Assembly: GCA_001765415.1 (NCBI GenBank) | Contig: CP017245.1 | Span: 62,001 to 126,000, forward strand | Reading direction: 5' to 3' | Origin: Candidatus Melainabacteria bacterium MEL.A1 | GTDB taxonomy: Bacteria > Cyanobacteriota > Vampirovibrionia > Gastranaerophilales > Gastranaerophilaceae | DNA: 64,000 nt | In this document: piece by piece, positions 1 through 64,000 of the stretch | Numbering within the stretch: the first letter of the stretch is position 1 | How the letters are laid out: each line of letters opens with the position of its first letter | Position numbers and translations under genes: made by a program | Notes under the pieces: model-generated | The model's input: only the letters and a program-made list of their open reading frames with translations | The model's database searches: none | What the model was told of the DNA's origin: nothing

Positions 1-1
1 T

Positions 2-955
2 GAGCAGAATAATAAATTTGTTTATAGTGAAGAGTGTGACAGTTTGCTTGAAGATGCGCTAAAAACAGAGGGGATTAGCGAAACACTTCAAAAGTTTTTT
101 TATATTATAAGTTTGTATCCTAATTGTGATTTCGCTTATTACGAAATAGGTATATATTTCAAAAATAGTGGTTTGTATAAAGATGCAATAAAGTATTTTG
201 AAAAAGCAGAGGAAATTAATTCTAATTTTGATGAATATTTCGCAGAATTAGGTTTTTGTTACGAGGCTATAAAAAAATATAAGAAAGCAGAATATTATTA
301 TAAAAAGGCTTTTGAAATAAATGGTAAAAATCCAAATACTAGGTATTATTGGGCTGATTATTTAGTAAATACATTAAAAGATTATGGACAAGCAGAAAAA
401 ATAATTGAAGATCTTGTTTTTGAATATCCAGAAAACGCTGATTATCACAGATTGTATGCGGATGTTATTGCAGAATTAGGGGATGTTCAAAGAGCAAGTG
501 ATGAATACAAGAAGGCTCTTGCTATTTCACCTGAAGATGAGGTTTTGTTAAATAACTATGGAACTTTTTTACTCAATAACGGAGAAACCGAAATTGCAAA
601 GATTTATTTTAAAAAGGCAATAGAAATAAATCCAAACCAAGATTTGTATAAAGAAAATTTGTATTTTGCAATAAAAAGTTCGACTAAATTATACAAATTG
701 CAAGTTAAGTATTTAAACAAAATTTTCGGACCAATTTTAGACAAACCTGCTTTAGTAACGTTTCTTTTAGCTATTTGGTTTCCGGTAACAGGGTTTGTTT
801 TAAAATGTTCAATGAAATATTCTGAACATGTTGGAAATATGTTAATATATAAACTTACAATTGTTTTAACTCTTTTATTAGTAGTTGTTTTATTGATTTT
901 GGCAGTTGCACAGTTTATAACTTTTGTTTTGATTAAATTGAAAATTATAAAATAA
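2..955 (+). CDS. TPR-repeat protein with C-terminal membrane segments (5' end outside window)
   Basis: The frame is open to the first bases of the window, so the true start lies upstream; about 317 residues are visible. At least five tetratricopeptide units can be seen, recognisable by repeated segments such as AIKYFEKAEEIN, AEYYYKKAFEIN, ASDEYKKALAIS and AKIYFKKAIEIN. TPR arrays usually form a scaffold for protein contacts. Two hydrophobic stretches near the C-terminus (around FLLAIWFPVTGFVL and LLLVVVLLILAVAQF) suggest membrane anchoring with the TPR part on one face. No catalytic motif is visible, so the partner and pathway cannot be named. The gene ends just before a convergent gene. Confidence 0.85.
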   Translation, partial: EQNNKFVYSEECDSLLEDALKTEGISETLQKFFYIISLYPNCDFAYYEIGIYFKNSGLYKDAIKYFEKAEEINSNFDEYFAELGFCYEAIKKYKKAEYYYKKAFEINGKNPNTRYYWADYLVNTLKDYGQAEKIIEDLVFEYPENADYHRLYADVIAELGDVQRASDEYKKALAISPEDEVLLNNYGTFLLNNGETEIAKIYFKKAIEINPNQDLYKENLYFAIKSSTKLYKLQVKYLNKIFGPILDKPALVTFLLAIWFPVTGFVLKCSMKYSEHVGNMLIYKLTIVLTLLLVVVLLILAVAQFITFVLIKLKIIK

Positions 956-963
956 AAAGTCAA

Positions 964-1368
964 TTAAATGGCATCTCTGATAATTTGTATAAATATATTT
1001 GGAGAAGTTCTTTTTACTTTTTTATTCATTTTTATGTCATTTACAAAGTTTTCAGCTGGAGTTTCAAATTTGAAACTTAGGTTTTCTAACTCTATTTTAG
1101 TGTTATCTTTCATTACTAAAACAGGAATATATGAGCTAAAATGTCTATGTGAACCAAATCTATAATGTTTATTTGATTTAGTATAACCATATAGGATATC
1201 AGATTGTTTAAAAGATTGAAAATTTATACTACCTGAAATAACAGATTTTTCTTCCAAAGTGCAACCGACGTTCGGAATACAAGAAAGAGTTTGTCTTGGT
1301 ATAAACAGATAAATAAAAATAAGAAAAATTACGCATGGTAATAATATCCAAAAACTATGTTTTAGCAT
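964..1368 (-). CDS. hypothetical protein with N-terminal membrane anchor
   Basis: The 134-residue product starts with a basic N-terminus and a hydrophobic segment (about residues 5-24, ILLPCVIFLIFIYLFI). It is either anchored with its C-terminal part outside the cytoplasm or exported. Two cysteines (SCIPNVGC) follow the segment, but they do not make a convincing lipobox. GGGAG lies about 7 nt before the ATG. I do not recognise the family. It converges with the TPR gene (8-nt gap) and lies downstream of the tRNA cluster on the same strand, separated from it by a terminator hairpin. Confidence 0.6.
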   Translation of the reverse strand: MLKHSFWILLPCVIFLIFIYLFIPRQTLSCIPNVGCTLEEKSVISGSINFQSFKQSDILYGYTKSNKHYRFGSHRHFSSYIPVLVMKDNTKIELENLSFKFETPAENFVNDIKMNKKVKRTSPNIFIQIIRDAI

Positions 1369-1398
1369 TGCTAATCTCCCATTTAAGTTTTTTACTAA

Positions 1399-1424
1399 AA
1401 AAGACCTCGTTATGAGGTCTTTTA
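1399..1424 (-). terminator. rho-independent terminator after the tRNA cluster
   Basis: Perfect stem AAGACCTC / GAGGTCTT with a 5-nt loop, and A and T runs on its two sides. It lies just past the 3' end of tRNA-Tyr on the minus strand, so it probably ends the tRNA transcript. It could also work in the other direction. Confidence 0.8.
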
Positions 1425-1427
1425 AAA

Positions 1428-1513
<86 letters not shown>

Positions 1514-1534
1514 ATATTTAATTATCAATAAATT

Positions 1535-1606
1535 TGCCTTTGACGGGATTTGAACCCGTGGCCTCTCCCTTACCAAGGGAGTGCGCTACCCCTGCGCCAC
1601 AAAGGC
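1535..1606 (-). tRNA. tRNA-Thr (GGU)
   Basis: Minus-strand cloverleaf with acceptor GCCTTTG / CAAAGGC, anticodon arm CTCCC-TTGGTAA-GGGAG (anticodon GGT) and T-loop TTCAAAT. CCA is not encoded. It is separated from tRNA-Tyr by about 20 nt and is probably co-transcribed with it. Confidence 0.97.
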
Positions 1607-1631
1607 TTTTCTATTTCTGTTCTTTGTACGC

Positions 1632-1720
1632 TCTTTGGGAGTGCTTACCTCTCAAAAAAGATTATCAATCTTTTTCTCGGCAGAGTCCCTGCGCCACAAA
1701 GGCTAGTGCCACAAGGGCTT
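1632..1720 (-). pseudogene. decayed tRNA-Thr-like copies
   Basis: An 18-nt stretch ending at 1704 (CCCTGCGCCACAAAGGCT on the plus strand) is identical to the 5' end of the neighbouring tRNA-Thr(GGU). The sequence that follows on the minus strand keeps pieces such as GAGAGGTAAGCACTCCC, but the anticodon arm is replaced by an AAAAAGATT/AATCTTTTT hairpin. A shorter third copy of the 5' end (AGCCCTTGTGGCACT) lies at 1704-1719. Neither copy folds into a normal tRNA. They look like relics of tandem duplication; a stable processed RNA cannot be excluded. Confidence 0.55.
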
Positions 1721-1777
1721 ATATTATAAAAGGGTTAGACTTATAAAAAAGTTTTAGCCCTCGTTTTTCAGAAAAAA

Positions 1778-1849
1778 TGCCGACTATAGGAATCGAACCT
1801 ACAACCTACGGTTTACAAAACCGTTGCTCTACCATTGAGCCAAGTCGGC
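1778..1849 (-). tRNA. tRNA-Thr (UGU)
   Basis: Minus-strand cloverleaf with acceptor GCCGACT / AGTCGGC, anticodon arm ACGGT-TTTGTAA-ACCGT (anticodon TGT) and T-loop TTCGATT. CCA is not encoded. It is the first gene of the minus-strand tRNA cluster Thr-Thr-Tyr. Confidence 0.97.
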
Positions 1850-1955
1850 TAGCTACAGTTATTATTGTATAAAGAAAATAATTAAATGTCAATACTTTCT
1901 TGAGATTTTTAATATATAATATTTTTATTAGTAAAATCAGTATAGAAAGGCTAAT

Positions 1956-2297
1956 ATGTACAGATATTTTGTTCCGATATTATTATTAATGATTTCAAAT
2001 ATTTTCATGACTTTCGCATGGTATGGTCATTTAAAACATAAATTGACTGTTTTGTGGGCGGTAATCCTTATAAGTTGGGGAATTGCGTTTTTTGAATATT
2101 GTTTTCAGGTTCCCGCAAACAGAATTGGAAGTTCTGTTTATTCTGCAGCACAACTCAAAACAATACAAGAAATAATAACTCTTGTTGTATTTAGCTTCTT
2201 TTCGGTTCTGTATTTAAAAGAAGAATTTAAGTGGAATTATCTAGTTGGATTTGTGTTTATAATATTTGCAGCATTTTTTATATTCAAAAAATGGTAA
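1956..2297 (+). CDS. DUF486 (DMT-like) small membrane protein
   Basis: A 113-residue, four-helix hydrophobic protein. Helices lie at about 5-20, 30-47, 65-85 and 92-110. The central segment, FEYCFQVPANRIG followed by SAAQLKTIQEIITL, is typical of the DUF486 family, which is related to drug/metabolite transporters of small multidrug resistance size. The function of the family is not established. A GAAAGG Shine-Dalgarno lies 6 nt before the ATG. It is monocistronic and convergent with the glycosyltransferase gene that follows. Confidence 0.85.
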   Translation: MYRYFVPILLLMISNIFMTFAWYGHLKHKLTVLWAVILISWGIAFFEYCFQVPANRIGSSVYSAAQLKTIQEIITLVVFSFFSVLYLKEEFKWNYLVGFVFIIFAAFFIFKKW

Positions 2298-2301
2298 ATT
2301 T

Positions 2302-3768
2302 TTACAATTTAACTTTTGCAACTAAAGAATTTTGAAAATCTCTACTAATAATAACATTTTTATCTTTTAACCATGTTTTTAACAAATCCTTTTCTGGATA
2401 TTTGGATAGTGAGTATGGATAATAAAACCAGTATGTATTTCCTTTGGGTAATTGGTTTAAAAGTTGATTATATTCTTCTTGATTTGTTGTTTGAAGATTA
2501 ACTTTAATGTTGTTGGATGTAAAATTTAATATTTGAGAATAAAACGCAAATTCAGAATCAGAGGCAGTATTAAATACAATTATATCATTTGTTTGATAGT
2601 TTGTTTTGATAAATTGCAAAGAATTTTTGGCATTTTCTCTATTAATACCAATTATAACGTTAAAATCTTTATAAAAATTCGGAATATAATTGCAGAAATA
2701 TAAAAATGTTAAAAATAAGATGATTACTGATTTTATTGGGTTGCTTTTCCGAATTTTATCAATTGGTATAAGTAGAAAGAATATCAAACAAGGAATTAGA
2801 AATAAGCTAACTCTTTCGTACATTGGGTATATGTGGAAAAAAGAAGCAATTATACTTATTATTAGAGTTTCTATCAGTAAATTTTGATATTGATTAAGTT
2901 TGCTTTTGCAAAGATATATTATTGAAATAATTGAAATAATTATCCCAATCAAAATAAAATTGTTTGGGTAGAAGAAGTAATTGTAATTTAATTTTATTGC
3001 GGAGAGTATTTTTATTGGGTTTAATGATAAAAATCCATCCGTTTCAAAGTAGTTTATTAGGAAAAGCTGATTTTTGTTATTTACAATGTTTGGAATAATA
3101 ATTAGTAATCCTGAAATAATTGGAAATATGGAAATTAATCCTAGTTGTTTAACTATTTGTTTTTTATAGCTAATTATTTGTTGGATTAAGTATGCCAATA
3201 TAACAAATATTGCAGGGAAAGATATCAGCGGAAATAATGCAAATAAAAGTCCAATCAAAATTAAATTTTTATTTGAAAAATTAATTAAATTTTTTTGAGG
3301 TAGTATTAAAGTTAATAAAATTGTGCAAAATACGTCTAAGGAATATTGTTTAAATTCTTGCGCATAATAAATAAGATTGTAATTAATTGCAATCAATATT
3401 GTTGCAATAATCTGTGTGAATTGGCGCTTAAATATCTTAGTTGTTAACAAAAAAAACAAAGGAAGTGATGAAATTCCTGCTAAAAAAGGTATAAGTCTAA
3501 ATGTATATTCATTTGGCTTGAATATTTGCGTTAAAACTTTAGTGGCAGACATAAAAATTGGTGGGGCGCATTGAAAATGCTCAAGCGGTCCTAAAAATTG
3601 AAAAACATTTTTATGTAATATATTTATAGCAAGAGAACATTCGTCATGCCAAAGTGAACGTTCAATTAAAAAAGCTTTAATTCTAATTATAATTCCAAAC
3701 AATAAGATTAAACTTATTAACAAATAATAAATTTTATCTTTTTTTATAATTGTAAAAATTCTATTCAT
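2302..3768 (-). CDS. GT39-like membrane glycosyltransferase (PMT/ArnT superfamily)
   Basis: A 488-residue polytopic protein with about ten hydrophobic helices. It has an acidic WHDECSLA motif in the first extracytoplasmic loop (about residues 39-46), as in GT-C enzymes that move sugars from polyprenyl-phosphate donors to proteins or lipids at the outer face of the inner membrane. The C-terminal soluble part (IVFNTASDSEFAFY region) also fits this family. Donor and acceptor cannot be read from the sequence. A short AGGA precedes the ATG. It stands alone, with no glycan cluster beside it. Confidence 0.75.
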   Translation of the reverse strand: MNRIFTIIKKDKIYYLLISLILLFGIIIRIKAFLIERSLWHDECSLAINILHKNVFQFLGPLEHFQCAPPIFMSATKVLTQIFKPNEYTFRLIPFLAGISSLPLFFLLTTKIFKRQFTQIIATILIAINYNLIYYAQEFKQYSLDVFCTILLTLILPQKNLINFSNKNLILIGLLFALFPLISFPAIFVILAYLIQQIISYKKQIVKQLGLISIFPIISGLLIIIPNIVNNKNQLFLINYFETDGFLSLNPIKILSAIKLNYNYFFYPNNFILIGIIISIISIIYLCKSKLNQYQNLLIETLIISIIASFFHIYPMYERVSLFLIPCLIFFLLIPIDKIRKSNPIKSVIILFLTFLYFCNYIPNFYKDFNVIIGINRENAKNSLQFIKTNYQTNDIIVFNTASDSEFAFYSQILNFTSNNIKVNLQTTNQEEYNQLLNQLPKGNTYWFYYPYSLSKYPEKDLLKTWLKDKNVIISRDFQNSLVAKVKL

Positions 3769-3795
3769 GAGTCCTAAACAACGTTAACAATTAAA

Positions 3796-3870
3796 TGGAG
3801 CGGAAGACGGGACTCGAACCCGCGACGTCAACCTTGGGAAGGTTGCATTCTACCACTGAATTACTTCCGC
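3796..3870 (-). tRNA. tRNA-Gly (CCC)
   Basis: Minus-strand cloverleaf with acceptor GCGGAAG / CTTCCGC, anticodon arm CAACC-TTCCCAA-GGTTG (anticodon CCC) and T-loop TTCGAGTC. CCA is encoded. Confidence 0.96.
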
Positions 3871-3917
3871 AACATTTAAACAATATAATAAATATGTTTT
3901 ATGTTCAAGTTGTTATT

Positions 3918-5105
3918 CTATTCAGCTTCTTGTTTTTTTATGCTTTCTCCTAAAAGTTCAAATGAACCTCTAGTTACAACTTTTTCACCGGCTTTTATTC
4001 CTGACAAAACTTCCGTGTATTGGTCGTTTTTCTTGCCTGTTTCAACTTTCCGTTCTTCATATGTATGAGGTGCGATTTTTACATAAGCAAAATTGTAATC
4101 CCCAAATTTTTCAACCGCATCTGTTGGTATCGCAAGTACATGCGCAATTCCGGTATTTACATACATTTCTGCATACATGTTTGGTTTTATTTTAAAATTT
4201 TTGTTTGGAATATCTGCTCTAACTTCAAGGGTTTTGGTTGTGTTATCAAGTATAGGTGAAACATAAGATAAAACGCCATTTATAGTTTCAGTACTTTCTT
4301 CAATTGTACCTGTAACAGCTTCTCCCAAATGAAGATATGGAGAATCTTTTTCAAAAGCATAACCCACAAGCCAAATTGTCTTTAAATCTGCAAGGTTAAA
4401 CAATTCTCTATTTTGTTCAACAATTTCTCCAGGATTAACTTTTCTTTCCAATAAAACTCCGTTTTTGGTCGCTTTTATTGTAATATATGGATAAATTTGC
4501 TTTGTTTTAATTACATTATCTATTGTTCCGCCATATACCGCAAGTCGTTGTCTGTAGACATTTATTAGGGAGGAACGTTTAATATTTAGTGCATCAAGAT
4601 TTGCTTTGTCTTTTCTTAACTGGGCATTTGCAGTTTCATAATCTGCACGAGAAGAAATTTTTTCGTTATACAAAGTCCTTTCTCTATTATAATTTTGAAG
4701 TGACAAATTGTACTGCGCTCTTAATTCATTTATGTTTGCATCAATATCAAGAATTTTTTCCAAAAATTCAAGTTGAATTTGACTTATTGCATCTGATTTA
4801 ATTTGAACAATTGGTTGTCCTACTTTTAATATTGCACCAGGTTCTACAAATACATTTGTAATTTTTCCGTCAATTGGAGAATAAATTCTCTCAATTGATT
4901 GATTTCTAGCTTTGAATTGTGCTGGAATTGTAATCTGTAATTCAATATCCATACCGCTTAAAGGTGATGTTTGGATTTTTGCATTTTTTTCTTGAGCTTC
5001 TGTTAAAACTATCCTTTTATTGTGCGCAGTATCATTGTTTTTGCTCCTACAGCCGGTTAATAATAGTGCTAAAGAAAATATTATAAATAATTTAAGAATT
5101 TTCAT
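3918..5105 (-). CDS. RND efflux periplasmic adaptor lipoprotein (CusB/CzcB type)
   Basis: A 395-residue membrane-fusion protein. The N-terminal signal ends in the lipobox LLLTGC (cysteine about residue 19), so it is probably a lipoprotein facing the periplasm. A biotinyl-lipoyl-like half (SPIDGKITNVFVEPGAILKV, about 85-105) is followed by a coiled-coil hairpin (about 115-180) and a second lipoyl half (ATKNGVLLERKVNPGEIV). The C-terminal barrel ends near KAGEKVVTRGSFELL. It bridges the RND pump and the TolC-like channel. Its start overlaps the end of the pump gene by 14 nt, making it the last gene of the three-gene operon. Confidence 0.92.
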   Translation of the reverse strand: MKILKLFIIFSLALLLTGCRSKNNDTAHNKRIVLTEAQEKNAKIQTSPLSGMDIELQITIPAQFKARNQSIERIYSPIDGKITNVFVEPGAILKVGQPIVQIKSDAISQIQLEFLEKILDIDANINELRAQYNLSLQNYNRERTLYNEKISSRADYETANAQLRKDKANLDALNIKRSSLINVYRQRLAVYGGTIDNVIKTKQIYPYITIKATKNGVLLERKVNPGEIVEQNRELFNLADLKTIWLVGYAFEKDSPYLHLGEAVTGTIEESTETINGVLSYVSPILDNTTKTLEVRADIPNKNFKIKPNMYAEMYVNTGIAHVLAIPTDAVEKFGDYNFAYVKIAPHTYEERKVETGKKNDQYTEVLSGIKAGEKVVTRGSFELLGESIKKQEAE

Positions 5106-8100
5106 GTTTGATTTCCTTTGTAATTTTATATAATAGCGGAATAAGGAAGATTGTAAAGAATGTTCCCACAGACAATCCTCCGATTATTGCAATTGCAAAA
5201 GGTTTTTGGCTTTGCGCTCCAATTCCGTTTGACAACGCCGCTGGTAACAATCCTAAAATAGCAACAAGTGATGCGGTCAAAACAGGTCTTAATTTTTGGA
5301 TAGCTCCTTTTTCTATTGCAGAAATTAGGTTTGTATTTGATTTGTTTTGTCTGATGATTGAAGAAAGCAATATTACGCCGTTTTGAATAGATACACCAAT
5401 TGCGGCGATAAAGCCAACACCAGCAGAAATAGAAAAATACGTTCTTGTAACAAATAGTGCAAATATACACCCTGATAGAGTTACTAAAATTGGTGACATT
5501 GCTATCAAAACAAGTCTTTTACTCTTATAATTTAAGTGAAGAATTACTCCAATTAATATTAATGTAATTGGTAGAATTATTGCCAGTCTTGTATTTGCAC
5601 TTTTTTGACTTTCTGATTGTCCAGCCCATTTGATGCGATATTCATCCGGTAATTGTAGTTTCTTGTCGAGTTCTTTTTGAGCATCTTTTACTGTAGAACC
5701 TAAATCTCTTCCTCTAATGTTAAATCTGACTATTGCAACTCGAGAGTTTTCACTTCTAGTGATAATCATTGCGCCGTTGTCAGTAGAAATATCTGTGACA
5801 TTGCTCAAAGGAACTGATATTCCTTCAGGTGTTTTTACAATAATATTTTGGATTTTCCTGTAAGAATTTCTATCTTTTGCTTCTAGTCTTAAAAATACGT
5901 CAAATCTTTTTTCGTTTTCAAGAACTTGAGTTGCGTTTTTACCTCCGATTGCAATTTCTACGACTTTTTGTATATCATCACTTCTCAAGCCGTAGCGAGA
6001 AGCTTTTACTCTATCAATTTTGATTTGATATTGCGGTTGACCGATAATTTGGTCGTAAGACAAATCCACTATTCCTTTAACATTTGAAAGTACTGCTAAG
6101 GTTTGATCTTGAAGTTTTTGCAATTCATATAAATCCGAACCATATATTTTTACGACAACTTGACCTTTAGAACCAGATACAGCTTCTTCGACGTTATCTT
6201 GAATATATTGTGTAAAATATGTTGTAATTCCGGGTATATCAGATAATTTTTCAGACATGTCTTGGATTAATTTTTGTTTGTTTTTGTGCCATTTCCAACG
6301 CCAATCTTTTGCAAGTTTTAAATCAACCATATTTTCAATGTTGCTTAAAAGGTTTGGATCTGTTCCGTCATCAGCTGAACCAATATGAGAAATCACGTTT
6401 TTTACTTCCGGATATTGTAATAAAATTTCTCGAATTTCTCTTGCTACTTCGACAGAATGCTCAATTGTTGTACTTCTAGGCAGAACAGTAACTCTTAACC
6501 AAATATTACCTTCATCAAGGTTTGGTAAAAATTCTGAACCAATAAAACAGAATAGAGTTAATGCAACAACAAACATTCCTCCAACAAGTGATAAAAATTC
6601 TTTAGGAAGTTCTTCAAGTATTTTGTTTAAAAATTTCCTATATATGTTTGTTATTTTGTCAAGAATTTTGTTGTCTTTTTCTTGAATATTTTTGACAGGC
6701 ATGTAAATTGCAGATATTGCCGGTAAAAAGAATAATGATGTAATTACTGCTCCTATTAGCGAAAATCCCATAGTGAATGCTAGTGGGTGGAATAATTTTC
6801 CTGCAACTCCATCAAATGCTAATATTGGCAAAAAGCAACATAAAATAATTATTGTAGAAAAAGTAATTACATTTCCTACTTCTTTTACCGCTTTATAAAT
6901 TATAGCTTCTTTTTTGGTTTGAGTTAATTGCCACTTGTATTCGGTAAGGCATCGGAAAATATTTTCCATTAAAATAACAGCTCCATCGACGATTATCCCG
7001 AAATCTACTGCTCCCATACTTAAAAGATTGGCTGGAATATCAAATATTTTAAATAAGGTGAATGCAAAACCAAGTGCCAATGGGATTACAAGTGATGCAA
7101 TTAATGTGATTCTTAAGTCAAGAATAAATGCAAATAAAACAATTATAACGAACACAATTCCGCAAATTACGTTATGCCCGATTGTGTGCATTGTGTTGTG
7201 GATTAATTCACTTCTTTCGTAAAATGGTTTTAGGTGGACACCTTTGGGAAGTTGAGCTTTTATATCTGGCAATTTATTTTGAAGGTTTTTTATTGTTTTA
7301 GTTGGATTTTCACCCTTTCTCATCAAAACAATTCCTTCAACAACGTCATTATCTAGGTTTTTGCCAACTTGTCCTATTCTTACTGCAGGCTCAATTGCGA
7401 CGATACCAACATCTTTAACTCTTATTGGAATTCCGTTACGTGAGGTTATAACAGTGTTTTCAATACTTTCTATATCGGAATATAATCCCAAACCCCTTAC
7501 GATATAAGCTTGGTCATTTTTAGAGATATAATGCCCGCCACCTGTTGAATTTGAAGCTTTTATTGCATCAAAAATTTCACCTACATCGAGATTGTAAAAA
7601 CGAACTTTTTCGTGATTAAGAATTACTTTATAAGTTTTTACAGGTCCACCAAAACTGTTAACTTCAATAATTCCAGGAACTTGTTTAAAAGCTTTTTCCA
7701 TTTGCCAATCTTCAATCGCCTTTAAGGTCATTGGGTTATAGTAATCAGATTCAATAGTGTATCTGTAAATTTCTCCGATTGCTGACGCATCAGGTCCTAA
7801 TACTGGTTTTACTCCGTCAGGAAGTTCTGTTTGGTAAATTCTTTCCAATACTTGTTGCCTAATCAATGATGAAGGTAATCCATCTGCGAAAACAACTTTT
7901 ATTACGGATAATCCAAAAAGAGAGCTTGAATACAATTTTTGTTCATTTGGAATTCCGTTTAAGTTTTTTTCTAAAGGAATTGTCGCTAATCGTTCTACTT
8001 CTTCGGCAGACTTTCCGGGCATTTGAGTTATAACTTGCACAATTGGATTTGTAAAATCAGGGTATGCTTCGATATCAAGAGTTTTTAGGCAATATATCCC

Positions 8101-8184
8101 TGTGAGGATTAGTAAAATGGCAATTGTTGCAGATATAAACTTGTTTTTTATTGAAAGTTTAATCAATTTGTTAAATAACTTCAT
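5092..8184 (-). CDS. heavy-metal-type RND efflux permease (CusA/CzcA family)
   Basis: A 1030-residue inner-membrane proton antiporter with the 12-helix, two-large-loop layout of RND pumps. Helix 4 carries VDFGIIVDGAVILMEN (about residues 390-405), the signature of the heavy-metal subgroup, with the acidic residues of the proton relay. Docking and pore domains are full length. With its adaptor and TolC partner it should export a metal ion or other toxic solute across both membranes. The metal cannot be deduced. It overlaps the TolC-family gene upstream and the adaptor gene downstream by 14 nt each, consistent with translational coupling. Confidence 0.94.
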   Translation of the reverse strand: MKLFNKLIKLSIKNKFISATIAILLILTGIYCLKTLDIEAYPDFTNPIVQVITQMPGKSAEEVERLATIPLEKNLNGIPNEQKLYSSSLFGLSVIKVVFADGLPSSLIRQQVLERIYQTELPDGVKPVLGPDASAIGEIYRYTIESDYYNPMTLKAIEDWQMEKAFKQVPGIIEVNSFGGPVKTYKVILNHEKVRFYNLDVGEIFDAIKASNSTGGGHYISKNDQAYIVRGLGLYSDIESIENTVITSRNGIPIRVKDVGIVAIEPAVRIGQVGKNLDNDVVEGIVLMRKGENPTKTIKNLQNKLPDIKAQLPKGVHLKPFYERSELIHNTMHTIGHNVICGIVFVIIVLFAFILDLRITLIASLVIPLALGFAFTLFKIFDIPANLLSMGAVDFGIIVDGAVILMENIFRCLTEYKWQLTQTKKEAIIYKAVKEVGNVITFSTIIILCCFLPILAFDGVAGKLFHPLAFTMGFSLIGAVITSLFFLPAISAIYMPVKNIQEKDNKILDKITNIYRKFLNKILEELPKEFLSLVGGMFVVALTLFCFIGSEFLPNLDEGNIWLRVTVLPRSTTIEHSVEVAREIREILLQYPEVKNVISHIGSADDGTDPNLLSNIENMVDLKLAKDWRWKWHKNKQKLIQDMSEKLSDIPGITTYFTQYIQDNVEEAVSGSKGQVVVKIYGSDLYELQKLQDQTLAVLSNVKGIVDLSYDQIIGQPQYQIKIDRVKASRYGLRSDDIQKVVEIAIGGKNATQVLENEKRFDVFLRLEAKDRNSYRKIQNIIVKTPEGISVPLSNVTDISTDNGAMIITRSENSRVAIVRFNIRGRDLGSTVKDAQKELDKKLQLPDEYRIKWAGQSESQKSANTRLAIILPITLILIGVILHLNYKSKRLVLIAMSPILVTLSGCIFALFVTRTYFSISAGVGFIAAIGVSIQNGVILLSSIIRQNKSNTNLISAIEKGAIQKLRPVLTASLVAILGLLPAALSNGIGAQSQKPFAIAIIGGLSVGTFFTIFLIPLLYKITKEIKHENS

Positions 8185-9472
8185 TGTCAGTCTTTAGCTC
8201 CTCTTGATTAACTTCTCTCAAAAAATTTATCCAACAATTATAATAATCTGCTAATGCGTATGTATAGCCAATAATAATTGATTTATATGATTGTTCCATG
8301 ACAATTAATGAGGTAAGATTTGATTTTCCGACTTCATAACTTCTCTTTGAAACTCGTATCATTTCATCCGAATTTTTCAAAAGTTTGTCGTTATAGAAAT
8401 TCAAATTCATTTGCGCAGTTACGAATTTTTCATACGCATTATTTAAGTCTTTTAGTGCCTTGTTTTTGGTTGAAATGTAATTCAATTCAGCTTTTTCAAC
8501 TTCTAATTTTGCGTTTTTAATCTCTGGTCTGTACGCATATAAAAGAGGAAGGTTTACAAGGCTTGCGCCTGCATAAGCTCCAGCTTTAAACCTCCCATCA
8601 TCACTCATGCCTTTTGATTGATAACCATAACCGCCTTGAATTTCTAAATCAGGTATTCTTTGTCTTGCAATTACTGTCAAATTCTTTTCTGCTACATTAA
8701 TTTGTTGTTTGGCAATTTTTATGTCAAATCTGTTTTTCAAACTATCTTCTGCAATTGTTTCAAATTCTGGCATTTGAGATTTTGGATTTGGTGTTTCAAG
8801 ATCTATAAAGTTGTTTCTGAATAAATCATCAACAGTGTCAAATTTTAAGTATGTTTTGTCTTTTGGGTTGATTGTTTTGTTGAACTCAAATGTTGCACTT
8901 TTTACATTAACTTTTGCAGTATTAACTTGAGTGGTCATTTGATTTAGAGCAATTTCTGCTTGTATAACATCAATTTCCGGTGTAGCTCCGGCTTCATATC
9001 TTCTTTGGGCAATTGTAAGAAGTTCTTTAAGAAGTTTTTGTTGCTCTTGAAGGCTTTTTAATATTGATTTTGCGGCAACAAGATTTATATAAGCTTCTCT
9101 AACATCCATTTTTAGATCAAATTCGTAGAAATTAAGATTTTCTTTTGCTAGTTCATAGTTTGCTTTAGCTAATTTCTTTCTAGCTCCTCTTTTGGCGATT
9201 TCAATGGTTTCTGTCATCCCAAAAAGTTGAGGGTTTCCTTTTCCTGCGCTGCCAAAGTTATAAAAAATGTCAAAATCGGGGTTTTGAAGTTTATTAGCTA
9301 CTTTGATGTTGTTTTTAGCTATTTCGGTATCAAGTTTGTTTGCTTGAAAATCAATATTATTTTTAATAGCGAGATTAACCGCTTCTGACAAATTAATTTT
9401 TTGTACAGAATTTTCTGCAAAACAAACATGTCCGGCAATAAGTATTAATAGTGTAATAAAAATTTTTTTCAT
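8171..9472 (-). CDS. TolC-family outer-membrane efflux protein
   Basis: A 433-residue protein with an N-terminal signal peptide (MKKIFITLLILIAGHVCFAE). Two similar halves of long amphipathic helices follow, beginning with LSEAVNLAIKNNIDFQANKL (about residues 28-47) and the repeat-like ERRYEAG/VSKRSYEVGKSN segments, as in outer-membrane factors. It is the first gene of the efflux operon. Upstream is TAGGG before the ATG and a TATAAT-like -10 at 9494-9499 on the minus strand, without a convincing -35. Confidence 0.92.
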   Translation of the reverse strand: MKKIFITLLILIAGHVCFAENSVQKINLSEAVNLAIKNNIDFQANKLDTEIAKNNIKVANKLQNPDFDIFYNFGSAGKGNPQLFGMTETIEIAKRGARKKLAKANYELAKENLNFYEFDLKMDVREAYINLVAAKSILKSLQEQQKLLKELLTIAQRRYEAGATPEIDVIQAEIALNQMTTQVNTAKVNVKSATFEFNKTINPKDKTYLKFDTVDDLFRNNFIDLETPNPKSQMPEFETIAEDSLKNRFDIKIAKQQINVAEKNLTVIARQRIPDLEIQGGYGYQSKGMSDDGRFKAGAYAGASLVNLPLLYAYRPEIKNAKLEVEKAELNYISTKNKALKDLNNAYEKFVTAQMNLNFYNDKLLKNSDEMIRVSKRSYEVGKSNLTSLIVMEQSYKSIIIGYTYALADYYNCWINFLREVNQEELKTDNEVI

Positions 9473-9559
9473 ACGCCCTAATCTTCTATCCTAATTATAG
9501 CATGTATAAGAATAGAGCGAATTAAATTTTAAGAAATTGCAACGAAAATATAACAAAAT

Positions 9560-9593
9560 AAAAAACCGCTAAACAGATGTTTAACGGTTTTTT
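9560..9593 (-). terminator. terminator after tRNA-Gly(GCC)
   Basis: Inverted repeat AACCGCTAAAC / GTTTAACGGTT (one mismatch) around AGAT, with flanking A and T runs. It sits directly past the tRNA 3' end on the minus strand. Confidence 0.8.
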
Positions 9594-9594
9594 A

Positions 9595-9669
9595 TGGAGC
9601 GGGAGACGAGGCTCGAACTCGCGACATCTTCCTTGGCAAGGAAGCATTCTACCACTGAATTACCCCCGC
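9595..9669 (-). tRNA. tRNA-Gly (GCC)
   Basis: Minus-strand cloverleaf. The acceptor starts GCGGGGG and the 3' end is CTCCCGCTCCA with encoded CCA. The anticodon arm is CTTCC-TTGCCAA-GGAAG (anticodon GCC) and the T-loop is TTCGAGC. Its sequence is close to the Gly(CCC) gene at 3.8 kb, suggesting descent from a common copy. Confidence 0.97.
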
Positions 9670-9766
9670 ATTGGGTACTTCTCTATTATTACATGAAAGA
9701 TTTTTTTTTGCAAGCATTTTTTTTATTTTTATAAAAATAATGTTGTAACAAGTGAAAAATAATAAT

Positions 9767-12700
9767 TTACGCCACTTGTTCTTCTTTCTCGGTGCTATCT
9801 AAAGAGCGAACGCTTATATCCAGTCTGTCACCGAACTGTTTTTTCAATATATTTACTAGCTCATTTGAACTTGCGACCCAAAACATTGATGCTGCAAGAA
9901 CTTTTACATCTCCTTCCAAATCTTTTAACTTAAATGTTACAGGATCTGAACCGGCATGCTGACATAAAATGTTTTTCAAATAAACAACTTCTTCAAATTT
10001 GAAATCGTCATGCAATGTTATTGTAAATATGTTTGAATTATCCACTGTTTTTACGCTTTCAACCAAAAGTGTCGGCGGTTCGTCGTCACTTCTTCTACTA
10101 ACTTTTCCTGAAATAATTACTCTTTGCTCGTTTTGCAAAAAGTCACCATATTCCTGAATTGTTCGATTAAACGCAATAACTTCAATTTTGCCGGACAAAT
10201 CCTCAACTGTCACAAACCTGATAAATTTGGTTGGATCTTTTTTGGTTGGAATTTGTTTTACTGCCGTAATAAGTCCGCAAATTGTAACGATTTTGTCGTT
10301 CGGAAGTTCTGCAATTTCTGTGATTTTATGTGTCATCAAAAACGGTAACTTACTTCTAATTGTAGAAAGTGGGTGACTTGTTACGTAAAAACCTAAAAAT
10401 TCTTTTTCAAAGTTTTGCAAAGTTCTTGCATCATATTCCTCATCAGAACCTGATAGTTGGAATTTTGCATCTTCAATTGCAGATGTATCCCCGAGCATGT
10501 CGAATAAACTTCCTTGACCGGATTCTTTGGCCTTTGATTCTTTAGAGGCAGTTGCAGTAATATACTCAATATTATCCATAAGTTGTTTACGGCTTTTTTC
10601 AATTGATGCAAATGCTCCGGCTTTAATCAAGCCTTCTAAAGTCTTTTTGTTTGAACATTTTGTGTCAAGTCTTTTAACGTAATCGTAGATTGATTTGTAA
10701 TCTCCGTTTTCTTCTCTTTCTTTGATAATTTCTTCAATTACGGCTTCGCCAACTTGTTTGATTGATGCTAAGCCGAAACGAATGTTTTTACCATCCGGTG
10801 CATATTCCAAGAAAGACTTGTTGATATCAGGCGGAAGAACTTTAATTCCATATTTTAGAGCTTCTTCAATATACGCTTGAGTTTTTTCCTGATCACCAGC
10901 AACACTTGAAAGCAATGCTGACAAGTATTCTACGGGATAATGGCATTTTAAGTATGCCGTCTGATATGATACGAAAGCGTAAGCTGATGAGTGCGCACGG
11001 TTGAAGCAGTATGCTGCGAAGTTTTGGATTTGGTTAAATAATTTTTTGGCATCTTCAGCCTTCATTCCGTATTTAGCTGAACCTTCAATAAGTTTTCCTT
11101 CTTGAGCAGCCATAGCTTCTGGATCTTTGTGTCCCATCATACGACGAACCTGATCGGCTTGTCCCAATGAATAATCCGCCATGACTTGGAAGATTTGCAT
11201 AATCTGTTCTTGGTAAACCATTGTCCCGTAAGTATCTTTTAAGATAGGTTCAAGTCTAGGATGAGCATATGTAATCGCTTGACGACCATGTTTTCTTTCA
11301 ACGAAGTCGTCAACCATGCCTGAACCCAACGGACCTGGTCTGAATAGTGCAACTAAGGCTCCTAAATCTTCGAAAACATCTGGTTTTAGTTTTTTTACCA
11401 AACTTGTCATCCCAGAAGATTCTAACTGAAATACCCCAACGGTTTCCCCTCGAACAAGCATGTCATAAGTAGGTTTATCATCAAGCGGAATATGGTTGAT
11501 ATCAACATCAATCCCTTGACATTTTTGGATAAGTTTAACAGTCTTGTGTATCATTGTAAGGTTACGCAAGCCCAAAAAGTCCATCTTCAAAAGTTTCATC
11601 TTTTCAAGAATTTCTCGGTGATATTGCGTAATGATAATACCATCTTTTGACGGCTGAACTGGTACAATTTGGTCTAATGGTTTGTATGAAATGATAACGC
11701 CGGCTGCGTGCATACCGATACCACATTTAATTCCTTCAACGCATTTTGCCGTATCAATAACTCTTTTAATTTCAGGGTCTTCATCATAAAGTCTTTTTAG
11801 TTCAGAACCTTCGATCATGGAATTTTCAATTGTATCTTCAATTAAAGAGGCGGTTTTGTTACTTTTTGCATATTCCATCCCAAATACTCTGGCAACACTT
11901 TTGAAAGCGTTACGTGCTGCAAGTGTACTGAATGTAATGATTTGGCAAACCTTATCTGCGCCATATTTATCAACTACGTAGTCAATAACTTCACCACGTT
12001 TTTCAATACAGAAGTCGGTATCAATATCTGGCATACTGAAACGTTCTGGGTTCAAAAATCTTTCAAACAATAGATGGTGGCGAATAGGGTCAAGATCCGT
12101 GATATCAAGTGCGTAGGCAACAACAGAGCCGGCAGCCGAACCTCTGCCAGGACCAACCGGAATATCGTGAGTTTTGGCAAAGTGAATGAAATCCCATGTA
12201 ATCAAGAAATACGCAGAAAATCCCATTTTTTCGATAATTCCGAGTTCATATTTTACACGTTCTTTTAGTTCAGGTGTAATATTTTCTTCACCGTATTTCC
12301 TTTTCAAACCTTGCATAACAAGTTCTTCAAGATAGGAATCTGTTGTGTGGTTTGGTGGAACTTTAAAGTCAGGAAGTGGTGCTTCCCATTTAATAGTAAC
12401 GTGACATTGTTCAGCGATGTCGACTGTATTTTTTATACATTGGTCGAATGTTTCTGTGTCCATCCATTTGAAAGCATCACGCATTTCAGAAACTGTTTTT
12501 ACGTAGAACTCGTTGTTTGGAAAATGGAAACGATTTTCTTCATCCTTCATTGATTGTGTTTGCATACAAAGAAGGGTGTCATGCCAGTCAGCATCTTCTT
12601 TTCTCAAATAGTGAGAGTCGTTAGTGATAACCATTTTGATATCAAGTTCTTTGGCGATTTTTATTAAATCAGGATTTGTCCTTTTTTGTTCTTCCAGCCC

Positions 12701-13237
12701 GTGATCTTGAAGTTCTATGTAGTAATCTTCCCCAAATAAGTCTTTAAACCGTTTTGCAGTGGCTTTAGCTTCTTCATAATCACCTTTTAGCAGGTTTTGT
12801 AAAACTTCGCCACCTAAACAAGCAGAACAACAAATTAGTCCTTCGTGATGTTTTTCTAACAGTTCAAAATTAATACGCGGCTTCATGTAAAAACCTTTGC
12901 ATGCTGCATCGGATGCGAGTTTTACCATATTCATGTAGCCTGTATTATTTTTCGCAAGCAGGATGAGGTGATATCTTGGGTTGTTATGTGGATCTCTTTC
13001 GTCAAGAGGTCCATTGTGCATGTAAAATTCACAACCAATTATCGGTTTAATTCCAGCTTCTTTTGCTTCCAAATACAAATCCAAAGCACCATACATTACG
13101 CCGTGATCGGTAATAGCAACGGCTGGCATATTGTTTTCTTTTGCGAATTTACATAAATCTTTTAGCTTTATAGCACCGTCTAACAGAGAAAATTCACTGT
13201 GCAGGTGCAAAGGTACAAATTGTGTGTTCTCATCCAT
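9767..13237 (-). CDS. dnaE: DNA polymerase III subunit alpha
   Basis: The replicative polymerase, 1156 residues from the chosen ATG. The N-terminal PHP domain starts at HLHSEFSLLDGAIK (about residues 11-24) with ITDHGVMYGALDLY. The palm carries PDIDTDF (about 402-408) with catalytic aspartates, preceded by GPGRGSAAGSVVAY. Finger, helix-hairpin-helix (YCFNRAHSSAYA) and OB-fold (about 980-1060) regions follow. The gene is continuous, without the intein split found in many photosynthetic Cyanobacteria. A TTG ten codons upstream (13267) is possible but has no ribosome-binding site; the ATG also lacks a clear one. Confidence 0.97.
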   Translation of the reverse strand: MDENTQFVPLHLHSEFSLLDGAIKLKDLCKFAKENNMPAVAITDHGVMYGALDLYLEAKEAGIKPIIGCEFYMHNGPLDERDPHNNPRYHLILLAKNNTGYMNMVKLASDAACKGFYMKPRINFELLEKHHEGLICCSACLGGEVLQNLLKGDYEEAKATAKRFKDLFGEDYYIELQDHGLEEQKRTNPDLIKIAKELDIKMVITNDSHYLRKEDADWHDTLLCMQTQSMKDEENRFHFPNNEFYVKTVSEMRDAFKWMDTETFDQCIKNTVDIAEQCHVTIKWEAPLPDFKVPPNHTTDSYLEELVMQGLKRKYGEENITPELKERVKYELGIIEKMGFSAYFLITWDFIHFAKTHDIPVGPGRGSAAGSVVAYALDITDLDPIRHHLLFERFLNPERFSMPDIDTDFCIEKRGEVIDYVVDKYGADKVCQIITFSTLAARNAFKSVARVFGMEYAKSNKTASLIEDTIENSMIEGSELKRLYDEDPEIKRVIDTAKCVEGIKCGIGMHAAGVIISYKPLDQIVPVQPSKDGIIITQYHREILEKMKLLKMDFLGLRNLTMIHKTVKLIQKCQGIDVDINHIPLDDKPTYDMLVRGETVGVFQLESSGMTSLVKKLKPDVFEDLGALVALFRPGPLGSGMVDDFVERKHGRQAITYAHPRLEPILKDTYGTMVYQEQIMQIFQVMADYSLGQADQVRRMMGHKDPEAMAAQEGKLIEGSAKYGMKAEDAKKLFNQIQNFAAYCFNRAHSSAYAFVSYQTAYLKCHYPVEYLSALLSSVAGDQEKTQAYIEEALKYGIKVLPPDINKSFLEYAPDGKNIRFGLASIKQVGEAVIEEIIKEREENGDYKSIYDYVKRLDTKCSNKKTLEGLIKAGAFASIEKSRKQLMDNIEYITATASKESKAKESGQGSLFDMLGDTSAIEDAKFQLSGSDEEYDARTLQNFEKEFLGFYVTSHPLSTIRSKLPFLMTHKITEIAELPNDKIVTICGLITAVKQIPTKKDPTKFIRFVTVEDLSGKIEVIAFNRTIQEYGDFLQNEQRVIISGKVSRRSDDEPPTLLVESVKTVDNSNIFTITLHDDFKFEEVVYLKNILCQHAGSDPVTFKLKDLEGDVKVLAASMFWVASSNELVNILKKQFGDRLDISVRSLDSTEKEEQVA

Positions 13238-13330
13238 AATTAAAATAGTAGCACAAGAGTTAATCAAAAAACTTTGAATGTTAAATTATATTTATGTAAA
13301 AATTTGTTAGATGAATTTGTGAGTTGAAAA

Positions 13331-13587
13331 TGCTATGACGATGCCTTCATTAATTCAGAACCATAACTTCATCTACGGGGCTAACTGTTGGTAAAAATGG
13401 TGCAGTAAATGGAAAAGATAGATTTTTATTGTATTCAACAGGGAATGCTCCGGATTATTCATGGAAAGTTTTAGACCGAAATGAATTAATAGAACAATGT
13501 AAAAATTATACTGGTATTGAAGCTTGCACTGCTTTAATCATAGGAGATGGTTGGACTATTGCAAAGGATTATCCTATAAGATTGTAA
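13331..13587 (+). pseudogene. broken type IV prepilin-like gene
   Basis: A remnant of the prepilin family seen intact elsewhere in the window. One frame gives AMTMPSLIQNHN, the end of the N-terminal helix. A second frame from about 13354 gives a C-terminal portion with GKDRFLLYSTGNAPDYSW, ending CTALIIGDGWTIAKDYPIRL at a stop (13585-13587). That end matches the ends of the pilins at 33 kb and 49 kb (CAAYIMQNGWKIPKYYP and CTALIQYNNWKFPKDYP). The prepilin cleavage site and the middle of the protein are missing, so this is an internal deletion with a frame change. Dispersed repeats follow directly. Confidence 0.75.
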
Positions 13588-13751
13588 AAAGTTCTCTCTC
13601 TTGGGAGAGAGAGTGGTTGTTTGAACGATATGAATTACAACCGCGAGAGAGGGTAATAGTTCTTCTGATATTGTCTACTCACTATTCACCACTCACCTTC
13701 ACTTATCTTTACTGATATGGTCTTTTCTCTTCTCACTTTTCACTAAAAATT
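13588..13751 (+). repeat. dispersed repeat block behind the broken prepilin (R-C copy 1)
   Basis: It holds the hairpin CTCTCTC-TTGG-GAGAGAG (13594-13611). From 13677 to 13746 there is a copy of the dispersed ACTCACTATTCACCACTCAC element that recurs at 32622-32700 and, inverted, at 47749-47812. No gene is supported in this block. Confidence 0.7.
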
Positions 13752-14678
13752 TTAACAATAATTCTTCAATGTTTCGTTTATTCTTTCAACCATTTCTTCT
13801 TTCAAGAATTTTGGTGAACAAATTTCACATTCTGTACCATATCGCATTATTCTTTTCAAAAATTGTTCAAGATCTTCATTTTTGTTTACAATAACATGGC
13901 TTCCGTCAGATTCTATTTTGTCTAATCTTTCCCAATCTCTTAGTTTATAATTTTTTGCAAGTCTGTTTTTAATCTTGTAAACAACTGTTGTTGGTATTGA
14001 GGCTGAAGATGATGCTACAGGTAGTTGTTTTATTGATTTGATATTCTCAATCGGAATTTCGTAAATTCTACTTCCGCTATTTCCCATGACTTTTAAGCAG
14101 ATTTTTCGTTTTATGTATGTTTGTTCAAGCGGAGAGCAAATCAAATTTAGCTCTTTTCCTTTTTCATTAGTAAAAATGATTTCTAATTTTTGCTTATCTT
14201 GACAATATTTTTGGCATTGAACCACCTGTTCAACCATTTCTGAGTGGTAAAAAGATAGGTGCAAATTTTTTGTATTATTTGCAATTTGAGCGTAACTTTG
14301 TGCGCATTCATCATAACGCATTTCAAGTTTTCGTAAAATTTCGTTGAAATGTGTTCTTACTTTTCCGGTAGGCAAAAGATTTCTAGCCTCTTTTAGCAAT
14401 TCAATACTTTTTATGTCATCAAGGTCAAGTTTGATTTTGTATATTGAACTGTACATGTGGTACTTGCCTTGCGACTTTTTTACTTTCATTCCAAAGATTT
14501 TTAAAGCGTTCAAATACTTGTTAAGTGTAACGTGAGTATTTGAAGTTCCATCATAATTCCCGTCAGAGAAAAGTTCTATAACATCTGCAAATTCAACATC
14601 GCCATCATATAACATTTTTATGAATGTAAATAATTTTATGCAGGCATCATTGCATTTTTCTGTATATTTTCTAACCAC
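13752..14678 (-). CDS. WYL-like transcriptional regulator (second of tandem pair)
   Basis: A 308-residue protein. The first 80 residues look like a winged helix (FTFIKMLYDGDVEFADVIEL, then TLNKYLNALKIFGMKVKK). The C-terminal half (about 160-300) resembles the WYL sensor domain and its WCX extension: QKLEIIFTNEKGKELNLICS, a regular beta pattern, and EQFLKRIMRYGTECEICSP near the end. It starts with GTG and overlaps the end of its paralogue upstream by 8 nt, so the pair is probably translated together, like the PafB/PafC pair in Actinobacteria. Target genes are unknown. Confidence 0.7.
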   Translation of the reverse strand: MVRKYTEKCNDACIKLFTFIKMLYDGDVEFADVIELFSDGNYDGTSNTHVTLNKYLNALKIFGMKVKKSQGKYHMYSSIYKIKLDLDDIKSIELLKEARNLLPTGKVRTHFNEILRKLEMRYDECAQSYAQIANNTKNLHLSFYHSEMVEQVVQCQKYCQDKQKLEIIFTNEKGKELNLICSPLEQTYIKRKICLKVMGNSGSRIYEIPIENIKSIKQLPVASSSASIPTTVVYKIKNRLAKNYKLRDWERLDKIESDGSHVIVNKNEDLEQFLKRIMRYGTECEICSPKFLKEEMVERINETLKNYC

Positions 14679-15609
14679 AATAGTACCCCGCTTTCATGTC
14701 TTTTAACAATTGAACAAATTTTTCTTTAAAATCTTCCGGTTCAAGAATTTTACATTTTGGACCAAATTCTAAAATCCTTTGCTTTGCAAAAAATTCGTTA
14801 GATGTCGTCATTTCAACAACAATTTTTCCGTTACTTTGTTCTAATACTTTTTCGTTATCATTAAGTTCAATATTATTGTCATTTAATTCATATTTGATTT
14901 TAATCTTTTCAAGATGAGTTGTTTGTGTATGTTGGAACTTGATTTCATCAATGTTTTTAACTCTGCTTACTAAAAATGCTCCATATTGCATATATTCCAA
15001 ACCTGTTCCGCAAAGGTAGATTTTGTCATTTGAAATTTCGATTTTTTCAGAAATAATTTCAATATGTTTTTCGCCTGAATTTGGCGAATTGTAAGTTATA
15101 ACAATTTGATCTTGTCTGTTGCAACAGTCAAGCAAGCTTTTTAATATTTTTTTGTCAACATCTTTTAATGGAGAATATTTTCTCAGATTTGCTGCAAAAT
15201 CATCTTTTTTAAGATATTTGTTAAGCTTTTCAAAAAAGTTATCCATAGCCAAAAGTTCTTCTACTGTCATATTTTTCACAATACTTTTGAAAACTGTGGT
15301 TAAACTTCTTTGTTCTTCCTGTGTGAATTTTAGTTCAAACGGATGTTCCGAAATATAATAACGAGAAATTTTATCATCGCCTTTAATTCTTTTTACTTCA
15401 CATCCAAATCTTTTTAGGGAATTCATATAAACTCTGAATGTATCAATAGAAATCTTTTCACGCAAATAAGGGTGATTAAATATATAGTCACTTATTTCTG
15501 CGTAGCTTTTCGGACCTTCTGTAAGAAGGTTAAAGATTAGTAAAGCTTTATAACCTGTAAATGACATTAGGTTATATGTAACTTTTTGGTTTTTGATAAA
15601 TTGTTTCAT
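14671..15609 (-). CDS. WYL-like transcriptional regulator (first of tandem pair)
   Basis: A 312-residue paralogue of the gene that follows it. The N-terminal winged-helix region (YKALLIFNLLTEGPKSYAEI, then DTFRVYMNSLKRFGCEVKRI) is followed by a WYL-like domain (QIVITYNSPNSGEKHIEIIS, about 165-185) and a C-terminal extension ending RILEFGPKCKILEPEDFKEK. I chose the ATG at 15609 over the one two codons upstream because GGGGAG then stands at normal distance. A promoter with an overlapping palindrome lies just upstream, so autoregulation is plausible. Confidence 0.7.
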   Translation of the reverse strand: MKQFIKNQKVTYNLMSFTGYKALLIFNLLTEGPKSYAEISDYIFNHPYLREKISIDTFRVYMNSLKRFGCEVKRIKGDDKISRYYISEHPFELKFTQEEQRSLTTVFKSIVKNMTVEELLAMDNFFEKLNKYLKKDDFAANLRKYSPLKDVDKKILKSLLDCCNRQDQIVITYNSPNSGEKHIEIISEKIEISNDKIYLCGTGLEYMQYGAFLVSRVKNIDEIKFQHTQTTHLEKIKIKYELNDNNIELNDNEKVLEQSNGKIVVEMTTSNEFFAKQRILEFGPKCKILEPEDFKEKFVQLLKDMKAGYYCG

Positions 15610-15631
15610 ACACATCTCCCCATCTTTAATA

Positions 15632-15661
15632 ATAATACCATAGATTTTTTAACATGTGCAA
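15632..15661 (-). promoter_or_regulatory. predicted promoter of the WYL pair
   Basis: On the minus strand, TTGCAC (15656-15661), an 18-nt spacer with TG before the -10, and TATTAT (15632-15637), about 23 nt ahead of the start codon. Confidence 0.55.
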
Positions 15662-15671
15662 ATTTTACATG
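15653..15671. promoter_or_regulatory. CATGT-N9-ACATG palindrome, candidate operator
   Basis: Inverted repeat CATGT / ACATG separated by 9 nt. It overlaps the -35 box of the WYL-pair promoter. The position suits a repressor site; no second copy was noticed nearby. Confidence 0.4.
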
Positions 15672-16123
15672 CTATTTTACGAACATCAGCTTTTGTCAAT
15701 CAAAATTTTACTCATGTTTACGTAATTTCATTAAGATTACTTCATTAAGATTTAAGAACTTGAATTTTTCTTTGTCCTAGCAAGGGGCATGGCCAATTGT
15801 AAATTTTATTTTGTATTTCTTTACTTGTCAATTTTTTTACTTAGATTTACATTAATAGATGTGGAGGGGCTACAAGGAGAGTAGCAAAGATAACCCCAAA
15901 AGCGGTAGTAGGAGATAGTTTTAAAGAAAAAGAGGTGATGGCATTAAGATAGTTTGGAAATCTTAGAGAAAAAGGAAAATGTTAAAAGATTTATTCAAGA
16001 AATTGTAAAGAAAATTTGGTAAAAGTTTTGAACAATAGAAGTGCAATGATTAGGGATTTTTTTTATAGATTATTTGGGAATTAAAAGAGAATTTATGGGG
16101 ATGAGGAGATAGTTGAAATTTAT
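15672..16123 (+). other. non-coding stretch with a possible degraded coding remnant
   Basis: No intact gene. One frame (15857-15952) reads RCGGATRRVAKITPKAVVGD and on to a TAG. Re-entering frame after the stop gives FGNLREKGKC and further broken coding-like text, which suggests a decayed gene of unknown family. The same stretch can form a small hairpin (GCTAC-AAGGAGA-GTAGC inside GGGG/CCCC). ATTACTTCATTAAGATT-type direct repeats lie at about 15728-15752. Confidence 0.35.
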
Positions 16124-16150
16124 AAAGCTTGCGTTATCGCAAGCTTTTTT
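16124..16150 (+). terminator. strong hairpin terminator upstream of anmK
   Basis: Perfect stem AAAGCTTGCG / CGCAAGCTTT with a TTAT loop and a T6 run. It would end any transcript from the degraded region upstream. The predicted anmK promoter overlaps it. Confidence 0.75.
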
Positions 16151-16157
16151 ATATTAT
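16129..16157 (+). promoter_or_regulatory. predicted leaderless promoter of anmK
   Basis: TTGCGT (16129-16134), 17-nt spacer, TATTAT (16152-16157), then 6 nt to the ATG at 16164. The expected start of transcription coincides with the start codon, and there is no ribosome-binding site. It overlaps a terminator hairpin, which weakens this case compared with the others. Confidence 0.45.
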
Positions 16158-16163
16158 ATATAT

Positions 16164-17297
16164 ATGAATGATGAGTTGGAAACAAAACTTGTTATAGGGT
16201 TAATGTCTGGTACTTCTTGCGATAGTATTGATGCTGGGTTGTGCGAAGTTCATCCGGATTTGTCGGTAAAACTTATTTCCGGTATAAATTACAAATATCC
16301 AGAACATATAAGAGCGAAGATTTTTCAACTATTTTCTGGCGATGCGACAATTAAAGATGTTTGCCAGATGAATTTTGCAATTGGACATTGTTTTGCCGAA
16401 GCTTGCAAGGTTTTGATTTCGGAGCATCAAAAACCTGATTTTATTGCTAGTCATGGGCAAACAATTTATCATTTTCCAAAAGATGAAAAATTAGACAAAG
16501 TTTCTTTAAAAAGTACGTTACAAATTGGCGAAAGCTCTGTTATTGCAAGAGAAACAGGATGTTTAACTATTTCTAACTTTCGAGAAGCTGATATTGCAAC
16601 TGGCGGTGAAGGTGCGCCATTGGTTTGTTTTGCTGATGAAAAGTGGTTCAAACCATTGAAAAAGAATGTTTTAGTCCAAAATATCGGTGGAATTTCGAAC
16701 GTAACAGTTGTATCAAAGGATTTCCCTACATTTGGGTTTGATACAGGGTTGGGAAATATTATGATTGATTATTGTATGAACAAGTTCTTTAACCAACCTT
16801 ATGACAAAGATGGAAAAGTTGCAGATTCCGGAAAAGTTTGCGAAAGTTGGTTAGAATGCCTAATGCAAGATGAATATTATTTTAAAGTCCCGCCAAAAAC
16901 GACAGGTCGAGAATATTTTTCACCGGAATATATTGAAAACGCTTTACGTTTTGGCCCTAAAAAGCCAGAAGATATCGTTGCTACTGTGACTGCGCTTACC
17001 GCAAAGACTATTGCAAAATCTTATGAAAACTTTATTTACCCGGATATTGATGTCGAAGAAGTTATTATCGGTGGTGGTGGTGCATATAATCCTACATTGA
17101 TGAAGTATTTAAGACATTATTTACCAAAGCATGTAAATCTTAAAACCCATGAAGCTTATGGTATTTCTAACAATTTTAAAGAAGTTATGGCGTTTGCATT
17201 ATTAGGTTATTGCACATATTACAATATCCCGAATAATTTACCTTCATGTACAGGTGCGTCTAAGCGAGTTGTACTAGGTAAGTTGACTAATTGTTAA
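16164..17297 (+). CDS. anmK: anhydro-N-acetylmuramic acid kinase
   Basis: 377 residues from the chosen ATG. The ATP-binding motif GLMSGTSCDSID lies at about residues 12-23, and GGEGAPLV and NIGGISNV follow, all typical of AnmK. The enzyme phosphorylates and hydrolyses 1,6-anhydro-MurNAc to MurNAc-6-phosphate during recycling of cell-wall peptidoglycan. A longer frame opens at 16113, but those codons lie in a terminator hairpin and would put 17 unusual residues before the family's normal N-terminus. No Shine-Dalgarno is present; see the leaderless promoter. Confidence 0.95.
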   Translation: MNDELETKLVIGLMSGTSCDSIDAGLCEVHPDLSVKLISGINYKYPEHIRAKIFQLFSGDATIKDVCQMNFAIGHCFAEACKVLISEHQKPDFIASHGQTIYHFPKDEKLDKVSLKSTLQIGESSVIARETGCLTISNFREADIATGGEGAPLVCFADEKWFKPLKKNVLVQNIGGISNVTVVSKDFPTFGFDTGLGNIMIDYCMNKFFNQPYDKDGKVADSGKVCESWLECLMQDEYYFKVPPKTTGREYFSPEYIENALRFGPKKPEDIVATVTALTAKTIAKSYENFIYPDIDVEEVIIGGGGAYNPTLMKYLRHYLPKHVNLKTHEAYGISNNFKEVMAFALLGYCTYYNIPNNLPSCTGASKRVVLGKLTNC

Positions 17298-17435
17298 ATA
17301 GCTTTTAGTGATTAAGATTATTATATTAACATTTATTAATCAAAATATATAATAAGTAGCAAAAATTTTTTTTTAGCTGTTTAATGTGAATGGCTGAAAT
17401 AAAAATAGTTAATAAAAAAGAAAAGGAGAACTATA

Positions 17436-17669
17436 ATGGTTAATAATTTAGCATTCATTACCGGTAGAGAAATGGTAAAAATCAACCCCCAAACATTAAA
17501 CAAATCAGTAGAAGTAATTAAAGCATCATCAATTTTGCCAAAAGCAAAAAACATTGTTATGCCAAAAGCTCCAAGTGTTCCACAAGCTGTTTATACTAGC
17601 CCTTACGCATCTGTAGGCGATCTTGCTGAAAAATGTGTTGCTGGTAACAAATTAAACTTGTCTATCTAA
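17436..17669 (+). CDS. small protein of unknown function (77 aa)
   Basis: A well-formed AAAGGAG lies 8 nt before the ATG. The product is basic, without membrane segments, and carries a proline-rich middle (ILPKAKNIVMPKAPSVPQ). I do not recognise it. Its 3' end overlaps the convergent nnrD gene by 18 nt. The strong ribosome-binding site and ordinary codon use are the main support for a real gene. Confidence 0.6.
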   Translation: MVNNLAFITGREMVKINPQTLNKSVEVIKASSILPKAKNIVMPKAPSVPQAVYTSPYASVGDLAEKCVAGNKLNLSI

Positions 17670-18476
17670 GTAATTTTTTATGGCTAAAGGAATGTACCTG
17701 ATTGTGTCGGAAGCTAAAACTCCGTACGCACTCAGGTCATTTTTTGCCAAATCACCTGCCAATCCGTGTAAATAAACACCCAAAACTGCGCTATCGAAAA
17801 TATTCATTTTTTGTGCTAGTAATCCGCTTATCATGCCTGCCAAAACATCGCCACTTCCTGCTTTTGCAAGTGCGCTATTTCCGGTTGAGTTAATATAAAT
17901 TTTTTCATTATCACAAACAATTGTTTTATGTGATTTTAAAACAGTAACGCAATTATATTTTTTCGATATTTTTTGTGCAGATTGTTGCATATTGTTCAAA
18001 ACATCTTTTAATTCGCAATTCAATAGTCTTGAAGCTTCTTTGGGGTGTGGGGTTAAAATTGTATTTTTAGGTAACAAAATTTGTGTTTTAGATAAAATAT
18101 TTAATCCATCAGCATCAATAACTGTTGGTAAATTCATTTCAATTGCGAGTTTGATAGTGTTTTGAAAAATATTTTCCGTTTCTTTTGATATTGATAACCC
18201 GCAACCGATTAAAAGTACTGTTGAATTTATTATGATGTTTGAAATTTTTGATAAAGTTGCTAAAACAACTTCAGGTGCTTGATATGAAACAGCTTTTAAA
18301 GCATTTTCATGGCTTGCAAGTTCAACGAATCCAGCTCCAATCCTCAAAGCAGCAACAGAAGAAAGAAGTGCAGCGCCAGTCATATATTCAGAGCCTGAAA
18401 CATTCAATATTTTCCCAAAAGTTCCTTTATTGGAATTTTCTTCTCTTACCGGTAAATTTGGAAGTTTATAGTCCAT
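17652..18476 (-). CDS. nnrD: ADP-dependent NAD(P)H-hydrate dehydratase
   Basis: 274 residues from ATG 18476. The ribokinase-like fold is recognisable from KGTFGKILNVSGSEYMTGAA near the N-terminus, TPHPKEASRLL in the middle and AKAGSGDVLAGMISGLLAQK near the C-terminus, the last holding the catalytic GSGD. It repairs hydrated NADH and NADPH. The usual epimerase domain (NnrE) is absent, so this is the single-domain form. The start overlaps the end of trmL by 11 nt; a longer frame to 18509 would overlap trmL more and lacks family residues. Confidence 0.9.
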   Translation of the reverse strand: MDYKLPNLPVREENSNKGTFGKILNVSGSEYMTGAALLSSVAALRIGAGFVELASHENALKAVSYQAPEVVLATLSKISNIIINSTVLLIGCGLSISKETENIFQNTIKLAIEMNLPTVIDADGLNILSKTQILLPKNTILTPHPKEASRLLNCELKDVLNNMQQSAQKISKKYNCVTVLKSHKTIVCDNEKIYINSTGNSALAKAGSGDVLAGMISGLLAQKMNIFDSAVLGVYLHGLAGDLAKNDLSAYGVLASDTIRYIPLAIKNYLDRQV

Positions 18477-18915
18477 TTTGTCTGATAGCCTCGTAAGCAA
18501 CGATTGCAACGGAATTTGAAAGATTTAAACTCCGTTGACCTTCTTTCATAGGAATAGTTAAAGCGTTTTTATCCTGAACATAAATGCTTGGCAGCCCCCT
18601 TGTTTCAGGTCCAAATACAATAAAGTCGCCATCTTGAAATTTTATATCCGTGTATAATCTTTTAGTTTTTGTTGTTAGATAATAAAAATTAGCACCTTTA
18701 TTAGCTTCAAACAATTCCTCCATTGTGTCAATTTTATGCAAATCAACACTGTCCCAGTAGTCTAATCCAGCTCTTTTGGTATATTTACTGGATAATGAAA
18801 ATCCCAACTTACCCACAAGGTAAAGACTAGCTCCGGTACAGGCACATAATCTTGCTATGTTTCCTGTGTTTTGCGGAATTTCCGGTTCATATAGTACTAT
18901 ATTGAGTTTAGCCAT
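18466..18915 (-). CDS. trmL: tRNA (cytidine/uridine-34-2'-O)-methyltransferase
   Basis: A 149-residue minimal SPOUT protein of the TrmL size. N-terminal LYEPEIPQNTGNIARLCA (about residues 7-24), central FGPETRGLP (about 102-110) and C-terminal IPMKEGQRSLNLSNSVAIVAYE form the trefoil-knot SAM site. It methylates the wobble nucleotide of certain leucine tRNAs. It lies 14 nt after the CDP-alcohol phosphotransferase gene and overlaps nnrD, within a minus-strand operon. Confidence 0.93.
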   Translation of the reverse strand: MAKLNIVLYEPEIPQNTGNIARLCACTGASLYLVGKLGFSLSSKYTKRAGLDYWDSVDLHKIDTMEELFEANKGANFYYLTTKTKRLYTDIKFQDGDFIVFGPETRGLPSIYVQDKNALTIPMKEGQRSLNLSNSVAIVAYEAIRQNGL

Positions 18916-18929
18916 TATTTTTCTCTCGA

Positions 18930-19541
18930 TTACTTGAATAATTTAGGACTTTCTACAACAACAGGAATTGCTCTAACTACACAGAAAATTATTGCAGCCC
19001 ACGCAAATACCATTGTAATAGTGTGTAAAATTGGTGTACCATTCCATAGTTCCATGCCCGGAGTGTTAACTGTAATTAATAGCAAGAATGCAAGAACTTT
19101 TGCGACTGCGTAGCTAATTCTCATAAATCTTGATGCACAAATAAATTTGCCCCAAGATGTTGATTGCATTGTTTTGTCGCCAAAGGCTGTCATTCCTTTA
19201 GATAAAGCAACACTTCTTATACCGTCTGTTGTGAACGCTCTTGCTACACAAATTAACGGGAAAATAATATTTAACCAACCCATTACTGCAAAAACAATCC
19301 AGTATGAAACTTCAACAATTCTGTCACCTAAAATATCTAATACAGAACCCCATTCTGAGGACTGGTTTAATTTTCTTGCAAGATAACCGTCTAAGCCGTC
19401 CATAGCAAATGCGATTATTGTTAAAACAAGTGCGATAATGTATGCCCAAGTTGTTTGTACATATAAACAAGCAATTGCAGCGTAAGCTACAAAAATTCTT
19501 GTTACTGATACTATATTGGCAAGATTATTTTTTATATCCAT
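18930..19541 (-). CDS. CDP-alcohol phosphatidyltransferase family protein
   Basis: A 203-residue membrane enzyme. The family signature is complete: D51-G52-x2-A55-R56, then G65, D69 and D73, in the order DGxxAR-x8-G-x3-D-x3-D. It transfers a phosphoalcohol from a CDP-linked donor to an acceptor alcohol; PgsA-type glycerophosphate transfer is one possibility, but the acceptor is not fixed by the motif. I chose the ATG at 19541 because GGAGAG lies 7 nt before it; an ATG five codons earlier has no such site. Confidence 0.88.
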   Translation of the reverse strand: MDIKNNLANIVSVTRIFVAYAAIACLYVQTTWAYIIALVLTIIAFAMDGLDGYLARKLNQSSEWGSVLDILGDRIVEVSYWIVFAVMGWLNIIFPLICVARAFTTDGIRSVALSKGMTAFGDKTMQSTSWGKFICASRFMRISYAVAKVLAFLLLITVNTPGMELWNGTPILHTITMVFAWAAIIFCVVRAIPVVVESPKLFK

Positions 19542-19573
19542 TGATGTTCTCTCCATTAATTAAATTTAAAAAA

Positions 19574-20572
19574 TTATTTTTTAGTTCTTGAAAGTGCGTA
19601 GTTCACTTCATCAAGTTTTTTTACTTTATCTCCAAGCATTATTTTTTCAGCTTCTTCAAGAATTTGAGTTACCATAAACCCGTTATCCCCGTCTGAACGA
19701 GCTTTTTTGCCGGATGCACAACAACTTACAAAGTGTTGGCATTCAAGTTTAAGAGGTTCAATTTCAAGATAATCAAGTTTGATGTTTTGTGTATTATCTT
19801 TTACGAAGTTATCGTAAATTACAAGTTTGTTTTCAGGAACAGTGTCATCTAAAATAGCGGTAGCTTTTGTTCCTCTAACAAGTAGCTGAACATGTTTTCT
19901 CGGAGTAATCCAGCTTTCTGAAATGTGACCTAAAACGCCATCTTCAAACTGAATTCCAACGTGTGTAATATCCATGATTTCGTTTTGATCAGAAGAACAA
20001 CCCATTGCAGAAACTACATGAACAGGAGCCTTGCCGATTACGTAAGAAATCATTGAAACATCATGCGGAGCTAAATCCCACATAACACTTCTATCATTCT
20101 TGAAATAGTTAACATTCAATCTGTCGCTTTGAGCATAAATAATTTTCCCTAAGACACCCTCTTCAATAAGCATTTTAAGTCTGTTTACTGCAGGATGGTA
20201 TAACAATAAGTGACCAACCATTAAGACTAAACCTTTTTCGTGTGCAAGTTGAGATAAATCTCTAGCTTCTGCAGCTACTGTAGAAATAGGCTTTTCTACG
20301 TAAACATTTTTGCCGGCTTCTAACATTGCTTTAACCATCTTGTAGTGAGTGTGGCTAGGAGTTACAACGCAAACTCCGGTAATTTCTTTATTGTTAATGA
20401 TGTCATGAAAATCTTTTGTTATTTTAACACCGGGATATTGTTCAGTAACTTTTTTCAAGTTTTCATCATCAATATCGCAAACTGTGTCAAGTACGTTCAA
20501 ATTATAAAAATTTCGTACGATGTTTCTTCCCCATACGCCGCAACCAATTACGGCAACTTTTTGTTCTTTCAT
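19574..20572 (-). CDS. Gfo/Idh/MocA-family NAD-dependent oxidoreductase
   Basis: A 332-residue two-domain dehydrogenase. The N-terminal Rossmann motif is AVIGCGVWGRNIVRNF (about residues 7-22). The EKPISTVAAEA motif (about 93-103) contains the conserved lysine. The GHLLLYHPAVNRLK segment resembles sugar-nucleotide dehydrogenases of the UDP-GlcNAc(A) 3-dehydrogenase type. A role in making a modified cell-surface sugar is likely given the GT2 gene just upstream; the substrate is an inference. AGGGA lies before the ATG. Confidence 0.85.
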   Translation of the reverse strand: MKEQKVAVIGCGVWGRNIVRNFYNLNVLDTVCDIDDENLKKVTEQYPGVKITKDFHDIINNKEITGVCVVTPSHTHYKMVKAMLEAGKNVYVEKPISTVAAEARDLSQLAHEKGLVLMVGHLLLYHPAVNRLKMLIEEGVLGKIIYAQSDRLNVNYFKNDRSVMWDLAPHDVSMISYVIGKAPVHVVSAMGCSSDQNEIMDITHVGIQFEDGVLGHISESWITPRKHVQLLVRGTKATAILDDTVPENKLVIYDNFVKDNTQNIKLDYLEIEPLKLECQHFVSCCASGKKARSDGDNGFMVTQILEEAEKIMLGDKVKKLDEVNYALSRTKK

Positions 20573-20654
20573 TTTATTTCCCTAATCTTTTTAATAATTA
20601 TACTTATCTATCCTTTAATATCATACTACTCAAAGATTTTTTTGCAAATATATT

Positions 20655-21527
20655 TTACATGTTTTCTTTAATTCGTTTTTGTTGTTCAATAGCCTGAACC
20701 CTTATATTATGCATTTGTTCGCATTTTTCAAAGAACAAATCTCTATCAGCTTCAGGAAAGAATTTTGCTAATCTGTCAAGCAATGGTTTCGGAAATTCTG
20801 AATACTTTGCCATTCTGTCAAGCATTTCTTCATTAAGCGGATATAAATTTCTGAAGTTTTTGTAGTAAATTGCTTTGCTTTCGTTTTCGGAGCGTTCAGG
20901 ATTTTCTAGTGCTTTTGTCCCTAGTTTGTATGTAACATAATTGTTATCGAAGAATGCCGGCTTATAGCCTTTCATTATAATTCTCATAATGAAATCAAAA
21001 TCTGACATTGTTTTGAATTTTTCATCAAAATAGTTTTCTTTTTCAATCATAGATTTTTTGAAAAACATTGCTTGTCTGGCGCAAGGCATTACTTGAAAAG
21101 CGTTGTGCATTGATGGCGCAAACAAAAATACAAAACCTTCAGGATGTCTGCAATATGCTGGAGCGAATGTAAAATCAGCATCAGTTTCTTCCATAAGATT
21201 TACGATGTCATAAATTGATGTAATGTCATGGATAAAATCATCACAACTTAAAAATGCAATATATTTTCCTTTAGCCCTCATTACACCCTTGTTATAAGCA
21301 TTAAATTTTCCTGTATCTTTTTCTGAGAAGAATTTAAAAAATCCCTTGTTTTTGTAATCTTTTAACATCTCTACAGTTCCATCATTTGATGCGTTATCAA
21401 TTACCATGTGTTCAATGTTTGGGTATGTTTGTAAATCTAAAAGAGATATTAAAAGGTTGAAATCATCTGCAAGATTATTTTCAAGTAAATTGTATGTTGG
21501 TGTAACTATTGTAACAAAAGGTTCCAT
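20655..21527 (-). CDS. family 2 glycosyltransferase
   Basis: A 290-residue GT-A enzyme. VTIVTPTYN opens the nucleotide-binding fold (residues 5-13), MVIDNASNDGTVEML follows, and FLSCDD (about 92-97) is the DxD-like metal-binding site. KFNAYNKGVMRAKGKYIAFL is typical of GT2. It probably adds a sugar to a surface glycan from the cytoplasmic side. It is first in a minus-strand run with the oxidoreductase (82-nt gap). AAGGAAA lies ahead of the ATG. Confidence 0.9.
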   Translation of the reverse strand: MEPFVTIVTPTYNLLENNLADDFNLLISLLDLQTYPNIEHMVIDNASNDGTVEMLKDYKNKGFFKFFSEKDTGKFNAYNKGVMRAKGKYIAFLSCDDFIHDITSIYDIVNLMEETDADFTFAPAYCRHPEGFVFLFAPSMHNAFQVMPCARQAMFFKKSMIEKENYFDEKFKTMSDFDFIMRIIMKGYKPAFFDNNYVTYKLGTKALENPERSENESKAIYYKNFRNLYPLNEEMLDRMAKYSEFPKPLLDRLAKFFPEADRDLFFEKCEQMHNIRVQAIEQQKRIKENM

Positions 21528-21689
21528 ATTATTTCCTTCTTTTCCTATTTCCTTAATGGTAGCATAATCCTTTGTTTTTGACGAATTGTTACGATATGTA
21601 AAAACTCTTGCACAATATGCACAAAAAGTTCTATTATGAGTTTAAATATAGGTACGAGTGTTTATTATATGTAAGTTTAGGAGGTAATT

Positions 21690-22106
21690 ATGAGTCAGTA
21701 CAATACTGTTTCGCCTGCTGAAGTTGGTATTATGTCTGGTTTGATGGGTGCAGGAATAGGGTACACAATTGCGCCAAGAAAGTACAATTTGGAACAATTG
21801 TTGACACAAAAACCGGATGTGTTTGAAAAAACTCTTTCAAAAGAACTGCTGAGTAATGCAAATGCAGATCAACATGCTGCTCATAAAGTATTACTAGAAG
21901 GGCGTGAAATCCTAAATAAGGCACACAAAAATAATACTATGGAAGCTAAACTTGCAGATTTGTTAGGCTCTCCAAAGTATTCCAAAGCTTATAGAAATAT
22001 CAAAAATCTTTTACCGAAGGCAAGAATACAAACTGCAATTGTATTAGGTACAATAGGTGGTTTGGTTGGTATAATTGGTAAAATTATTATGGGAGATAAC
22101 AACTAG
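21690..22106 (+). CDS. hypothetical protein with two hydrophobic ends (138 aa)
   Basis: A strong TAGGAGG lies before the ATG. A glycine-rich hydrophobic segment near the N-terminus (VGIMSGLMGAGIGYTIAP, about 12-29) and another at the C-terminus (IVLGTIGGLVGIIGKIIM, about 115-132) flank a charged helical middle. No known family is recognised. It overlaps the convergent dacB gene by 4 nt. Confidence 0.7.
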   Translation: MSQYNTVSPAEVGIMSGLMGAGIGYTIAPRKYNLEQLLTQKPDVFEKTLSKELLSNANADQHAAHKVLLEGREILNKAHKNNTMEAKLADLLGSPKYSKAYRNIKNLLPKARIQTAIVLGTIGGLVGIIGKIIMGDNN

Positions 22107-23452
22107 TAGTTAGTATAAATATCTCTTAAAACGTATTCTTCCAAAGATTTTTTGTCGTTAGATTTTGATTTCGGGTCATTAATCATAATATCAAAAGCAT
22201 ACGTTCTACCGGTTCTTGAGGTTATATAACCTGCGATTGCGCTAACGTCTGACAATGTGCCTGTTTTAGCCCTCAAATTATCTTTGAAATATAGCATTCT
22301 GTTTTTTAATGTTCCTTCTCCAGATGTTGGAAGTTCTGGTTTCAATGTATCAATAACTTCCTGTTTAGAAAGAAATTCCGTCATAAAATCTGTTGTCATA
22401 AGATTGTTTTTAGAAACGCCACTACCATCGACAATTTTTATATTTTCATAGTTTAAAGATAATTTGTCAAAATAGTTATTTAACATTTTTTGTGAGTTCG
22501 CAAGAGAACCAGTATTATTAACGTATTTTCCACCTGCTAATTTGAAAACAGTTTCAGCTACAAAGTTGTTGCTATTTTTTAAAATTGCAGAAATTGCAGT
22601 TTGTAAATCATGATCTGCTTGTGCAACCAAATAAACATTTGTACTTGGAACTTTTTTCTGCGCAAATTTTCCATAATAATCCATTTTTGCAGACCGAATA
22701 GCGTCTTCTATTCGCAAAATAAAATATCTTTTAGGGTGGTTTATTGGAATAAATTCTGTTTCTTGTTTTTTTACTGTTCCTTCAATAGTGATAATATCAG
22801 GGGAAATACTATTATTTCGGCTTATAGAAATATTATTTTCGTTCCCTGTTGTAACAAGGTTCATAAATGTTATCGGGTAAAATTTTGATGTAAAAATATT
22901 TGCAGGAGCATTAATATTGGTAGGAGCAATAGTAATGTTTAACAAATTTTTGTCAATATTGTATGAACTGAATTTTGGCATAAGCGGGTTTAAATCATCA
23001 TCCCATTGCCAACCTTCACCCCATTCAGTACTGTCAAAAACGTAATCATCAACATATATAAATTTTGGTGACAATATTTTTTTATTCTTAACTGCACTTT
23101 CAAAAATTCTGTTTAAATCAGATGATGTCAAAAAAGGATCTGCTCCCAGTTTTAGAAATAGTTCGTTATTTGTATTCTTATATAATTTAGTTGAAAATTT
23201 GTAATCTTTGCCTAATGTATCAACTGATGCTGCAAGAGTTAAAATTTTTAAAGTAGATGCCGGCATGGTTGGTTTTTGACTATTTTGTTCATAAATAACT
23301 TTTCCAGAGCCGACTTCTTTTATAGATATTGAAATCCCTGCTTTGTTAATTTCTGATTGAGAAATTGTCTTATCAATTGCGTTTGCAAATACTGAACATT
23401 GCACACTTAATAATGTAGCTAAACAAATTATTAATTTTAATCCGTTTTTCAT
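22103..23452 (-). CDS. dacB: D-alanyl-D-alanine carboxypeptidase/endopeptidase (PBP4 type, S13)
   Basis: A 449-residue periplasmic penicillin-binding protein with a signal peptide (LIICLATLLSVQCSVFA). The catalytic SxxK is S66-T-L-K69 in MPASTLKILTLAAS. DGSGVSKNN supplies the SxN motif and RAKTGTLSD the KTG motif. The long insert between SxxK and SxN is typical of S13. It trims or cleaves peptidoglycan cross-links. It is the last gene of a three-gene operon, overlapping the nitrilase-like gene by 4 nt. Confidence 0.94.
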   Translation of the reverse strand: MKNGLKLIICLATLLSVQCSVFANAIDKTISQSEINKAGISISIKEVGSGKVIYEQNSQKPTMPASTLKILTLAASVDTLGKDYKFSTKLYKNTNNELFLKLGADPFLTSSDLNRIFESAVKNKKILSPKFIYVDDYVFDSTEWGEGWQWDDDLNPLMPKFSSYNIDKNLLNITIAPTNINAPANIFTSKFYPITFMNLVTTGNENNISISRNNSISPDIITIEGTVKKQETEFIPINHPKRYFILRIEDAIRSAKMDYYGKFAQKKVPSTNVYLVAQADHDLQTAISAILKNSNNFVAETVFKLAGGKYVNNTGSLANSQKMLNNYFDKLSLNYENIKIVDGSGVSKNNLMTTDFMTEFLSKQEVIDTLKPELPTSGEGTLKNRMLYFKDNLRAKTGTLSDVSAIAGYITSRTGRTYAFDIMINDPKSKSNDKKSLEEYVLRDIYTNY

Positions 23453-24270
23453 ACTCTTTTTACCTCGTAGGTTTCTCTTATATCGTTAATACAAGTGCAT
23501 TTGTTTCTAAAATCATACATTGGAACAAAATTCAAAGTTGCACTCATTACGCCTTCTTTTTGGTCTTTAATTTCTGCAATAGAATCACCCTTGTAATCAA
23601 TTATTCTTGAATGTCCGATATTCCATTCGTTATCTTCAATATATCCTGATTGAGTTAGTGCAACCATAAACGATTGGTTTTCGACTGCTCTACATCTTGT
23701 CATACATTCCCACGGAATAGGCTTTTTAAGCCCCCAAGCTGCGCAATTTATTAATAAATCTGCGCCGGCTTTTCTGTATGCTCTGTAAATTTCAGGGAAT
23801 CTTATATCATAACAAATTGTCAAACCTGTTTTAACTCCTTCAATGTCAACCATAACCGGAGATGCTCCAACTTCTACATATTTCCCTTCATCACTTCCGT
23901 AATAAGAAAATAGATGGTTTTTTGAATATGTTGCGATTAACTCACCATGTCTGTTTAATACCGGACATGTATTGTAGTAATGAGTGTCAATTTTGGTAAT
24001 AAAACTTCCGCCTATAACCCAGCTTTTGCAATCTCTTGCGATATTTGAAAGAAAATCAATTGTTTCACTTGTTTGGATTTCTTCTGCGCTATCTCTAAAA
24101 TGTTTTGGAGACCAACCGACAGTCCAAACTTCAGGGAGAACAATAATATCAGTGTTTTCTTTAATATCCCTATCAACGATTTTTTTTACCTTTTCAAAAT
24201 TAGCTTTTTTATTTGCAATTTCTGCATTCATTTGGATTGCAGAAATATTAATTATTTTTTCTTTTTCCAT
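23449..24270 (-). CDS. carbon-nitrogen hydrolase (nitrilase superfamily)
   Basis: A 273-residue amidase with the Glu-Lys-Cys triad: VLPEVWTVGW (about 44-53), YSKNHLF (about 116-122) and LTICYDIRFPEIYR (about 150-163). The overall pattern is closest to omega-amidase-like members that act on alpha-ketoglutaramate-type substrates, but substrate choice cannot be read reliably. It overlaps the DUF374 gene upstream by 19 nt and dacB downstream by 4 nt. Confidence 0.88.
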   Translation of the reverse strand: MEKEKIINISAIQMNAEIANKKANFEKVKKIVDRDIKENTDIIVLPEVWTVGWSPKHFRDSAEEIQTSETIDFLSNIARDCKSWVIGGSFITKIDTHYYNTCPVLNRHGELIATYSKNHLFSYYGSDEGKYVEVGASPVMVDIEGVKTGLTICYDIRFPEIYRAYRKAGADLLINCAAWGLKKPIPWECMTRCRAVENQSFMVALTQSGYIEDNEWNIGHSRIIDYKGDSIAEIKDQKEGVMSATLNFVPMYDFRNKCTCINDIRETYEVKRV

Positions 24271-24932
24271 TTCTTTTGTTTTTTAGCCTCGTTATAAATT
24301 TCAGGCGCAATATCTTCCAATTTTAGAAGTTGCGTTTTTACTTCATCTTTAACCAAAGCAAGTTCTTCGCTTGTCGCTTCTGGTTTTACATAAATCGGAT
24401 TACCATAAATATTTAAAATTTTGCAATCTCCGAACGGAGTTTTCATTTTATCCCATGATGGCAAATTAATAAAAGTCTTTTGAGGAGAATACCAATATGC
24501 AGGAATAATTGGCGCACCTGACATTTGAGCAAGTTTTATTGCACCGTTTTTTACTTTATGTAAAGGTCCGCTCGGGCCATCTACCATAATTCCAACGCAT
24601 TCGCCTTCTTTTAGTCTATGGAGCATTTGCATAGTTGATTCAACAGCACCTTTTTTGCCAGAAGATCCTCTTACTACTTTGAACCCCCATTTTTCAACTG
24701 CCCTTGCTATAATTTCTCCATCAATAGAATTACTTATCAAAATGCTAAGATGTTTTTTATCTTCAATTCCGTGAACTAAAAACTGGTTTGCATGCCACAT
24801 TGCATAAATGCAAGGTGAGATATTTGGATTGTTGTGTTCATAAATATGTGTAAATTTTTCCTGCAAGCGCATCATTGAATATGCAGTGTTTGCCAAAAAA
24901 TCTATATTTCCATCATTAATTAGTCTTACCAT
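24252..24932 (-). CDS. DUF374 lysophospholipid acyltransferase-like protein
   Basis: A 226-residue protein of the DUF374 group in the acyltransferase superfamily. AMWHANQFLVHG (about 48-59) stands where acyltransferases have their active-site histidine. LISNSIDGEIIARAVEKWGF, RGSSGKKGAV and VGIMVDGPSGPLHKVKNGAI are the conserved blocks. It probably acylates a lipid, perhaps a lipid A-like molecule, at the inner membrane. A TATAAT on the minus strand lies 7 nt before the ATG, so the transcript may have almost no leader. It is the first gene of the operon. Confidence 0.8.
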   Translation of the reverse strand: MVRLINDGNIDFLANTAYSMMRLQEKFTHIYEHNNPNISPCIYAMWHANQFLVHGIEDKKHLSILISNSIDGEIIARAVEKWGFKVVRGSSGKKGAVESTMQMLHRLKEGECVGIMVDGPSGPLHKVKNGAIKLAQMSGAPIIPAYWYSPQKTFINLPSWDKMKTPFGDCKILNIYGNPIYVKPEATSEELALVKDEVKTQLLKLEDIAPEIYNEAKKQKKWKKKK

Positions 24933-25023
24933 GCCTTTGATTATATCATGAAAACTTGCACAAAATCTTTTTTGAGGTATGATTATGGCACATGTATTAA
25001 TATATATAAAGGAAAAAGGTAAA

Positions 25024-26316
25024 ATGAAAGTAACTTTAGAAAAAGAAAAAGAAAATGTTGTAAAATTAGATATTACAATTCCGGCAAAAGATGCTGCAGA
25101 TGCTTATAATAAAGCAGTTAGCACAATTTCAAAATATGTAAATATTGATGGTTTTAGAAAAGGAAAAGCTCCTCGTGCAGTTGTTGAAAGACATGTTGGA
25201 ACTGAAAGAATTAAACAAGAAGCTATTGAAAACTTAATGCCAAAAGCAATTAATCAAGCAGTTGTTGATAATAATCTTGATATCATTGCTCAACCATATG
25301 TTACAAACTACAATTTCAATATTGGTGAAGATTTAACAGTTACTGCAAAAGCAGAACTTAGACCAGAAGTAACTTTAGGACAATACAAAGATTTGACTTT
25401 GGAAGTTAAAGATTCTCCGGTTGAAGAAGATGCAATGCAAAAATCAATTGACAGATTGTTAGAACAACATAGCACTCAAGAAACAGTTATTGATAGACCA
25501 ACTAAAGATTCTGATATTGCAGTAATTGATTTTGAAGGAACTGCAAACGGTGAAAAAATTGTTGGTGGAGATGCTAAAAATTATCCATTAGATTTAGGAC
25601 ATTCAAACTTTATTCCTGGGTTTGCAGAACAATTAGTTGGTAAAAACTTGAATGATGAATTTGAAATTAAGGTAAACTTCCCAGAAGATTATCATGATGA
25701 AAAATTAAAAGGTCAACCTGCAACTTTCAAAATCAAAATTAACGAAATTAAAGAAAAGAAATTACCTGAACTTAATGATGAATTTGCTCAAAAAGTTGGT
25801 TCTTTCAAAAATGTTGATGAATTAAAAGCTGATATTAAAAACTATTTGGAAACTCAAAGAGAAAGAACAAATAAAATGAATTCTGAAAATGAAGTTTTCA
25901 AAGCAGTAATAGATGCCGCTAAAGTTGATATTCCTCAATCTATGATTGATAGAGAAGTTAATTCTTTGAGAGAAGAATACAAACAAAGACTTGCTGCTCA
26001 AGGTATTAATTGGGATGCTTTAGTAAAAGCTCAAGGTGAAGATCAATTGTTAAAAAACTTAGATGAAGATGCGATGACAAGAATTAAAAATTCTTTGGTT
26101 ATCGACAAAATCGCTAAAGTTGAAAACATTAAACTTGAACAAAAAGATTTGGAAGCTAAATTTGCTCAATTAGGTGCAGCTTACGGACTTAAACCTCAAG
26201 ATTTGTTAAAACAATTAGGGCAAAATCCAGAAGTTTTAGCTTCAATTTCTCAACAAGCTATGAACGATAAAGTTAGAGAATTTTTGATGAACAACAATAA
26301 AGTTGAAATCAAATAG
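25024..26316 (+). CDS. tig: trigger factor
   Basis: A 430-residue ribosome-associated chaperone and prolyl isomerase. The ribosome-binding loop is GFRKGKAPR (about residues 38-46). The FKBP-like domain lies around residues 150-245 (DSDIAVIDFEGTANGEKI, FIPGFAEQLVGK), followed by the helical C-terminal arms. A longer frame begins at 24979, but the ATG at 25024 follows AAAGGTAAA and gives the family's normal N-terminus (MKVTLEKE). It stands ahead of clpP and clpX, the usual order for these three genes. Confidence 0.95.
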   Translation: MKVTLEKEKENVVKLDITIPAKDAADAYNKAVSTISKYVNIDGFRKGKAPRAVVERHVGTERIKQEAIENLMPKAINQAVVDNNLDIIAQPYVTNYNFNIGEDLTVTAKAELRPEVTLGQYKDLTLEVKDSPVEEDAMQKSIDRLLEQHSTQETVIDRPTKDSDIAVIDFEGTANGEKIVGGDAKNYPLDLGHSNFIPGFAEQLVGKNLNDEFEIKVNFPEDYHDEKLKGQPATFKIKINEIKEKKLPELNDEFAQKVGSFKNVDELKADIKNYLETQRERTNKMNSENEVFKAVIDAAKVDIPQSMIDREVNSLREEYKQRLAAQGINWDALVKAQGEDQLLKNLDEDAMTRIKNSLVIDKIAKVENIKLEQKDLEAKFAQLGAAYGLKPQDLLKQLGQNPEVLASISQQAMNDKVREFLMNNNKVEIK

Positions 26317-26341
26317 TTTAATAAATTAAAAAAATAATATA

Positions 26342-26368
26342 TGTGCCGTATTTACTACGGCACATTAT
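26342..26368 (+). terminator. hairpin after tig
   Basis: Perfect 9-bp stem TGTGCCGTA / TACGGCACA with a 5-nt loop, followed by a weakly T-rich tail. It probably attenuates or ends the tig transcript ahead of clpP. Confidence 0.65.
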
Positions 26369-26417
26369 TTGATTAATATAGTAAAGAAATTTATAATAAT
26401 GTTATAAGGAGAAAAAA

Positions 26418-27008
26418 ATGAGTTTTGTACCTGTAGTAATAGAACAATCAAGTAGAGGTGAACGTTCATTCGATATCTTTTCAAGATTGTTGAGAGAAAG
26501 AATTATTTTCTTAGGCACTCCAATTGACGATATGGTTGCAAATTTGGTTGTGGCGCAGTTGTTGTTATTGGATAGTGAAAACCCAGAAAAAGATATTATG
26601 TTATATATTAACAGTCCAGGAGGTTCTGTTACTGCCGGCTTTGCTATCTATGATACTATGCAACATATCAGAGCTGATGTATCTACAATTTGCTTGGGAC
26701 AAGCAGCATCAATGGGTGCTTTCTTGTTGTCATCTGGTACAAAAGGAAAAAGAATGGCTTTACCTCACTCAAGAGTGTTAATTCACCAACCTTTGGGTGG
26801 TGCGCAAGGTCAAGCTACTGATATTGAAATTCAGGCTGCTGAAATTTTGAGAATAAAAAAATCATTGAATGAAATTTTGGCATCTAATACAGGTCAGTCT
26901 ATCAAGAAAATTGAAAAAGATACTGACAGAGATTATATCATGACACCGGCTGAAGCTTTGGAATATGGTATGATTGATAAAGTTGTTTCAAGAGATGCTA
27001 TTAAGTAA
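26418..27008 (+). CDS. clpP: ATP-dependent Clp protease proteolytic subunit
   Basis: A 196-residue serine protease. The catalytic serine lies in [11 protein letters not shown] (about residues 94-104) and the histidine in [11 protein letters not shown] (about 115-125). [11 protein letters not shown] forms the oxyanion region. AAGGAG precedes the ATG. It forms a barrel that degrades proteins fed by ClpX, encoded downstream. The small zinc-finger gene starts 14 nt after it. Confidence 0.97.
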
Positions 27009-27022
27009 AAAGGAGCTTTTAA

Positions 27023-27295
27023 TTGACGGGTGAAGATTTAAAATGTTCATTTTGCAATAAGCAACAAGCTCAAGTAAAAAAGTTAATAAAAGGACTTGAA
27101 GCGAATATTTGCGATGAATGTATAAATCATTTTACTGTATCAGTTGAAAGACCAATGAAAATTTTTGATGGTTACAAATCTAAATGCTCTTTTTGCGGAA
27201 GAACACAGAGAAATGAAAACGATATTTTTTATGAAAAAAATGGTGTATATATTTGTTATGAGTGCTTAGATTTGTGTCGTCAAATATTAGAGTAA
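27023..27295 (+). CDS. small protein with two ClpX-type zinc-binding domains
   Basis: 90 residues built of two C4 zinc fingers: CSFC...CDEC (about 8-34) and CSFC...CYEC (about 53-82). Both match the N-terminal zinc-binding domain of ClpX, which is encoded next and begins CSFC...CDEC as well. In ClpX this domain dimerises and binds adaptors and some substrates. The protein has no ATPase part. It starts at TTG, 8 nt after AAGGAG, and sits between clpP and clpX in one transcription unit. A role as adaptor or dimer competitor for ClpX is inferred. Confidence 0.85.
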
Positions 27296-27317
27296 AATAA
27301 ATAAAGAAAGTTATATT

Positions 27318-28622
27318 ATGCCAAAACATGATGATAGTAGATTAAAATGTTCATTTTGTGGAAAATCACAGGATCAAGTAAAAAAATTAATTGCCGGTCC
27401 TGAGGTTTATATTTGTGATGAATGTGTTGAGCTTTGTAACCAAATTCTTGACGAAGAGTTTTTTGAAAATAAAGATAAAGAAGGTGGTGAAGGAGCTGAA
27501 GCTGCGGTTGAAGAAAAACCTATTCCAAAACCTCATGAGATTAAGGCTTATCTTGATGAATATATTGTTGGTCAAGATGATGCTAAAAAGGTTTTGTCAG
27601 TTGCAGTTTATAACCACTATAAACGTTTAAAACATAACAAAGAGGCTGATAAAGATGCTGTTGAAATTCAAAAGTCAAACATTTTGCTTGTTGGACCGAC
27701 TGGTTCTGGTAAAACTTTGTTGGCACAAACATTAGCTAAGATGTTGGATGTTCCGTTTGCGGTTGCAGATGCTACAACATTGACAGAAGCAGGTTATGTT
27801 GGAGATGACGTTGAAAATATCTTGTTAAGATTATACCAGAATGCCGAATTTGATTCTGCAAAAGCTGAACGTGGAATTATTTATATAGATGAAATTGATA
27901 AAATTTCAAGAAAATCAGAAAACACATCAATTACACGAGATGTTTCAGGTGAAGGTGTACAACAAGCTTTATTGAAAATGATAGAAGGTACTGTTGCACA
28001 TGTTCCGCCTCAAGGTGGAAGAAAGCATCCTCATCAAGAATTTATTGAAATTGATACAAAAAATATCTTGTTTATTGTTGGTGGAGCTTTCGTTGGTCTA
28101 GATAAGATTGTTGAACACAGAGCAGGCGAAGGTACATCTGTCGGGTTTGGAGCAAAAGCTCCGATGACTCAAGTTGAAAAAGAAGCTGCTGCTGCAAAAA
28201 TGTTGAAAAAATTGCAGCCGGAAGACTTGCTTAAATTCGGTTTAATTCCTGAGTTTATAGGTCGTGTTCCTGTTTACGCAGTTTTGGATCAATTGAACGA
28301 AAAAACATTGAAAATGATTTTGACTGAACCAAAAAATGCCGTAGTTAAACAATATAAATGTTTGTTAGAAATGGACGGCGTTGATTTGGAATTTGAGCCA
28401 GAAGCAATTGATTTGATTGCACAAGAAGCTATCAAGCGTAAGACAGGAGCAAGGGCTTTAAAATCAATTGTTGAAGAAATCATGCTTGATGTTATGTATG
28501 ATGTTCCAACGAAAAATGATATCAAGAAATTTGTTGTTACGGCAGATATGGTTAAGAACCGTAAAAATGCAGAGGTTGTTCCTTTACCAACCAAAGATGA
28601 CAACAAAGAAATCAGTGCATAA
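27318..28622 (+). CDS. clpX: ATP-dependent Clp protease ATP-binding subunit ClpX
   Basis: A 434-residue AAA+ unfoldase. The N-terminal zinc finger CSFC...CDEC (about 11-37) is followed by a short acidic linker, Walker A GPTGSGKT (about 122-129), pore loop GYVGDD and Walker [11 protein letters not shown]. The C-terminal small domain contains [15 protein letters not shown]. It unfolds proteins and threads them into ClpP. It ends at a clear terminator. Confidence 0.97.
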
Positions 28623-28627
28623 TTTAA

Positions 28628-28652
28628 GGGGCGATGTTAAATCGCCCTTTTT
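28628..28652 (+). terminator. rho-independent terminator of clpX
   Basis: Stem GGGCGAT / ATCGCCC around GTTAA, followed by T5 and a T-rich tail, 6 nt after the clpX stop codon. Confidence 0.88.
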
Positions 28653-28672
28653 ATTTATTTTAACTTAACAAT

Positions 28673-28701
28673 TTGTCAGTGTGATGTTTTTATGAGAAAA
28701 T
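28673..28701 (+). promoter_or_regulatory. predicted leaderless promoter of polA
   Basis: TTGTCA (28673-28678), 17-nt spacer, GAAAAT (28696-28701), 6 nt to the ATG at 28708. There is no ribosome-binding site. Confidence 0.55.
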
Positions 28702-28707
28702 AAAGCT

Positions 28708-31569
28708 ATGGGGAATAGTAAAACTTTAATTTTAATAGATGGACATGCACTAGCTTTCAGACAGTATTATGCGCTAGAAAGAACCAATATGAAAACATCT
28801 GACGGTACTCCGACTTGGGCGGTGTATGGTTTTTTCAAGGCGATTTTTGATTTGCTTAAAAACGAGGATTTGAAAGCTGATGCAATTGCGGTTGCGTTTG
28901 ATGTTAGTCACAAAACTTTTAGAACAGAAAAATTTGCGGATTATAAGTGTAATCGTTCTGCCATGCCGGATCCTATGAGAGTGCAGATGGGGTTAATAAA
29001 CGAAGGTTTGAGAGCATTTAGTATTCCAATTTATACTAAGGAAGGTTTTGAGGCGGATGACGTAATTGGAACAATTTCTCGTGAAGCGTGTGAACTTGGG
29101 CATAAAGTTTTGATTTTGACAGGTGATCAGGATGCTTTTCAGCTGGTTGATAAAGATGGTTGTGTAAAAGTTATTTTGCCAAAAAATGGTGAACTTATTG
29201 AATATGACTGGGATAAAATTTATGAAAAATTAGGCGTTTATCCAAATCAGGTTATAGATTATAAAGGTTTGAGGGGGGATACATCTGATTGTATTCCTGG
29301 AATTAAAGGTATTGGCGAAAAGACTGCGCAAAAGTTACTTGCTCGTTACGGAACGTTGGATGCGTGTTTAGCAGATTGTGAAAATATTCCGGAAAAATCT
29401 GTTCGAGAAAAAATATGTAATGGTATTGAACAAGCTAAATTAAGTCAATATTTGGCGACAATTATCAGAGATTTGGATGTAAATTTTGATTTTGATAAAA
29501 CAAAGGTTGAATTACCAGATGTAGCAAAAGTTACAGAATTTTTGAAAAAAATGCAATTTTATACATTTATCAAAAATATTAATTCAATTTTATATTCTTT
29601 TGATAAGGTAGAACACTCTGTCCCTCAAGAAACTCCGCAAATTAATTCTGATGGTTCTCTTCAATTAGGATTTTTTTCGGAAGTAGTTAATCAAGAAATT
29701 AACAAAAGTTCTGATTTTTCTGTAGAAAAAAAATGTATTACGGATACAAATGATTTGCAAAAATTAGTTGAGGATTTGAAACAACAATCATTAATTGCAT
29801 TTAAGCTTTATGCAAATATCAAAAATGCAGTAAATTCATCTTTGACAGGTATCTCTATTGCTTATAAAAAAGCTTTGAGTGCTGATGATAGAGTATTAAT
29901 TAACAGTGACGATAATTCAGAAACAAAAACTTTTTATATTCCGTTAGGACATTCTTCTATCGAAAATCAGTTGAGGGAAGAAGATGTTATAAATGCCTTT
30001 AAACCGGTATTTGAAGATGAAAAAATCAAAAAGACAACTCATGATGCGAAATCTGAGTATAATGTTTTGAGATGTTTAGGAATTGAAACAAAAGGAATAA
30101 TTTTTGATACAATGCTTGCAAGCTATGTCAAAGATACTAACAGAAATCATGAACTTGATATTCAGGCTTTAGAAAATTTGGATCATGCAATTACTCCGTT
30201 CGCACCATTTGAAAGAGAGAAGAAAAAACAGTTAAAATTTGAAGATGCGAACTTTGACGCCGTTTTGAATTTTGCATCAGAAGAAGTTGCTATAATTATT
30301 GAATTAACTAAATTTTGGTCTAAAAATCTTGATGAAAATGAGTTGAAGTTTGTTTATGATATAGAAGTTCCATTGACCTTTGTATTGGCTGATATGGAGT
30401 ATGACGGAGTTTCTATAGATGAAAAGTATTTGAATGATTTGACGGCTTTTATGAATGCTGAATTAGCCAAAATTGAGGGCAAAGTTTATGAGTTGGCTGG
30501 AGTGCCATTTAATATAAATTCTCCCCGTCAGGTTGGGGAAACTCTATTTGATAAAATGGGGATTAAATCTCGTAAAAAACGAGGAAAAGCAACCTATTCT
30601 ACAAGTGCTGCGGTTTTGGAAGAATTGGCAGAGGATTACGAAATTGCCAAATTGATTTTGGATTACAGAAAATATTCTAAACTAAAGTCGACTTATACAG
30701 AGGCTTTACCTGCTTTGATTGAAAGAAAAGATAATAGAATACATACAACCTATAATCAAACAGTCACGGCTACTGGTAGATTGTCGTCGTCAAATCCGAA
30801 TTTACAGAATATTCCGGTAAGAACTGCAGAAGGAAACAAGATAAGGAATGCTTTTGCTCCTAAAGATAAAGAAAATTATTTGATATTGTCTGCGGATTAT
30901 TCTCAAATAGAATTAAGGTTATTGGCGCATATAACAGAGGATAAACATTTGTCAGAAGCTTTTAATAGCGGAATTGATGTTCATACATTAACTGCGTCAA
31001 AGGTTTTTGAAGTACCGGTTGAAGAAGTTACGAAAGAAATGCGCTATAAAGCTAAGGCGGTAAATTTTGGTATAATTTATGGTCAAAGTAAATATGGTTT
31101 AGCAAAGGCTCTTGGAATTTCTAACAAAGAGGCTGAAGAGTTTATTAGTAAATACTTTGCGACGTATCCTAGAGTTAAGGCTTATATGGAAGGAACTATT
31201 CTTGAAGCAGAGAAAAAAGGATATGTAGAGACAATATTTGGTCGAAAAAGATATTTGGAAACTGAACTTGCAAGTTCAAATGCAATGATTAGAGAATTTG
31301 GTAAACGAGCTGCAATTAATCAACCAATGCAAGGAACTGCAGCTGATTTGATGAAAATTGCGATGATTGAGTTTTCAAAGAAATTGAAAGAAAACAATCT
31401 TAAATCAAAAATGATAATTCAGGTTCATGATGAATTAGTGGTTGAAGTTTTGAAATCGGAATTAGATGAAGTTACAAAATTGGTAAAAGTGGCGATGGAA
31501 TTAAACCAACCGCTATCTGTTCCTTTAGTTGTTGATGTAAATGTAGGTGAATCATGGAAAGAACAATAA
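28708..31569 (+). CDS. polA: DNA polymerase I
   Basis: 953 residues. The N-terminal 5'-nuclease domain (about 1-300) has GFEADDVIGT and LTGDQDAFQL. The middle 3'-exonuclease-like domain (about 345-545) lacks the usual DxE metal motif: the expected place reads LIAFKLYANIK, so proofreading is probably lost. The polymerase domain is intact, with motif A LSADYSQIELRLLAHI, motif B YKAKAVNFGIIYGQSKYG and motif C IQVHDELVVEV. It serves repair and Okazaki-fragment maturation. The next gene starts inside its last codons. Confidence 0.97.
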   Translation: MGNSKTLILIDGHALAFRQYYALERTNMKTSDGTPTWAVYGFFKAIFDLLKNEDLKADAIAVAFDVSHKTFRTEKFADYKCNRSAMPDPMRVQMGLINEGLRAFSIPIYTKEGFEADDVIGTISREACELGHKVLILTGDQDAFQLVDKDGCVKVILPKNGELIEYDWDKIYEKLGVYPNQVIDYKGLRGDTSDCIPGIKGIGEKTAQKLLARYGTLDACLADCENIPEKSVREKICNGIEQAKLSQYLATIIRDLDVNFDFDKTKVELPDVAKVTEFLKKMQFYTFIKNINSILYSFDKVEHSVPQETPQINSDGSLQLGFFSEVVNQEINKSSDFSVEKKCITDTNDLQKLVEDLKQQSLIAFKLYANIKNAVNSSLTGISIAYKKALSADDRVLINSDDNSETKTFYIPLGHSSIENQLREEDVINAFKPVFEDEKIKKTTHDAKSEYNVLRCLGIETKGIIFDTMLASYVKDTNRNHELDIQALENLDHAITPFAPFEREKKKQLKFEDANFDAVLNFASEEVAIIIELTKFWSKNLDENELKFVYDIEVPLTFVLADMEYDGVSIDEKYLNDLTAFMNAELAKIEGKVYELAGVPFNINSPRQVGETLFDKMGIKSRKKRGKATYSTSAAVLEELAEDYEIAKLILDYRKYSKLKSTYTEALPALIERKDNRIHTTYNQTVTATGRLSSSNPNLQNIPVRTAEGNKIRNAFAPKDKENYLILSADYSQIELRLLAHITEDKHLSEAFNSGIDVHTLTASKVFEVPVEEVTKEMRYKAKAVNFGIIYGQSKYGLAKALGISNKEAEEFISKYFATYPRVKAYMEGTILEAEKKGYVETIFGRKRYLETELASSNAMIREFGKRAAINQPMQGTAADLMKIAMIEFSKKLKENNLKSKMIIQVHDELVVEVLKSELDEVTKLVKVAMELNQPLSVPLVVDVNVGESWKEQ

Positions 31570-31976
31570 AACTATTTTTTATAACTGTGTTAATGTTAGT
31601 GATGGGAAGTATTGCAGTATTTGCGGAGGATGGAATGCCTTTGAGTACTTTGGTTACTCCACAAAGCATTGATTATAATATTTGTACAAGAAATTATATT
31701 TTAACACCTGAAAAATTGTTCTATATGGCACTTGCGAGTATTAATGCGAATAGATTTACTATTGATGAAATGCAATCTAAAACGGGCTATATTTTATTTA
31801 CGGCAGTAAATAAACAGTATTTGGCTAGTGTCGTAAAGGTTGATGCAAATAAATCAATGTTGAGAATAACTCCGACAAATAACAATTATTTCTTTGCTCC
31901 CGGAATTGTATTGAATGTTTTTAGATATATTGATTTGAATGGGGCAACTCCTGTTTATAATTTGGTGCAGCATTAG
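31554..31976 (+). CDS. predicted secreted protein of unknown function (140 aa)
   Basis: Begins with a signal peptide (FFITVLMLVMGSIAVFAED, cleavage likely after the AFA-like VFA). The mature part, about 115 residues, has mixed alpha/beta character without cysteines and no motif I know. The start codon overlaps the end of polA by 16 nt, which suggests translational coupling although the functions look unrelated. A dispersed-repeat block follows. Confidence 0.7.
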   Translation: MERTIKLFFITVLMLVMGSIAVFAEDGMPLSTLVTPQSIDYNICTRNYILTPEKLFYMALASINANRFTIDEMQSKTGYILFTAVNKQYLASVVKVDANKSMLRITPTNNNYFFAPGIVLNVFRYIDLNGATPVYNLVQH

Positions 31977-31984
31977 GAAGTAGT

Positions 31985-32091
31985 GAAAATTTCCCTCCCT
32001 TGTGGGAGACAAAGGGAACCGCAGAGCTATGCGATGCGTGTGACCCTGTCTGCCTTGTGCTGAGGGTAGGGTGAGGGGTGTAATTTTTTGC
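31985..32091. repeat. dispersed palindromic repeat block upstream of prepilin locus 1
   Basis: Contains CTCCC-TTGT-GGGAG (31995-32008) and GC-rich text unlike the AT-rich surroundings (GAACCGCAGAGC, TGAGGGTAGGGTGAGGGG). The hairpin type and its position beside a prepilin gene resemble the blocks at 13594-13611 and 47932-47950. No gene is supported here. Confidence 0.5.
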
Positions 32092-32127
32092 AACTACTTG
32101 AAAAACATCAAAAAATTTGTTAAAATA
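32092..32127 (+). repeat. 36-nt promoter block R-A, copy 1
   Basis: Matches 48233-48268 at 35 of 36 positions. It contains a complete promoter, TTGAAA (32098-32103)-N17-TAAAAT (32121-32126), with transcription expected near 32133, 27 nt before the ATG and upstream of the GAGAGG ribosome-binding site. It drives prepilin locus 1. Confidence 0.8.
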
Positions 32128-32159
32128 GAGATGTTGACAGAGAACAGAGAGGAATTTTT

Positions 32160-33337
32160 ATGAAAAAGAGATTGATGTCACAAGAGTTTGAAAAATTGAA
32201 AAAAGCTCTATGTGGCGGATGGAACGGCACGTTCCTCGGGGGGGGGGCAATAGTCTAAAACCCTCTCATAATCAAGATTTTAGTCTAATCGAAACTTTTA
32301 ATAATCTCGCCCTTTGGGGAGAGAAGAAATTTGTTAGTGAGCTAAAGCGAACTTATAAATTTCAGAGAGGGGTTTATTGTCATACTGAGGACAACAGTCC
32401 GAAGTATCGCATGGTTGGTAAAATTTATCAGTGTCTTACCAATGTTGATAAAAGATTGCGCAACAAGTGCGCAATGACAGATTATGTTCATAATGAACTT
32501 GTTTCAGTATCTTTTGGTTTGAACCCCTCTCCTGCCTTTCAGGCACCCTCTCCCCAAGTGGCGAGGGGAAAGATTAGAAGTATTGAAAACATGAAAGAAA
32601 ATATCTTTTCCAATATGGTCAACTCACTATTCACCACTCACCATTCACTTATTCATAACGATAAGGTCTTTTCACGTTTCACTTCTCACCATTTACTAAG
32701 AAAAACAGCTTTCACACTTGCCGAAGTTTTGATAACTCTTGGCATAATCGGTGTTGTTGCTGCGTTAACTTTACCTGCTTTGATTAATAATTACGAAAAA
32801 TCTGTTGTAGAAACTAGAATGCAAAAGTTTTATACAAATATTAATGCTGCATTAAAGTTGTCTATTGTAGAAAATGGAGATATGGTTGATTGGACATTTC
32901 CTCAAGATTATTATGATGCTGATGGCTCAGAGCAATTTTTTAATACGTATTTGAAAAATAATTTACAGTATCTTAAAACTGTTCCACGAGTTACGACAAG
33001 CTGGCCGACTAACGGTATAGAGGTTGATTTGAATGATGGTTCTGCTTTTGTTTTGTCTGATACTTGGATTACATACTACCCAAATGCTAATAAAAAACTA
33101 CGTAGTGGGGTGGATTCGTTTATATTTATAATTAATAAAAATGGAAATTCTGTTGTTCCGCATGGATATGACTTAAAATTAAATGAAAGTACTATAAAAC
33201 TAGTTGAAGATGTCAGTTATTCTTGTAATGGAAAGTCTCGTAAAGCTTTCAATAGGTCGTGTGCCGCCTATATTATGCAAAATGGATGGAAAATTCCTAA
33301 ATATTATCCTTGGGGTGATTTGAAAAAGGTTAAATAG
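32160..33337 (+). CDS. prepilin-like protein interrupted at a G10 tract (locus 1, off as read)
   Basis: From ATG 32160 (GAGAGG ahead) translation runs 32 codons, through G10 at 32238-32247, to a TAA at 32256. One extra G, or a -1 slip, joins it to the long downstream frame and gives 392 residues. The prepilin signature FTLAEVLITLGIIGVVAAL begins at residue 185, preceded by KTA as the likely cleavage site. The mature domain ends with two cysteine-containing segments and NGWKIPKYYPWGD. The 184-residue leader is mostly translated repeat DNA, including the R-C element. A downstream in-frame ATG at 32591 could bypass the tract and leave a 40-residue leader. Confidence 0.75.
32236..32270 (+). repeat. 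35-nt poly-G block R-B, copy 1 (G10 at 32238-32247)
   Basis: TC, then ten G, then CAATAGTCTAAAACC and CTCTCATA. It is identical over 35 nt to 48329-48363. In the full-length frame (G11) it encodes GGGGNSLKPSH. Long G runs are otherwise absent from this AT-rich DNA. Confidence 0.9.
32622..32700 (+). repeat. dispersed repeat R-C, copy 2
   Basis: ACTCACTATTCACCACTCAC followed by CATTCACTTATTCATAACGA and TTTCACGTTTCACTTCTCAC. It lies inside the prepilin leader, where it reads SLFTTHHSLIHNDKVFSRF in the pilin frame. Related copies lie at 13677-13746 and, inverted, at 47749-47812. Confidence 0.75.
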
Positions 33338-33364
33338 TAAAAATGGTGGTGAAAAATTTTTACT

Positions 33365-34177
33365 TTATTTATTCAATATTTCAAAAGCTGTTTCAACGAT
33401 ATTTTTTATATCAAGAGTTGCTTTATTTTCATTATGTGAAGATAGCCAGATAAGGTATTCTATGTTGCCGGATGGCCCTTTTATTGATGAAAAAGTTAGG
33501 TCGTTAATTGAGTAATTTAATTCTTTTGCACAATTGATGACGTTTTCTATAACCTCTTGATGAACCTTTTTATCTCTGACAACTCCGCCTTTTTCAACTT
33601 TTTCTTTCCCTGCTTCAAATTGGGGTTTTATTAATAAAATCATTTCATGAAAATCAGGCGATAACAAATTTTTTAAATTAGGCAAAACTTTTGTTAAAGA
33701 GATGAATGATAAATCACTTACTAGCAAATCTGCTATAGGCTCGTTTTCTGAATATATTTCTTCAAATGCGCAGTTTTTTAGGTTTGTTCTTTCAATTGTT
33801 TTAACTCTTTCATCAGAACGGATTTTCCAATCCAATTGCCCATAACCGACATCTGCCGCATAGACAAATTTCGCTCCGTTTTGCAATAAACAGTCTGTAA
33901 AACCTCCTGTTGAAGCTCCGGCATCAAGACAAATTCTTCCCTCTATTTTAACAGGGAAGGTATCTAAAGCTTTTTTTAATTTGAAACCGCCACGAGATAC
34001 AAAAGGCATTGATTTTACAACGATTTCGTATTCTTTAGTCGGATTAATTTGAAAGCCGGCTTTTGTGATGTATTCGTCGTTAATTTTTACGTGACCGGCT
34101 AAAATCGCAGCAGCAGCTTTGCTTTTTGTTTCAAAATAACCTAAATCAGTAAGGTATTTGTCTAATCTTTCTTTCAT
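33365..34177 (-). CDS. tlyA: TlyA-family rRNA 2'-O-methyltransferase
   Basis: 270 residues. The N-terminal S4 RNA-binding domain (LDKYLTDLGYFETKSKAAAA, then HVKIND, about 5-35) is followed by an FtsJ-type methyltransferase. The SAM site is CLDAGASTGGFTDCLL (about 80-95); VSDLSFISL (about 152-160) and LIKPQFEAGKEKVEKGG carry catalytic residues. Members methylate cytidines in 16S and/or 23S rRNA. The gene converges with prepilin locus 1 and diverges from the small gene at 34226. Confidence 0.94.
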   Translation of the reverse strand: MKERLDKYLTDLGYFETKSKAAAAILAGHVKINDEYITKAGFQINPTKEYEIVVKSMPFVSRGGFKLKKALDTFPVKIEGRICLDAGASTGGFTDCLLQNGAKFVYAADVGYGQLDWKIRSDERVKTIERTNLKNCAFEEIYSENEPIADLLVSDLSFISLTKVLPNLKNLLSPDFHEMILLIKPQFEAGKEKVEKGGVVRDKKVHQEVIENVINCAKELNYSINDLTFSSIKGPSGNIEYLIWLSSHNENKATLDIKNIVETAFEILNK

Positions 34178-34225
34178 ATTTTTAAAGTAGCATAAAATCG
34201 TTTTGGTTTGTAGTACAATTTTGAT

Positions 34226-34384
34226 ATGATTAAATCTGATATTATAAAAATTGAAAAAATTGATAATTTTGATAACAATTATGTTGAACGAGAATTAGCG
34301 AAAAATTTTGCTAATGTTATTCGCTGGGCGATTGTAGAAGTTTCTGAAAAAGATTTGACTGTTAGTATTTCTTACGAAATGTAA
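34226..34384 (+). CDS. small protein of unknown function (52 aa)
   Basis: A short frame (MIKSDIIKIEKIDNF... ending VSISYEM) with normal codon use. The -10-like TACAAT (34214-34219) lies exactly 6 nt before the ATG, the same spacing as the leaderless promoters elsewhere, but no good -35 is seen. No ribosome-binding site and no known family. It lies between the divergent tlyA and the G10-interrupted HExxH gene. Confidence 0.55.
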   Translation: MIKSDIIKIEKIDNFDNNYVERELAKNFANVIRWAIVEVSEKDLTVSISYEM

Positions 34385-34451
34385 CGATTAATGTTATTTA
34401 GTTAAAGTATTTTTATAAAATATCCGACATATACGTAGTAGGAGAATATTT

Positions 34452-36700
34452 ATGTCAGATTTAAGTGTACAACAACAAAAACAATTAAGTTTATATTTGA
34501 AGAAAAATCCTAAAATTTCTCGTGAAAAAGCGATTGTTTTGCTGTTCGGGGGGGGGGCAATGCGCCCACTAATAAAGGGTTTGCGGTAGAACATTCTTCC
34601 AAACAAACTCAATCTCATACAATTTATCTTCAATCTGGAAGAAAAGTTGTTTATACAAAATTAAAAGATGGGCGGATGGCTTGCAAGTATTATGGTGCAG
34701 ATGGAACACAACTTAAACCAGAATACTTTAAAAAAGTAGAAGGTAATATTTCAATTTCTTCTGATGGGACAAGCTACACACTCACAAAAAACGGTAAAAA
34801 AAGTAAGCCAATAAAAGCAAAAGATGCCAGACTCGGGGTAGTTGACCAAAACATTGTAAAATTAAACAATCAGGAAAAAAGGTTAAAAAAGACCAAAAAA
34901 GAGCAAGGTTTTATTGGCAAAGGCTGGGATTGGTTAAAAAATAAAACCGGAATAGGCGATAGTTCAGATAAAGCGCAAATGCAAATTAATGCGGAACGTG
35001 ATATGTTGAAACAATTACGTCAGCCGAATGCAAAAATTGACCAAAAACAATTCGAGAAAATAACAGGACAAAAATATACAAAAGCTAATCTTGAAAAATT
35101 TAAAAAAGGAGAATTTTCGCAAGCTAGTCAAAAAGTTGCAGGATATCAAGAAGGTCAAGAAATGGCAGTTGATGTTGTTACCGATGTTGCAGCAGGTGCA
35201 GCTTCTTTTACTATTTATACTCTTTCTATCGCAGCAGCTCCATTTACAGGTGGAGGAAGTATTGCATTAGGGGGTGCTTTGGCAGCCGGAACAGGTGCTT
35301 TGGTAAAAACAAGTGTAAAATATGCAGATGCAGTAAGTGGTGGTAGAAAATATACATTGAATGATACAAAAAAAGATGCTTCAACAGGTGCTGTTTCAGG
35401 TTTGTTAGCTCCTATAACTGCTGGAGCAGGAGGTGCGATTGGAAAAACAGTTGCAACCAAATTGGGTTTGCAAACCATAAAAACAGTTGGAAAAGAAATT
35501 GGAGAAGATGTTGTTGAAAATAGCTTCAAACAAACGTTGAAAACATCTTTAATGAGTCCCGGAGCATTCAAATATGTTGGAGAAGGGACCGGAAAGAAAA
35601 TTCTTGCCTATAGCTCAGAAGTTGTAACAGACGGAGCATTGAACGGCGGAATAGACAACGGGTTTAGGACAGCCGTGAACGGGGGTTCTCTTTTAGATGT
35701 TGCAAAAGCGTCAGGAGAAGGTGCTTTGTTCGCTCCTCTAGTTGGTTTAGGAATGAAAGGCACAGGGCTTGTTTTATCCAGAGGTATTGGCAAAAAATTC
35801 GTAACCCACGGAAAAGAAGTTATTGAAAATAAGCGAATACTGCTAAAACAAAAAATGGCGCAAGGGAATAAAGTTTTGCAAAACAGCAACACATCTATTC
35901 CGAAAGGGGCGCTAAGAGCTCCTTCATCAAAATTTGCAGAGACAGATGAAGCGTTTATAAATATTGTTCGCAATAATAAACAAGCGATTTTAGAATTGAA
36001 TAAAAAATCTGGTGACGATTTTATAAAAGGCGCATTTGCATTATGCAAAAAGGCTATGGGACTAGAAGATGCTCCAATTAAACTAAAAATAATTGGCAGT
36101 GGTTCAAATTATTCTTCTGTTGGCGACAATATGGGGAAAAGTGCAGGAATTGCCATAAACAGAAATTGGCAAAATGGAAACAAAGCAGAATTATTTGCGG
36201 CTATTTGTCACGAATTAAACCACCAATTTCAATATAAAGAAATGTACATAAATTCAACATTGAATGATAAACATTTGAATATGTCTAAAAATTTGACAGA
36301 TTGGATAGACAAGCATATTGAATTTCTTGATGGACATGAAAATTATTATGATAAGGCTGAGATTTATTCTGATAATTTCATAAACCATTATATAGAACCG
36401 GATGTTAATTTTGACGCTTACAGGCAACAACCGGTTGAGGCTGAAAGTATGAGAAGAGGAGAGTTAGTTCGAGATGCGTATAATCAAGTAATTCAAGACA
36501 ACCACACAAATATTAAATTAGACCCGTTAGAAAGACAAGCTGCTCAGCAAATAATTAATAATATTAAAAGGAAATATCCAAATGCTACAATCGAAGCACT
36601 TCAAGAGGTAGCAAATGATGCAATTGCAACAATGAGGCAACCCGAATTCTCTAATTACACAGTCGACAAGTTTGTTTCGTATTTTCTAAGTATGTATTAA
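34452..36700 (+). CDS. large Gly/Ala-rich HExxH protein interrupted at a G10 tract (off as read)
   Basis: From ATG 34452 (AGGAGA ahead) translation passes G10 at 34548-34557 and meets TAG at about codon 46. One extra G or a -1 slip joins the rest and gives 749 residues. The N-terminus is charged and helical. The middle (about 240-430 of the full protein) is rich in Gly/Ala hydrophobic helices (TIYTLSIAAAPFTGGGSIAL, GLLAPITAGAGGAIGKTV) like those in large secreted effectors. A zinc-protease-like CHELNHQF (HExxH) lies at about residue 582. A secreted protease or toxin is plausible. Without the first part, an internal ATG at 34676 would yield 674 residues. Confidence 0.75.
34546..34561 (+). repeat. 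TC-G10-CAAT tract in the HExxH gene (G10 at 34548-34557)
   Basis: Ten G with the same immediate flanks (TC before, CAAT after) as the two prepilin loci; similarity stops after CAAT. In the full-length frame (G11) it encodes GGGGN. Confidence 0.9.
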
Positions 36701-36806
36701 TGTTAATACACATTAGTTAATAATTTGATTTTAAAAGTTGTCTGATGTACACTTTTTATTAGTACATTGCCGGGTCGGAATTAAAAACCTTACCGGCTAA
36801 GTGTTC

Positions 36807-36878
36807 GTCATTCTGAGGGGGTGACAATCCCGAAGAATCTCATGTGTGGTGAGATCTTTCGCTAACGCTCAAGATGAC
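36807..36878. repeat. REP-like imperfect inverted repeat
   Basis: Outer arms GTCATTCTGAG / CTCAAGATGAC and inner arms CGAAGAATCTCA / TGAGATCTTTCG, each with two mismatches. It fills the space upstream of metK and is more GC-rich than its surroundings. It resembles the small dispersed palindromes found between genes in many bacteria. Confidence 0.7.
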
Positions 36879-36907
36879 AACCAAAAACAAATTAAGGAGA
36901 ATTTGAA

Positions 36908-38185
36908 ATGGCACCAAAAAACTTTTTATTTACTTCCGAATCAGTTACGGAAGGACACCCCGACAAAGTTTGCGATCAGATTTCTGATGCAATTTTAGAC
37001 GAGTTTTTAACAAAGTATCCGCAATCTCGTGTTGCTGCTGAAACTACTGTTACTACAGGTATGGCACTTGTTTGCGGTGAAATTACATCTGATTGTTATG
37101 TTGACATTCCTTCAGTTGTAAGAAACACTATTAAAAATATCGGTTATACAGAAAGTGAAGGCGGCGGATTTGATTTTAATACTTGCGCTGTTTTGACTAG
37201 TATTGATGAACAATCTTGCGATATTGCCGGCGGCGTAAACAAAGCTCTTGAATCTCGTTCTGACAATGCCGATACATCTGTTTCTGAAACAGAAGATATT
37301 GGAGCAGGTGATCAAGGTATTATGTTTGGGTACGCTTGTAATGAAACACCAGAACTTATGCCTTTACCTATCAGCTTGGCTCACAAGCTTTCATATAGAT
37401 TGGCTCAAGTTAGAAAACAAGGGATTTTATCATACCTTAGACCGGATGGAAAATCTCAAGTTACTGTTGAATATGTAGACGGAAAACCTTCAAGAATACA
37501 TACAGTATTGATTTCAACTCAACATGATGATGTAATTGATGGTATTTCTGATAATGCTCAAATTCAAGCTAAAATTAGAGAAGACATCAAAAAATACGTA
37601 ATTGATTATGTATTTGAAAACGAAGCGATTAAACTTGATGACGAAACAAAAATTCTTGTTAATCCATCAGGTCGTTTTGTAGTTGGTGGACCTCAAGGTG
37701 ATGCTGGTTTGACAGGTCGTAAGATTATTGTTGATACTTACGGTGGTTATTCTCGTCACGGTGGTGGAGCTTTCTCTGGAAAAGATCCAACAAAAGTTGA
37801 CAGATCCGCAGCTTACGCATCACGTTATGTTGCTAAAAACATTGTTGCAGCAGGCTTAGCAGAAAAATGTGAAATTGAATTGGCATACGCTATTGGTGTT
37901 GCAGAGCCTATTTCAATTATGGTTGATACTTTTGGAACAGGTAAAATTTCTGATGACGAAATTTCTGAACTTGTTTCTAAAAACTTTGACCTTAGACCGG
38001 CTGCAATTATCAAAAACTTCGATTTGAGAAACTTGCCTGCTAAAAACGGTGGCAAATTCTATCAATTATTAGCAGCTTACGGTCATATGGGCAGAACTGA
38101 TATTGATGTTCCTTGGGAACATACAGATAAAGCCGATGCTTTGAAATCTCAAGCTTGCTCTTGCGGATGTTGTTCTTGCAAGTAA
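36908..38185 (+). CDS. metK: S-adenosylmethionine synthetase
   Basis: 425 residues. [20 protein letters not shown] (about 9-28) binds [15 protein letters not shown] (about 137-148) is the family signature, and [19 protein letters not shown] is the phosphate loop. It makes SAM from methionine and ATP. The product extends past the usual end with a cysteine-rich tail, [12 protein letters not shown], holding five cysteines in the last ten residues. AAGGAG lies ahead of the ATG. No SAM riboswitch was recognised upstream. Confidence 0.97.
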
Positions 38186-38203
38186 GTTGATAAATAAATG
38201 ATT

Positions 38204-38243
38204 AAAAATAGAGTTGGAAAATCTTTCTGACTCTATTTTTTTT
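38204..38243 (+). terminator. rho-independent terminator of metK
   Basis: Stem AAAAATAGAGT / ACTCTATTTTT with a 15-nt loop, followed by more T. Confidence 0.8.
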
Positions 38244-38300
38244 GTTGGACTAGAAAGCCCAATCTACTTAAACAACTGTGGTATATAGAGCTATTTTAAC

Positions 38301-39437
38301 TTAATTTTTTTCTAAATTTGAAAAATCAACCTTGTTTTCATTGCTTTTTTTAATCAAATAAGCTGCAACTATTGCCGTAATTGGTACGCAGAAAAGAATT
38401 GCAATACTTCCTATTAATGCTGACAAAATTTCAGTTGCAACTTGGTTTAGATTGAAAAATTTGTTCATATCAATGTTGTTTGATAATAAAACTAATGGTA
38501 AAGAACTTCCCAAATATACTAAAATCAAAGTGTTTGACATTGTCCCGATTATATCTCTACCGACATTCATACCGGATTTGAAAAGTTGTTTTACGGTCAA
38601 ATTTTTATCTGTTTCAAAAATCTCATTAACTGTACTTGCAATAGATACTGCAGTATCCATCAATGCTCCCAATGCTGCTATAATCATTGAAGCCGCCAAA
38701 ATTCCTGTAAAACTTAAATCCGGTCTTGCGGTGTACAAAAACATGTTTTCTTCGCCTGCAAAGCCAGTTAGATGTGCGAAATATATTGCCAACATTGAAA
38801 AACCGCCGGCAAATACCAAACTTATTGAAGTGCCGATGATTGCAGCCGAGCTTTTTGAATTAAATCCCCCAACAAGATAGATTGTTACTACTGTAGATAA
38901 AATCCCGACTAAAACCGCAGATGCTATCGGGCAAAAACCGTGCAATATCATTGGCATTAGCATAAAAAATATTAGACACATTGTTGAAATTATTGAAACA
39001 ATGCTTGTTGCTCCTTTTTTCTTTCCGATAAAGAGTAATAACGCAAAAAATATAGCTGTAAAAATATAAATAGAATTATCTCTTTGAATATCTGCAATAA
39101 ATATATCGACATCATCAGGGGTTGAAACAGTGTCATTTAAGGGTTCTAAGTGGAGAACAACTTTGTCGCCTTTGGATAAATTTATGTCGTAGGCAGGGTT
39201 TCCAGTTAACATATTGTCTATAAGGCGTTCTGTGTTTTTAAATTTACCTGTTAACACTCTTACTGTAACAACTTGTTTGGTCGTTTCTTCACCTTGATTT
39301 AGTCCTTGAGCATCTTCATATTTTATATTTTCTACAATTCCTGTTTCAGAAGGAAGAACTGTTTTGGAGTTGTCATCTGCTTGTGCCGGTAAAATTAAAC
39401 CAAAGAATAAAATAAAAATTGCTAATATTTTTTTCAT
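38301..39437 (-). CDS. YibE/F-like membrane protein
   Basis: 378 residues. A signal peptide (ILAIFILFFGLILPAQA) leads an extracytoplasmic domain of about 100 residues (VVTVRVLTGKFKNTERLIDN). Seven or eight membrane helices follow, with GALMDTAVSIASTVNEIFE and RDIIGTMSNTLILVYLGSSL as the conserved blocks of the YibE/F family. The family function is uncertain. The gene starts 9 nt after the ruvB stop, with AGGA ahead of the ATG, so it is probably in the ruvB operon. Confidence 0.88.
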   Translation of the reverse strand: MKKILAIFILFFGLILPAQADDNSKTVLPSETGIVENIKYEDAQGLNQGEETTKQVVTVRVLTGKFKNTERLIDNMLTGNPAYDINLSKGDKVVLHLEPLNDTVSTPDDVDIFIADIQRDNSIYIFTAIFFALLLFIGKKKGATSIVSIISTMCLIFFMLMPMILHGFCPIASAVLVGILSTVVTIYLVGGFNSKSSAAIIGTSISLVFAGGFSMLAIYFAHLTGFAGEENMFLYTARPDLSFTGILAASMIIAALGALMDTAVSIASTVNEIFETDKNLTVKQLFKSGMNVGRDIIGTMSNTLILVYLGSSLPLVLLSNNIDMNKFFNLNQVATEILSALIGSIAILFCVPITAIVAAYLIKKSNENKVDFSNLEKN

Positions 39438-39446
39438 AATTGTCCT

Positions 39447-40523
39447 TTAGAACAAACTTTTTTGTTCGTTAATATTTCTGTTTTTATACCCCAGATGTCT
39501 GTAAGTTGCAGGTGAAACTTTTCTGCCTCGTGGTGTGCGCTGAAGTAAACCTGCTTGTAGTAAAAATGGTTCGCAAACATCTTCTATTGTTCTAACGTCT
39601 TCACCAATAGCTGCGGCGATAGTTTCAATCCCGACTGGTCCTCCGTCGTATTTTTCAATAATCAATTTTAATAAACTTCTGTCGGTATTATCAAGTCCGT
39701 AGTTGTCGATTTTTAGAATATCTAAAGATTTATTTGCAACATCTTCTGTGATTTTTCCGTCGTGTTTCACAAGAGCGTAATCTGAAACTCTTTTAACCAG
39801 TCTGTTTGCAATACGAGGAGTTCCTCTTGACCGCTTGGCGATAGCGTGTGCGCCTTCTTCTGTGATTTCAATGTTTAAAATTCCTGCGGTTCTTTTTATA
39901 ACTTCAGAAAGCTCGTCTTCTGTATAAAATTCAAGTCTGTGAATAATTCCAAACCTATCTCTTAATGGACCTGAAAGTTCGCCGGCTTTAGTTGTTGCGC
40001 CAATTAAAGTGAATTTAGGTAGTGGAACTCGTAGTGTTTTGACTGTTTGACTTTTTCCGGTCGTCATATCCAAAAAGAAATCTTCCATTGCGGGATAAAG
40101 AATTTCTTCTGCTACTTTGTTAAGTCTGTGGATTTCATCAATAAACAGGATTTCTCCTCCCTTTAATGACATCAAAATTCCGATAATATCTCTAGGTCTT
40201 TCAAGAGCCGGAGCAGAAGTTATTTTTATATCAACTCCCATTTGTTCTGCAATTACTCCTGCAAGAGTTGTTTTTCCCAATCCAGGTGGACCATAAAAAA
40301 GTAGGTGATCGAGAGGAAGTTCTCTTTTTTTTGCGGCAGCAATTGATATTTTTAATGTTTCTTTTAAAGCTGATTGACCAATATATGTATCGAAAGTTTT
40401 TGGTCTAATACAGTTTTCAAAATTTTTGTCATTATCAAGAACTTCTGATTTGATTACCGAAGTTTTTTTCTTTTCAGCAATCGGTTTACTATCAAAATCA
40501 TTGTCATCCGCTATAATACTCAT
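39447..40523 (-). CDS. ruvB: Holliday junction branch-migration helicase RuvB
   Basis: A 358-residue AAA+ motor. Walker [13 protein letters not shown] (about 80-91), Walker [11 protein letters not shown], sensor 1 [12 protein letters not shown] and the C-terminal winged helix ([17 protein letters not shown]) are all present. An extra N-terminal stretch of about 40 residues, rich in Asp and Lys, precedes the core. RuvB drives branch migration with RuvA, which is not in this window. Confidence 0.97.
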
Positions 40524-40646
40524 TTATATCCCTCACAAGTAACTTTATACTCAAAATAGTGTATAAGTTTCTGTTCATTGAATTTCCTCTATATTTATGT
40601 TACCATAAAATTAACGTATAGAACAATTTATTAAGAAGGAGAAGTA

Positions 40647-41816
40647 ATGAAAGTATCAGAACGTTTGGAACAGATTCCTCCATATTTGTTTGCTGAAATA
40701 GATAGAAAAATTGCAGAAGCAAAGGCAAAAGGTATTGATATCATAAGTTTGGGGATAGGAGATCCTGACAAACCGACACTACAACCTGTTGTTGATGCTA
40801 TGCACAAAGCAATTGACAATCCTAAAAACCATGATTATCCACCTTATAATGGGACAGAAGGATTTAGGAAAGGTGCTTGCGAATGGATGAAAAAACGTTT
40901 TGGTGTAGAATTAAATCCTGATACTGAAATGCTTGCAAATATCGGTTCAAAAGAGGCTATTGCGCATGTGTTCTTTGCGTATGTCGATAAAGGCGATTAT
41001 ACGTTAGTTCCTGATCCAGGTTATCCGGTTTATCACAATGCTACAATCTTTGCAGGAGGAACTCCATATGAAATGCCTTTATTAGAAGAAAACGGATATC
41101 TTCCAGATTTTGATAAAATACCTGCTGATGTTGCAAAAAAGGCAAAATTGATGTTTTTGAATTATCCGAACAATCCGACTAGTGCTACTGCTGATTTGGA
41201 TTTTTGGAAAAAAGCAGTTGATTTTTGTAAAAAGTATGACATTTTGTTGTGTTCAGATATGGCTTATTCAGAAATGACGTTTGATGGTTATAAAGCTCCA
41301 TCAGTGCTTCAAGTTGAAGGTGCGAAAGATGTTGCAATTGAATTTTATTCTCATTCAAAATCGTACAATATGACCGGATGGAGAGTTGGTTTTGTTTGCG
41401 GTAATGCAGATGCTGTTAAAGCTTTAGGAACTATTAAAAATAATATTGACTCTGGTACATTTAAAGCTATTCAAGAGGCAGCAACTGCAGCATTTACTGT
41501 TGATGAAAAATATATTAGTGATTTGAATAAAATGTATCAAGAACGTAGAGATGCCGCAGAAGAAGGTTTTAGAGAATTGGGTTGGGATATTAAGCCGTCT
41601 AAAGCAACTTTCTACTTATGGTTACCAGTTCCACATGGAATGACTTCAGAAGAATTTGTTACCGCAATGCTTGAAAAAGCTCACGTCGTTGTTCCGCCGG
41701 GAAATGGTTACGGTAAATATGGGGAAGGTTATTTCCGTGTTGCTTTGACTAAAGATGTTGAAACTATTAAAGAATGTATTAAAAGAATGAAGGATGCAGG
41801 AATTAGATATAATTAA
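40647..41816 (+). CDS. dapL: LL-diaminopimelate aminotransferase
   Basis: A 389-residue fold-type I PLP enzyme. SLGIGDPDKPTLQPVVDAM near the N-terminus and the PLP-lysine motif SHSKSYNMTGWRVGF (about 234-248) match LL-DAP aminotransferases. It converts tetrahydrodipicolinate directly to LL-diaminopimelate for cell wall and lysine. This route is shared with Cyanobacteria, plants and Chlamydia, in line with the proposed lineage. AGAAGGAGA lies ahead of the ATG. Confidence 0.92.
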   Translation: MKVSERLEQIPPYLFAEIDRKIAEAKAKGIDIISLGIGDPDKPTLQPVVDAMHKAIDNPKNHDYPPYNGTEGFRKGACEWMKKRFGVELNPDTEMLANIGSKEAIAHVFFAYVDKGDYTLVPDPGYPVYHNATIFAGGTPYEMPLLEENGYLPDFDKIPADVAKKAKLMFLNYPNNPTSATADLDFWKKAVDFCKKYDILLCSDMAYSEMTFDGYKAPSVLQVEGAKDVAIEFYSHSKSYNMTGWRVGFVCGNADAVKALGTIKNNIDSGTFKAIQEAATAAFTVDEKYISDLNKMYQERRDAAEEGFRELGWDIKPSKATFYLWLPVPHGMTSEEFVTAMLEKAHVVVPPGNGYGKYGEGYFRVALTKDVETIKECIKRMKDAGIRYN

Positions 41817-41841
41817 GTTAAACAAGATAAACTTAACATTT

Positions 41842-41870
41842 TTGTCTGATTGATTGTAGAATGGTATAAT
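41842..41870 (+). promoter_or_regulatory. predicted leaderless promoter of the zinc-ribbon/TPR protein
   Basis: TTGTCT (41842-41847), 17-nt spacer, TATAAT (41865-41870), 6 nt to the ATG at 41877. No ribosome-binding site is present. Confidence 0.65.
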
Positions 41871-41876
41871 TTTTCT

Positions 41877-44800
41877 ATGGAATGTCCAAAGTGCGGATTA
41901 GAAATTGATGATAAGGCAATGGTTTGCCCGAACTGCAAGAAGGTGTTGAAACTAGCATGTCCTATCTGTAAGACTATAAATACGACAAACACTTGCAGAA
42001 AATGTGGATATACTATTATAACAAAATGCCATAATTGTGGAAAGGTAAACCAAACAGCTGTAAAAAAATGTAAAAAATGCGGATTTGATACTGAAAAAAG
42101 CGTAATTATGAATGAATCAAATGCCGATGATTTTGCTATTTTGACAATTGATTTTCCTAATATGGATGAGATGAAAAATTGTTTAGGTTCTGCAAAACTT
42201 TTGAATAAATTCAAAATTAACCTTGACAAAATTATTCTTGACTACACAAAATCGATTGGACTTCGTCGTCAATTAATTGGTAAAACATATGTAATTCGTT
42301 GTGATAAGGATTATACTTTTAACAGTTCGGCTGCTACTGCCGTGAAAACTGCGATAGAGTTACTAAATCTAATTACTGCAATGAACTGTAAATTAACTCG
42401 TAAAAAAAATGCGACTGTTCGTTGCAATATGTTTATCTTGAAACGAAATATTGAAGATGATCCGAACAATCTTGATTCTGGTTATAATATTAGTCTTTTA
42501 AATCAAAATGCTAGTAAAAAAACGGATAAAATCCTCAATACTTTTCAGGTTTTGACAGAAGATAATGTCGCAGATGCAATCAGTGGAGATTACAAATTGT
42601 CACCGTTAAATTCAGTTGTTGTTAATGGTGAAATGTTAATGTTTTACGAAGTTGATTTGAGGGAATTTGTAAAAGTTGAATATCCTGAAGAAGATGAAGA
42701 TCAAGAAATTGAAGTTCCAAATTTTGTTCAAAATATGTTGATTGAACAAGATAAAATGGACGGTGAAGCTCTAAATAATTTGGATTCACCGGGTGATCCT
42801 GATGCAATTTACGATATTGAAACGATTAATTTTGATGAAATAAATTGTGAATTTATTAGGACTGAAAATATTGATGTTCTGTTCTATATAATGAACAAAT
42901 TCCAATCTATTCCAAAAGGAATTGTTGCTATTAAAACCGCAGAAATGTATAAACCATATACATTGAAAGTTTTGAATGCGGCAGGAGAAACAGGAAAATT
43001 TAACAATATTATTTCATTGACTTGTTACGACGAAATGAAATATTCTCCATATTCATTTTTTAGAGATTTGGTTTCTGCGATTTTTGAATATACCGTTTCA
43101 CAAAAACTGTTTTTTGAAAATGATTTTTCAATGTTTGCATCAGTTGATCCTGACGGATTGATTAGAGATTTGATTACATTAAAAGAAAGGGATGGACAAA
43201 ATACAGAAGACACACGATTTGTTTATTTTGATATTTTCTTAACTCTATTGCAAATTATTCCGAAAACATTGATATTTATTGAAGATTTTGAAAAAATTGA
43301 TTCAAGTTCTTATGATGTTTTGAAATATTTGTTTGAGGCTTTTGAACAATTAGATATAAGTTTCTTGATTTCTTACAACAAAGATTTTTCTTTGCATAAA
43401 GACTGTCATTTCTTGTTGAGCAAACCTTATTATACAGAAATAACTTTAAAACCGACATCTTTTGAAAAATTGATTGAGGAAAATAAAATTTATTATAGAA
43501 ATATTTTGAACAATTTCTATTTCCAAAGAGTTGCGAAATATGCTTGCGGAAGTAGTTTGTTTATTGATATAGCAATTCAGTATTTGATAGAGTCTGGAGT
43601 TTATGCTGCTGACGATGATAGTATTGAGATGATTAACCCTAAAACAATTATTATTCCGTCAAGTTTGGATAAATTGGTTGCTCGTAGGTTGAATTTGTTG
43701 CAAGATGATGAAGCTGCGATGAAATTTCTTACTTCAATTGTCCTTTTAGGGACAAGAATTGATATGGGAACTGTTGAAAGTTTAGGATATGAAAATTTGA
43801 ATGAAATTATTGAAAAACTTTCTGGAATGGGATTTTTATATCAGTATAACAATTGTATTTATTTCCCTAATTACAATTTGTTGAGGGATAATCTTTTGAC
43901 AACTATAAGTAAAATTTATTTGGAAGAAGTTGCAAAAGATTTGTTTGCAAAAGTGTTTAATGACGATATGCCAAGTCCTGTAAAAGCTTATTTATATGGA
44001 CTTTTGCAAGATACAGAAAATGAACGTCATCAATGGGAACAATTGGCTGAAATTGATTTGTCTTTAGGTGACTTTAGTGCTTATTTGAACTGTACTAACA
44101 AAATTTTGGAGCTTCTTGATAAAAATGATGATCCTGAAAAGATGGAAGAAATTGCAGAATACAAAAAAAGTTTGTATGAAAAAATATCAAATAATTTGTA
44201 TGAGTATGTCCCTGACAAAACTGCGGATATTGCAGAAATGACTTTGAAGAATTTGGAAAAAACTTCTGATGTTGATAAAATTATTCTTCTTTGCAATAAG
44301 ATGATTAATGGTGCGTTGATGGCTGGAAATTACAATCACGCATTGGAATTAACTCATAAGGTGTTGTCATTATTACCTCCATCATCATTAAATCCTGCAG
44401 ATGAAAATTTTAATAGTTACTTTTTCTTGATGTCTGTTATTCATATTCAAATTTTGTTCAATATTGGTGCTTTGATGGATTGTTTGGATATTGGTTATAA
44501 AGTTTTGAATGTTGTAAATAATCAAACAATGCCGACTTTAAAACCAGATTATATGTCAGATGATGATTTTCAATCTTTAATTGTTGATTCTGCCGGATAT
44601 GTAGCGTTAGCCAATGTTTTATTATTGGGCGGAAATGTAGAAGAATTTTTGAGAATTTTGAGAGCAGATTTGGATTGTGTTCCGCAATCTTATGATTTGT
44701 TTATTGCTTTAGAAAAACTTATTCATGGTGTTGAAATCACCGAATTTAATCCTGAAATTTCTGATAATGATAGGTTTGGAAGCGTTATTTATAATATAAT

Positions 44801-45380
44801 CAGTGCGTTTGTTTTGTTAAATGGAGATTACACTCAATTCGCAGAAAATATTTATAGAGCGAAAGTCTTTGCAAAAAATAATCGTTTACATCAGTTAGAA
44901 TTGTTCTGTGACTTGATGATTGGGTATTCTTATATGGAATTAAATTCTTTCCAAAAGGCCGATTCTATTATTTATAAAATTATTAAGGAAACAAACAGAA
45001 ATGGTATGACAACGTTACTGTATGTTACGTGGTATGTTATGAGTGAATTGCACTTGAAACAAAACAAATATGATGTTGCTTTTGGTATTGTTAATAATTC
45101 TCTTATTCAATTAGAAAAAAATAACACAACTAGCCCATATCTATTGATGTTGTTCAAGTATAACATGTTTAAAATAATGATGTTAAAAAAACAAAATGAT
45201 AAAGCTGAAATTTGTATTGGGCATGCAAGATATATTGCTGAAAAATATGGTATAAATTTTGAATTTGATACAGATGAAAGTCACTATATTGCAGTAGAAG
45301 ACGACGAAGTTTCAGCAGAAGATATTGAAGAGATTAATAGCGAGGCAAATCAGAGTGATATAGAAGGAGAGGCAGAATGA
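41877..45380 (+). CDS. zinc-ribbon, degenerate cyclase/ATPase and TPR protein
   Basis: 1167 residues from the ATG placed by the promoter. Three zinc ribbons (CPKC...CPNC, CPIC...CRKC, CHNC...CKKC) fill the first 70 residues. Residues about 85-180 (FAILTIDFPNMDEMKNCLG onward) sit where class III nucleotide cyclase domains sit in similar proteins, but catalytic residues are not recognisable. An ATPase-like module follows with a Walker-B-like TLIFIEDFEKID (about 465-476); the Walker A position reads NAAGETGKFNN and is degenerate. The rest is TPR-like helices. It looks like a signalling scaffold derived from cyclase-STAND-TPR regulators. It overlaps glgA by 4 nt. Confidence 0.7.
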   Translation: MECPKCGLEIDDKAMVCPNCKKVLKLACPICKTINTTNTCRKCGYTIITKCHNCGKVNQTAVKKCKKCGFDTEKSVIMNESNADDFAILTIDFPNMDEMKNCLGSAKLLNKFKINLDKIILDYTKSIGLRRQLIGKTYVIRCDKDYTFNSSAATAVKTAIELLNLITAMNCKLTRKKNATVRCNMFILKRNIEDDPNNLDSGYNISLLNQNASKKTDKILNTFQVLTEDNVADAISGDYKLSPLNSVVVNGEMLMFYEVDLREFVKVEYPEEDEDQEIEVPNFVQNMLIEQDKMDGEALNNLDSPGDPDAIYDIETINFDEINCEFIRTENIDVLFYIMNKFQSIPKGIVAIKTAEMYKPYTLKVLNAAGETGKFNNIISLTCYDEMKYSPYSFFRDLVSAIFEYTVSQKLFFENDFSMFASVDPDGLIRDLITLKERDGQNTEDTRFVYFDIFLTLLQIIPKTLIFIEDFEKIDSSSYDVLKYLFEAFEQLDISFLISYNKDFSLHKDCHFLLSKPYYTEITLKPTSFEKLIEENKIYYRNILNNFYFQRVAKYACGSSLFIDIAIQYLIESGVYAADDDSIEMINPKTIIIPSSLDKLVARRLNLLQDDEAAMKFLTSIVLLGTRIDMGTVESLGYENLNEIIEKLSGMGFLYQYNNCIYFPNYNLLRDNLLTTISKIYLEEVAKDLFAKVFNDDMPSPVKAYLYGLLQDTENERHQWEQLAEIDLSLGDFSAYLNCTNKILELLDKNDDPEKMEEIAEYKKSLYEKISNNLYEYVPDKTADIAEMTLKNLEKTSDVDKIILLCNKMINGALMAGNYNHALELTHKVLSLLPPSSLNPADENFNSYFFLMSVIHIQILFNIGALMDCLDIGYKVLNVVNNQTMPTLKPDYMSDDDFQSLIVDSAGYVALANVLLLGGNVEEFLRILRADLDCVPQSYDLFIALEKLIHGVEITEFNPEISDNDRFGSVIYNIISAFVLLNGDYTQFAENIYRAKVFAKNNRLHQLELFCDLMIGYSYMELNSFQKADSIIYKIIKETNRNGMTTLLYVTWYVMSELHLKQNKYDVAFGIVNNSLIQLEKNNTTSPYLLMLFKYNMFKIMMLKKQNDKAEICIGHARYIAEKYGINFEFDTDESHYIAVEDDEVSAEDIEEINSEANQSDIEGEAE

Positions 45381-46822
45381 AAATTTTATTTGCAGCGGCG
45401 GAAGTAGCACCTTTTTCAAAAGCTGGTGGATTAGCAGATGTAGTCGGAAGTTTGCCTAAACATCTTGAGAAAGATGCAGAAATCGCTATTTTTACTCCAT
45501 TGCACGGTCTTATTGATACTAATAAATGGGGAATAAAAGAACTTGAAAATTCTGAAATGTGGCTAACTTTTGGCGGTATGGGGCATAAATTTAGATTATT
45601 TATGTGTCAGTTGCCAGGTACTAAAATTAATGTATTTTTTGTGCATAATGATTGGTATTTCTCTTGTTTTAAAGAAGTTTATCCAAAATGGTTAGACACA
45701 AAATATGAACATGAAAGATATATCGCATTTTCTTTGGCTACAATGGAATATGCAAAATTGCTGAATTTTAAGGCTGATGTAATTCATGCTAATGATTGGC
45801 ATACGGCTATGATCCCTGTTTATTTGCATAGCAACTACAGATTTGATGAATTTTGGAAAGATACAAAGTGCGTTTTTGAAATCCATAATCTTGCTTATCA
45901 AGGTATTTGGTTTGAAGATGTGCTTGATTTTGCCAATATGAGAAAAGATATTGTGTATAACGAACACGGTGTTGAACACTTTGGTAGAGTAAATTGGATG
46001 AAAGGCGCAATCAATTATTCTGATAAGGTTATTGCGGTTTCTCCAACTTATTCAAGAGAGATTTTGACCGGTGAATATGGTGAAGGTATGGATTATACTT
46101 TGCGTATGAACCAAAATAAACTTGTTGGTATTCTTAACGGAATTGATTATGATGTTTTCAATCCTAAAAAAGATAAAACTATTGTGAAAACATACGATGT
46201 TAAGTCTTTGAAAAACAAGGAAGAAAACAAGAAAAAAGTTTGTGAAGAATTAGGTTTGGAATACAATCCTGATAAACCTATGTTTGCAATGGTATCAAGA
46301 CTTGTTGGACAAAAAGGCATTGATTTAATCAGACAATGTCAGGATGAGTTGAAAAATATTAATGCAGATTTTGTTTTCTTGGGCAGTGGTGAAAAAGATT
46401 ATGAAAATTTGTTAATTTGGCTTTCTAACAATTCGTCAAATATACGTGCTTATATTGGTTATAGAGCAGATTTGGCTAACCAAATATATGCAGGAAGTGA
46501 TTTTTATTTGATGCCATCAAAATTTGAACCTTGTGGATTGAGCCAATTGATTGCAATGCGTTATGGATCTTTACCTGTAGTTAGAGCAACCGGTGGATTA
46601 GAGGATACTGTAACTGGTTATCCGCTGGATAATTCAAATGGATTTAAGTTCTGGGGTTATTCAGGTGTGAATATGATGGAAGCTATTCGTTGTGCATTAG
46701 GTGTTTATCAGGACAAGTACACATTTAATGCGATGCGTAAATCTGCTATGGAAGCTGATTTTTCATGGAAGAAAAGTTCAACCGAATATTTGAAATTGTA
46801 TAAAGAATTAGCAAGTGTTTAA
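45377..46822 (+). CDS. glgA: glycogen synthase (ADP-glucose)
   Basis: A 481-residue GT5 enzyme. KAGGLADVVGSLPK (about 15-28) binds ADP-glucose, VIHANDWHTAMIPVYL and EIHNLAYQG are in the N-terminal domain, and FEPCGLSQLIAM (about 390) in the C-terminal domain. It elongates alpha-1,4-glucan, which implies glycogen storage. Its ATG overlaps the stop of the preceding signalling protein (ATGA), with AAGGAGAGG ahead, so the two are co-translated; that protein may influence glycogen metabolism. Confidence 0.95.
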   Translation: MKILFAAAEVAPFSKAGGLADVVGSLPKHLEKDAEIAIFTPLHGLIDTNKWGIKELENSEMWLTFGGMGHKFRLFMCQLPGTKINVFFVHNDWYFSCFKEVYPKWLDTKYEHERYIAFSLATMEYAKLLNFKADVIHANDWHTAMIPVYLHSNYRFDEFWKDTKCVFEIHNLAYQGIWFEDVLDFANMRKDIVYNEHGVEHFGRVNWMKGAINYSDKVIAVSPTYSREILTGEYGEGMDYTLRMNQNKLVGILNGIDYDVFNPKKDKTIVKTYDVKSLKNKEENKKKVCEELGLEYNPDKPMFAMVSRLVGQKGIDLIRQCQDELKNINADFVFLGSGEKDYENLLIWLSNNSSNIRAYIGYRADLANQIYAGSDFYLMPSKFEPCGLSQLIAMRYGSLPVVRATGGLEDTVTGYPLDNSNGFKFWGYSGVNMMEAIRCALGVYQDKYTFNAMRKSAMEADFSWKKSSTEYLKLYKELASV

Positions 46823-46833
46823 TTTTAAATAAT

Positions 46834-46862
46834 TTGACATGTTAAAAAAAATGGCGCAAAAT
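46834..46862 (+). promoter_or_regulatory. predicted leaderless promoter of the EamA transporter
   Basis: Consensus TTGACA (46834-46839), 17-nt spacer, CAAAAT (46857-46862), 6 nt to the ATG at 46869. Confidence 0.55.
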
Positions 46863-46868
46863 TGAGTT

Positions 46869-47750
46869 ATGCAAGAGAGTAAATTAGATTATTTAAAATT
46901 ACACATATCCGTTTTGTTAGCTGGTTTTACCGGATTGTTGGCAAAACTGATTTCGTTAAATGAAGTTATGATTGTTTTTTATCGAATACTTTTTGCATTT
47001 GCTTTTTTTGCAATTATGCTTGTTTTCATGAAGAAAAAGCCTGTAGAAAAAATAAAAGATGCTTTAAAAATCATTGGTTTGGGTGCATTATTAACAATCC
47101 ATTTGATATTCTTTTTCGGCAGTATGAAGTATGCAACCCTAGCAATAGGTGTAGTTTGTTATTCTTTGGTTGGTTTTTTTACAGTTCTTTTTGAACCTAT
47201 AATTTTAAAAGCAAAATTTTCATTTGTAGAATTGATGTATAGTTTGGTTGCGGTATTAGGAATTTGGTTGATATTTAATTTTGATACAAGTTATAGATTT
47301 GGCATTTTACTTGGTGTAATTTCGGCGGCATTATTTGCTCTTTATACTTTATATAACAAGACAATTCTGGTTGGCAAATCTTCACGGTCAATGTTATTTT
47401 ATGAATTGTTGGGTGGTGCGTTGTTTATGACGTTATTTTTGCCGATTTATATTCCAATTTCTCATACAACGCAGATTTTACCTATTGGAATTGATTGGTT
47501 GTGGATAATTTTGTTGGCATTTTTCTGTACCGTATTATTATATTTGTTATATATTGACGCTTTGAAGAAATTGTCTGCGTTTACGGTTAGTTTAGCGGGA
47601 AATTTAGAACCTGTTTACGGAATTTTATTAGCGGTAATTTTTTTAGGAGAGGCAAAAGATTTTACATTATCTTTTTATGTTGGGATGATTTTAATTTTCG
47701 CTTCAGTTTTTTCTCAATCGTTGATAAAAGGGCGAAAGGTTACATTTTAG
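46869..47750 (+). CDS. EamA-family (DMT) transporter
   Basis: A 293-residue membrane protein with ten predicted helices in two EamA halves. The first half ends around GIWLIFNF and the second contains LSAFTVSLAGNLEPVYGILLAVIFLGE, a typical EamA block. It probably exports or imports a small metabolite; the substrate is unknown. It stands alone behind glgA with its own promoter. Confidence 0.88.
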   Translation: MQESKLDYLKLHISVLLAGFTGLLAKLISLNEVMIVFYRILFAFAFFAIMLVFMKKKPVEKIKDALKIIGLGALLTIHLIFFFGSMKYATLAIGVVCYSLVGFFTVLFEPIILKAKFSFVELMYSLVAVLGIWLIFNFDTSYRFGILLGVISAALFALYTLYNKTILVGKSSRSMLFYELLGGALFMTLFLPIYIPISHTTQILPIGIDWLWIILLAFFCTVLLYLLYIDALKKLSAFTVSLAGNLEPVYGILLAVIFLGEAKDFTLSFYVGMILIFASVFSQSLIKGRKVTF

Positions 47751-47812
47751 TGAGAAGTGAAACGTGAAACGTGAAAAGTCCGTATCGGGATGAATAAGTG
47801 AATGGTGAGTAG
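47749..47812 (-). repeat. dispersed repeat R-C, copy 3 (inverted)
   Basis: Read on the minus strand: TACTCACCATTCACTTATTC, a short variable part, then TTTTCACGTTTCACGTTTCAC and TTCTCAC. It starts at the stop codon of the EamA gene. The minus frame reads STHHSLIHPDTDFSRFTFHF, close to the peptide read from copy 2. Confidence 0.7.
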
Positions 47813-48232
47813 ACCTTATCAAGGAAATTGTTTTTCTCCCTGATGAGACTCTGCCGAACAAAAGGTGACTAAATGTCACGTTTTGTGAGAGGTAATTTAG
47901 GTGGGTGCTATCCCGTAAGGGAAACATTTAACCTTCCTTGCAAAGGAAGGGGGACCGCTTGCGGTGGAAGGATTGTTTTTTTGTCTTGCGCAGACGGCGG
48001 GAACTTTTTGTGTAAAAAGTTCCACAAAACCACCCACACGCTCCATTCACTAATAACTAGTAAGTTCAACTAAAAAACAGTCAAACTCGCTACGCTCAAA
48101 CAATGCCTGTTTTTAACCATCTGTGTAAACATTTGTTCCTACATCATACATTTGTGTAAAGCTCTTTGTTGTTTGTTTCACTAACAAGTTATTGTTCATT
48201 TCGCTATCGTGGGATTATTTTCTTCTTCTTAA
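47813..48232. repeat. intergenic repeat-rich region upstream of prepilin locus 2
   Basis: No gene is supported. It holds the perfect hairpins CCTTCCTT-GCA-AAGGAAGG (47932-47950) and GGAACTTTTT-GTGT-AAAAAGTTCC (48000-48022), and a looser inverted pair AAAACAGTC/GCCTGTTTT around 48075-48115. Short GC-rich patches (GGACCGCTTGCGGTGG) contrast with the AT-rich surroundings. It looks like stacked dispersed palindromes. Confidence 0.6.
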
Positions 48233-48268
48233 AACTACTTGAAAAACTTCAAAAAATTTGTTAAAATA
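48233..48268 (+). repeat. 36-nt promoter block R-A, copy 2
   Basis: Matches 32092-32127 at 35 of 36 positions. Contains TTGAAA (48239-48244)-N17-TAAAAT (48262-48267). Transcription is expected near 48274, 30 nt before ATG 48304. Confidence 0.8.
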
Positions 48269-48303
48269 ATAATATATTTATGAAAGAAAGAGAGGATTTT
48301 AGT

Positions 48304-49073
48304 ATGAAATTCAAAGAAAATAAGCTCGTCGGGGGGGGGGCAATAGTCTAAAACCCTCTCATAGTCATGATGTACACCTGTTTTTAAGACGCTTAGCCGC
48401 CTTCACTCTTGCGGAGGTTTTAATCACTCTCGGCATTATTGGAGTAGTTGCGGCATTAACTCTGCCAACTCTTATTGAAAACCATAACAAAAGAGTTGTT
48501 GAAACGAGGTTGCAAAAATTCTATTCTGCAATGAACCAAGCTATAAAAATGGCTGAATTGGATTACGGCGACCGTGATACGTGGTTTGAAGATAATACGG
48601 CATATTCTGGTAAACAAAAAATTTGGGTTGATAAATATTTAGTCCCTTATTTAAAAGTCGCTAAAACTGATAAATTAAAGACAGGTGGTGGTGAGGTGTA
48701 TGCGATTTATTTCGCAGATGGCTCTGCGGTTTCTATGGTTCCGACTAACGGTAGAGATTGGTGGTTTTTCTCAAGTAATCCTGAAAAATGTATTGCAGAT
48801 AATGATTATTCTTATCGTAAATTCATGGGAAAATGTGCTTTTGCCTTCTATTATAATCCGACAAGAGATGAAGATGGTAAAATAAATAATGCAGGTTGGA
48901 ATTTCAACCCGTTTGGTTATGGTTGTAATGGGTATTCTGAAAATTATCTTAAAAATGATCCAACATATGGTTGTTATTCAAGTTCTTCTTGGCACGGACA
49001 TTGTACGGCATTAATTCAATACAACAATTGGAAATTTCCTAAAGATTATCCGTTCAAAGTTCGTTACAGATAA
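48304..49073 (+). CDS. prepilin-like protein interrupted at a G10 tract (locus 2, off as read)
   Basis: From ATG 48304 (AGAGAGG ahead; another in-frame ATG lies at 48280) translation passes G10 at 48331-48340 and meets TAA at 48349. One extra G or a -1 slip restores a 256-residue protein. A 33-residue leader ending RLAA precedes FTLAEVLITLGIIGVVAAL, so prepilin peptidase should cut before the F. The mature part has six or more cysteines in its second half and ends CTALIQYNNWKFPKDYPF. No alternative ATG follows the tract before the signature, so expression of the pilin depends on tract length or slippage. Confidence 0.8.
48329..48363 (+). repeat. 35-nt poly-G block R-B, copy 2 (G10 at 48331-48340)
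   Basis: Identical over 35 nt to 32236-32270, including the G10 run, and diverging immediately after. In the full-length frame (G11) it encodes GGGGNSLKPSH. Confidence 0.9.
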
Positions 49074-49077
49074 AAAA

Positions 49078-49108
49078 ATAATCCCGTTTATAAGCGGGAT
49101 TATCTTTT
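49078..49108. terminator. terminator between prepilin locus 2 and typA
   Basis: Stem ATAATCCCG / CGGGATTAT with an 8-nt loop, then C and a T run on the plus strand; a T-rich run also follows on the minus strand. It probably serves both convergent genes. Confidence 0.85.
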
Positions 49109-49128
49109 ATTATAAATTTTAATTATTA

Positions 49129-50928
49129 TTAGTTATAGATTTTTCTAGTTAAATCTGCTTTTCTAATTCTGACGTTTTCTGGAGTAATTTCAACAAGTTC
49201 GTCATCTCCGATGTATTCCATACATTCTTCTAGTGACATTTCTTTGTGAGCCTGCAATGTTACCATTACGTCGGCGGTTGCACTTCTCATGTTTGTCAAT
49301 TTTTTAGTTTTACAAATATTAACTACAATATCTTGAGGTTTGTTGCATTCGCCAATAATCATTCCTCTGTAAACTTTAGTCTTTGGAGTTACAAAGAATG
49401 TTCCACGATCTTCATATTGAGCCAATGCGTAAGGAATAGCTTCTCCTTGTTCGTGAGCAATGATTGAACCGTTTCTTTGACGAGGAATATCGCCGGCAAA
49501 TGGTCTGTAATCCAAGAATGTGTGGTACATAATACCTTCGCCACGTGTCATTCTGATAAATTCGCTTCTGAAACCGATTAAACCACGAGCAGGAATATGG
49601 AATACCATTGTAGTTCTGCCTTTTGCGTTGTTCATTTCTTTCATTTCGGCTTTTCTGCCAGAAAGTCTGTCGATACAACTTCCAGCACAACCTTCTGGAA
49701 CGTCAACAATCAAGTTTTCGAATGGTTCACATCTTACGCCATCAATAGTTTTGTAAATTACTTCCGGTTTAGAAACTTGGAATTCGTAACCTTCACGACG
49801 CATCGTTTCAATCAATATGCCTAAGTGAAGTTCGCCTCTGCCTGAAACTTTGAATACATCAGTTGAATCAGTATCTTCAACTCTCAAACTTACGTTCTTT
49901 TCAAGTTCATCATAAAGTCTTTTTCTCAATTGACGAGATGTAACAAATTTACCTTCTGTGCCTGCGAATGGACTATCATTTACTGAAAAATTCATTTGCA
50001 AAGTTGGTTCGTCAACTTTAATCAAAGGTAATGGTTGAGGATCTGCTAAAGAACAAATACTTTCGCCAATTTGAATATCTGCAAAGCCAGCAATACCGAC
50101 GATATCACCTGCATAAGCTTCTTCGATTTCTGTTCTTCCCAAGTCATGAAATCCGAAAAGTTTTGTGATTTTACCTTTTTCTTGACTTCCGTCTGCGTGA
50201 ACTACACAAACTTGTTCTTGAGATTTAACTTTTCCGTTTTCAATACGTCCGATAACAATTCTTCCGACATATTCGTTGTAGTCAAGAGTTGTTGCACGGA
50301 ATTGGAAAGGTTTGTCTGCATCTCCCTTTGGTGGTTTAATGTTTTCTAAAATACAATCCAAAAGCGGAATCATATCTTTTCTTTCATCGTCCAAATCTTT
50401 AATTGCAAAACCATTTAAACTGCTTGCAAAAATGAATGGGAAGTCGATTAAATCTTCTCTATCAGTCAATTCTGTAAACAAGTCAAATACTTTGTCTAAC
50501 GCTGTCAACGGTTCTGCTGCAGGTTTGTCTATTTTATTGATTACAACAATAATTCTTAAACCTAATTCCAAAGCTTTTGAAAGTACAAATCTTGTTTGAG
50601 GCATAGGACCTTCTGCTGCATCAACGATTAGTAATGCACCATCTACCATGCCTAATACACGCTCTACTTCACCGCCAAAGTCTGCGTGACCAGGTGTGTC
50701 GATAACGTTAATTTTAGTATTTTTGTAATTAATTGAAATGTTTTTAGAAAGAATTGTAATTCCACGTTCTCTTTCCAAATCGTTGCTATCCAATACACGT
50801 TCTTGCACCTGTTGGTTTGCACGGAATGCACCTGCTTGTTTCAACAAACAGTCAACAAGAGTTGTTTTGCCGTGGTCAACGTGAGCGATGATAGCGATGT
50901 TTCTAATATTTTCGTTATGTGTTGTCAT
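49129..50928 (-). CDS. typA: ribosome-associated translational GTPase TypA/BipA
   Basis: 599 residues. G1 AHVDHGKT (about 15-22), G3 DTPGHADFGGEVERVL, G4 NKID, domain II, and the C-terminal TypA-specific region (RSATADVMVTLQAHKEMSLE) are present. It binds the ribosome like EF-G and helps 50S assembly and stress adaptation. AGGGAAAT precedes the ATG. Confidence 0.97.
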   Translation of the reverse strand: MTTHNENIRNIAIIAHVDHGKTTLVDCLLKQAGAFRANQQVQERVLDSNDLERERGITILSKNISINYKNTKINVIDTPGHADFGGEVERVLGMVDGALLIVDAAEGPMPQTRFVLSKALELGLRIIVVINKIDKPAAEPLTALDKVFDLFTELTDREDLIDFPFIFASSLNGFAIKDLDDERKDMIPLLDCILENIKPPKGDADKPFQFRATTLDYNEYVGRIVIGRIENGKVKSQEQVCVVHADGSQEKGKITKLFGFHDLGRTEIEEAYAGDIVGIAGFADIQIGESICSLADPQPLPLIKVDEPTLQMNFSVNDSPFAGTEGKFVTSRQLRKRLYDELEKNVSLRVEDTDSTDVFKVSGRGELHLGILIETMRREGYEFQVSKPEVIYKTIDGVRCEPFENLIVDVPEGCAGSCIDRLSGRKAEMKEMNNAKGRTTMVFHIPARGLIGFRSEFIRMTRGEGIMYHTFLDYRPFAGDIPRQRNGSIIAHEQGEAIPYALAQYEDRGTFFVTPKTKVYRGMIIGECNKPQDIVVNICKTKKLTNMRSATADVMVTLQAHKEMSLEECMEYIGDDELVEITPENVRIRKADLTRKIYN

Positions 50929-51035
50929 ATTTCCCTACTATCTATATCTTAGTAACATTAGTGTAAAATTTACACTAGTATTTTATATTGCTGATAACTA
51001 TTTTTCAAGTTAAGATTTTGTAAATAATAAATTAA

Positions 51036-52427
51036 TTAAATTTTCTCTCTATATGCCACAAATGCGAATGTCAAACATGTCAAGCCGAATAATATTCCGA
51101 AACACATTGTTGTTCTGTATGAATATAAAAATGCGGTTTCGTATATTTTCCCGTTTTCAATAAATAAATGTCTGAAAGTTTCAAATAACGTAATTGTAAC
51201 TGCAACTCCCAAAATGTTACCAAGATTTCGAGCAAGTGCCAAAATCCCAGATGCTAAGCCTAATTCACCATGATCAACACTTGTCATAATGGCGTTATTA
51301 GAAGGTGATTGGAATAAACCATTTCCTATTCCCATAATTCCAGATGCAAGAATTATTTGCCACATTGTTGCGTTTTTGTCATACAAGGTAAACATCAATA
51401 ATGCTATGCAATACGTAGCAGGTCCTAATCGGGTTAAAATTTTACTTCCGTATTTTCCTGACAGTCTGCCTGCAATAGGTGCGGTTATGGATAAAGTTAG
51501 GGAGTATGGAAGAATTAATAAACCTGTTATAAGTGCATTATATTTTAAAATTTCCTGCAAAAAGAATGGTAATAAAATACTATTTGTGTACATTGCCATA
51601 TACGAAGTCATTACGGCAAGATTGCCAAATGTGAACGGTTTTATTTTGAACATTGAAAAATTAATTAGCGGGTAATTGATTTTATGGTCCCGAATATAAA
51701 ATAAAGCTCCAAATATTAATGTAATTATTCCGAGAACAATTATTCTAATGGAGTTCCAGCCCCAACTGTGACCTTCTGAAATTGCTAGTAAAAGAGCAAA
51801 TAAACTTACTGTGAAATAGAAAAATCCCCTGTAATCGAATTTGAAATTTTTGATATCTGTTTTTACACTACGAGGGAGCATTCTGAATGAATAAATTACA
51901 CCGAAAATTGCAACGATTACGCAAGGATAGAATACTGAGTGCCATCCAAAATAATTGATTAAAATACCGCCTAATGCGGGGCCACTCATCCCTCCAATTG
52001 CTACAATACAACCGTTTAAGCCAAGAGCTTTGCCTCTGCGTTCTTTTTTGAAAATTGATGCAATAATGGCTTGACCATTTGACAATAAAATAGAAGCCCC
52101 AAGTGCTTCCAAACATCGGTATGCAATTAATAACGGAAATGTTGGAGCTGTAGTGTTTAGGAATGCTCCAATTCCAAACAACAAAAAACCTGTAGTGTAC
52201 AATTTGTTTTTTGGAAAAATATCTCCTAATTTTCCAAAAAATGGTAAAAATACTGTCAAAATGAGCATGTAAGCAATCATTACCCATTGAATTTGCCCCA
52301 TTGTTACGTGCAAATCTCTTGCCATTGGGTAAAGTGCAAGGTTTACGGATGTAGAATCAAGCATGGCAATAAAATTGCCAACTGCCGTAATTACAAACAT
52401 TGTCCATTTTAATTTTTTGTGGCTCAT
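51036..52427 (-). CDS. MFS transporter, DHA2 (EmrB/QacA) type
   Basis: A 463-residue membrane protein with about 14 predicted helices. The first helix has NFIAMLDSTSVNLAL, with the Asp typical of DHA2 drug/proton antiporters. FGKLGDIFPKNKLYT is the loop 2-3 motif A, and GPALGGILINYFGWHSVF the motif C region. It is likely a multidrug or metabolite exporter. It begins 1 nt after the glmU stop, so it is translated from the same transcript. Confidence 0.9.
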   Translation of the reverse strand: MSHKKLKWTMFVITAVGNFIAMLDSTSVNLALYPMARDLHVTMGQIQWVMIAYMLILTVFLPFFGKLGDIFPKNKLYTTGFLLFGIGAFLNTTAPTFPLLIAYRCLEALGASILLSNGQAIIASIFKKERRGKALGLNGCIVAIGGMSGPALGGILINYFGWHSVFYPCVIVAIFGVIYSFRMLPRSVKTDIKNFKFDYRGFFYFTVSLFALLLAISEGHSWGWNSIRIIVLGIITLIFGALFYIRDHKINYPLINFSMFKIKPFTFGNLAVMTSYMAMYTNSILLPFFLQEILKYNALITGLLILPYSLTLSITAPIAGRLSGKYGSKILTRLGPATYCIALLMFTLYDKNATMWQIILASGIMGIGNGLFQSPSNNAIMTSVDHGELGLASGILALARNLGNILGVAVTITLFETFRHLFIENGKIYETAFLYSYRTTMCFGILFGLTCLTFAFVAYREKI

Positions 52428-52428
52428 G

Positions 52429-53706
52429 TTATTTGTTTTTTACCCATCCTTCAATAATTCTCAATGGCGCTCTTGTTATGCCTAAAGCCCATTCTCCAAT
52501 GTTTTTTGTAATAACACTGCCGGCTCCGACATTTGTACCTTCTCCTATTTCTACAGGAGCTACAAGTACTGTGTTTGAACCGATTTTAACATTGTCTTTT
52601 AAAACGGTTTTACTTTTCTTTTTGCTTATAGGGTCGTAATTTGCGGTGATTGTTCCGGCTCCGATATTTATATGAGAACCAAATTCAGAATCGCCTATGT
52701 AACTCAAATGACCAGCATTTGTGTTGTGACCGATTTTAGCTTTTTTTACTTCAACAAAATTCCCGATTTTGCAGTTATCGTCAATTTCTACATCTCCTCT
52801 TAGGTGTGCGCAAGGACCTATTTTACAGTTTTTGCCGATTTTGTTTTTACCTTCAATATAAGTTGATGGATAAATGATTGTGTCAGCTCCAATTTCTGTA
52901 TCTTCTGAAATCCAAGTAGAAGATGGATCAACGATTGTTACTCCTTCTACCATTAAATTATGTAGTTTTCTTTCGTTCATTATTCTGGTAGCTTCTGCTA
53001 GGTTAAGACGAGAATTAATTCCGTAGATTTCGTCGCTATTTTCTAAAATATAAGCGTTTACATTAAGTGAATTTTTTTTACCCCAAGCGATAATATCTGT
53101 TAGATAATATTCTCCTTGTGCATTGTTGCTTGTTAATTGAGAAAAAGCCGGTTTGATTTTTGACCAATTTAAACAGTAAATTCCGGCATTAACCTCTTTT
53201 ACTGCTTTTTGTTCTGGTGTTGCATCTTTTTCTTCTACAATACATTTTAGCGAATTGTTGTTTTCTCGGATAATTCTTCCGTAATTAGTTGGGTTTTCAA
53301 AAATTGTACTCATAACAGTTAAGTCGGAATTGTTTGAGTTGTGGTATTCAATAAATTCTGTTAACGTTTTTTCTGTGATAAGCGGGGTGTCGCCACATAG
53401 GATAATGACTTGTCCGTCAAAATTGTCTAAAGAAGGACAAACCATTGATACTGCATGCCCTGTTCCTAATTGAGGAGATTGAAGAACCGTTTTGGCTGCA
53501 GAGTAATTCTTTTCAACAAATTCTGTTACTTCTTCTGCATGGTGTCCTACAATTACAAATGCTTCATTTGTAATATTTTTAACATTATCCAAAACATATC
53601 CCAACAATGGTTTTCCAAAGATTTGATGTAAAACTTTTGGGGTATTAGATTTCATTCTTGTGCCTTTTCCTGCTGCAAGAATTACTGCTTTAATATCTTT
53701 ATTCAT
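52429..53706 (-). CDS. glmU: bifunctional UDP-GlcNAc pyrophosphorylase / GlcN-1-P acetyltransferase
   Basis: A 425-residue two-domain enzyme. The N-terminal uridyltransferase has LAAGKGTRMKSNTPKVLH (about 10-27) and LCGDTPL. From about residue 245 hexapeptide repeats (IGADTIIYPSTYIEG, IGPCAHLRGDVEID) form the left-handed beta-helix of the acetyltransferase, with GHLSYIGDSEFGSHINIGAG. It makes UDP-GlcNAc for peptidoglycan and lipid A-type lipids. It is about 30 residues shorter than the usual GlmU at the C-terminus. GGAGAG precedes the ATG. Confidence 0.96.
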   Translation of the reverse strand: MNKDIKAVILAAGKGTRMKSNTPKVLHQIFGKPLLGYVLDNVKNITNEAFVIVGHHAEEVTEFVEKNYSAAKTVLQSPQLGTGHAVSMVCPSLDNFDGQVIILCGDTPLITEKTLTEFIEYHNSNNSDLTVMSTIFENPTNYGRIIRENNNSLKCIVEEKDATPEQKAVKEVNAGIYCLNWSKIKPAFSQLTSNNAQGEYYLTDIIAWGKKNSLNVNAYILENSDEIYGINSRLNLAEATRIMNERKLHNLMVEGVTIVDPSSTWISEDTEIGADTIIYPSTYIEGKNKIGKNCKIGPCAHLRGDVEIDDNCKIGNFVEVKKAKIGHNTNAGHLSYIGDSEFGSHINIGAGTITANYDPISKKKSKTVLKDNVKIGSNTVLVAPVEIGEGTNVGAGSVITKNIGEWALGITRAPLRIIEGWVKNK

Positions 53707-53740
53707 GTTTCTCTCCTTAATTATTTCCCTATAATCTTAT

Positions 53741-53769
53741 TTTACTATAAAAACTTTTTAGATTATAAT
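53741..53769 (+). promoter_or_regulatory. predicted leaderless promoter of mnmA
   Basis: TTTACT (53741-53746), 17-nt spacer, TATAAT (53764-53769), 6 nt to the ATG at 53776. No ribosome-binding site. Confidence 0.6.
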
Positions 53770-53775
53770 TAAATT

Positions 53776-54828
53776 ATGGAAAATCAAAAAATTGCAGTTG
53801 TGGCAATGAGTGGCGGTGTTGATAGTTCTGTTACTGCCCTGCTATTGCAACAACAAGGATACAACGTAATAGGTTTGACGGCAAAAATGCAGGAAACTCC
53901 TGCTGCAAATTCAGTTGTGCAGAATGCTAAAAGAGTTGCTGACAAATTAGGAATAGAATTGATTGTTTACAACACTTCAGATAAATTCAATGAAAAAGTA
54001 GTTGATTATTTTGTGAACGCCTATAAAAATGGAAAAACTCCCAATCCTTGTATTGTGTGTAATCAGTTTATAAAATGGGGAACTTTGTTTGACTACGCAA
54101 CAGAGGTTTTGAATGCGGATGTATTTGCTACAGGGCATTACGCAGATATAAGATGTGTCGACGGAGTTTATAAATTGTATCCGGCAAAGGATGAACATAA
54201 AGATCAATTGTATTTTCTTTACAGATTAGGTCAAAAACAATTATCAAAGACGATTTTCCCGCTATATCATTATGAAAAATCTCAAGTTAAACAAATTGCT
54301 ATTGATTATAATTTGCCACCAAAGGATTCAAAAGAAAGTCAAGATATTTGTTTTATTCAAAAACCTGAAACAACAAAGAGTTTTTTAATTAGTAAATTTG
54401 GTGCTAAAAAAGGTGATTTTATAGATGTTTTGACTGGTAAAAAATGGGGAGAACATCAAGGGTGTTATCAATATACAATCGGTCAAAGAAAAGGTATTGG
54501 AATTGCTGCGCCATATCCGTTGTATGTGATTGATATTGACGCACAAAAAAATATAGTTTATTTAGGTAGGGAAGAGGATAATTACAAAAAATCTCTAAAA
54601 ATAGTTGATTTGAATTGGTCTTACCATCCTCAAACTACTGAATTTGATGCTTGGGTAAAAATTAGATATAATATGCCACATAAAAAGGCGCATGTTAGTA
54701 TTTGTAATGAAATAGCTGATATAGAGTTTTATGAACCTGTAAATTCTGTTACAAACGGTCAATCTTGTGTTATTTACGATTTGGAAGATAAGCATTTAAT
54801 CGGTGGCGGATTTATCGCAAGAAATTAA
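53776..54828 (+). CDS. mnmA: tRNA-specific 2-thiouridylase
   Basis: 350 residues. The PP-loop AMSGGVDSSV (about 10-19) binds ATP. The two catalytic cysteines lie in NPCIVCNQFIKWG (first Cys of the motif) and SQDICFI. GHYADI, GQRKGIGI and the C-terminal barrel are as in the family. It puts sulfur on U34 of Lys, Glu and Gln tRNAs. The sequence starts in the normal place at the leaderless ATG. Confidence 0.96.
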   Translation: MENQKIAVVAMSGGVDSSVTALLLQQQGYNVIGLTAKMQETPAANSVVQNAKRVADKLGIELIVYNTSDKFNEKVVDYFVNAYKNGKTPNPCIVCNQFIKWGTLFDYATEVLNADVFATGHYADIRCVDGVYKLYPAKDEHKDQLYFLYRLGQKQLSKTIFPLYHYEKSQVKQIAIDYNLPPKDSKESQDICFIQKPETTKSFLISKFGAKKGDFIDVLTGKKWGEHQGCYQYTIGQRKGIGIAAPYPLYVIDIDAQKNIVYLGREEDNYKKSLKIVDLNWSYHPQTTEFDAWVKIRYNMPHKKAHVSICNEIADIEFYEPVNSVTNGQSCVIYDLEDKHLIGGGFIARN

Positions 54829-54888
54829 AAAGTATTTACTTTTAATTTTTTCAGGATTATCATGTAACTGATATGGGAGAGAAAAATT

Positions 54889-56310
54889 ATGTATAATCCA
54901 AAATCGCACAATGCTGAAGAATTTATTTCACATCAAGAAATATTAGATAGTATAAAATACGCTGATGCAAATAAAAATAACATAGAATTAATTGACAAAA
55001 TTTTAGAAAAAGCTAAGTTGGGTAAAGGTTTAACCCATAAGGAAGCTTCTGTGCTTTTAGCTTGTGATATAGAAGATAAAAATAACGAAATTTTTGAACT
55101 AGCTAAAAAAATTAAACAAGACTATTATGGAAACAGGATTGTTTTGTTTGCACCGTTGTATTTGTCAAATTATTGCGTTAATGGTTGTGTGTATTGCCCT
55201 TATCATGCTAAAAATAAGCATATTCCTCGTAAAAAACTGTCTCAAGAAGATATTTCTCGTGAAGTTATGGCTTTGCAAGATATGGGACATAAAAGATTAG
55301 CGATTGAGGCTGGCGAAGATCCTGTTAATAACCCGATTGAATATATTTTGGATTCAATTAAAACGATTTATTCAATTAAGCATAAAAATGGTTCAATTCG
55401 TCGTGTAAACGTTAATATTGCAGCAACTACGGTTGAAAATTATAAAAAATTACATGATGCAGGTATTGGTACGTATATTTTGTTCCAAGAAACTTATAAC
55501 AAAGAGAGTTACGAAACTCTTCACCCGACAGGGCCGAAACATAATTACAAATATCATACAGAAGCTATGGATAGAGCTATGGAAGCTGGAATTGATGATG
55601 TAGGACTTGGTGTTTTATTTGGGTTGGAATCTTATAGATACGAATTTGCCGGAATATTAATGCACGCAGAACACTTGGAAGCTGCATTTGGTGTTGGACC
55701 ACATACAATTAGCGTTCCTCGTATTAGAAAAGCTGATGATATTGATCCGGATGTTTTTGATAACGGAATTGATGATGATATTTTTGCCAAAATCGTTGCA
55801 TGTATCAGAATAGCAGTTCCTTACACAGGCATGATTGTTTCTACAAGGGAAAGTGCTGAGTGTAGAAAACGACTTTTGGAACTCGGAATTTCTCAAGTTT
55901 CAGGTGGCTCAAAAACAAGTGTTGGTGGGTATTTCCAACCAATGCCGGAGAAAGAAGATTCTGCTCAATTTGATGTTTCAGATAGACGACCTTTAGATGA
56001 AGTTATTAAATGGCTTATGGAACTTGGGTATTTGCCTAGTTTTTGTACAGCTTGTTACAGAAACGGCAGAACAGGCGACAGATTTATGGAAATCTGTAAA
56101 GATAAGCAAATTCATAATTTCTGCCATCCGAATGCAATTTTGACATTAAAAGAGTATTTGGAAGATTACGCATCTCCTGAAACAAAGGAAGTTGGTGAAA
56201 AACTAATTTCAAAAGAACAGAAAACTCTTGAATGTCCTGAATGCGTAAAACTAAAAGTTGCTGAGGATTTAGAAAAAATAGAACAGGGTGGCAGAGATTA
56301 CAATTTTTAG
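54889..56310 (+). CDS. hydG: [FeFe]-hydrogenase maturase HydG (radical SAM tyrosine lyase)
   Basis: 473 residues. The radical-SAM cysteines are C96, C100 and C103 in YCVNGCVYCPYH. The C-terminal C-x2-C-x22-C motif (CTACYRN...HNFCHPN) that binds the auxiliary cluster distinguishes HydG from ThiH. It splits tyrosine to supply CO and cyanide for the hydrogenase H-cluster, implying anaerobic hydrogen metabolism. HydE, HydF and the hydrogenase are not in this window. GGGAGAG precedes the ATG. Confidence 0.95.
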   Translation: MYNPKSHNAEEFISHQEILDSIKYADANKNNIELIDKILEKAKLGKGLTHKEASVLLACDIEDKNNEIFELAKKIKQDYYGNRIVLFAPLYLSNYCVNGCVYCPYHAKNKHIPRKKLSQEDISREVMALQDMGHKRLAIEAGEDPVNNPIEYILDSIKTIYSIKHKNGSIRRVNVNIAATTVENYKKLHDAGIGTYILFQETYNKESYETLHPTGPKHNYKYHTEAMDRAMEAGIDDVGLGVLFGLESYRYEFAGILMHAEHLEAAFGVGPHTISVPRIRKADDIDPDVFDNGIDDDIFAKIVACIRIAVPYTGMIVSTRESAECRKRLLELGISQVSGGSKTSVGGYFQPMPEKEDSAQFDVSDRRPLDEVIKWLMELGYLPSFCTACYRNGRTGDRFMEICKDKQIHNFCHPNAILTLKEYLEDYASPETKEVGEKLISKEQKTLECPECVKLKVAEDLEKIEQGGRDYNF

Positions 56311-56332
56311 TTTAAAATAACTTCTAAAATAT

Positions 56333-56429
56333 GTTAAATTTAGATGCAAAGATGCACAAGAGCGAAGCAATCCGGTGAAACAGGTGTTACGCACGTAGTC
56401 CACTGTAATAATATTGGTGATAATTTAAC
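56333..56429 (+). promoter_or_regulatory. cobalamin-riboswitch-like structured RNA with no downstream gene
   Basis: The element is closed by a perfect 8-bp stem GTTAAATT (56333-56340) / AATTTAAC (56422-56429). Inside are AAGAGCGAAGC, CCGGTGAAA and CACTGTAA in the order seen in cobalamin aptamers (AGGGAAGC, CCGGTGAAA, CCACTGTAA), with a small TGC/GCA hairpin before the first. At 97 nt it would be a compact form. A c-di-GMP (GEMM) aptamer was considered and fits less well. It begins 22 nt after the hydG stop and is followed by a terminator; the next gene is on the other strand. Confidence 0.5.
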
Positions 56430-56453
56430 ACTTCTCACTTTTTGCTCAAATAT

Positions 56454-56496
56454 AAAAAGAACCTCTTTTCAATTATGTTGAGATGTTCTTTTTTGG
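56454..56496. terminator. terminator behind the riboswitch-like RNA
   Basis: Stem AAAAAGAAC-CTC / GAG-AT-GTTCTTTTT with a two-base bulge and a T-rich end. It lies 24 nt after the aptamer and directly past the end of the fmt-like gene, so it may work in both directions. Confidence 0.65.
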
Positions 56497-56500
56497 GTTA

Positions 56501-57475
56501 TTATAAGATATTTTTTATAAACATTTTTGTAAACGGTTTGTTGAAAAAACCGTATAATTGTGTTCCAACCATTTTTAAAGATTTCCCATCTTTGCACATT
56601 ACAATGATTGTTCGAGATTTGTAGTGAGTACAAATAATGTCACCAATTTTTGGATTTTTAATATTTGATTTCTCGAGAATTTTTTGCGTGTATTCTTTAT
56701 CTAAGATTTTTAATTTATATGGGTTTGGAATAAAGTATTTTGTCTTATAAGTTACATAGCAAGGTAGCCACGGATGAAAAGCCTTTATTCGAGATTGAAT
56801 TTGTTCTGCTGTTTCTTTTTCAAAATTCAGCATCATATCAGTCGGTTTTATATTTGTGAAATATGTTGCCTCTTTTTCGTTTTGTGGAACAGGTATTATC
56901 AAACCTTCGCCTAGTTTTGACAGAATTTCCGAACATAACAACCTCGCCTGATAAACAGTTCTGTCTTTCAGTTCTTTTGAGGTATCGTCAGGTAGAATTT
57001 CAATTTCTTTTTGGATTAAAATATTTCCTTTATCAAAATTTTCGTCAATTAGGTGAAATGTCACTCCAGATTTTTTTTCGTTGTGTAAAATTGTTTGCAA
57101 ATACGGGTTAGGTCCTCTGTATTTTGGTAAAAAAGATGGATGAACATTTACAGATGCGATTGTTGGAGTATCAATAATATCCTTTTTAAGCCTTTCTCTC
57201 CAAGTTCCGACAAGCAAAATATCAGCATTTAATTTTATTAATTCGTTTTTAAATTCTTTTGAATTTGCGGATTTGCAATTTATTTCATGTATTTTTTTAT
57301 TTTTTATAAGAGTTACCTCATAAGAGGTTTTGAAAAAATCACGTAGTTTTAGCAAAAGTGGTGGCATTACAGTTTTTTCATAACGCAAAACTCCAACTAT
57401 TTCACATCCCGCTGATAATGTGCCTTCTATTAAATTAGAAAGCATTTCGCCTTTTCCAATTATAACGACTTTCAT
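56501..57475 (-). CDS. formyltransferase-family protein (methionyl-tRNA formyltransferase-like)
   Basis: 324 residues. The formyltransferase active site is present: NVHPSFLPKYRGPNPY (about 109-124, with the Asn and His) and GVTFHLIDENFDKGNIL (about 135-151, with the Asp). A C-terminal domain of about 110 residues has the barrel-like pattern of Fmt. The N-terminus (VVIIGKGEMLSNLIEG) lacks the typical Fmt FMGTP motif, so a sugar-nucleotide formyltransferase remains possible. It follows smpB by 15 nt, and GGGGTC precedes the ATG. Confidence 0.75.
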   Translation of the reverse strand: MKVVIIGKGEMLSNLIEGTLSAGCEIVGVLRYEKTVMPPLLLKLRDFFKTSYEVTLIKNKKIHEINCKSANSKEFKNELIKLNADILLVGTWRERLKKDIIDTPTIASVNVHPSFLPKYRGPNPYLQTILHNEKKSGVTFHLIDENFDKGNILIQKEIEILPDDTSKELKDRTVYQARLLCSEILSKLGEGLIIPVPQNEKEATYFTNIKPTDMMLNFEKETAEQIQSRIKAFHPWLPCYVTYKTKYFIPNPYKLKILDKEYTQKILEKSNIKNPKIGDIICTHYKSRTIIVMCKDGKSLKMVGTQLYGFFNKPFTKMFIKNIL

Positions 57476-57490
57476 ATTGACCCCATAAAA

Positions 57491-57943
57491 TTAGTATCTG
57501 ATTTTGGATGCTCTGTCAATTTCTCGTTTTTGGTCTTTTCTTGCAATATCTTCTCGTTTGTCGTGAAGCTTTTTACCTTTAGCTAAGCCGATTTCAATTT
57601 TCGCAAAACCGTGTGACAAAAAAACTTCCAATGGGACAATTGTAAAACTGTCTTGTTTTACTTTGTTTTGGATTTTTAGAATTTCTTTTTTAGTCATTAA
57701 AAGTTTTCTTGTACGTTCTGCATCGTGGTTAAAACGATTTCCTTGCTCGTAAGGAGAAATGTGACATTTGTATAGAAAAATTTCGTTATCTTCAATTTTG
57801 CAAAAACTATCTTTCAAATTTATTGCATTTTTTCTGATAGATTTAATTTCTGTTCCAGTCAAAACAATACCTGCAACGAATTTTTCTAAGATTGTAAAAT
57901 CGTGAAACGCTTTTCTGTTAGTTGTAATAATTTTTCTATCCAT
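57491..57943 (-). CDS. smpB: SsrA-binding protein
   Basis: 150 residues. RKAFHDFTILEKFVAGIVLTG near the N-terminus, then SIRKNAINLKDSF, HISPYEQGN and the basic C-terminal tail KKLHDKREDIARKDQKRE are all diagnostic. SmpB carries tmRNA to stalled ribosomes. The tmRNA gene is not in this window. The promoter geometry makes its mRNA leaderless. Confidence 0.97.
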   Translation of the reverse strand: MDRKIITTNRKAFHDFTILEKFVAGIVLTGTEIKSIRKNAINLKDSFCKIEDNEIFLYKCHISPYEQGNRFNHDAERTRKLLMTKKEILKIQNKVKQDSFTIVPLEVFLSHGFAKIEIGLAKGKKLHDKREDIARKDQKREIDRASKIRY

Positions 57944-57949
57944 AAGCAG

Positions 57950-57978
57950 ATTATATCATTTAAGAATATTCTTAGCAA
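57950..57978 (-). promoter_or_regulatory. predicted leaderless promoter of smpB
   Basis: On the minus strand TTGCTA (57973-57978), 17-nt spacer, TATAAT (57950-57955), 6 nt to the ATG at 57943. Confidence 0.65.
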
Positions 57979-57990
57979 GTGGAGATTTTA

Positions 57991-58947
57991 TTATTCATAA
58001 AGAAAACATTTAACTTTATGCGTTGCCCCTTTTTCTAGTGGAACACAAGTTTTACATTTCTCCATAACGTAAGGGCATCTTGTATGGAATTTACATCCAC
58101 TTGGCAAATCTGCTGGAGATGGTAAATCTCCTTTTAGTGTCATTTTTTTACCTGTTTTGTTTATTTGTGGAACTGAATTTAACAAAGCTTTTGTGTACGG
58201 ATGATAAGGATTAGAAAAAATCTCATTAGTATCCCCAATTTCAACTATTTCACCCAAATACATTATTGCAACTCTGTCTGCAAGATATTCAATTACGCTC
58301 ATATCGTGAGTAATTAGGAAAAATGTCAAATTGTATTTGTCTTTAAGTTCTTTGATTAAATTAATAACCTGTGCTTGAATACTTACATCTAATGCACTAA
58401 CAGGTTCATCTGCAAGTATAAATTCTGGATTAAGCACTAATGCTCTTGCTATTGCAATTCTTTGTCTTTGTCCGCCTGAAAATTCGTGAGGATACAAGTC
58501 TAAACAACTTTCTTCTAAACCGACGAGTTTGATTTTTTCACTTATTATTTTTTTTATTTCTTGTTTAGAAAAATTTGTATTTATTTCAAGCGGTTCTTTT
58601 AAAATATCAAAAATTTTCATTTTAGGGTTAAGGCTTGCGTAAGGATTTTGGAAAATCATTTGTGCGTGTTTTCGAAACTCTTTTAAATCTTTTTTGCTAA
58701 AAGATAAAATATTTTTGTCTTCAAAAATTATTTCTCCTGATTTTGCAGGTTCAAGAGAAATTAACGCTTTTGCCAGAGTTGATTTTCCACAACCGGATTC
58801 GCCAGCGATTGCAAGGATTTCGCCCTTGTTGATATCCAAATTTACTCCATTTACTGCGTGGATTGTTTTTTCTCCTCCTAAAGCTCCTTTGGTTGTTTTA
58901 TATTCAACAAATAAATTATTAATTTTAAGAATTTTTTCTTTTTCCAT
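57991..58947 (-). CDS. oligopeptide/dipeptide ABC transporter ATP-binding protein (OppF/DppF type)
   Basis: 318 residues. Walker A GESGCGKST (about 48-56), signature FSGGQRQRIAIARAL (about 161-175) and Walker B FILADEPVSALDVS. The C-terminal oligopeptide-type extension has four cysteines (CKFHTRCPYVMEKCKTCVPL). It energises uptake of peptides or similar solutes; the permease and binding protein are not nearby, so it acts with subunits encoded elsewhere. A leaderless promoter precedes it. Confidence 0.93.
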   Translation of the reverse strand: MEKEKILKINNLFVEYKTTKGALGGEKTIHAVNGVNLDINKGEILAIAGESGCGKSTLAKALISLEPAKSGEIIFEDKNILSFSKKDLKEFRKHAQMIFQNPYASLNPKMKIFDILKEPLEINTNFSKQEIKKIISEKIKLVGLEESCLDLYPHEFSGGQRQRIAIARALVLNPEFILADEPVSALDVSIQAQVINLIKELKDKYNLTFFLITHDMSVIEYLADRVAIMYLGEIVEIGDTNEIFSNPYHPYTKALLNSVPQINKTGKKMTLKGDLPSPADLPSGCKFHTRCPYVMEKCKTCVPLEKGATHKVKCFLYE

Positions 58948-58953
58948 ACAGAA

Positions 58954-58982
58954 ATATTAGCTTAATTTTTTAATAAATGCAA
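58954..58982 (-). promoter_or_regulatory. predicted leaderless promoter of the OppF-like gene
   Basis: On the minus strand TTGCAT (58977-58982), 17-nt spacer, TAATAT (58954-58959), 6 nt to the ATG at 58947. The -10 is weak but the spacing repeats that of the other cases. Confidence 0.5.
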
Positions 58983-58993
58983 TTACTCTGATG

Positions 58994-59022
58994 TTGAAAA
59001 ATAGAAAACAATATGTTATAAT
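58994..59022 (+). promoter_or_regulatory. promoter of the intact prepilin gene
   Basis: TTGAAA (58994-58999), 17-nt spacer, TATAAT (59017-59022). Transcription near 59029 gives a leader of about 22 nt carrying GAGG. The -35 is the same as at the two G10 prepilin loci. Confidence 0.7.
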
Positions 59023-59050
59023 TAGAATGTAATACGATTTTTGAGGATAT

Positions 59051-59716
59051 ATGATGAAATTTAATAACGGTTTTACGTTGGCTGAAGTTCTTGTAACACT
59101 CGGTATTATTGGTGTGGTATCAGCTATGACAGTTCCAACATTGATGCAAAATTATCAACGTCAAAGTTATGTAACTCAATTGCATAAGGTTTATAACGAA
59201 GTTAGTCAAGCTATGGTGCAATATCAAAATGATAGAAATGCTTTGAATTTAAATGAAGCAGGGTTAAATTCTCAAGCTGCATTTGATGCAATGGTTCCAC
59301 AGTATTTCAAAACTGTTCAAAAATGCGATAATTCATTAACTCCGTGTTTCCCTGCAACAACAAGTTATAAAAAGATGTCAGGAGTTGCCCTATCAGAGAC
59401 AGTTTATGATGTTAGAACATCTTATGTATTAGCAAGTGGTGCTTCTGTGAGATTTAACTACGTAGTGAGTGGAAATAGAATTTGTCATATTCAAGTTGAC
59501 GTAAATGGTAGAAAAGGACCAAATATATTAGGTCGTGATTTATTTACACTATCAATTTACAATGATGGAACAATTGACGAAAACGGAACTTCTGCTCCTG
59601 TTTCAGAAACTGATAGAAATACCGCATTTACGGCAGGATGTAATGGCTCTACCGGTGACAATGTTTATGGATGCTTTGGTAAAATCTTAAACGATAATTG
59701 GCAGATGACTTATTAA
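59051..59716 (+). CDS. type IV prepilin-like protein (intact)
   Basis: 221 residues with a short leader MMKFNNG, cleavage before F, then FTLAEVLVTLGIIGVVSAM as the N-terminal helix. The globular part has two cysteine pairs (CDNSLTPC and CNGSTGDNVYGC) and ends NDNWQMTY. This is the class III/type IV pilin or pseudopilin layout, exported and assembled by a type IV pilus or type II-like machine not encoded here. GAGG stands 4 or 7 nt before the two adjacent ATGs. Unlike the G10 loci it has no tract and needs no frame change. Confidence 0.88.
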   Translation: MMKFNNGFTLAEVLVTLGIIGVVSAMTVPTLMQNYQRQSYVTQLHKVYNEVSQAMVQYQNDRNALNLNEAGLNSQAAFDAMVPQYFKTVQKCDNSLTPCFPATTSYKKMSGVALSETVYDVRTSYVLASGASVRFNYVVSGNRICHIQVDVNGRKGPNILGRDLFTLSIYNDGTIDENGTSAPVSETDRNTAFTAGCNGSTGDNVYGCFGKILNDNWQMTY

Positions 59717-60309
59717 AGTTCTCGTCTGCCTTCAATGGCTTTTGCAATTGTTATTTCGTCGGCGTATTCTAAATCTGCACCGACCGGTAGTCCGAATGCA
59801 ATTCGAGAAATTTTTATGCCGAACGGTTTAATTAATTTGTTTAGATAAAGGCTTGTTGCTTCGCCTTCTACAGAAGGGCTTAGTGCAAGGATAACCTCTT
59901 TTACGTTTTCATCAGTAAGTCTGTTTAGAAGTTCTTTTATTCTGATATCATCAGCACCAATTCCATCCATTGGCGAGATTAATCCTTGCAATACGTGATA
60001 CAACCCTTTGTATTCGTTTGTTTTTTCAATAGCTATCAAATCCTTTGTTTCTGCAACTACACAAATTGTAGATTTATCTCTTTGTGGGGATGTACAGATT
60101 TCACAAGGGCTTGTTGACGAAAGATTAAAACATATTTCGCATGTTTTGGTATTTTCTTTCGCATCAAGCATGCTTTGTGCAAATTTTTCCACCTCAGACT
60201 TTGGCATTCTAAGCAAATAAAATGCCATTCTTTGCGCTGATTTTGGTCCTACTGACGGAAATTTTTGAAAATGCTCTATTAATGATGCTATTGATTTTGG
60301 GTAAATCAT
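59713..60309 (-). CDS. recR: recombination protein RecR
   Basis: 198 residues. A helix-hairpin-helix region (FPSVGPKSAQRMAFYLL) is followed by the C4 zinc finger CEIC...CEIC (about 55-70) and the Toprim domain (ICVVAETKDLIAIE, then SPSVEGEATSLYL). It acts with RecO/RecF in gap repair. Its start codon overlaps the stop of the ybaB gene (TAATG) and its end overlaps the convergent prepilin by 4 nt. Confidence 0.96.
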   Translation of the reverse strand: MIYPKSIASLIEHFQKFPSVGPKSAQRMAFYLLRMPKSEVEKFAQSMLDAKENTKTCEICFNLSSTSPCEICTSPQRDKSTICVVAETKDLIAIEKTNEYKGLYHVLQGLISPMDGIGADDIRIKELLNRLTDENVKEVILALSPSVEGEATSLYLNKLIKPFGIKISRIAFGLPVGADLEYADEITIAKAIEGRREL

Positions 60310-60644
60310 TAGAAATTTAGTCCCGGAATATTAAGTCCGCCTGTAACGGCTTTCATTTTGTCTTCCATAGCTTTTGAAGCTTTATCACTTGCTTGTTTAA
60401 TAGCAGAAGAAATAATATCTTCAAGCATTTCTACTGTATCAGCATCAATAGCTGAAGGATTTTCTGGGTCAATTGCTTCTGCAGTCAATTTGATAGATTT
60501 GAATTTGCCTTGACCATCGCAGATAACTTTTACTGCGCCATTTGCAGCTTCACCTGTGATTTCAAGGTTAGCAAGTTCTTGTTGAGTATCTTTCAATCTT
60601 TTTTGTATGCCTTGAGCTTGTTTCATCATTTGCATAATGTTCAT
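60309..60644 (-). CDS. YbaB/EbfC-family nucleoid-associated protein
   Basis: A 111-residue protein. The N-terminal helix (MQMMKQAQGIQKRLKDTQQE) and the beta-rich core (GAVKVICDGQGKFKSIKL) match the family. These dimers bind DNA and are commonly paired with recR, as here. GGAGAG precedes the ATG. Confidence 0.93.
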   Translation of the reverse strand: MNIMQMMKQAQGIQKRLKDTQQELANLEITGEAANGAVKVICDGQGKFKSIKLTAEAIDPENPSAIDADTVEMLEDIISSAIKQASDKASKAMEDKMKAVTGGLNIPGLNF

Positions 60645-60702
60645 AAGTTTTCTCTCCTAAGTCTAGTTATAATACACCTCGTGTACTCTTATTGTTACAC
60701 AA

Positions 60703-60731
60703 TTGGTTTTTCCCGAAATTTATTATATAAT
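60703..60731 (+). promoter_or_regulatory. predicted leaderless promoter of the matrixin-like protease
   Basis: TTGGTT (60703-60708), 17-nt spacer, TATAAT (60726-60731), 6 nt to the ATG at 60738. Confidence 0.6.
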
Positions 60732-60737
60732 AAAAAT

Positions 60738-61517
60738 ATGAAAAAATATACCTATGTTGCAGAATCTTTAAAAAACGGACAGATTATGCGTTGGACATTT
60801 ATGCCGTTAAATGTTTATATTGCTCCAATGAAGTTTTATTCAAAACAAGGTCAGGAATACAAATACCGTGATATGGTTATTAGAGCTTTGAATGAATGGC
60901 AAAATGCGACAAAGGGGAGAGTTGCTTTTAAAATTGTAAATAATTTGTTAGAATCCAATGTTAATATTGATTGGAAAAGGGTCGAAAGAAAGGCTCTCGG
61001 ACATTGTTATTTTAATTTTGACGGTGCTAACAGATTGTATGGGGCAGAAGTTGCAATTGGTTTGACAGAAGGATTGGTTCACGCAGATTATATGGATGAG
61101 AGTGAAGTTTATCATACTATTTTGCATGAAATAGGGCATGCTATCGGTTTAGGGCATAGCCACAATCCTGCTGATATTATGTACACTCCACATCAAAAGG
61201 GAATTAATACGATTTCGCAGGGTGACAAATTAACGGTTAATTGGCTTTATACACTTCCGCAAGGTGCTGATACTGCAGAAATTTCTGCAAAATACGGTAT
61301 TGGCGGAAGTAATGTTGATGAAATTATTGCAAAATTTATAGATAGAAAATCTCCAACAGAGTTTGAAAAAGTAAAATCTTCAATAAAAATGCCTAAGCGT
61401 GATTTGTTGGAAGAACAAGAAACACTTGCAAATCTTCGAAAATATCACATGGCTTTGCAAAATGTTCAAATATCCGAAGATATGAAAAAATTCTTTAACA
61501 ATCGCCCTAAGTATTGA
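60738..61517 (+). CDS. matrixin-type zinc metalloprotease
   Basis: 259 residues from the promoter-placed ATG; a longer open frame upstream to 60510 overlaps ybaB and its promoter and is rejected. The metzincin motif HEIGHAIGLGH supplies H130, E131, H134 and H140, and ADIMY (Met148) is the Met-turn. The layout resembles the catalytic domain of M10A proteases. No signal peptide is evident, so the place of action is unclear. It converges with and overlaps the next gene by 11 nt. Confidence 0.85.
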   Translation: MKKYTYVAESLKNGQIMRWTFMPLNVYIAPMKFYSKQGQEYKYRDMVIRALNEWQNATKGRVAFKIVNNLLESNVNIDWKRVERKALGHCYFNFDGANRLYGAEVAIGLTEGLVHADYMDESEVYHTILHEIGHAIGLGHSHNPADIMYTPHQKGINTISQGDKLTVNWLYTLPQGADTAEISAKYGIGGSNVDEIIAKFIDRKSPTEFEKVKSSIKMPKRDLLEEQETLANLRKYHMALQNVQISEDMKKFFNNRPKY

Positions 61518-62268
61518 TTTGGTAGTCAATTCCGAATTTGTTGAACAGATTATTGTAGAAATCTTTGTTGTTTATGATATCTTTTTTAGTTAATTCCATA
61601 TCAAAACCGGAATGTATATGAAACTTTGGATCTTTATGGAGGTTGTTTTTGACAACATTTTGGAGGTATTTATTTAAAATTTCATTGCCATTTTTTATGT
61701 AATCTTTTTTTGATGGGTCATTATTTGATAAGAATGTTTTTACATCTTCAACGTTTTTAGAAAATCTTGTATCATTTGAATGAACAAGTATATCTTCAAG
61801 TTTTTCCGTTAGTTCTTGTTTATCAGTTATAGCTGGTTTAAACTTAAATTTTGAGTGAAAAAATACGGCATTTCCCATAGAGAACAGTTTTATTTTGTTC
61901 ATTTTAGGATTTTCAAGTAAAATAATGATTTGTCCTAAGCGCATGGCAGATCCCACTCCTTGAACATTCCAATCTTGATGAAGGTTTTGGATAATGTTGT
62001 TATATAGCGTTCCATTATCTTTTATTGTATTGCTTGTACTTATCCCAAGATGTCTGCCTTCTTTATTTTCTACATCCACAAAAAATCTTTTTGCATCGGA
62101 GCTTGCTCTTACAAAACAATCTTCCGTCAAGTTGCCAGATTTTAGTTTAATTGGAAAATCTTCAAATATATTAACATAATTGTTTATTTTTTTGAATTTT
62201 AATGCTTCAAATGATATTGAGTTATGTTGTGGGGTTGTGGTGTATTGAGTATTGTTTGATATTTTCAT
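61507..62268 (-). CDS. hypothetical protein, possibly GNAT-like
   Basis: 253 residues from ATG 62268; an ATG seven codons upstream is an alternative, and neither has a ribosome-binding site. A TACAAT lies 7 nt before the chosen ATG. The N-terminus (MKISNNTQYTTTPQHNSISF) is polar and unstructured. A segment QGVGSAMRLGQIIILLENPK, then IKLFSMGNAVFFHSKFKF, recalls the cofactor-binding part and last strands of GNAT acetyltransferases. The match is weak and function is not assigned. Confidence 0.6.
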   Translation of the reverse strand: MKISNNTQYTTTPQHNSISFEALKFKKINNYVNIFEDFPIKLKSGNLTEDCFVRASSDAKRFFVDVENKEGRHLGISTSNTIKDNGTLYNNIIQNLHQDWNVQGVGSAMRLGQIIILLENPKMNKIKLFSMGNAVFFHSKFKFKPAITDKQELTEKLEDILVHSNDTRFSKNVEDVKTFLSNNDPSKKDYIKNGNEILNKYLQNVVKNNLHKDPKFHIHSGFDMELTKKDIINNKDFYNNLFNKFGIDYQINT

Positions 62269-62371
62269 GATGTGAATTGTAAACCTCATAAATGTAAAAA
62301 TTTGCTATTAAATTTTTTGGTTGTATAATTATTATTGTACTATAAGTTGATGATTAAGGGATATATAAAAT

Positions 62372-63244
62372 ATGACAGTTCAAGATTGGTTTGAAAAACG
62401 TAAACAAGCTCAAATTCAACGTCGTGAGCTTGAAGGTAGAGTAGAATTGGATATGGACCCTAATTTGTGGGTTAAATGTGTTCATTGTGACGCTCAGCTT
62501 TTGAAAGAAGATTTAGAAAAGAACGATATGGTATGCCCTGTTTGTGACTACCATTTCAGGATAAATGCGAGAAAGCGTATTAAACAATTATTTGACGAGA
62601 ACTCTTTTGAGGAATTGTTTACGGATGTAAGACCAACAGACCCGTTAGAATTTACGGATACTGAAAGTTATAAAAGCAGACTTGAAAAAGCTCAGAAAAA
62701 AACAGGTTTAAATGATGCCGTAATTACAGGTATTGCGACTATTAAAGGAAACAAATTAGCAACTGCGGTTATGGATTTTGATTTTATGGGCGGTTCAATG
62801 GGGAGTGTAGTTGGCGAAAAAGTTACACGCATAATTGAAAAAGCTATTGAACTTCGTTTGCCTGTGCTTGCAATCACCTCATCAGGTGGGGCTAGAATGC
62901 AAGAAAGCGCACTAAGTTTGATGCAAATGGCTAAAACATCTTGTGCAGTTTCAAAACTTGATGATGAAGGTCTTTTATACATCAATCTTTTAACAGAGCC
63001 GACATTTGGCGGAATTACTGCAAGTTTTGGCATGTTAGGTGATATTATTGTTGCGGAACAAGGAGCAAGAATTGGTTTTGCTGGTCGTCGTGTTATTGAA
63101 CAGACAATCAGACAGAAGTTGCCGTCAGATTTCCAAACTGCAGAATATTTGTTGAAATATGGTCAAGTTGACGTTGTTTCTGCTCGTAAGGATTTGCGTG
63201 ATACTTTGGCTAAGATTTTAGAAGCACATAAGGGGGTAAAATAA
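62372..63244 (+). CDS. accD: acetyl-CoA carboxylase carboxyltransferase subunit beta
   Basis: 290 residues. The C4 zinc finger CVHC...CPVC (about 31-53) is followed by the crotonase-like carboxyltransferase core (FMGGSMGSVVGEKVTR, SSGGARMQES, EPTFGGITASFGML). It makes malonyl-CoA for fatty-acid synthesis with AccA, whose start codon overlaps its stop. AAGGGA precedes the ATG. Confidence 0.96.
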   Translation: MTVQDWFEKRKQAQIQRRELEGRVELDMDPNLWVKCVHCDAQLLKEDLEKNDMVCPVCDYHFRINARKRIKQLFDENSFEELFTDVRPTDPLEFTDTESYKSRLEKAQKKTGLNDAVITGIATIKGNKLATAVMDFDFMGGSMGSVVGEKVTRIIEKAIELRLPVLAITSSGGARMQESALSLMQMAKTSCAVSKLDDEGLLYINLLTEPTFGGITASFGMLGDIIVAEQGARIGFAGRRVIEQTIRQKLPSDFQTAEYLLKYGQVDVVSARKDLRDTLAKILEAHKGVK

Positions 63245-64000
63245 TGAGTGCAGTTTTAGATTTTGAAAAACCCATTATGGAAATTCAAGAAAAAATTGAA
63301 GAACTAAGAAAGATAAGTTTGGAGTCAGGCATGGATTTTAATAAAGAAATTGAAACTTTTGAACAACAGGCAGAAGATTGCAGAAAAGAATTGTATTCTA
63401 ATTTGAAACCTTCTCAAAAACTTCAAATCGCAAGACACCCTGAACGTCCAAATTTCTTAGATTATGTAAATAATATTTGTGAAGATTTTGTTGAACTTCA
63501 CGGTGACAGAGAAGGTATGGATGATAGAGCTATCATTGGCGGTTTAGCTAAAATTGACGGTCGCCCTGTTATGATTATCGGAACTATGAAGGGTAAGTCA
63601 ACAAAAGAAAATTTGGAATATAACTTCGGCATGCCTCAACCTCAAGGGTATAGAAAAGCTTTGAGATTGTTTAAACACGCAAGTAAATTCAATATTCCGA
63701 TTGTAACTTTGATTGATACTCCGGGTGCATATCCTGGAATTAGTGCAGAGGAAACTAATCAGGGGGGCGCAATCGCAGTTAACCTTAGAGAGATGGCAAA
63801 ATTGAATGTTCCTGTAATTGCTATTATTACCGGTGAGGGCTGCTCAGGTGGTGCATTAGGTTTGGCAGTGGCTGATAAAGTATTCTTGCTAGAACATGCT
63901 TATTACACAGTTATTTCTCCAGAAGGTTGCGCTTCAATTTTGTGGAGAGATGCCACAAAAGCTGCTGATGCCGCTGATGCTTTGAAAATTACTGCAAAAG
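63244..64000 (+). CDS. accA: acetyl-CoA carboxylase carboxyltransferase subunit alpha (3' end outside window)
   Basis: The ATG overlaps the accD stop (TAATG) and the frame stays open to the window end, giving 252 residues. An N-terminal helical region (IMEIQEKIEELRKISLESGM) is followed by the core with DFVELHGDREGMDDRAIIGG, TLIDTPGAYPGISAEE, and GEGCSGGALGLAVAD, all typical of AccA. It partners AccD, and the overlap should keep the two subunits in equal amounts. Confidence 0.96.
   Translation, partial: MSAVLDFEKPIMEIQEKIEELRKISLESGMDFNKEIETFEQQAEDCRKELYSNLKPSQKLQIARHPERPNFLDYVNNICEDFVELHGDREGMDDRAIIGGLAKIDGRPVMIIGTMKGKSTKENLEYNFGMPQPQGYRKALRLFKHASKFNIPIVTLIDTPGAYPGISAEETNQGGAIAVNLREMAKLNVPVIAIITGEGCSGGALGLAVADKVFLLEHAYYTVISPEGCASILWRDATKAADAADALKITAK

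Follow-up and report, generated by a model that had tools for sequence, protein, structure and literature searches.

Three G10 tracts as probable phase-variation switches in two prepilin-like genes and an HExxH protein gene

Phase variation by slippage is a known kind of switch. In the poly-G contingency loci known from Campylobacter and Neisseria, a run of about ten Gs lies near the 5' end of genes for surface structures and changes in its length shift the reading frame. In Neisseria, pilC undergoes poly-G phase variation, and the G run is placed at the end of the signal peptide of this pilus gene. Orsi et al. 2010 (PMC2831843) describe homopolymeric tracts at the 5' end as switching genes off quite generally, with the emphasis on poly-A and poly-T, and for Akkermansia muciniphila phase variation of capsule genes by G runs was predicted from the repeats of one genome (PMC3048395, text available in part). 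We found no report of phase variation in Gastranaerophilales in the searched literature, outside which most subscription papers fall. The sole match for Melainabacteria with phase variation concerns flagellins and, in the accessible part of its text, uses the terms separately, and the string 'phase vari' is absent from the accessible parts of three Melainabacteria papers (PMC4040986, PMC5877343 and PMC4451040).

The window, by which we mean the whole 64 kb stretch of DNA analysed, contains three G10 tracts, each with TC on its 5' side and CAAT on its 3' side, at the positions given by an earlier sequence-only reading. The features of the three genes are as follows.

32092..32127, + strand, upstream block of the pilin genes, copy 1 (matches to AACTACTTGAAAAACWTCAAAAAATTTG / TCAAAAAATTTGTTAAAATA)
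32160..32258, + strand, gene 1, 5' frame from the native start at G10, 32 aa; Shine-Dalgarno (SD) site present, closing after the tract (sequence; anti-SD duplex -6.5 kcal/mol)
32210..33337, + strand, gene 1 downstream frame, DUF6613 prepilin-like, open through G10 (ORF, family match)
32238..32247, + strand, G10 tract 1 (sequence run count)
32248..32270, + strand, identical leader segment, copy 1, gene 1 (sequence comparison)
34452..34589, + strand, gene 2, 5' frame from the native start at G10; SD site of -7.3 kcal/mol (sequence; anti-SD duplex)
34547..36700, + strand, downstream frame of gene 2 (717 aa when read from inside the tract), HExxH protein, family unassigned (ORF, relatives)
34548..34557, + strand, G10 tract 2 (sequence run count)
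48233..48268, + strand, upstream block of the pilin genes, copy 2 (matches to AACTACTTGAAAAACWTCAAAAAATTTG / TCAAAAAATTTGTTAAAATA)
48304..48351, + strand, gene 3, 5' frame from the native start at G10; SD site of -7.1 kcal/mol (sequence; anti-SD duplex)
48330..49073, + strand, downstream frame of gene 3 (247 aa when read from inside the tract), DUF6613 prepilin-like (ORF, family match)
48331..48340, + strand, G10 tract 3 (sequence run count)
48341..48363, + strand, identical leader segment, copy 2, gene 3 (sequence comparison)

Long G runs had been described as absent elsewhere, and the three tracts are indeed the sole runs of G or C of at least 7 nt in the 64 kb, the longest remaining ones being 6 for G and 5 for C. 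An order-1 Markov model predicts ~0.002 G runs of 10 or more on the forward strand. At 33% GC the tracts are outliers, far beyond chance length, and all three lie shortly 3' of starts, within or just before a coding frame, which is one mark of a contingency locus. The starts at 32160, 34452 and 48304 precede the tracts by 78, 96 and 27 nt, in agreement with the earlier claim of good starts, and all three carry an SD site (anti-SD duplex -6.5 to -7.3 kcal/mol). All three frames had also been said to stop early. Those read from the SD starts do so, ending at 32258, 34589 and 48351, while the statement fails for a second frame of gene 1, in which a 375-aa ORF runs from ATG 32210 through the unchanged G10. 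The full lengths predicted earlier, 392, 749 and 256 residues, are consistent with the coordinates, and the gene 2 relatives with a native start have 748 to 752 aa.

We consider it very probable that each of the three tracts acts as a simple-sequence contingency locus giving on/off phase variation, the explanation that the sequence-only reading had put first. Slipped-strand mispairing at replication would alter the G count, the altered count would bring the SD start into, or take it out of, the frame of the remaining gene, and the outcome would be heritable, reversible on/off expression. Here we infer the slippage itself, its reversibility inside one clone and the absence of the protein when the switch is off. 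The off state of gene 1 may be leaky because its downstream frame holds other start codons.

Because start codons occur in two or even all three frames of some 5' modules, the tract might instead pick between leader peptides. The other two frames of gene 1 have ATG 32210 and GTG 32212, gene 2 has the alternative start GTG 34522, and gene callers start relatives in these other frames. However, the other-frame starts lack an SD site, with -0.3 to -0.9 kcal/mol (-0.9 at ATG 32210) compared with -6.5 to -7.3 kcal/mol at the native starts, and in gene 3 neither non-native frame has a start ahead of the tract, its downstream frame at G10 containing no ATG, GTG or TTG there. SD strength is an imperfect guide here, since a strong SD is also missing in 5 of 10 ordinary genes, which reach no better than -2.7 kcal/mol at their listed ATG. 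We regard a choice between leaders, rather than on/off switching, as improbable.

Gene 2 encodes an HExxH protein with no family above the cut-off in Pfam or NCBIfam and with matches to PDB sequences at E 0.14 or worse only, and its predicted structure is poor (pLDDT 45.6). We examined the best 120 of its 453 relatives, each at least 91% identical and one of them (P0194) the window's own. When frame classes were assigned against the window's own DNA, 32 relatives were in the native frame, a share that is inflated because score-ranked rows under-count the third class, 57 were in the second frame and 30 in the third, the last assigned by elimination, and 1 was unclassified. Tract lengths were inferred from the peptides, assuming the window's flanks. 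On this basis, the native class reads G11 in 27 cases, G8 in 2, G14 in 1 and an altered flank in 2, and the second-frame class reads G9 in 46, G12 in 10 and G15 in 1; the third class begins downstream, like the window's gene 2. The inferred spread among the best 120 is thus G8 to G15, and G14 and G15 occur within one sequence type. Among 13 sets with identical downstream proteins, the tract length differs in 12 and the frame class in 10. The length, as inferred from proteins, therefore differs between close relatives and shifts the frame, a second mark of a contingency locus, and these differences among near-identical copies support phase variation. Homologues without the tract that keep the native start, which the sequence-only reading had named as evidence against it, were not found among the best 120 of 453: in 89 an upstream start is followed by the tract, 30 begin past the tract and are uninformative, and one starts MGGGN.

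G runs are error-prone, and sequencing or assembly error could have produced both the closed frames and the differences among relatives. That tract states differ even where the downstream proteins are identical would fit such an origin, and PCR or assembly error may add to the length spread. Against it stand the outlier status of the runs at 33% GC, with all three just past starts, and the inferred spread of lengths, in which a single sequence type contains both G14 and G15. The frame state also follows descent: on a tree with one row per distinct sequence (101 sequences, 20 draws, 25 shuffles per draw), we counted 31-36 frame-state changes compared with 37-51 when the labels were shuffled, and the observed count was below every shuffle of the same draw in 20 of 20 draws, although the same errors could recur in rows that come from a single study. 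The frame state of gene 2 is fast-changing yet partly inherited, and this partial inheritance argues against random sequencing error. Error as the explanation is distinctly improbable, and the partly inherited state adds to the support for phase variation.

Genes 1 and 3 had been called prepilins, and both contain the FTLAEVLITLGIIG prepilin motif with a hydrophobic helix. Both match DUF6613 (PF20318) above its curated cut-off of 24.3 (69.5 bits for gene 1 and 51.6 bits for gene 3), a family for which the searched literature gave no paper. Their TIGR02532 scores are 17.6 and 16.0 bits (cut-off 16.3), and Pfam N_methyl in gene 1 falls under its cut-off (17.1 vs 21.2). A profile search retrieved 5 PDB pilin sequences (E 7e-6 to 6e-3) covering the N-terminal helix, and a Foldseek search with the pilin model gave no significant match. 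The 36-nt upstream block, which is likely the promoter region, has one difference between its two copies, and within the window AACTACTTGAAAAACWTCAAAAAATTTG and TCAAAAAATTTGTTAAAATA (at most 3 mismatches) match at the two pilin genes only. Tracts 1 and 3 are followed by an exact match over 23 nt. Tract 2 has the 16-nt core TC-G10-CAAT in common with these two, and no obvious longer flank.

The 43 relatives of the pilin leader also fall into three frame classes (19 native-type, 18 second frame, 5 third and 1 unclear), as expected from phase variation, and 11 of the 19 native-type leaders resemble the window's gene 3. Gly-Gly-Gly lies at or before residue 17 in 25 of the 28 DUF6613 relatives that have it in the leader, at any leader length. 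Some pilin relatives of roughly 45-63% identity, on the other hand, have a short leader and no tract. None of the 23 relatives listed for the MERHVP/MADGTARSS 5' module is in the native frame, where clustering at 90% could hide such members. For gene 1, comparison with 155 proteins from the pilin search gave 39% identity for the closest mature domain, and because no close relative of this domain was seen, the population evidence for gene 1 comes from the leader only. Two distant pilin loci (L001 and L002) were confirmed among 9 pattern matches of the pilin alignment in viral_contigs; they contain tracts of C10 and G9, 28 and 39 nt past an ATG, and the frame from that ATG is closed in both. Scanning genome_contigs at the protein level for gene 3 relatives gave 19 pattern matches, 0 of them confirmed, and no such relatives were found in phages and plasmids. 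G8 followed by CAATAGTCTAAAACC had 0 matches in genome_contigs and 0 in viral_contigs, and viral_contigs likewise contained no match to a piece of the gene 1 5' module or to a looser tract pattern, and no gene 2 relative.

Long runs can be slippery, and programmed frameshifting or transcriptional slippage could yield full protein with no genetic switching, as none of the five tracts read as DNA (the window's three, L001 and L002) is in frame with the nearest SD start or upstream ATG. But relatives cover all three frames where a fixed signal would keep a fixed length, 32 of the 119 classified rows among the best 120 of 453 are natively open (a share inflated by ranking), and RNA folding around the tracts is unremarkable (z -0.8 to -1.6), making this very improbable. 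As a sole cause, which the sequence-only reading had allowed for, such recoding fits the range of lengths poorly; it could add to switching.

Phase variation may be combined with exchange of the leaders themselves. The gene 3 pilin is 98.7% identical to that of P0001, which has a different 5' module and an insert that the gene 3 leader lacks. Mature pilins with quite different leaders are 100% (P0129 and P0145) or 99.6% (P0056 and P0085) identical. We tentatively suggest, as a possibility short of even odds, that a leader cassette both portable and phase-variable, made up of promoter block, start, G tract and leader piece, spreads among pilin genes by recombination, and that the TC-Gn-CAAT core reaches unrelated genes. 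Each pilin would then be diversified twice, by the identity of its leader and by being in or out of frame.

A gene 2 relative of 97% identity is named Clostridium sp. CAG:715 and placed by NCBI in Clostridia, whereas RND/TolC genes suggest an outer membrane. The lineage is probably Gastranaerophilales. If the phase-variation reading is true, these data provide population-level evidence of frame switching in a probably mostly uncultured gut lineage, in genes that encode pilus-like proteins and, in one case, an uncharacterised HExxH protein. The switch states would be readable from existing metagenomes, and in-host selection on them would therefore be measurable without culture. They also carry a warning, as gene callers assign shifting starts to such genes.

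Compared with Neisseria pilC, the tract here is part of the pilin-like protein's own leader, before the prepilin motif. The loci resemble the poly-G loci of Campylobacter and Neisseria (the subject of a review, PMC11868660) in the 5' G run of about ten Gs and the frame shift, and differ in the lineage, in a G-tract leader common to many pilin genes and in the presence of the TC-Gn-CAAT core in an unrelated gene as well. They share the 5' position and the presumably reversible loss of frame with the tracts of Orsi et al. 2010 (PMC2831843), but are poly-G or poly-C in AT-rich DNA. As in the available account of Akkermansia muciniphila (PMC3048395), they are G-run genes of what is probably a gut bacterium; the Akkermansia genes, however, are capsule genes, and the present case adds variants in tract length deduced from natural copies.

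Three G10 tracts, each flanked by TC and CAAT, lie near the starts of two DUF6613 prepilin-like genes (genes 1 and 3) and of an HExxH protein gene (gene 2). Start codons with Shine-Dalgarno (SD) sites are found just 5' of all three.

32160, + strand: start ATG of gene 1, SD -6.5 kcal/mol
32238-32247, + strand: G10 tract 1 (gene 1), flanks TC...CAAT
34452, + strand: start of gene 2, SD -7.3 kcal/mol
34548-34557, + strand: G10 tract 2 (gene 2), flanks TC...CAAT
48304, + strand: start of gene 3, SD -7.1 kcal/mol
48331-48340, + strand: G10 tract 3 (gene 3), flanks TC...CAAT

As the sequence-only reading had claimed, long G runs are otherwise absent: the window contains no other run of at least 7 G or C, and an order-1 model predicts ~0.002 G runs of at least 10 at 33% GC. 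The 5% tail of random 17-mers lies at -6.4 kcal/mol, and the SD score is an imperfect guide, since among ten ordinary genes at their listed ATG five scored at least as well as -7.3 and five no better than -2.7 kcal/mol. The frames from the SD starts close at 32258, 34589 and 48351 in genes 1, 2 and 3, and the long downstream frames end at 33337, 36700 and 49073, respectively. The claim that all three frames stop soon thus holds for the SD starts but not for gene 1 as a whole, where the downstream frame is also open 5' of the tract, back to an ATG at 32210 (375 residues) that lacks an SD site (-0.9 kcal/mol). For the gene 3 downstream frame, no start was found upstream of the tract. A perfect inverted repeat, GGAACG-GCA-CGTTCC (32221-32235), which is predicted to fold, lies immediately 5' of tract 1, and its coding in other frames recurs across many relatives (MERHVP, ADGTARSS).

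Natural copies of gene 2 differ in frame. The downstream frame as read retrieved 453 relatives, and the best 120 of the 453, all at least 91% identical and including the window's own protein (P0194), were examined. Three classes of N-terminus were seen, matching the three frames of the window DNA 5' of the tract. The native class (32 of the 120 listed) starts MSDLS..VLLF and continues into glycines, as does the second class (57), which starts in the KKRLFCC frame (GTG 34522). The third (30) starts at ATG 34676, like the window's gene 2, and is under-counted because ranking by score favours relatives that read through the tract; one relative, P0171, was left unclassified. Back-reading from the proteins, with the window's flanks assumed, suggests tracts of about G8, G11 and G14 in the native class (2/32 with a changed flank) and G9, G12 and G15 in the second, with G10 or G13 assigned to the third by elimination.

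Among 13 sets of relatives with identical downstream proteins, the tract state differs in 12 and the frame class in 10, although the database may have merged copies identical in state too, which would favour mixed sets. The tree test was therefore run with every distinct sequence represented by a single relative (101 in total), in 20 draws. On a FastTree tree there were 31-36 state changes, compared with 37-51 for shuffled labels (25 shuffles per draw), and the observed count was under every shuffle in each draw. Hence, the tract state changes frequently, yet it is partly inherited. Sequencing error, which would explain both the closed frames and the frame differences, is weakened by this result because random error would not be inherited, though entries of a single study may have errors in common.

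The pilin leaders vary in a similar manner. The first 40 residues of P0002, a pilin relative, retrieved 42 proteins, to which P0076 was added from the DUF6613 relatives. A native-type start is present in 19 of these 43 (11 resemble the window's gene 3, and 8 have other 5' ends and are assumed to be native), 18 begin with MWRMERHVP or MERHVP, five with MADGTARSS, and one is unclear. In the window's gene 1 DNA, the two non-native frames encode the MERHVP-type and MADGTARSS N-termini, which in some relatives have one additional codon; the native frame of this 5' module appears in 0/23, a count in which 90% clustering could hide such members. In the best 120 of 7741 DUF6613 relatives, of which 119 have a recognisable motif, Gly-Gly-Gly occurs in 28 leaders, at residue 17 or earlier in 25 of them despite leader lengths of 14 to 194 residues, and in 11 of the 119 mature parts, which have ~3x as many residues. 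Several of the long leaders look like translated repeats. Because leaders are short and tract-free in relatives that are roughly 45-63% identical, the tract looks like an addition to the pilin rather than a part of it, unless the short starts are gene-caller choices.

In line with the sequence-only reading, two of the proteins are prepilin-like and one has an HExxH motif. Genes 1 and 3 match DUF6613 (69.5 and 51.6 bits, cut-off 24.3) and contain the prepilin motif FTLAEVLITLGIIG, where prepilin peptidase would presumably cut, after the tract-bearing leader. A profile of 41 sequences matched five type IV pilin sequences of solved structure over the N-terminal helix. The gene 3 protein is predicted (pLDDT 90) to combine a long N-terminal helix with a strand domain, but whole-fold matches were weak and level with unrelated entries. 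The gene 2 protein contains HELNH, had no family above cut-off in the domain-family search and gave a poor structure prediction. In a 1176-aa ORF at 41850-45380, Pfam recognises an N-terminal zinc ribbon only.

Two viral_contigs records match a degenerate DNA pattern of the pilin motif, and a profile scan confirmed the same two out of nine candidates.

L001, 5799-5808: C10 tract, 28 nt after an ATG whose frame is closed
L002: G9 tract, 39 nt after an ATG whose frame is closed

The L001 tract is poly-C in place of poly-G at the same position in a distant pilin gene. Neither tract has the TC...CAAT flanks, so this flank is not general.

Leaders may have been exchanged between pilin genes by recombination. 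Near-identical mature domains carry different leaders in the relatives P0129/P0145 (100%), P0056/P0085 (99.6%) and P0097/P0098 (99.1%). P0001 is 98.7% identical to the window's gene 3 in the mature domain, yet its 5' end is of the gene 1 type and it has an additional FTLAEGATHVAHW segment. A 36-nt upstream block and 23 nt 3' of the tract are common to genes 1 and 3, whereas their pilin parts are only 38% identical. In the leaders of P0001, P0002, P0003 and P0085, a partial motif copy directly precedes the real motif (AFTLAEGATHVAHWNNSRKIA; AFILAE in P0003), as if the motif end had been duplicated. The translated leader of gene 1 contains inverted REP-like CTCGCCC..GGGGAGAG sequences (32306-32323 and 32548-32565), and a similar-looking sequence was seen by eye in the leader of the distant pilin L002, at about 203-235.

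The best account is, very probably, that slippage within the G tracts causes translational phase variation. The tract, its position, the frames and the frame differences among natural copies are shown by the data, and we infer from them the exact tract lengths in relatives. Slippage would change the tract length, and a changed length would shift the gene frame, with a reversible effect on the protein. Sequencing error, recoding at the tract and alternative N-termini are weaker, less probable explanations; our confidence in phase variation is slightly reduced by the SD comparison, in which five of the ten ordinary genes had no strong site either. Phase variation, as first proposed from the sequence, gains support from the frame differences among gene 2 copies and leader relatives.

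The lineage is probably Gastranaerophilales/Melainabacteria. The named relative among the best 120 of 453 for gene 2, Clostridium sp. CAG:715, is placed in Clostridia by NCBI. Genes for efflux proteins of the RND and TolC types are present in the window, as is one for HydG, a hydrogenase maturase. A paper on termite-gut Melainabacteria (PMC5877343) reports that the group has HydG as well as type IV pilus genes, which fits this lineage but is not proof of it. In the literature searched, no report of such phase variation in Gastranaerophilales or Melainabacteria was found; as a mechanism, phase variation by slippage is well known.
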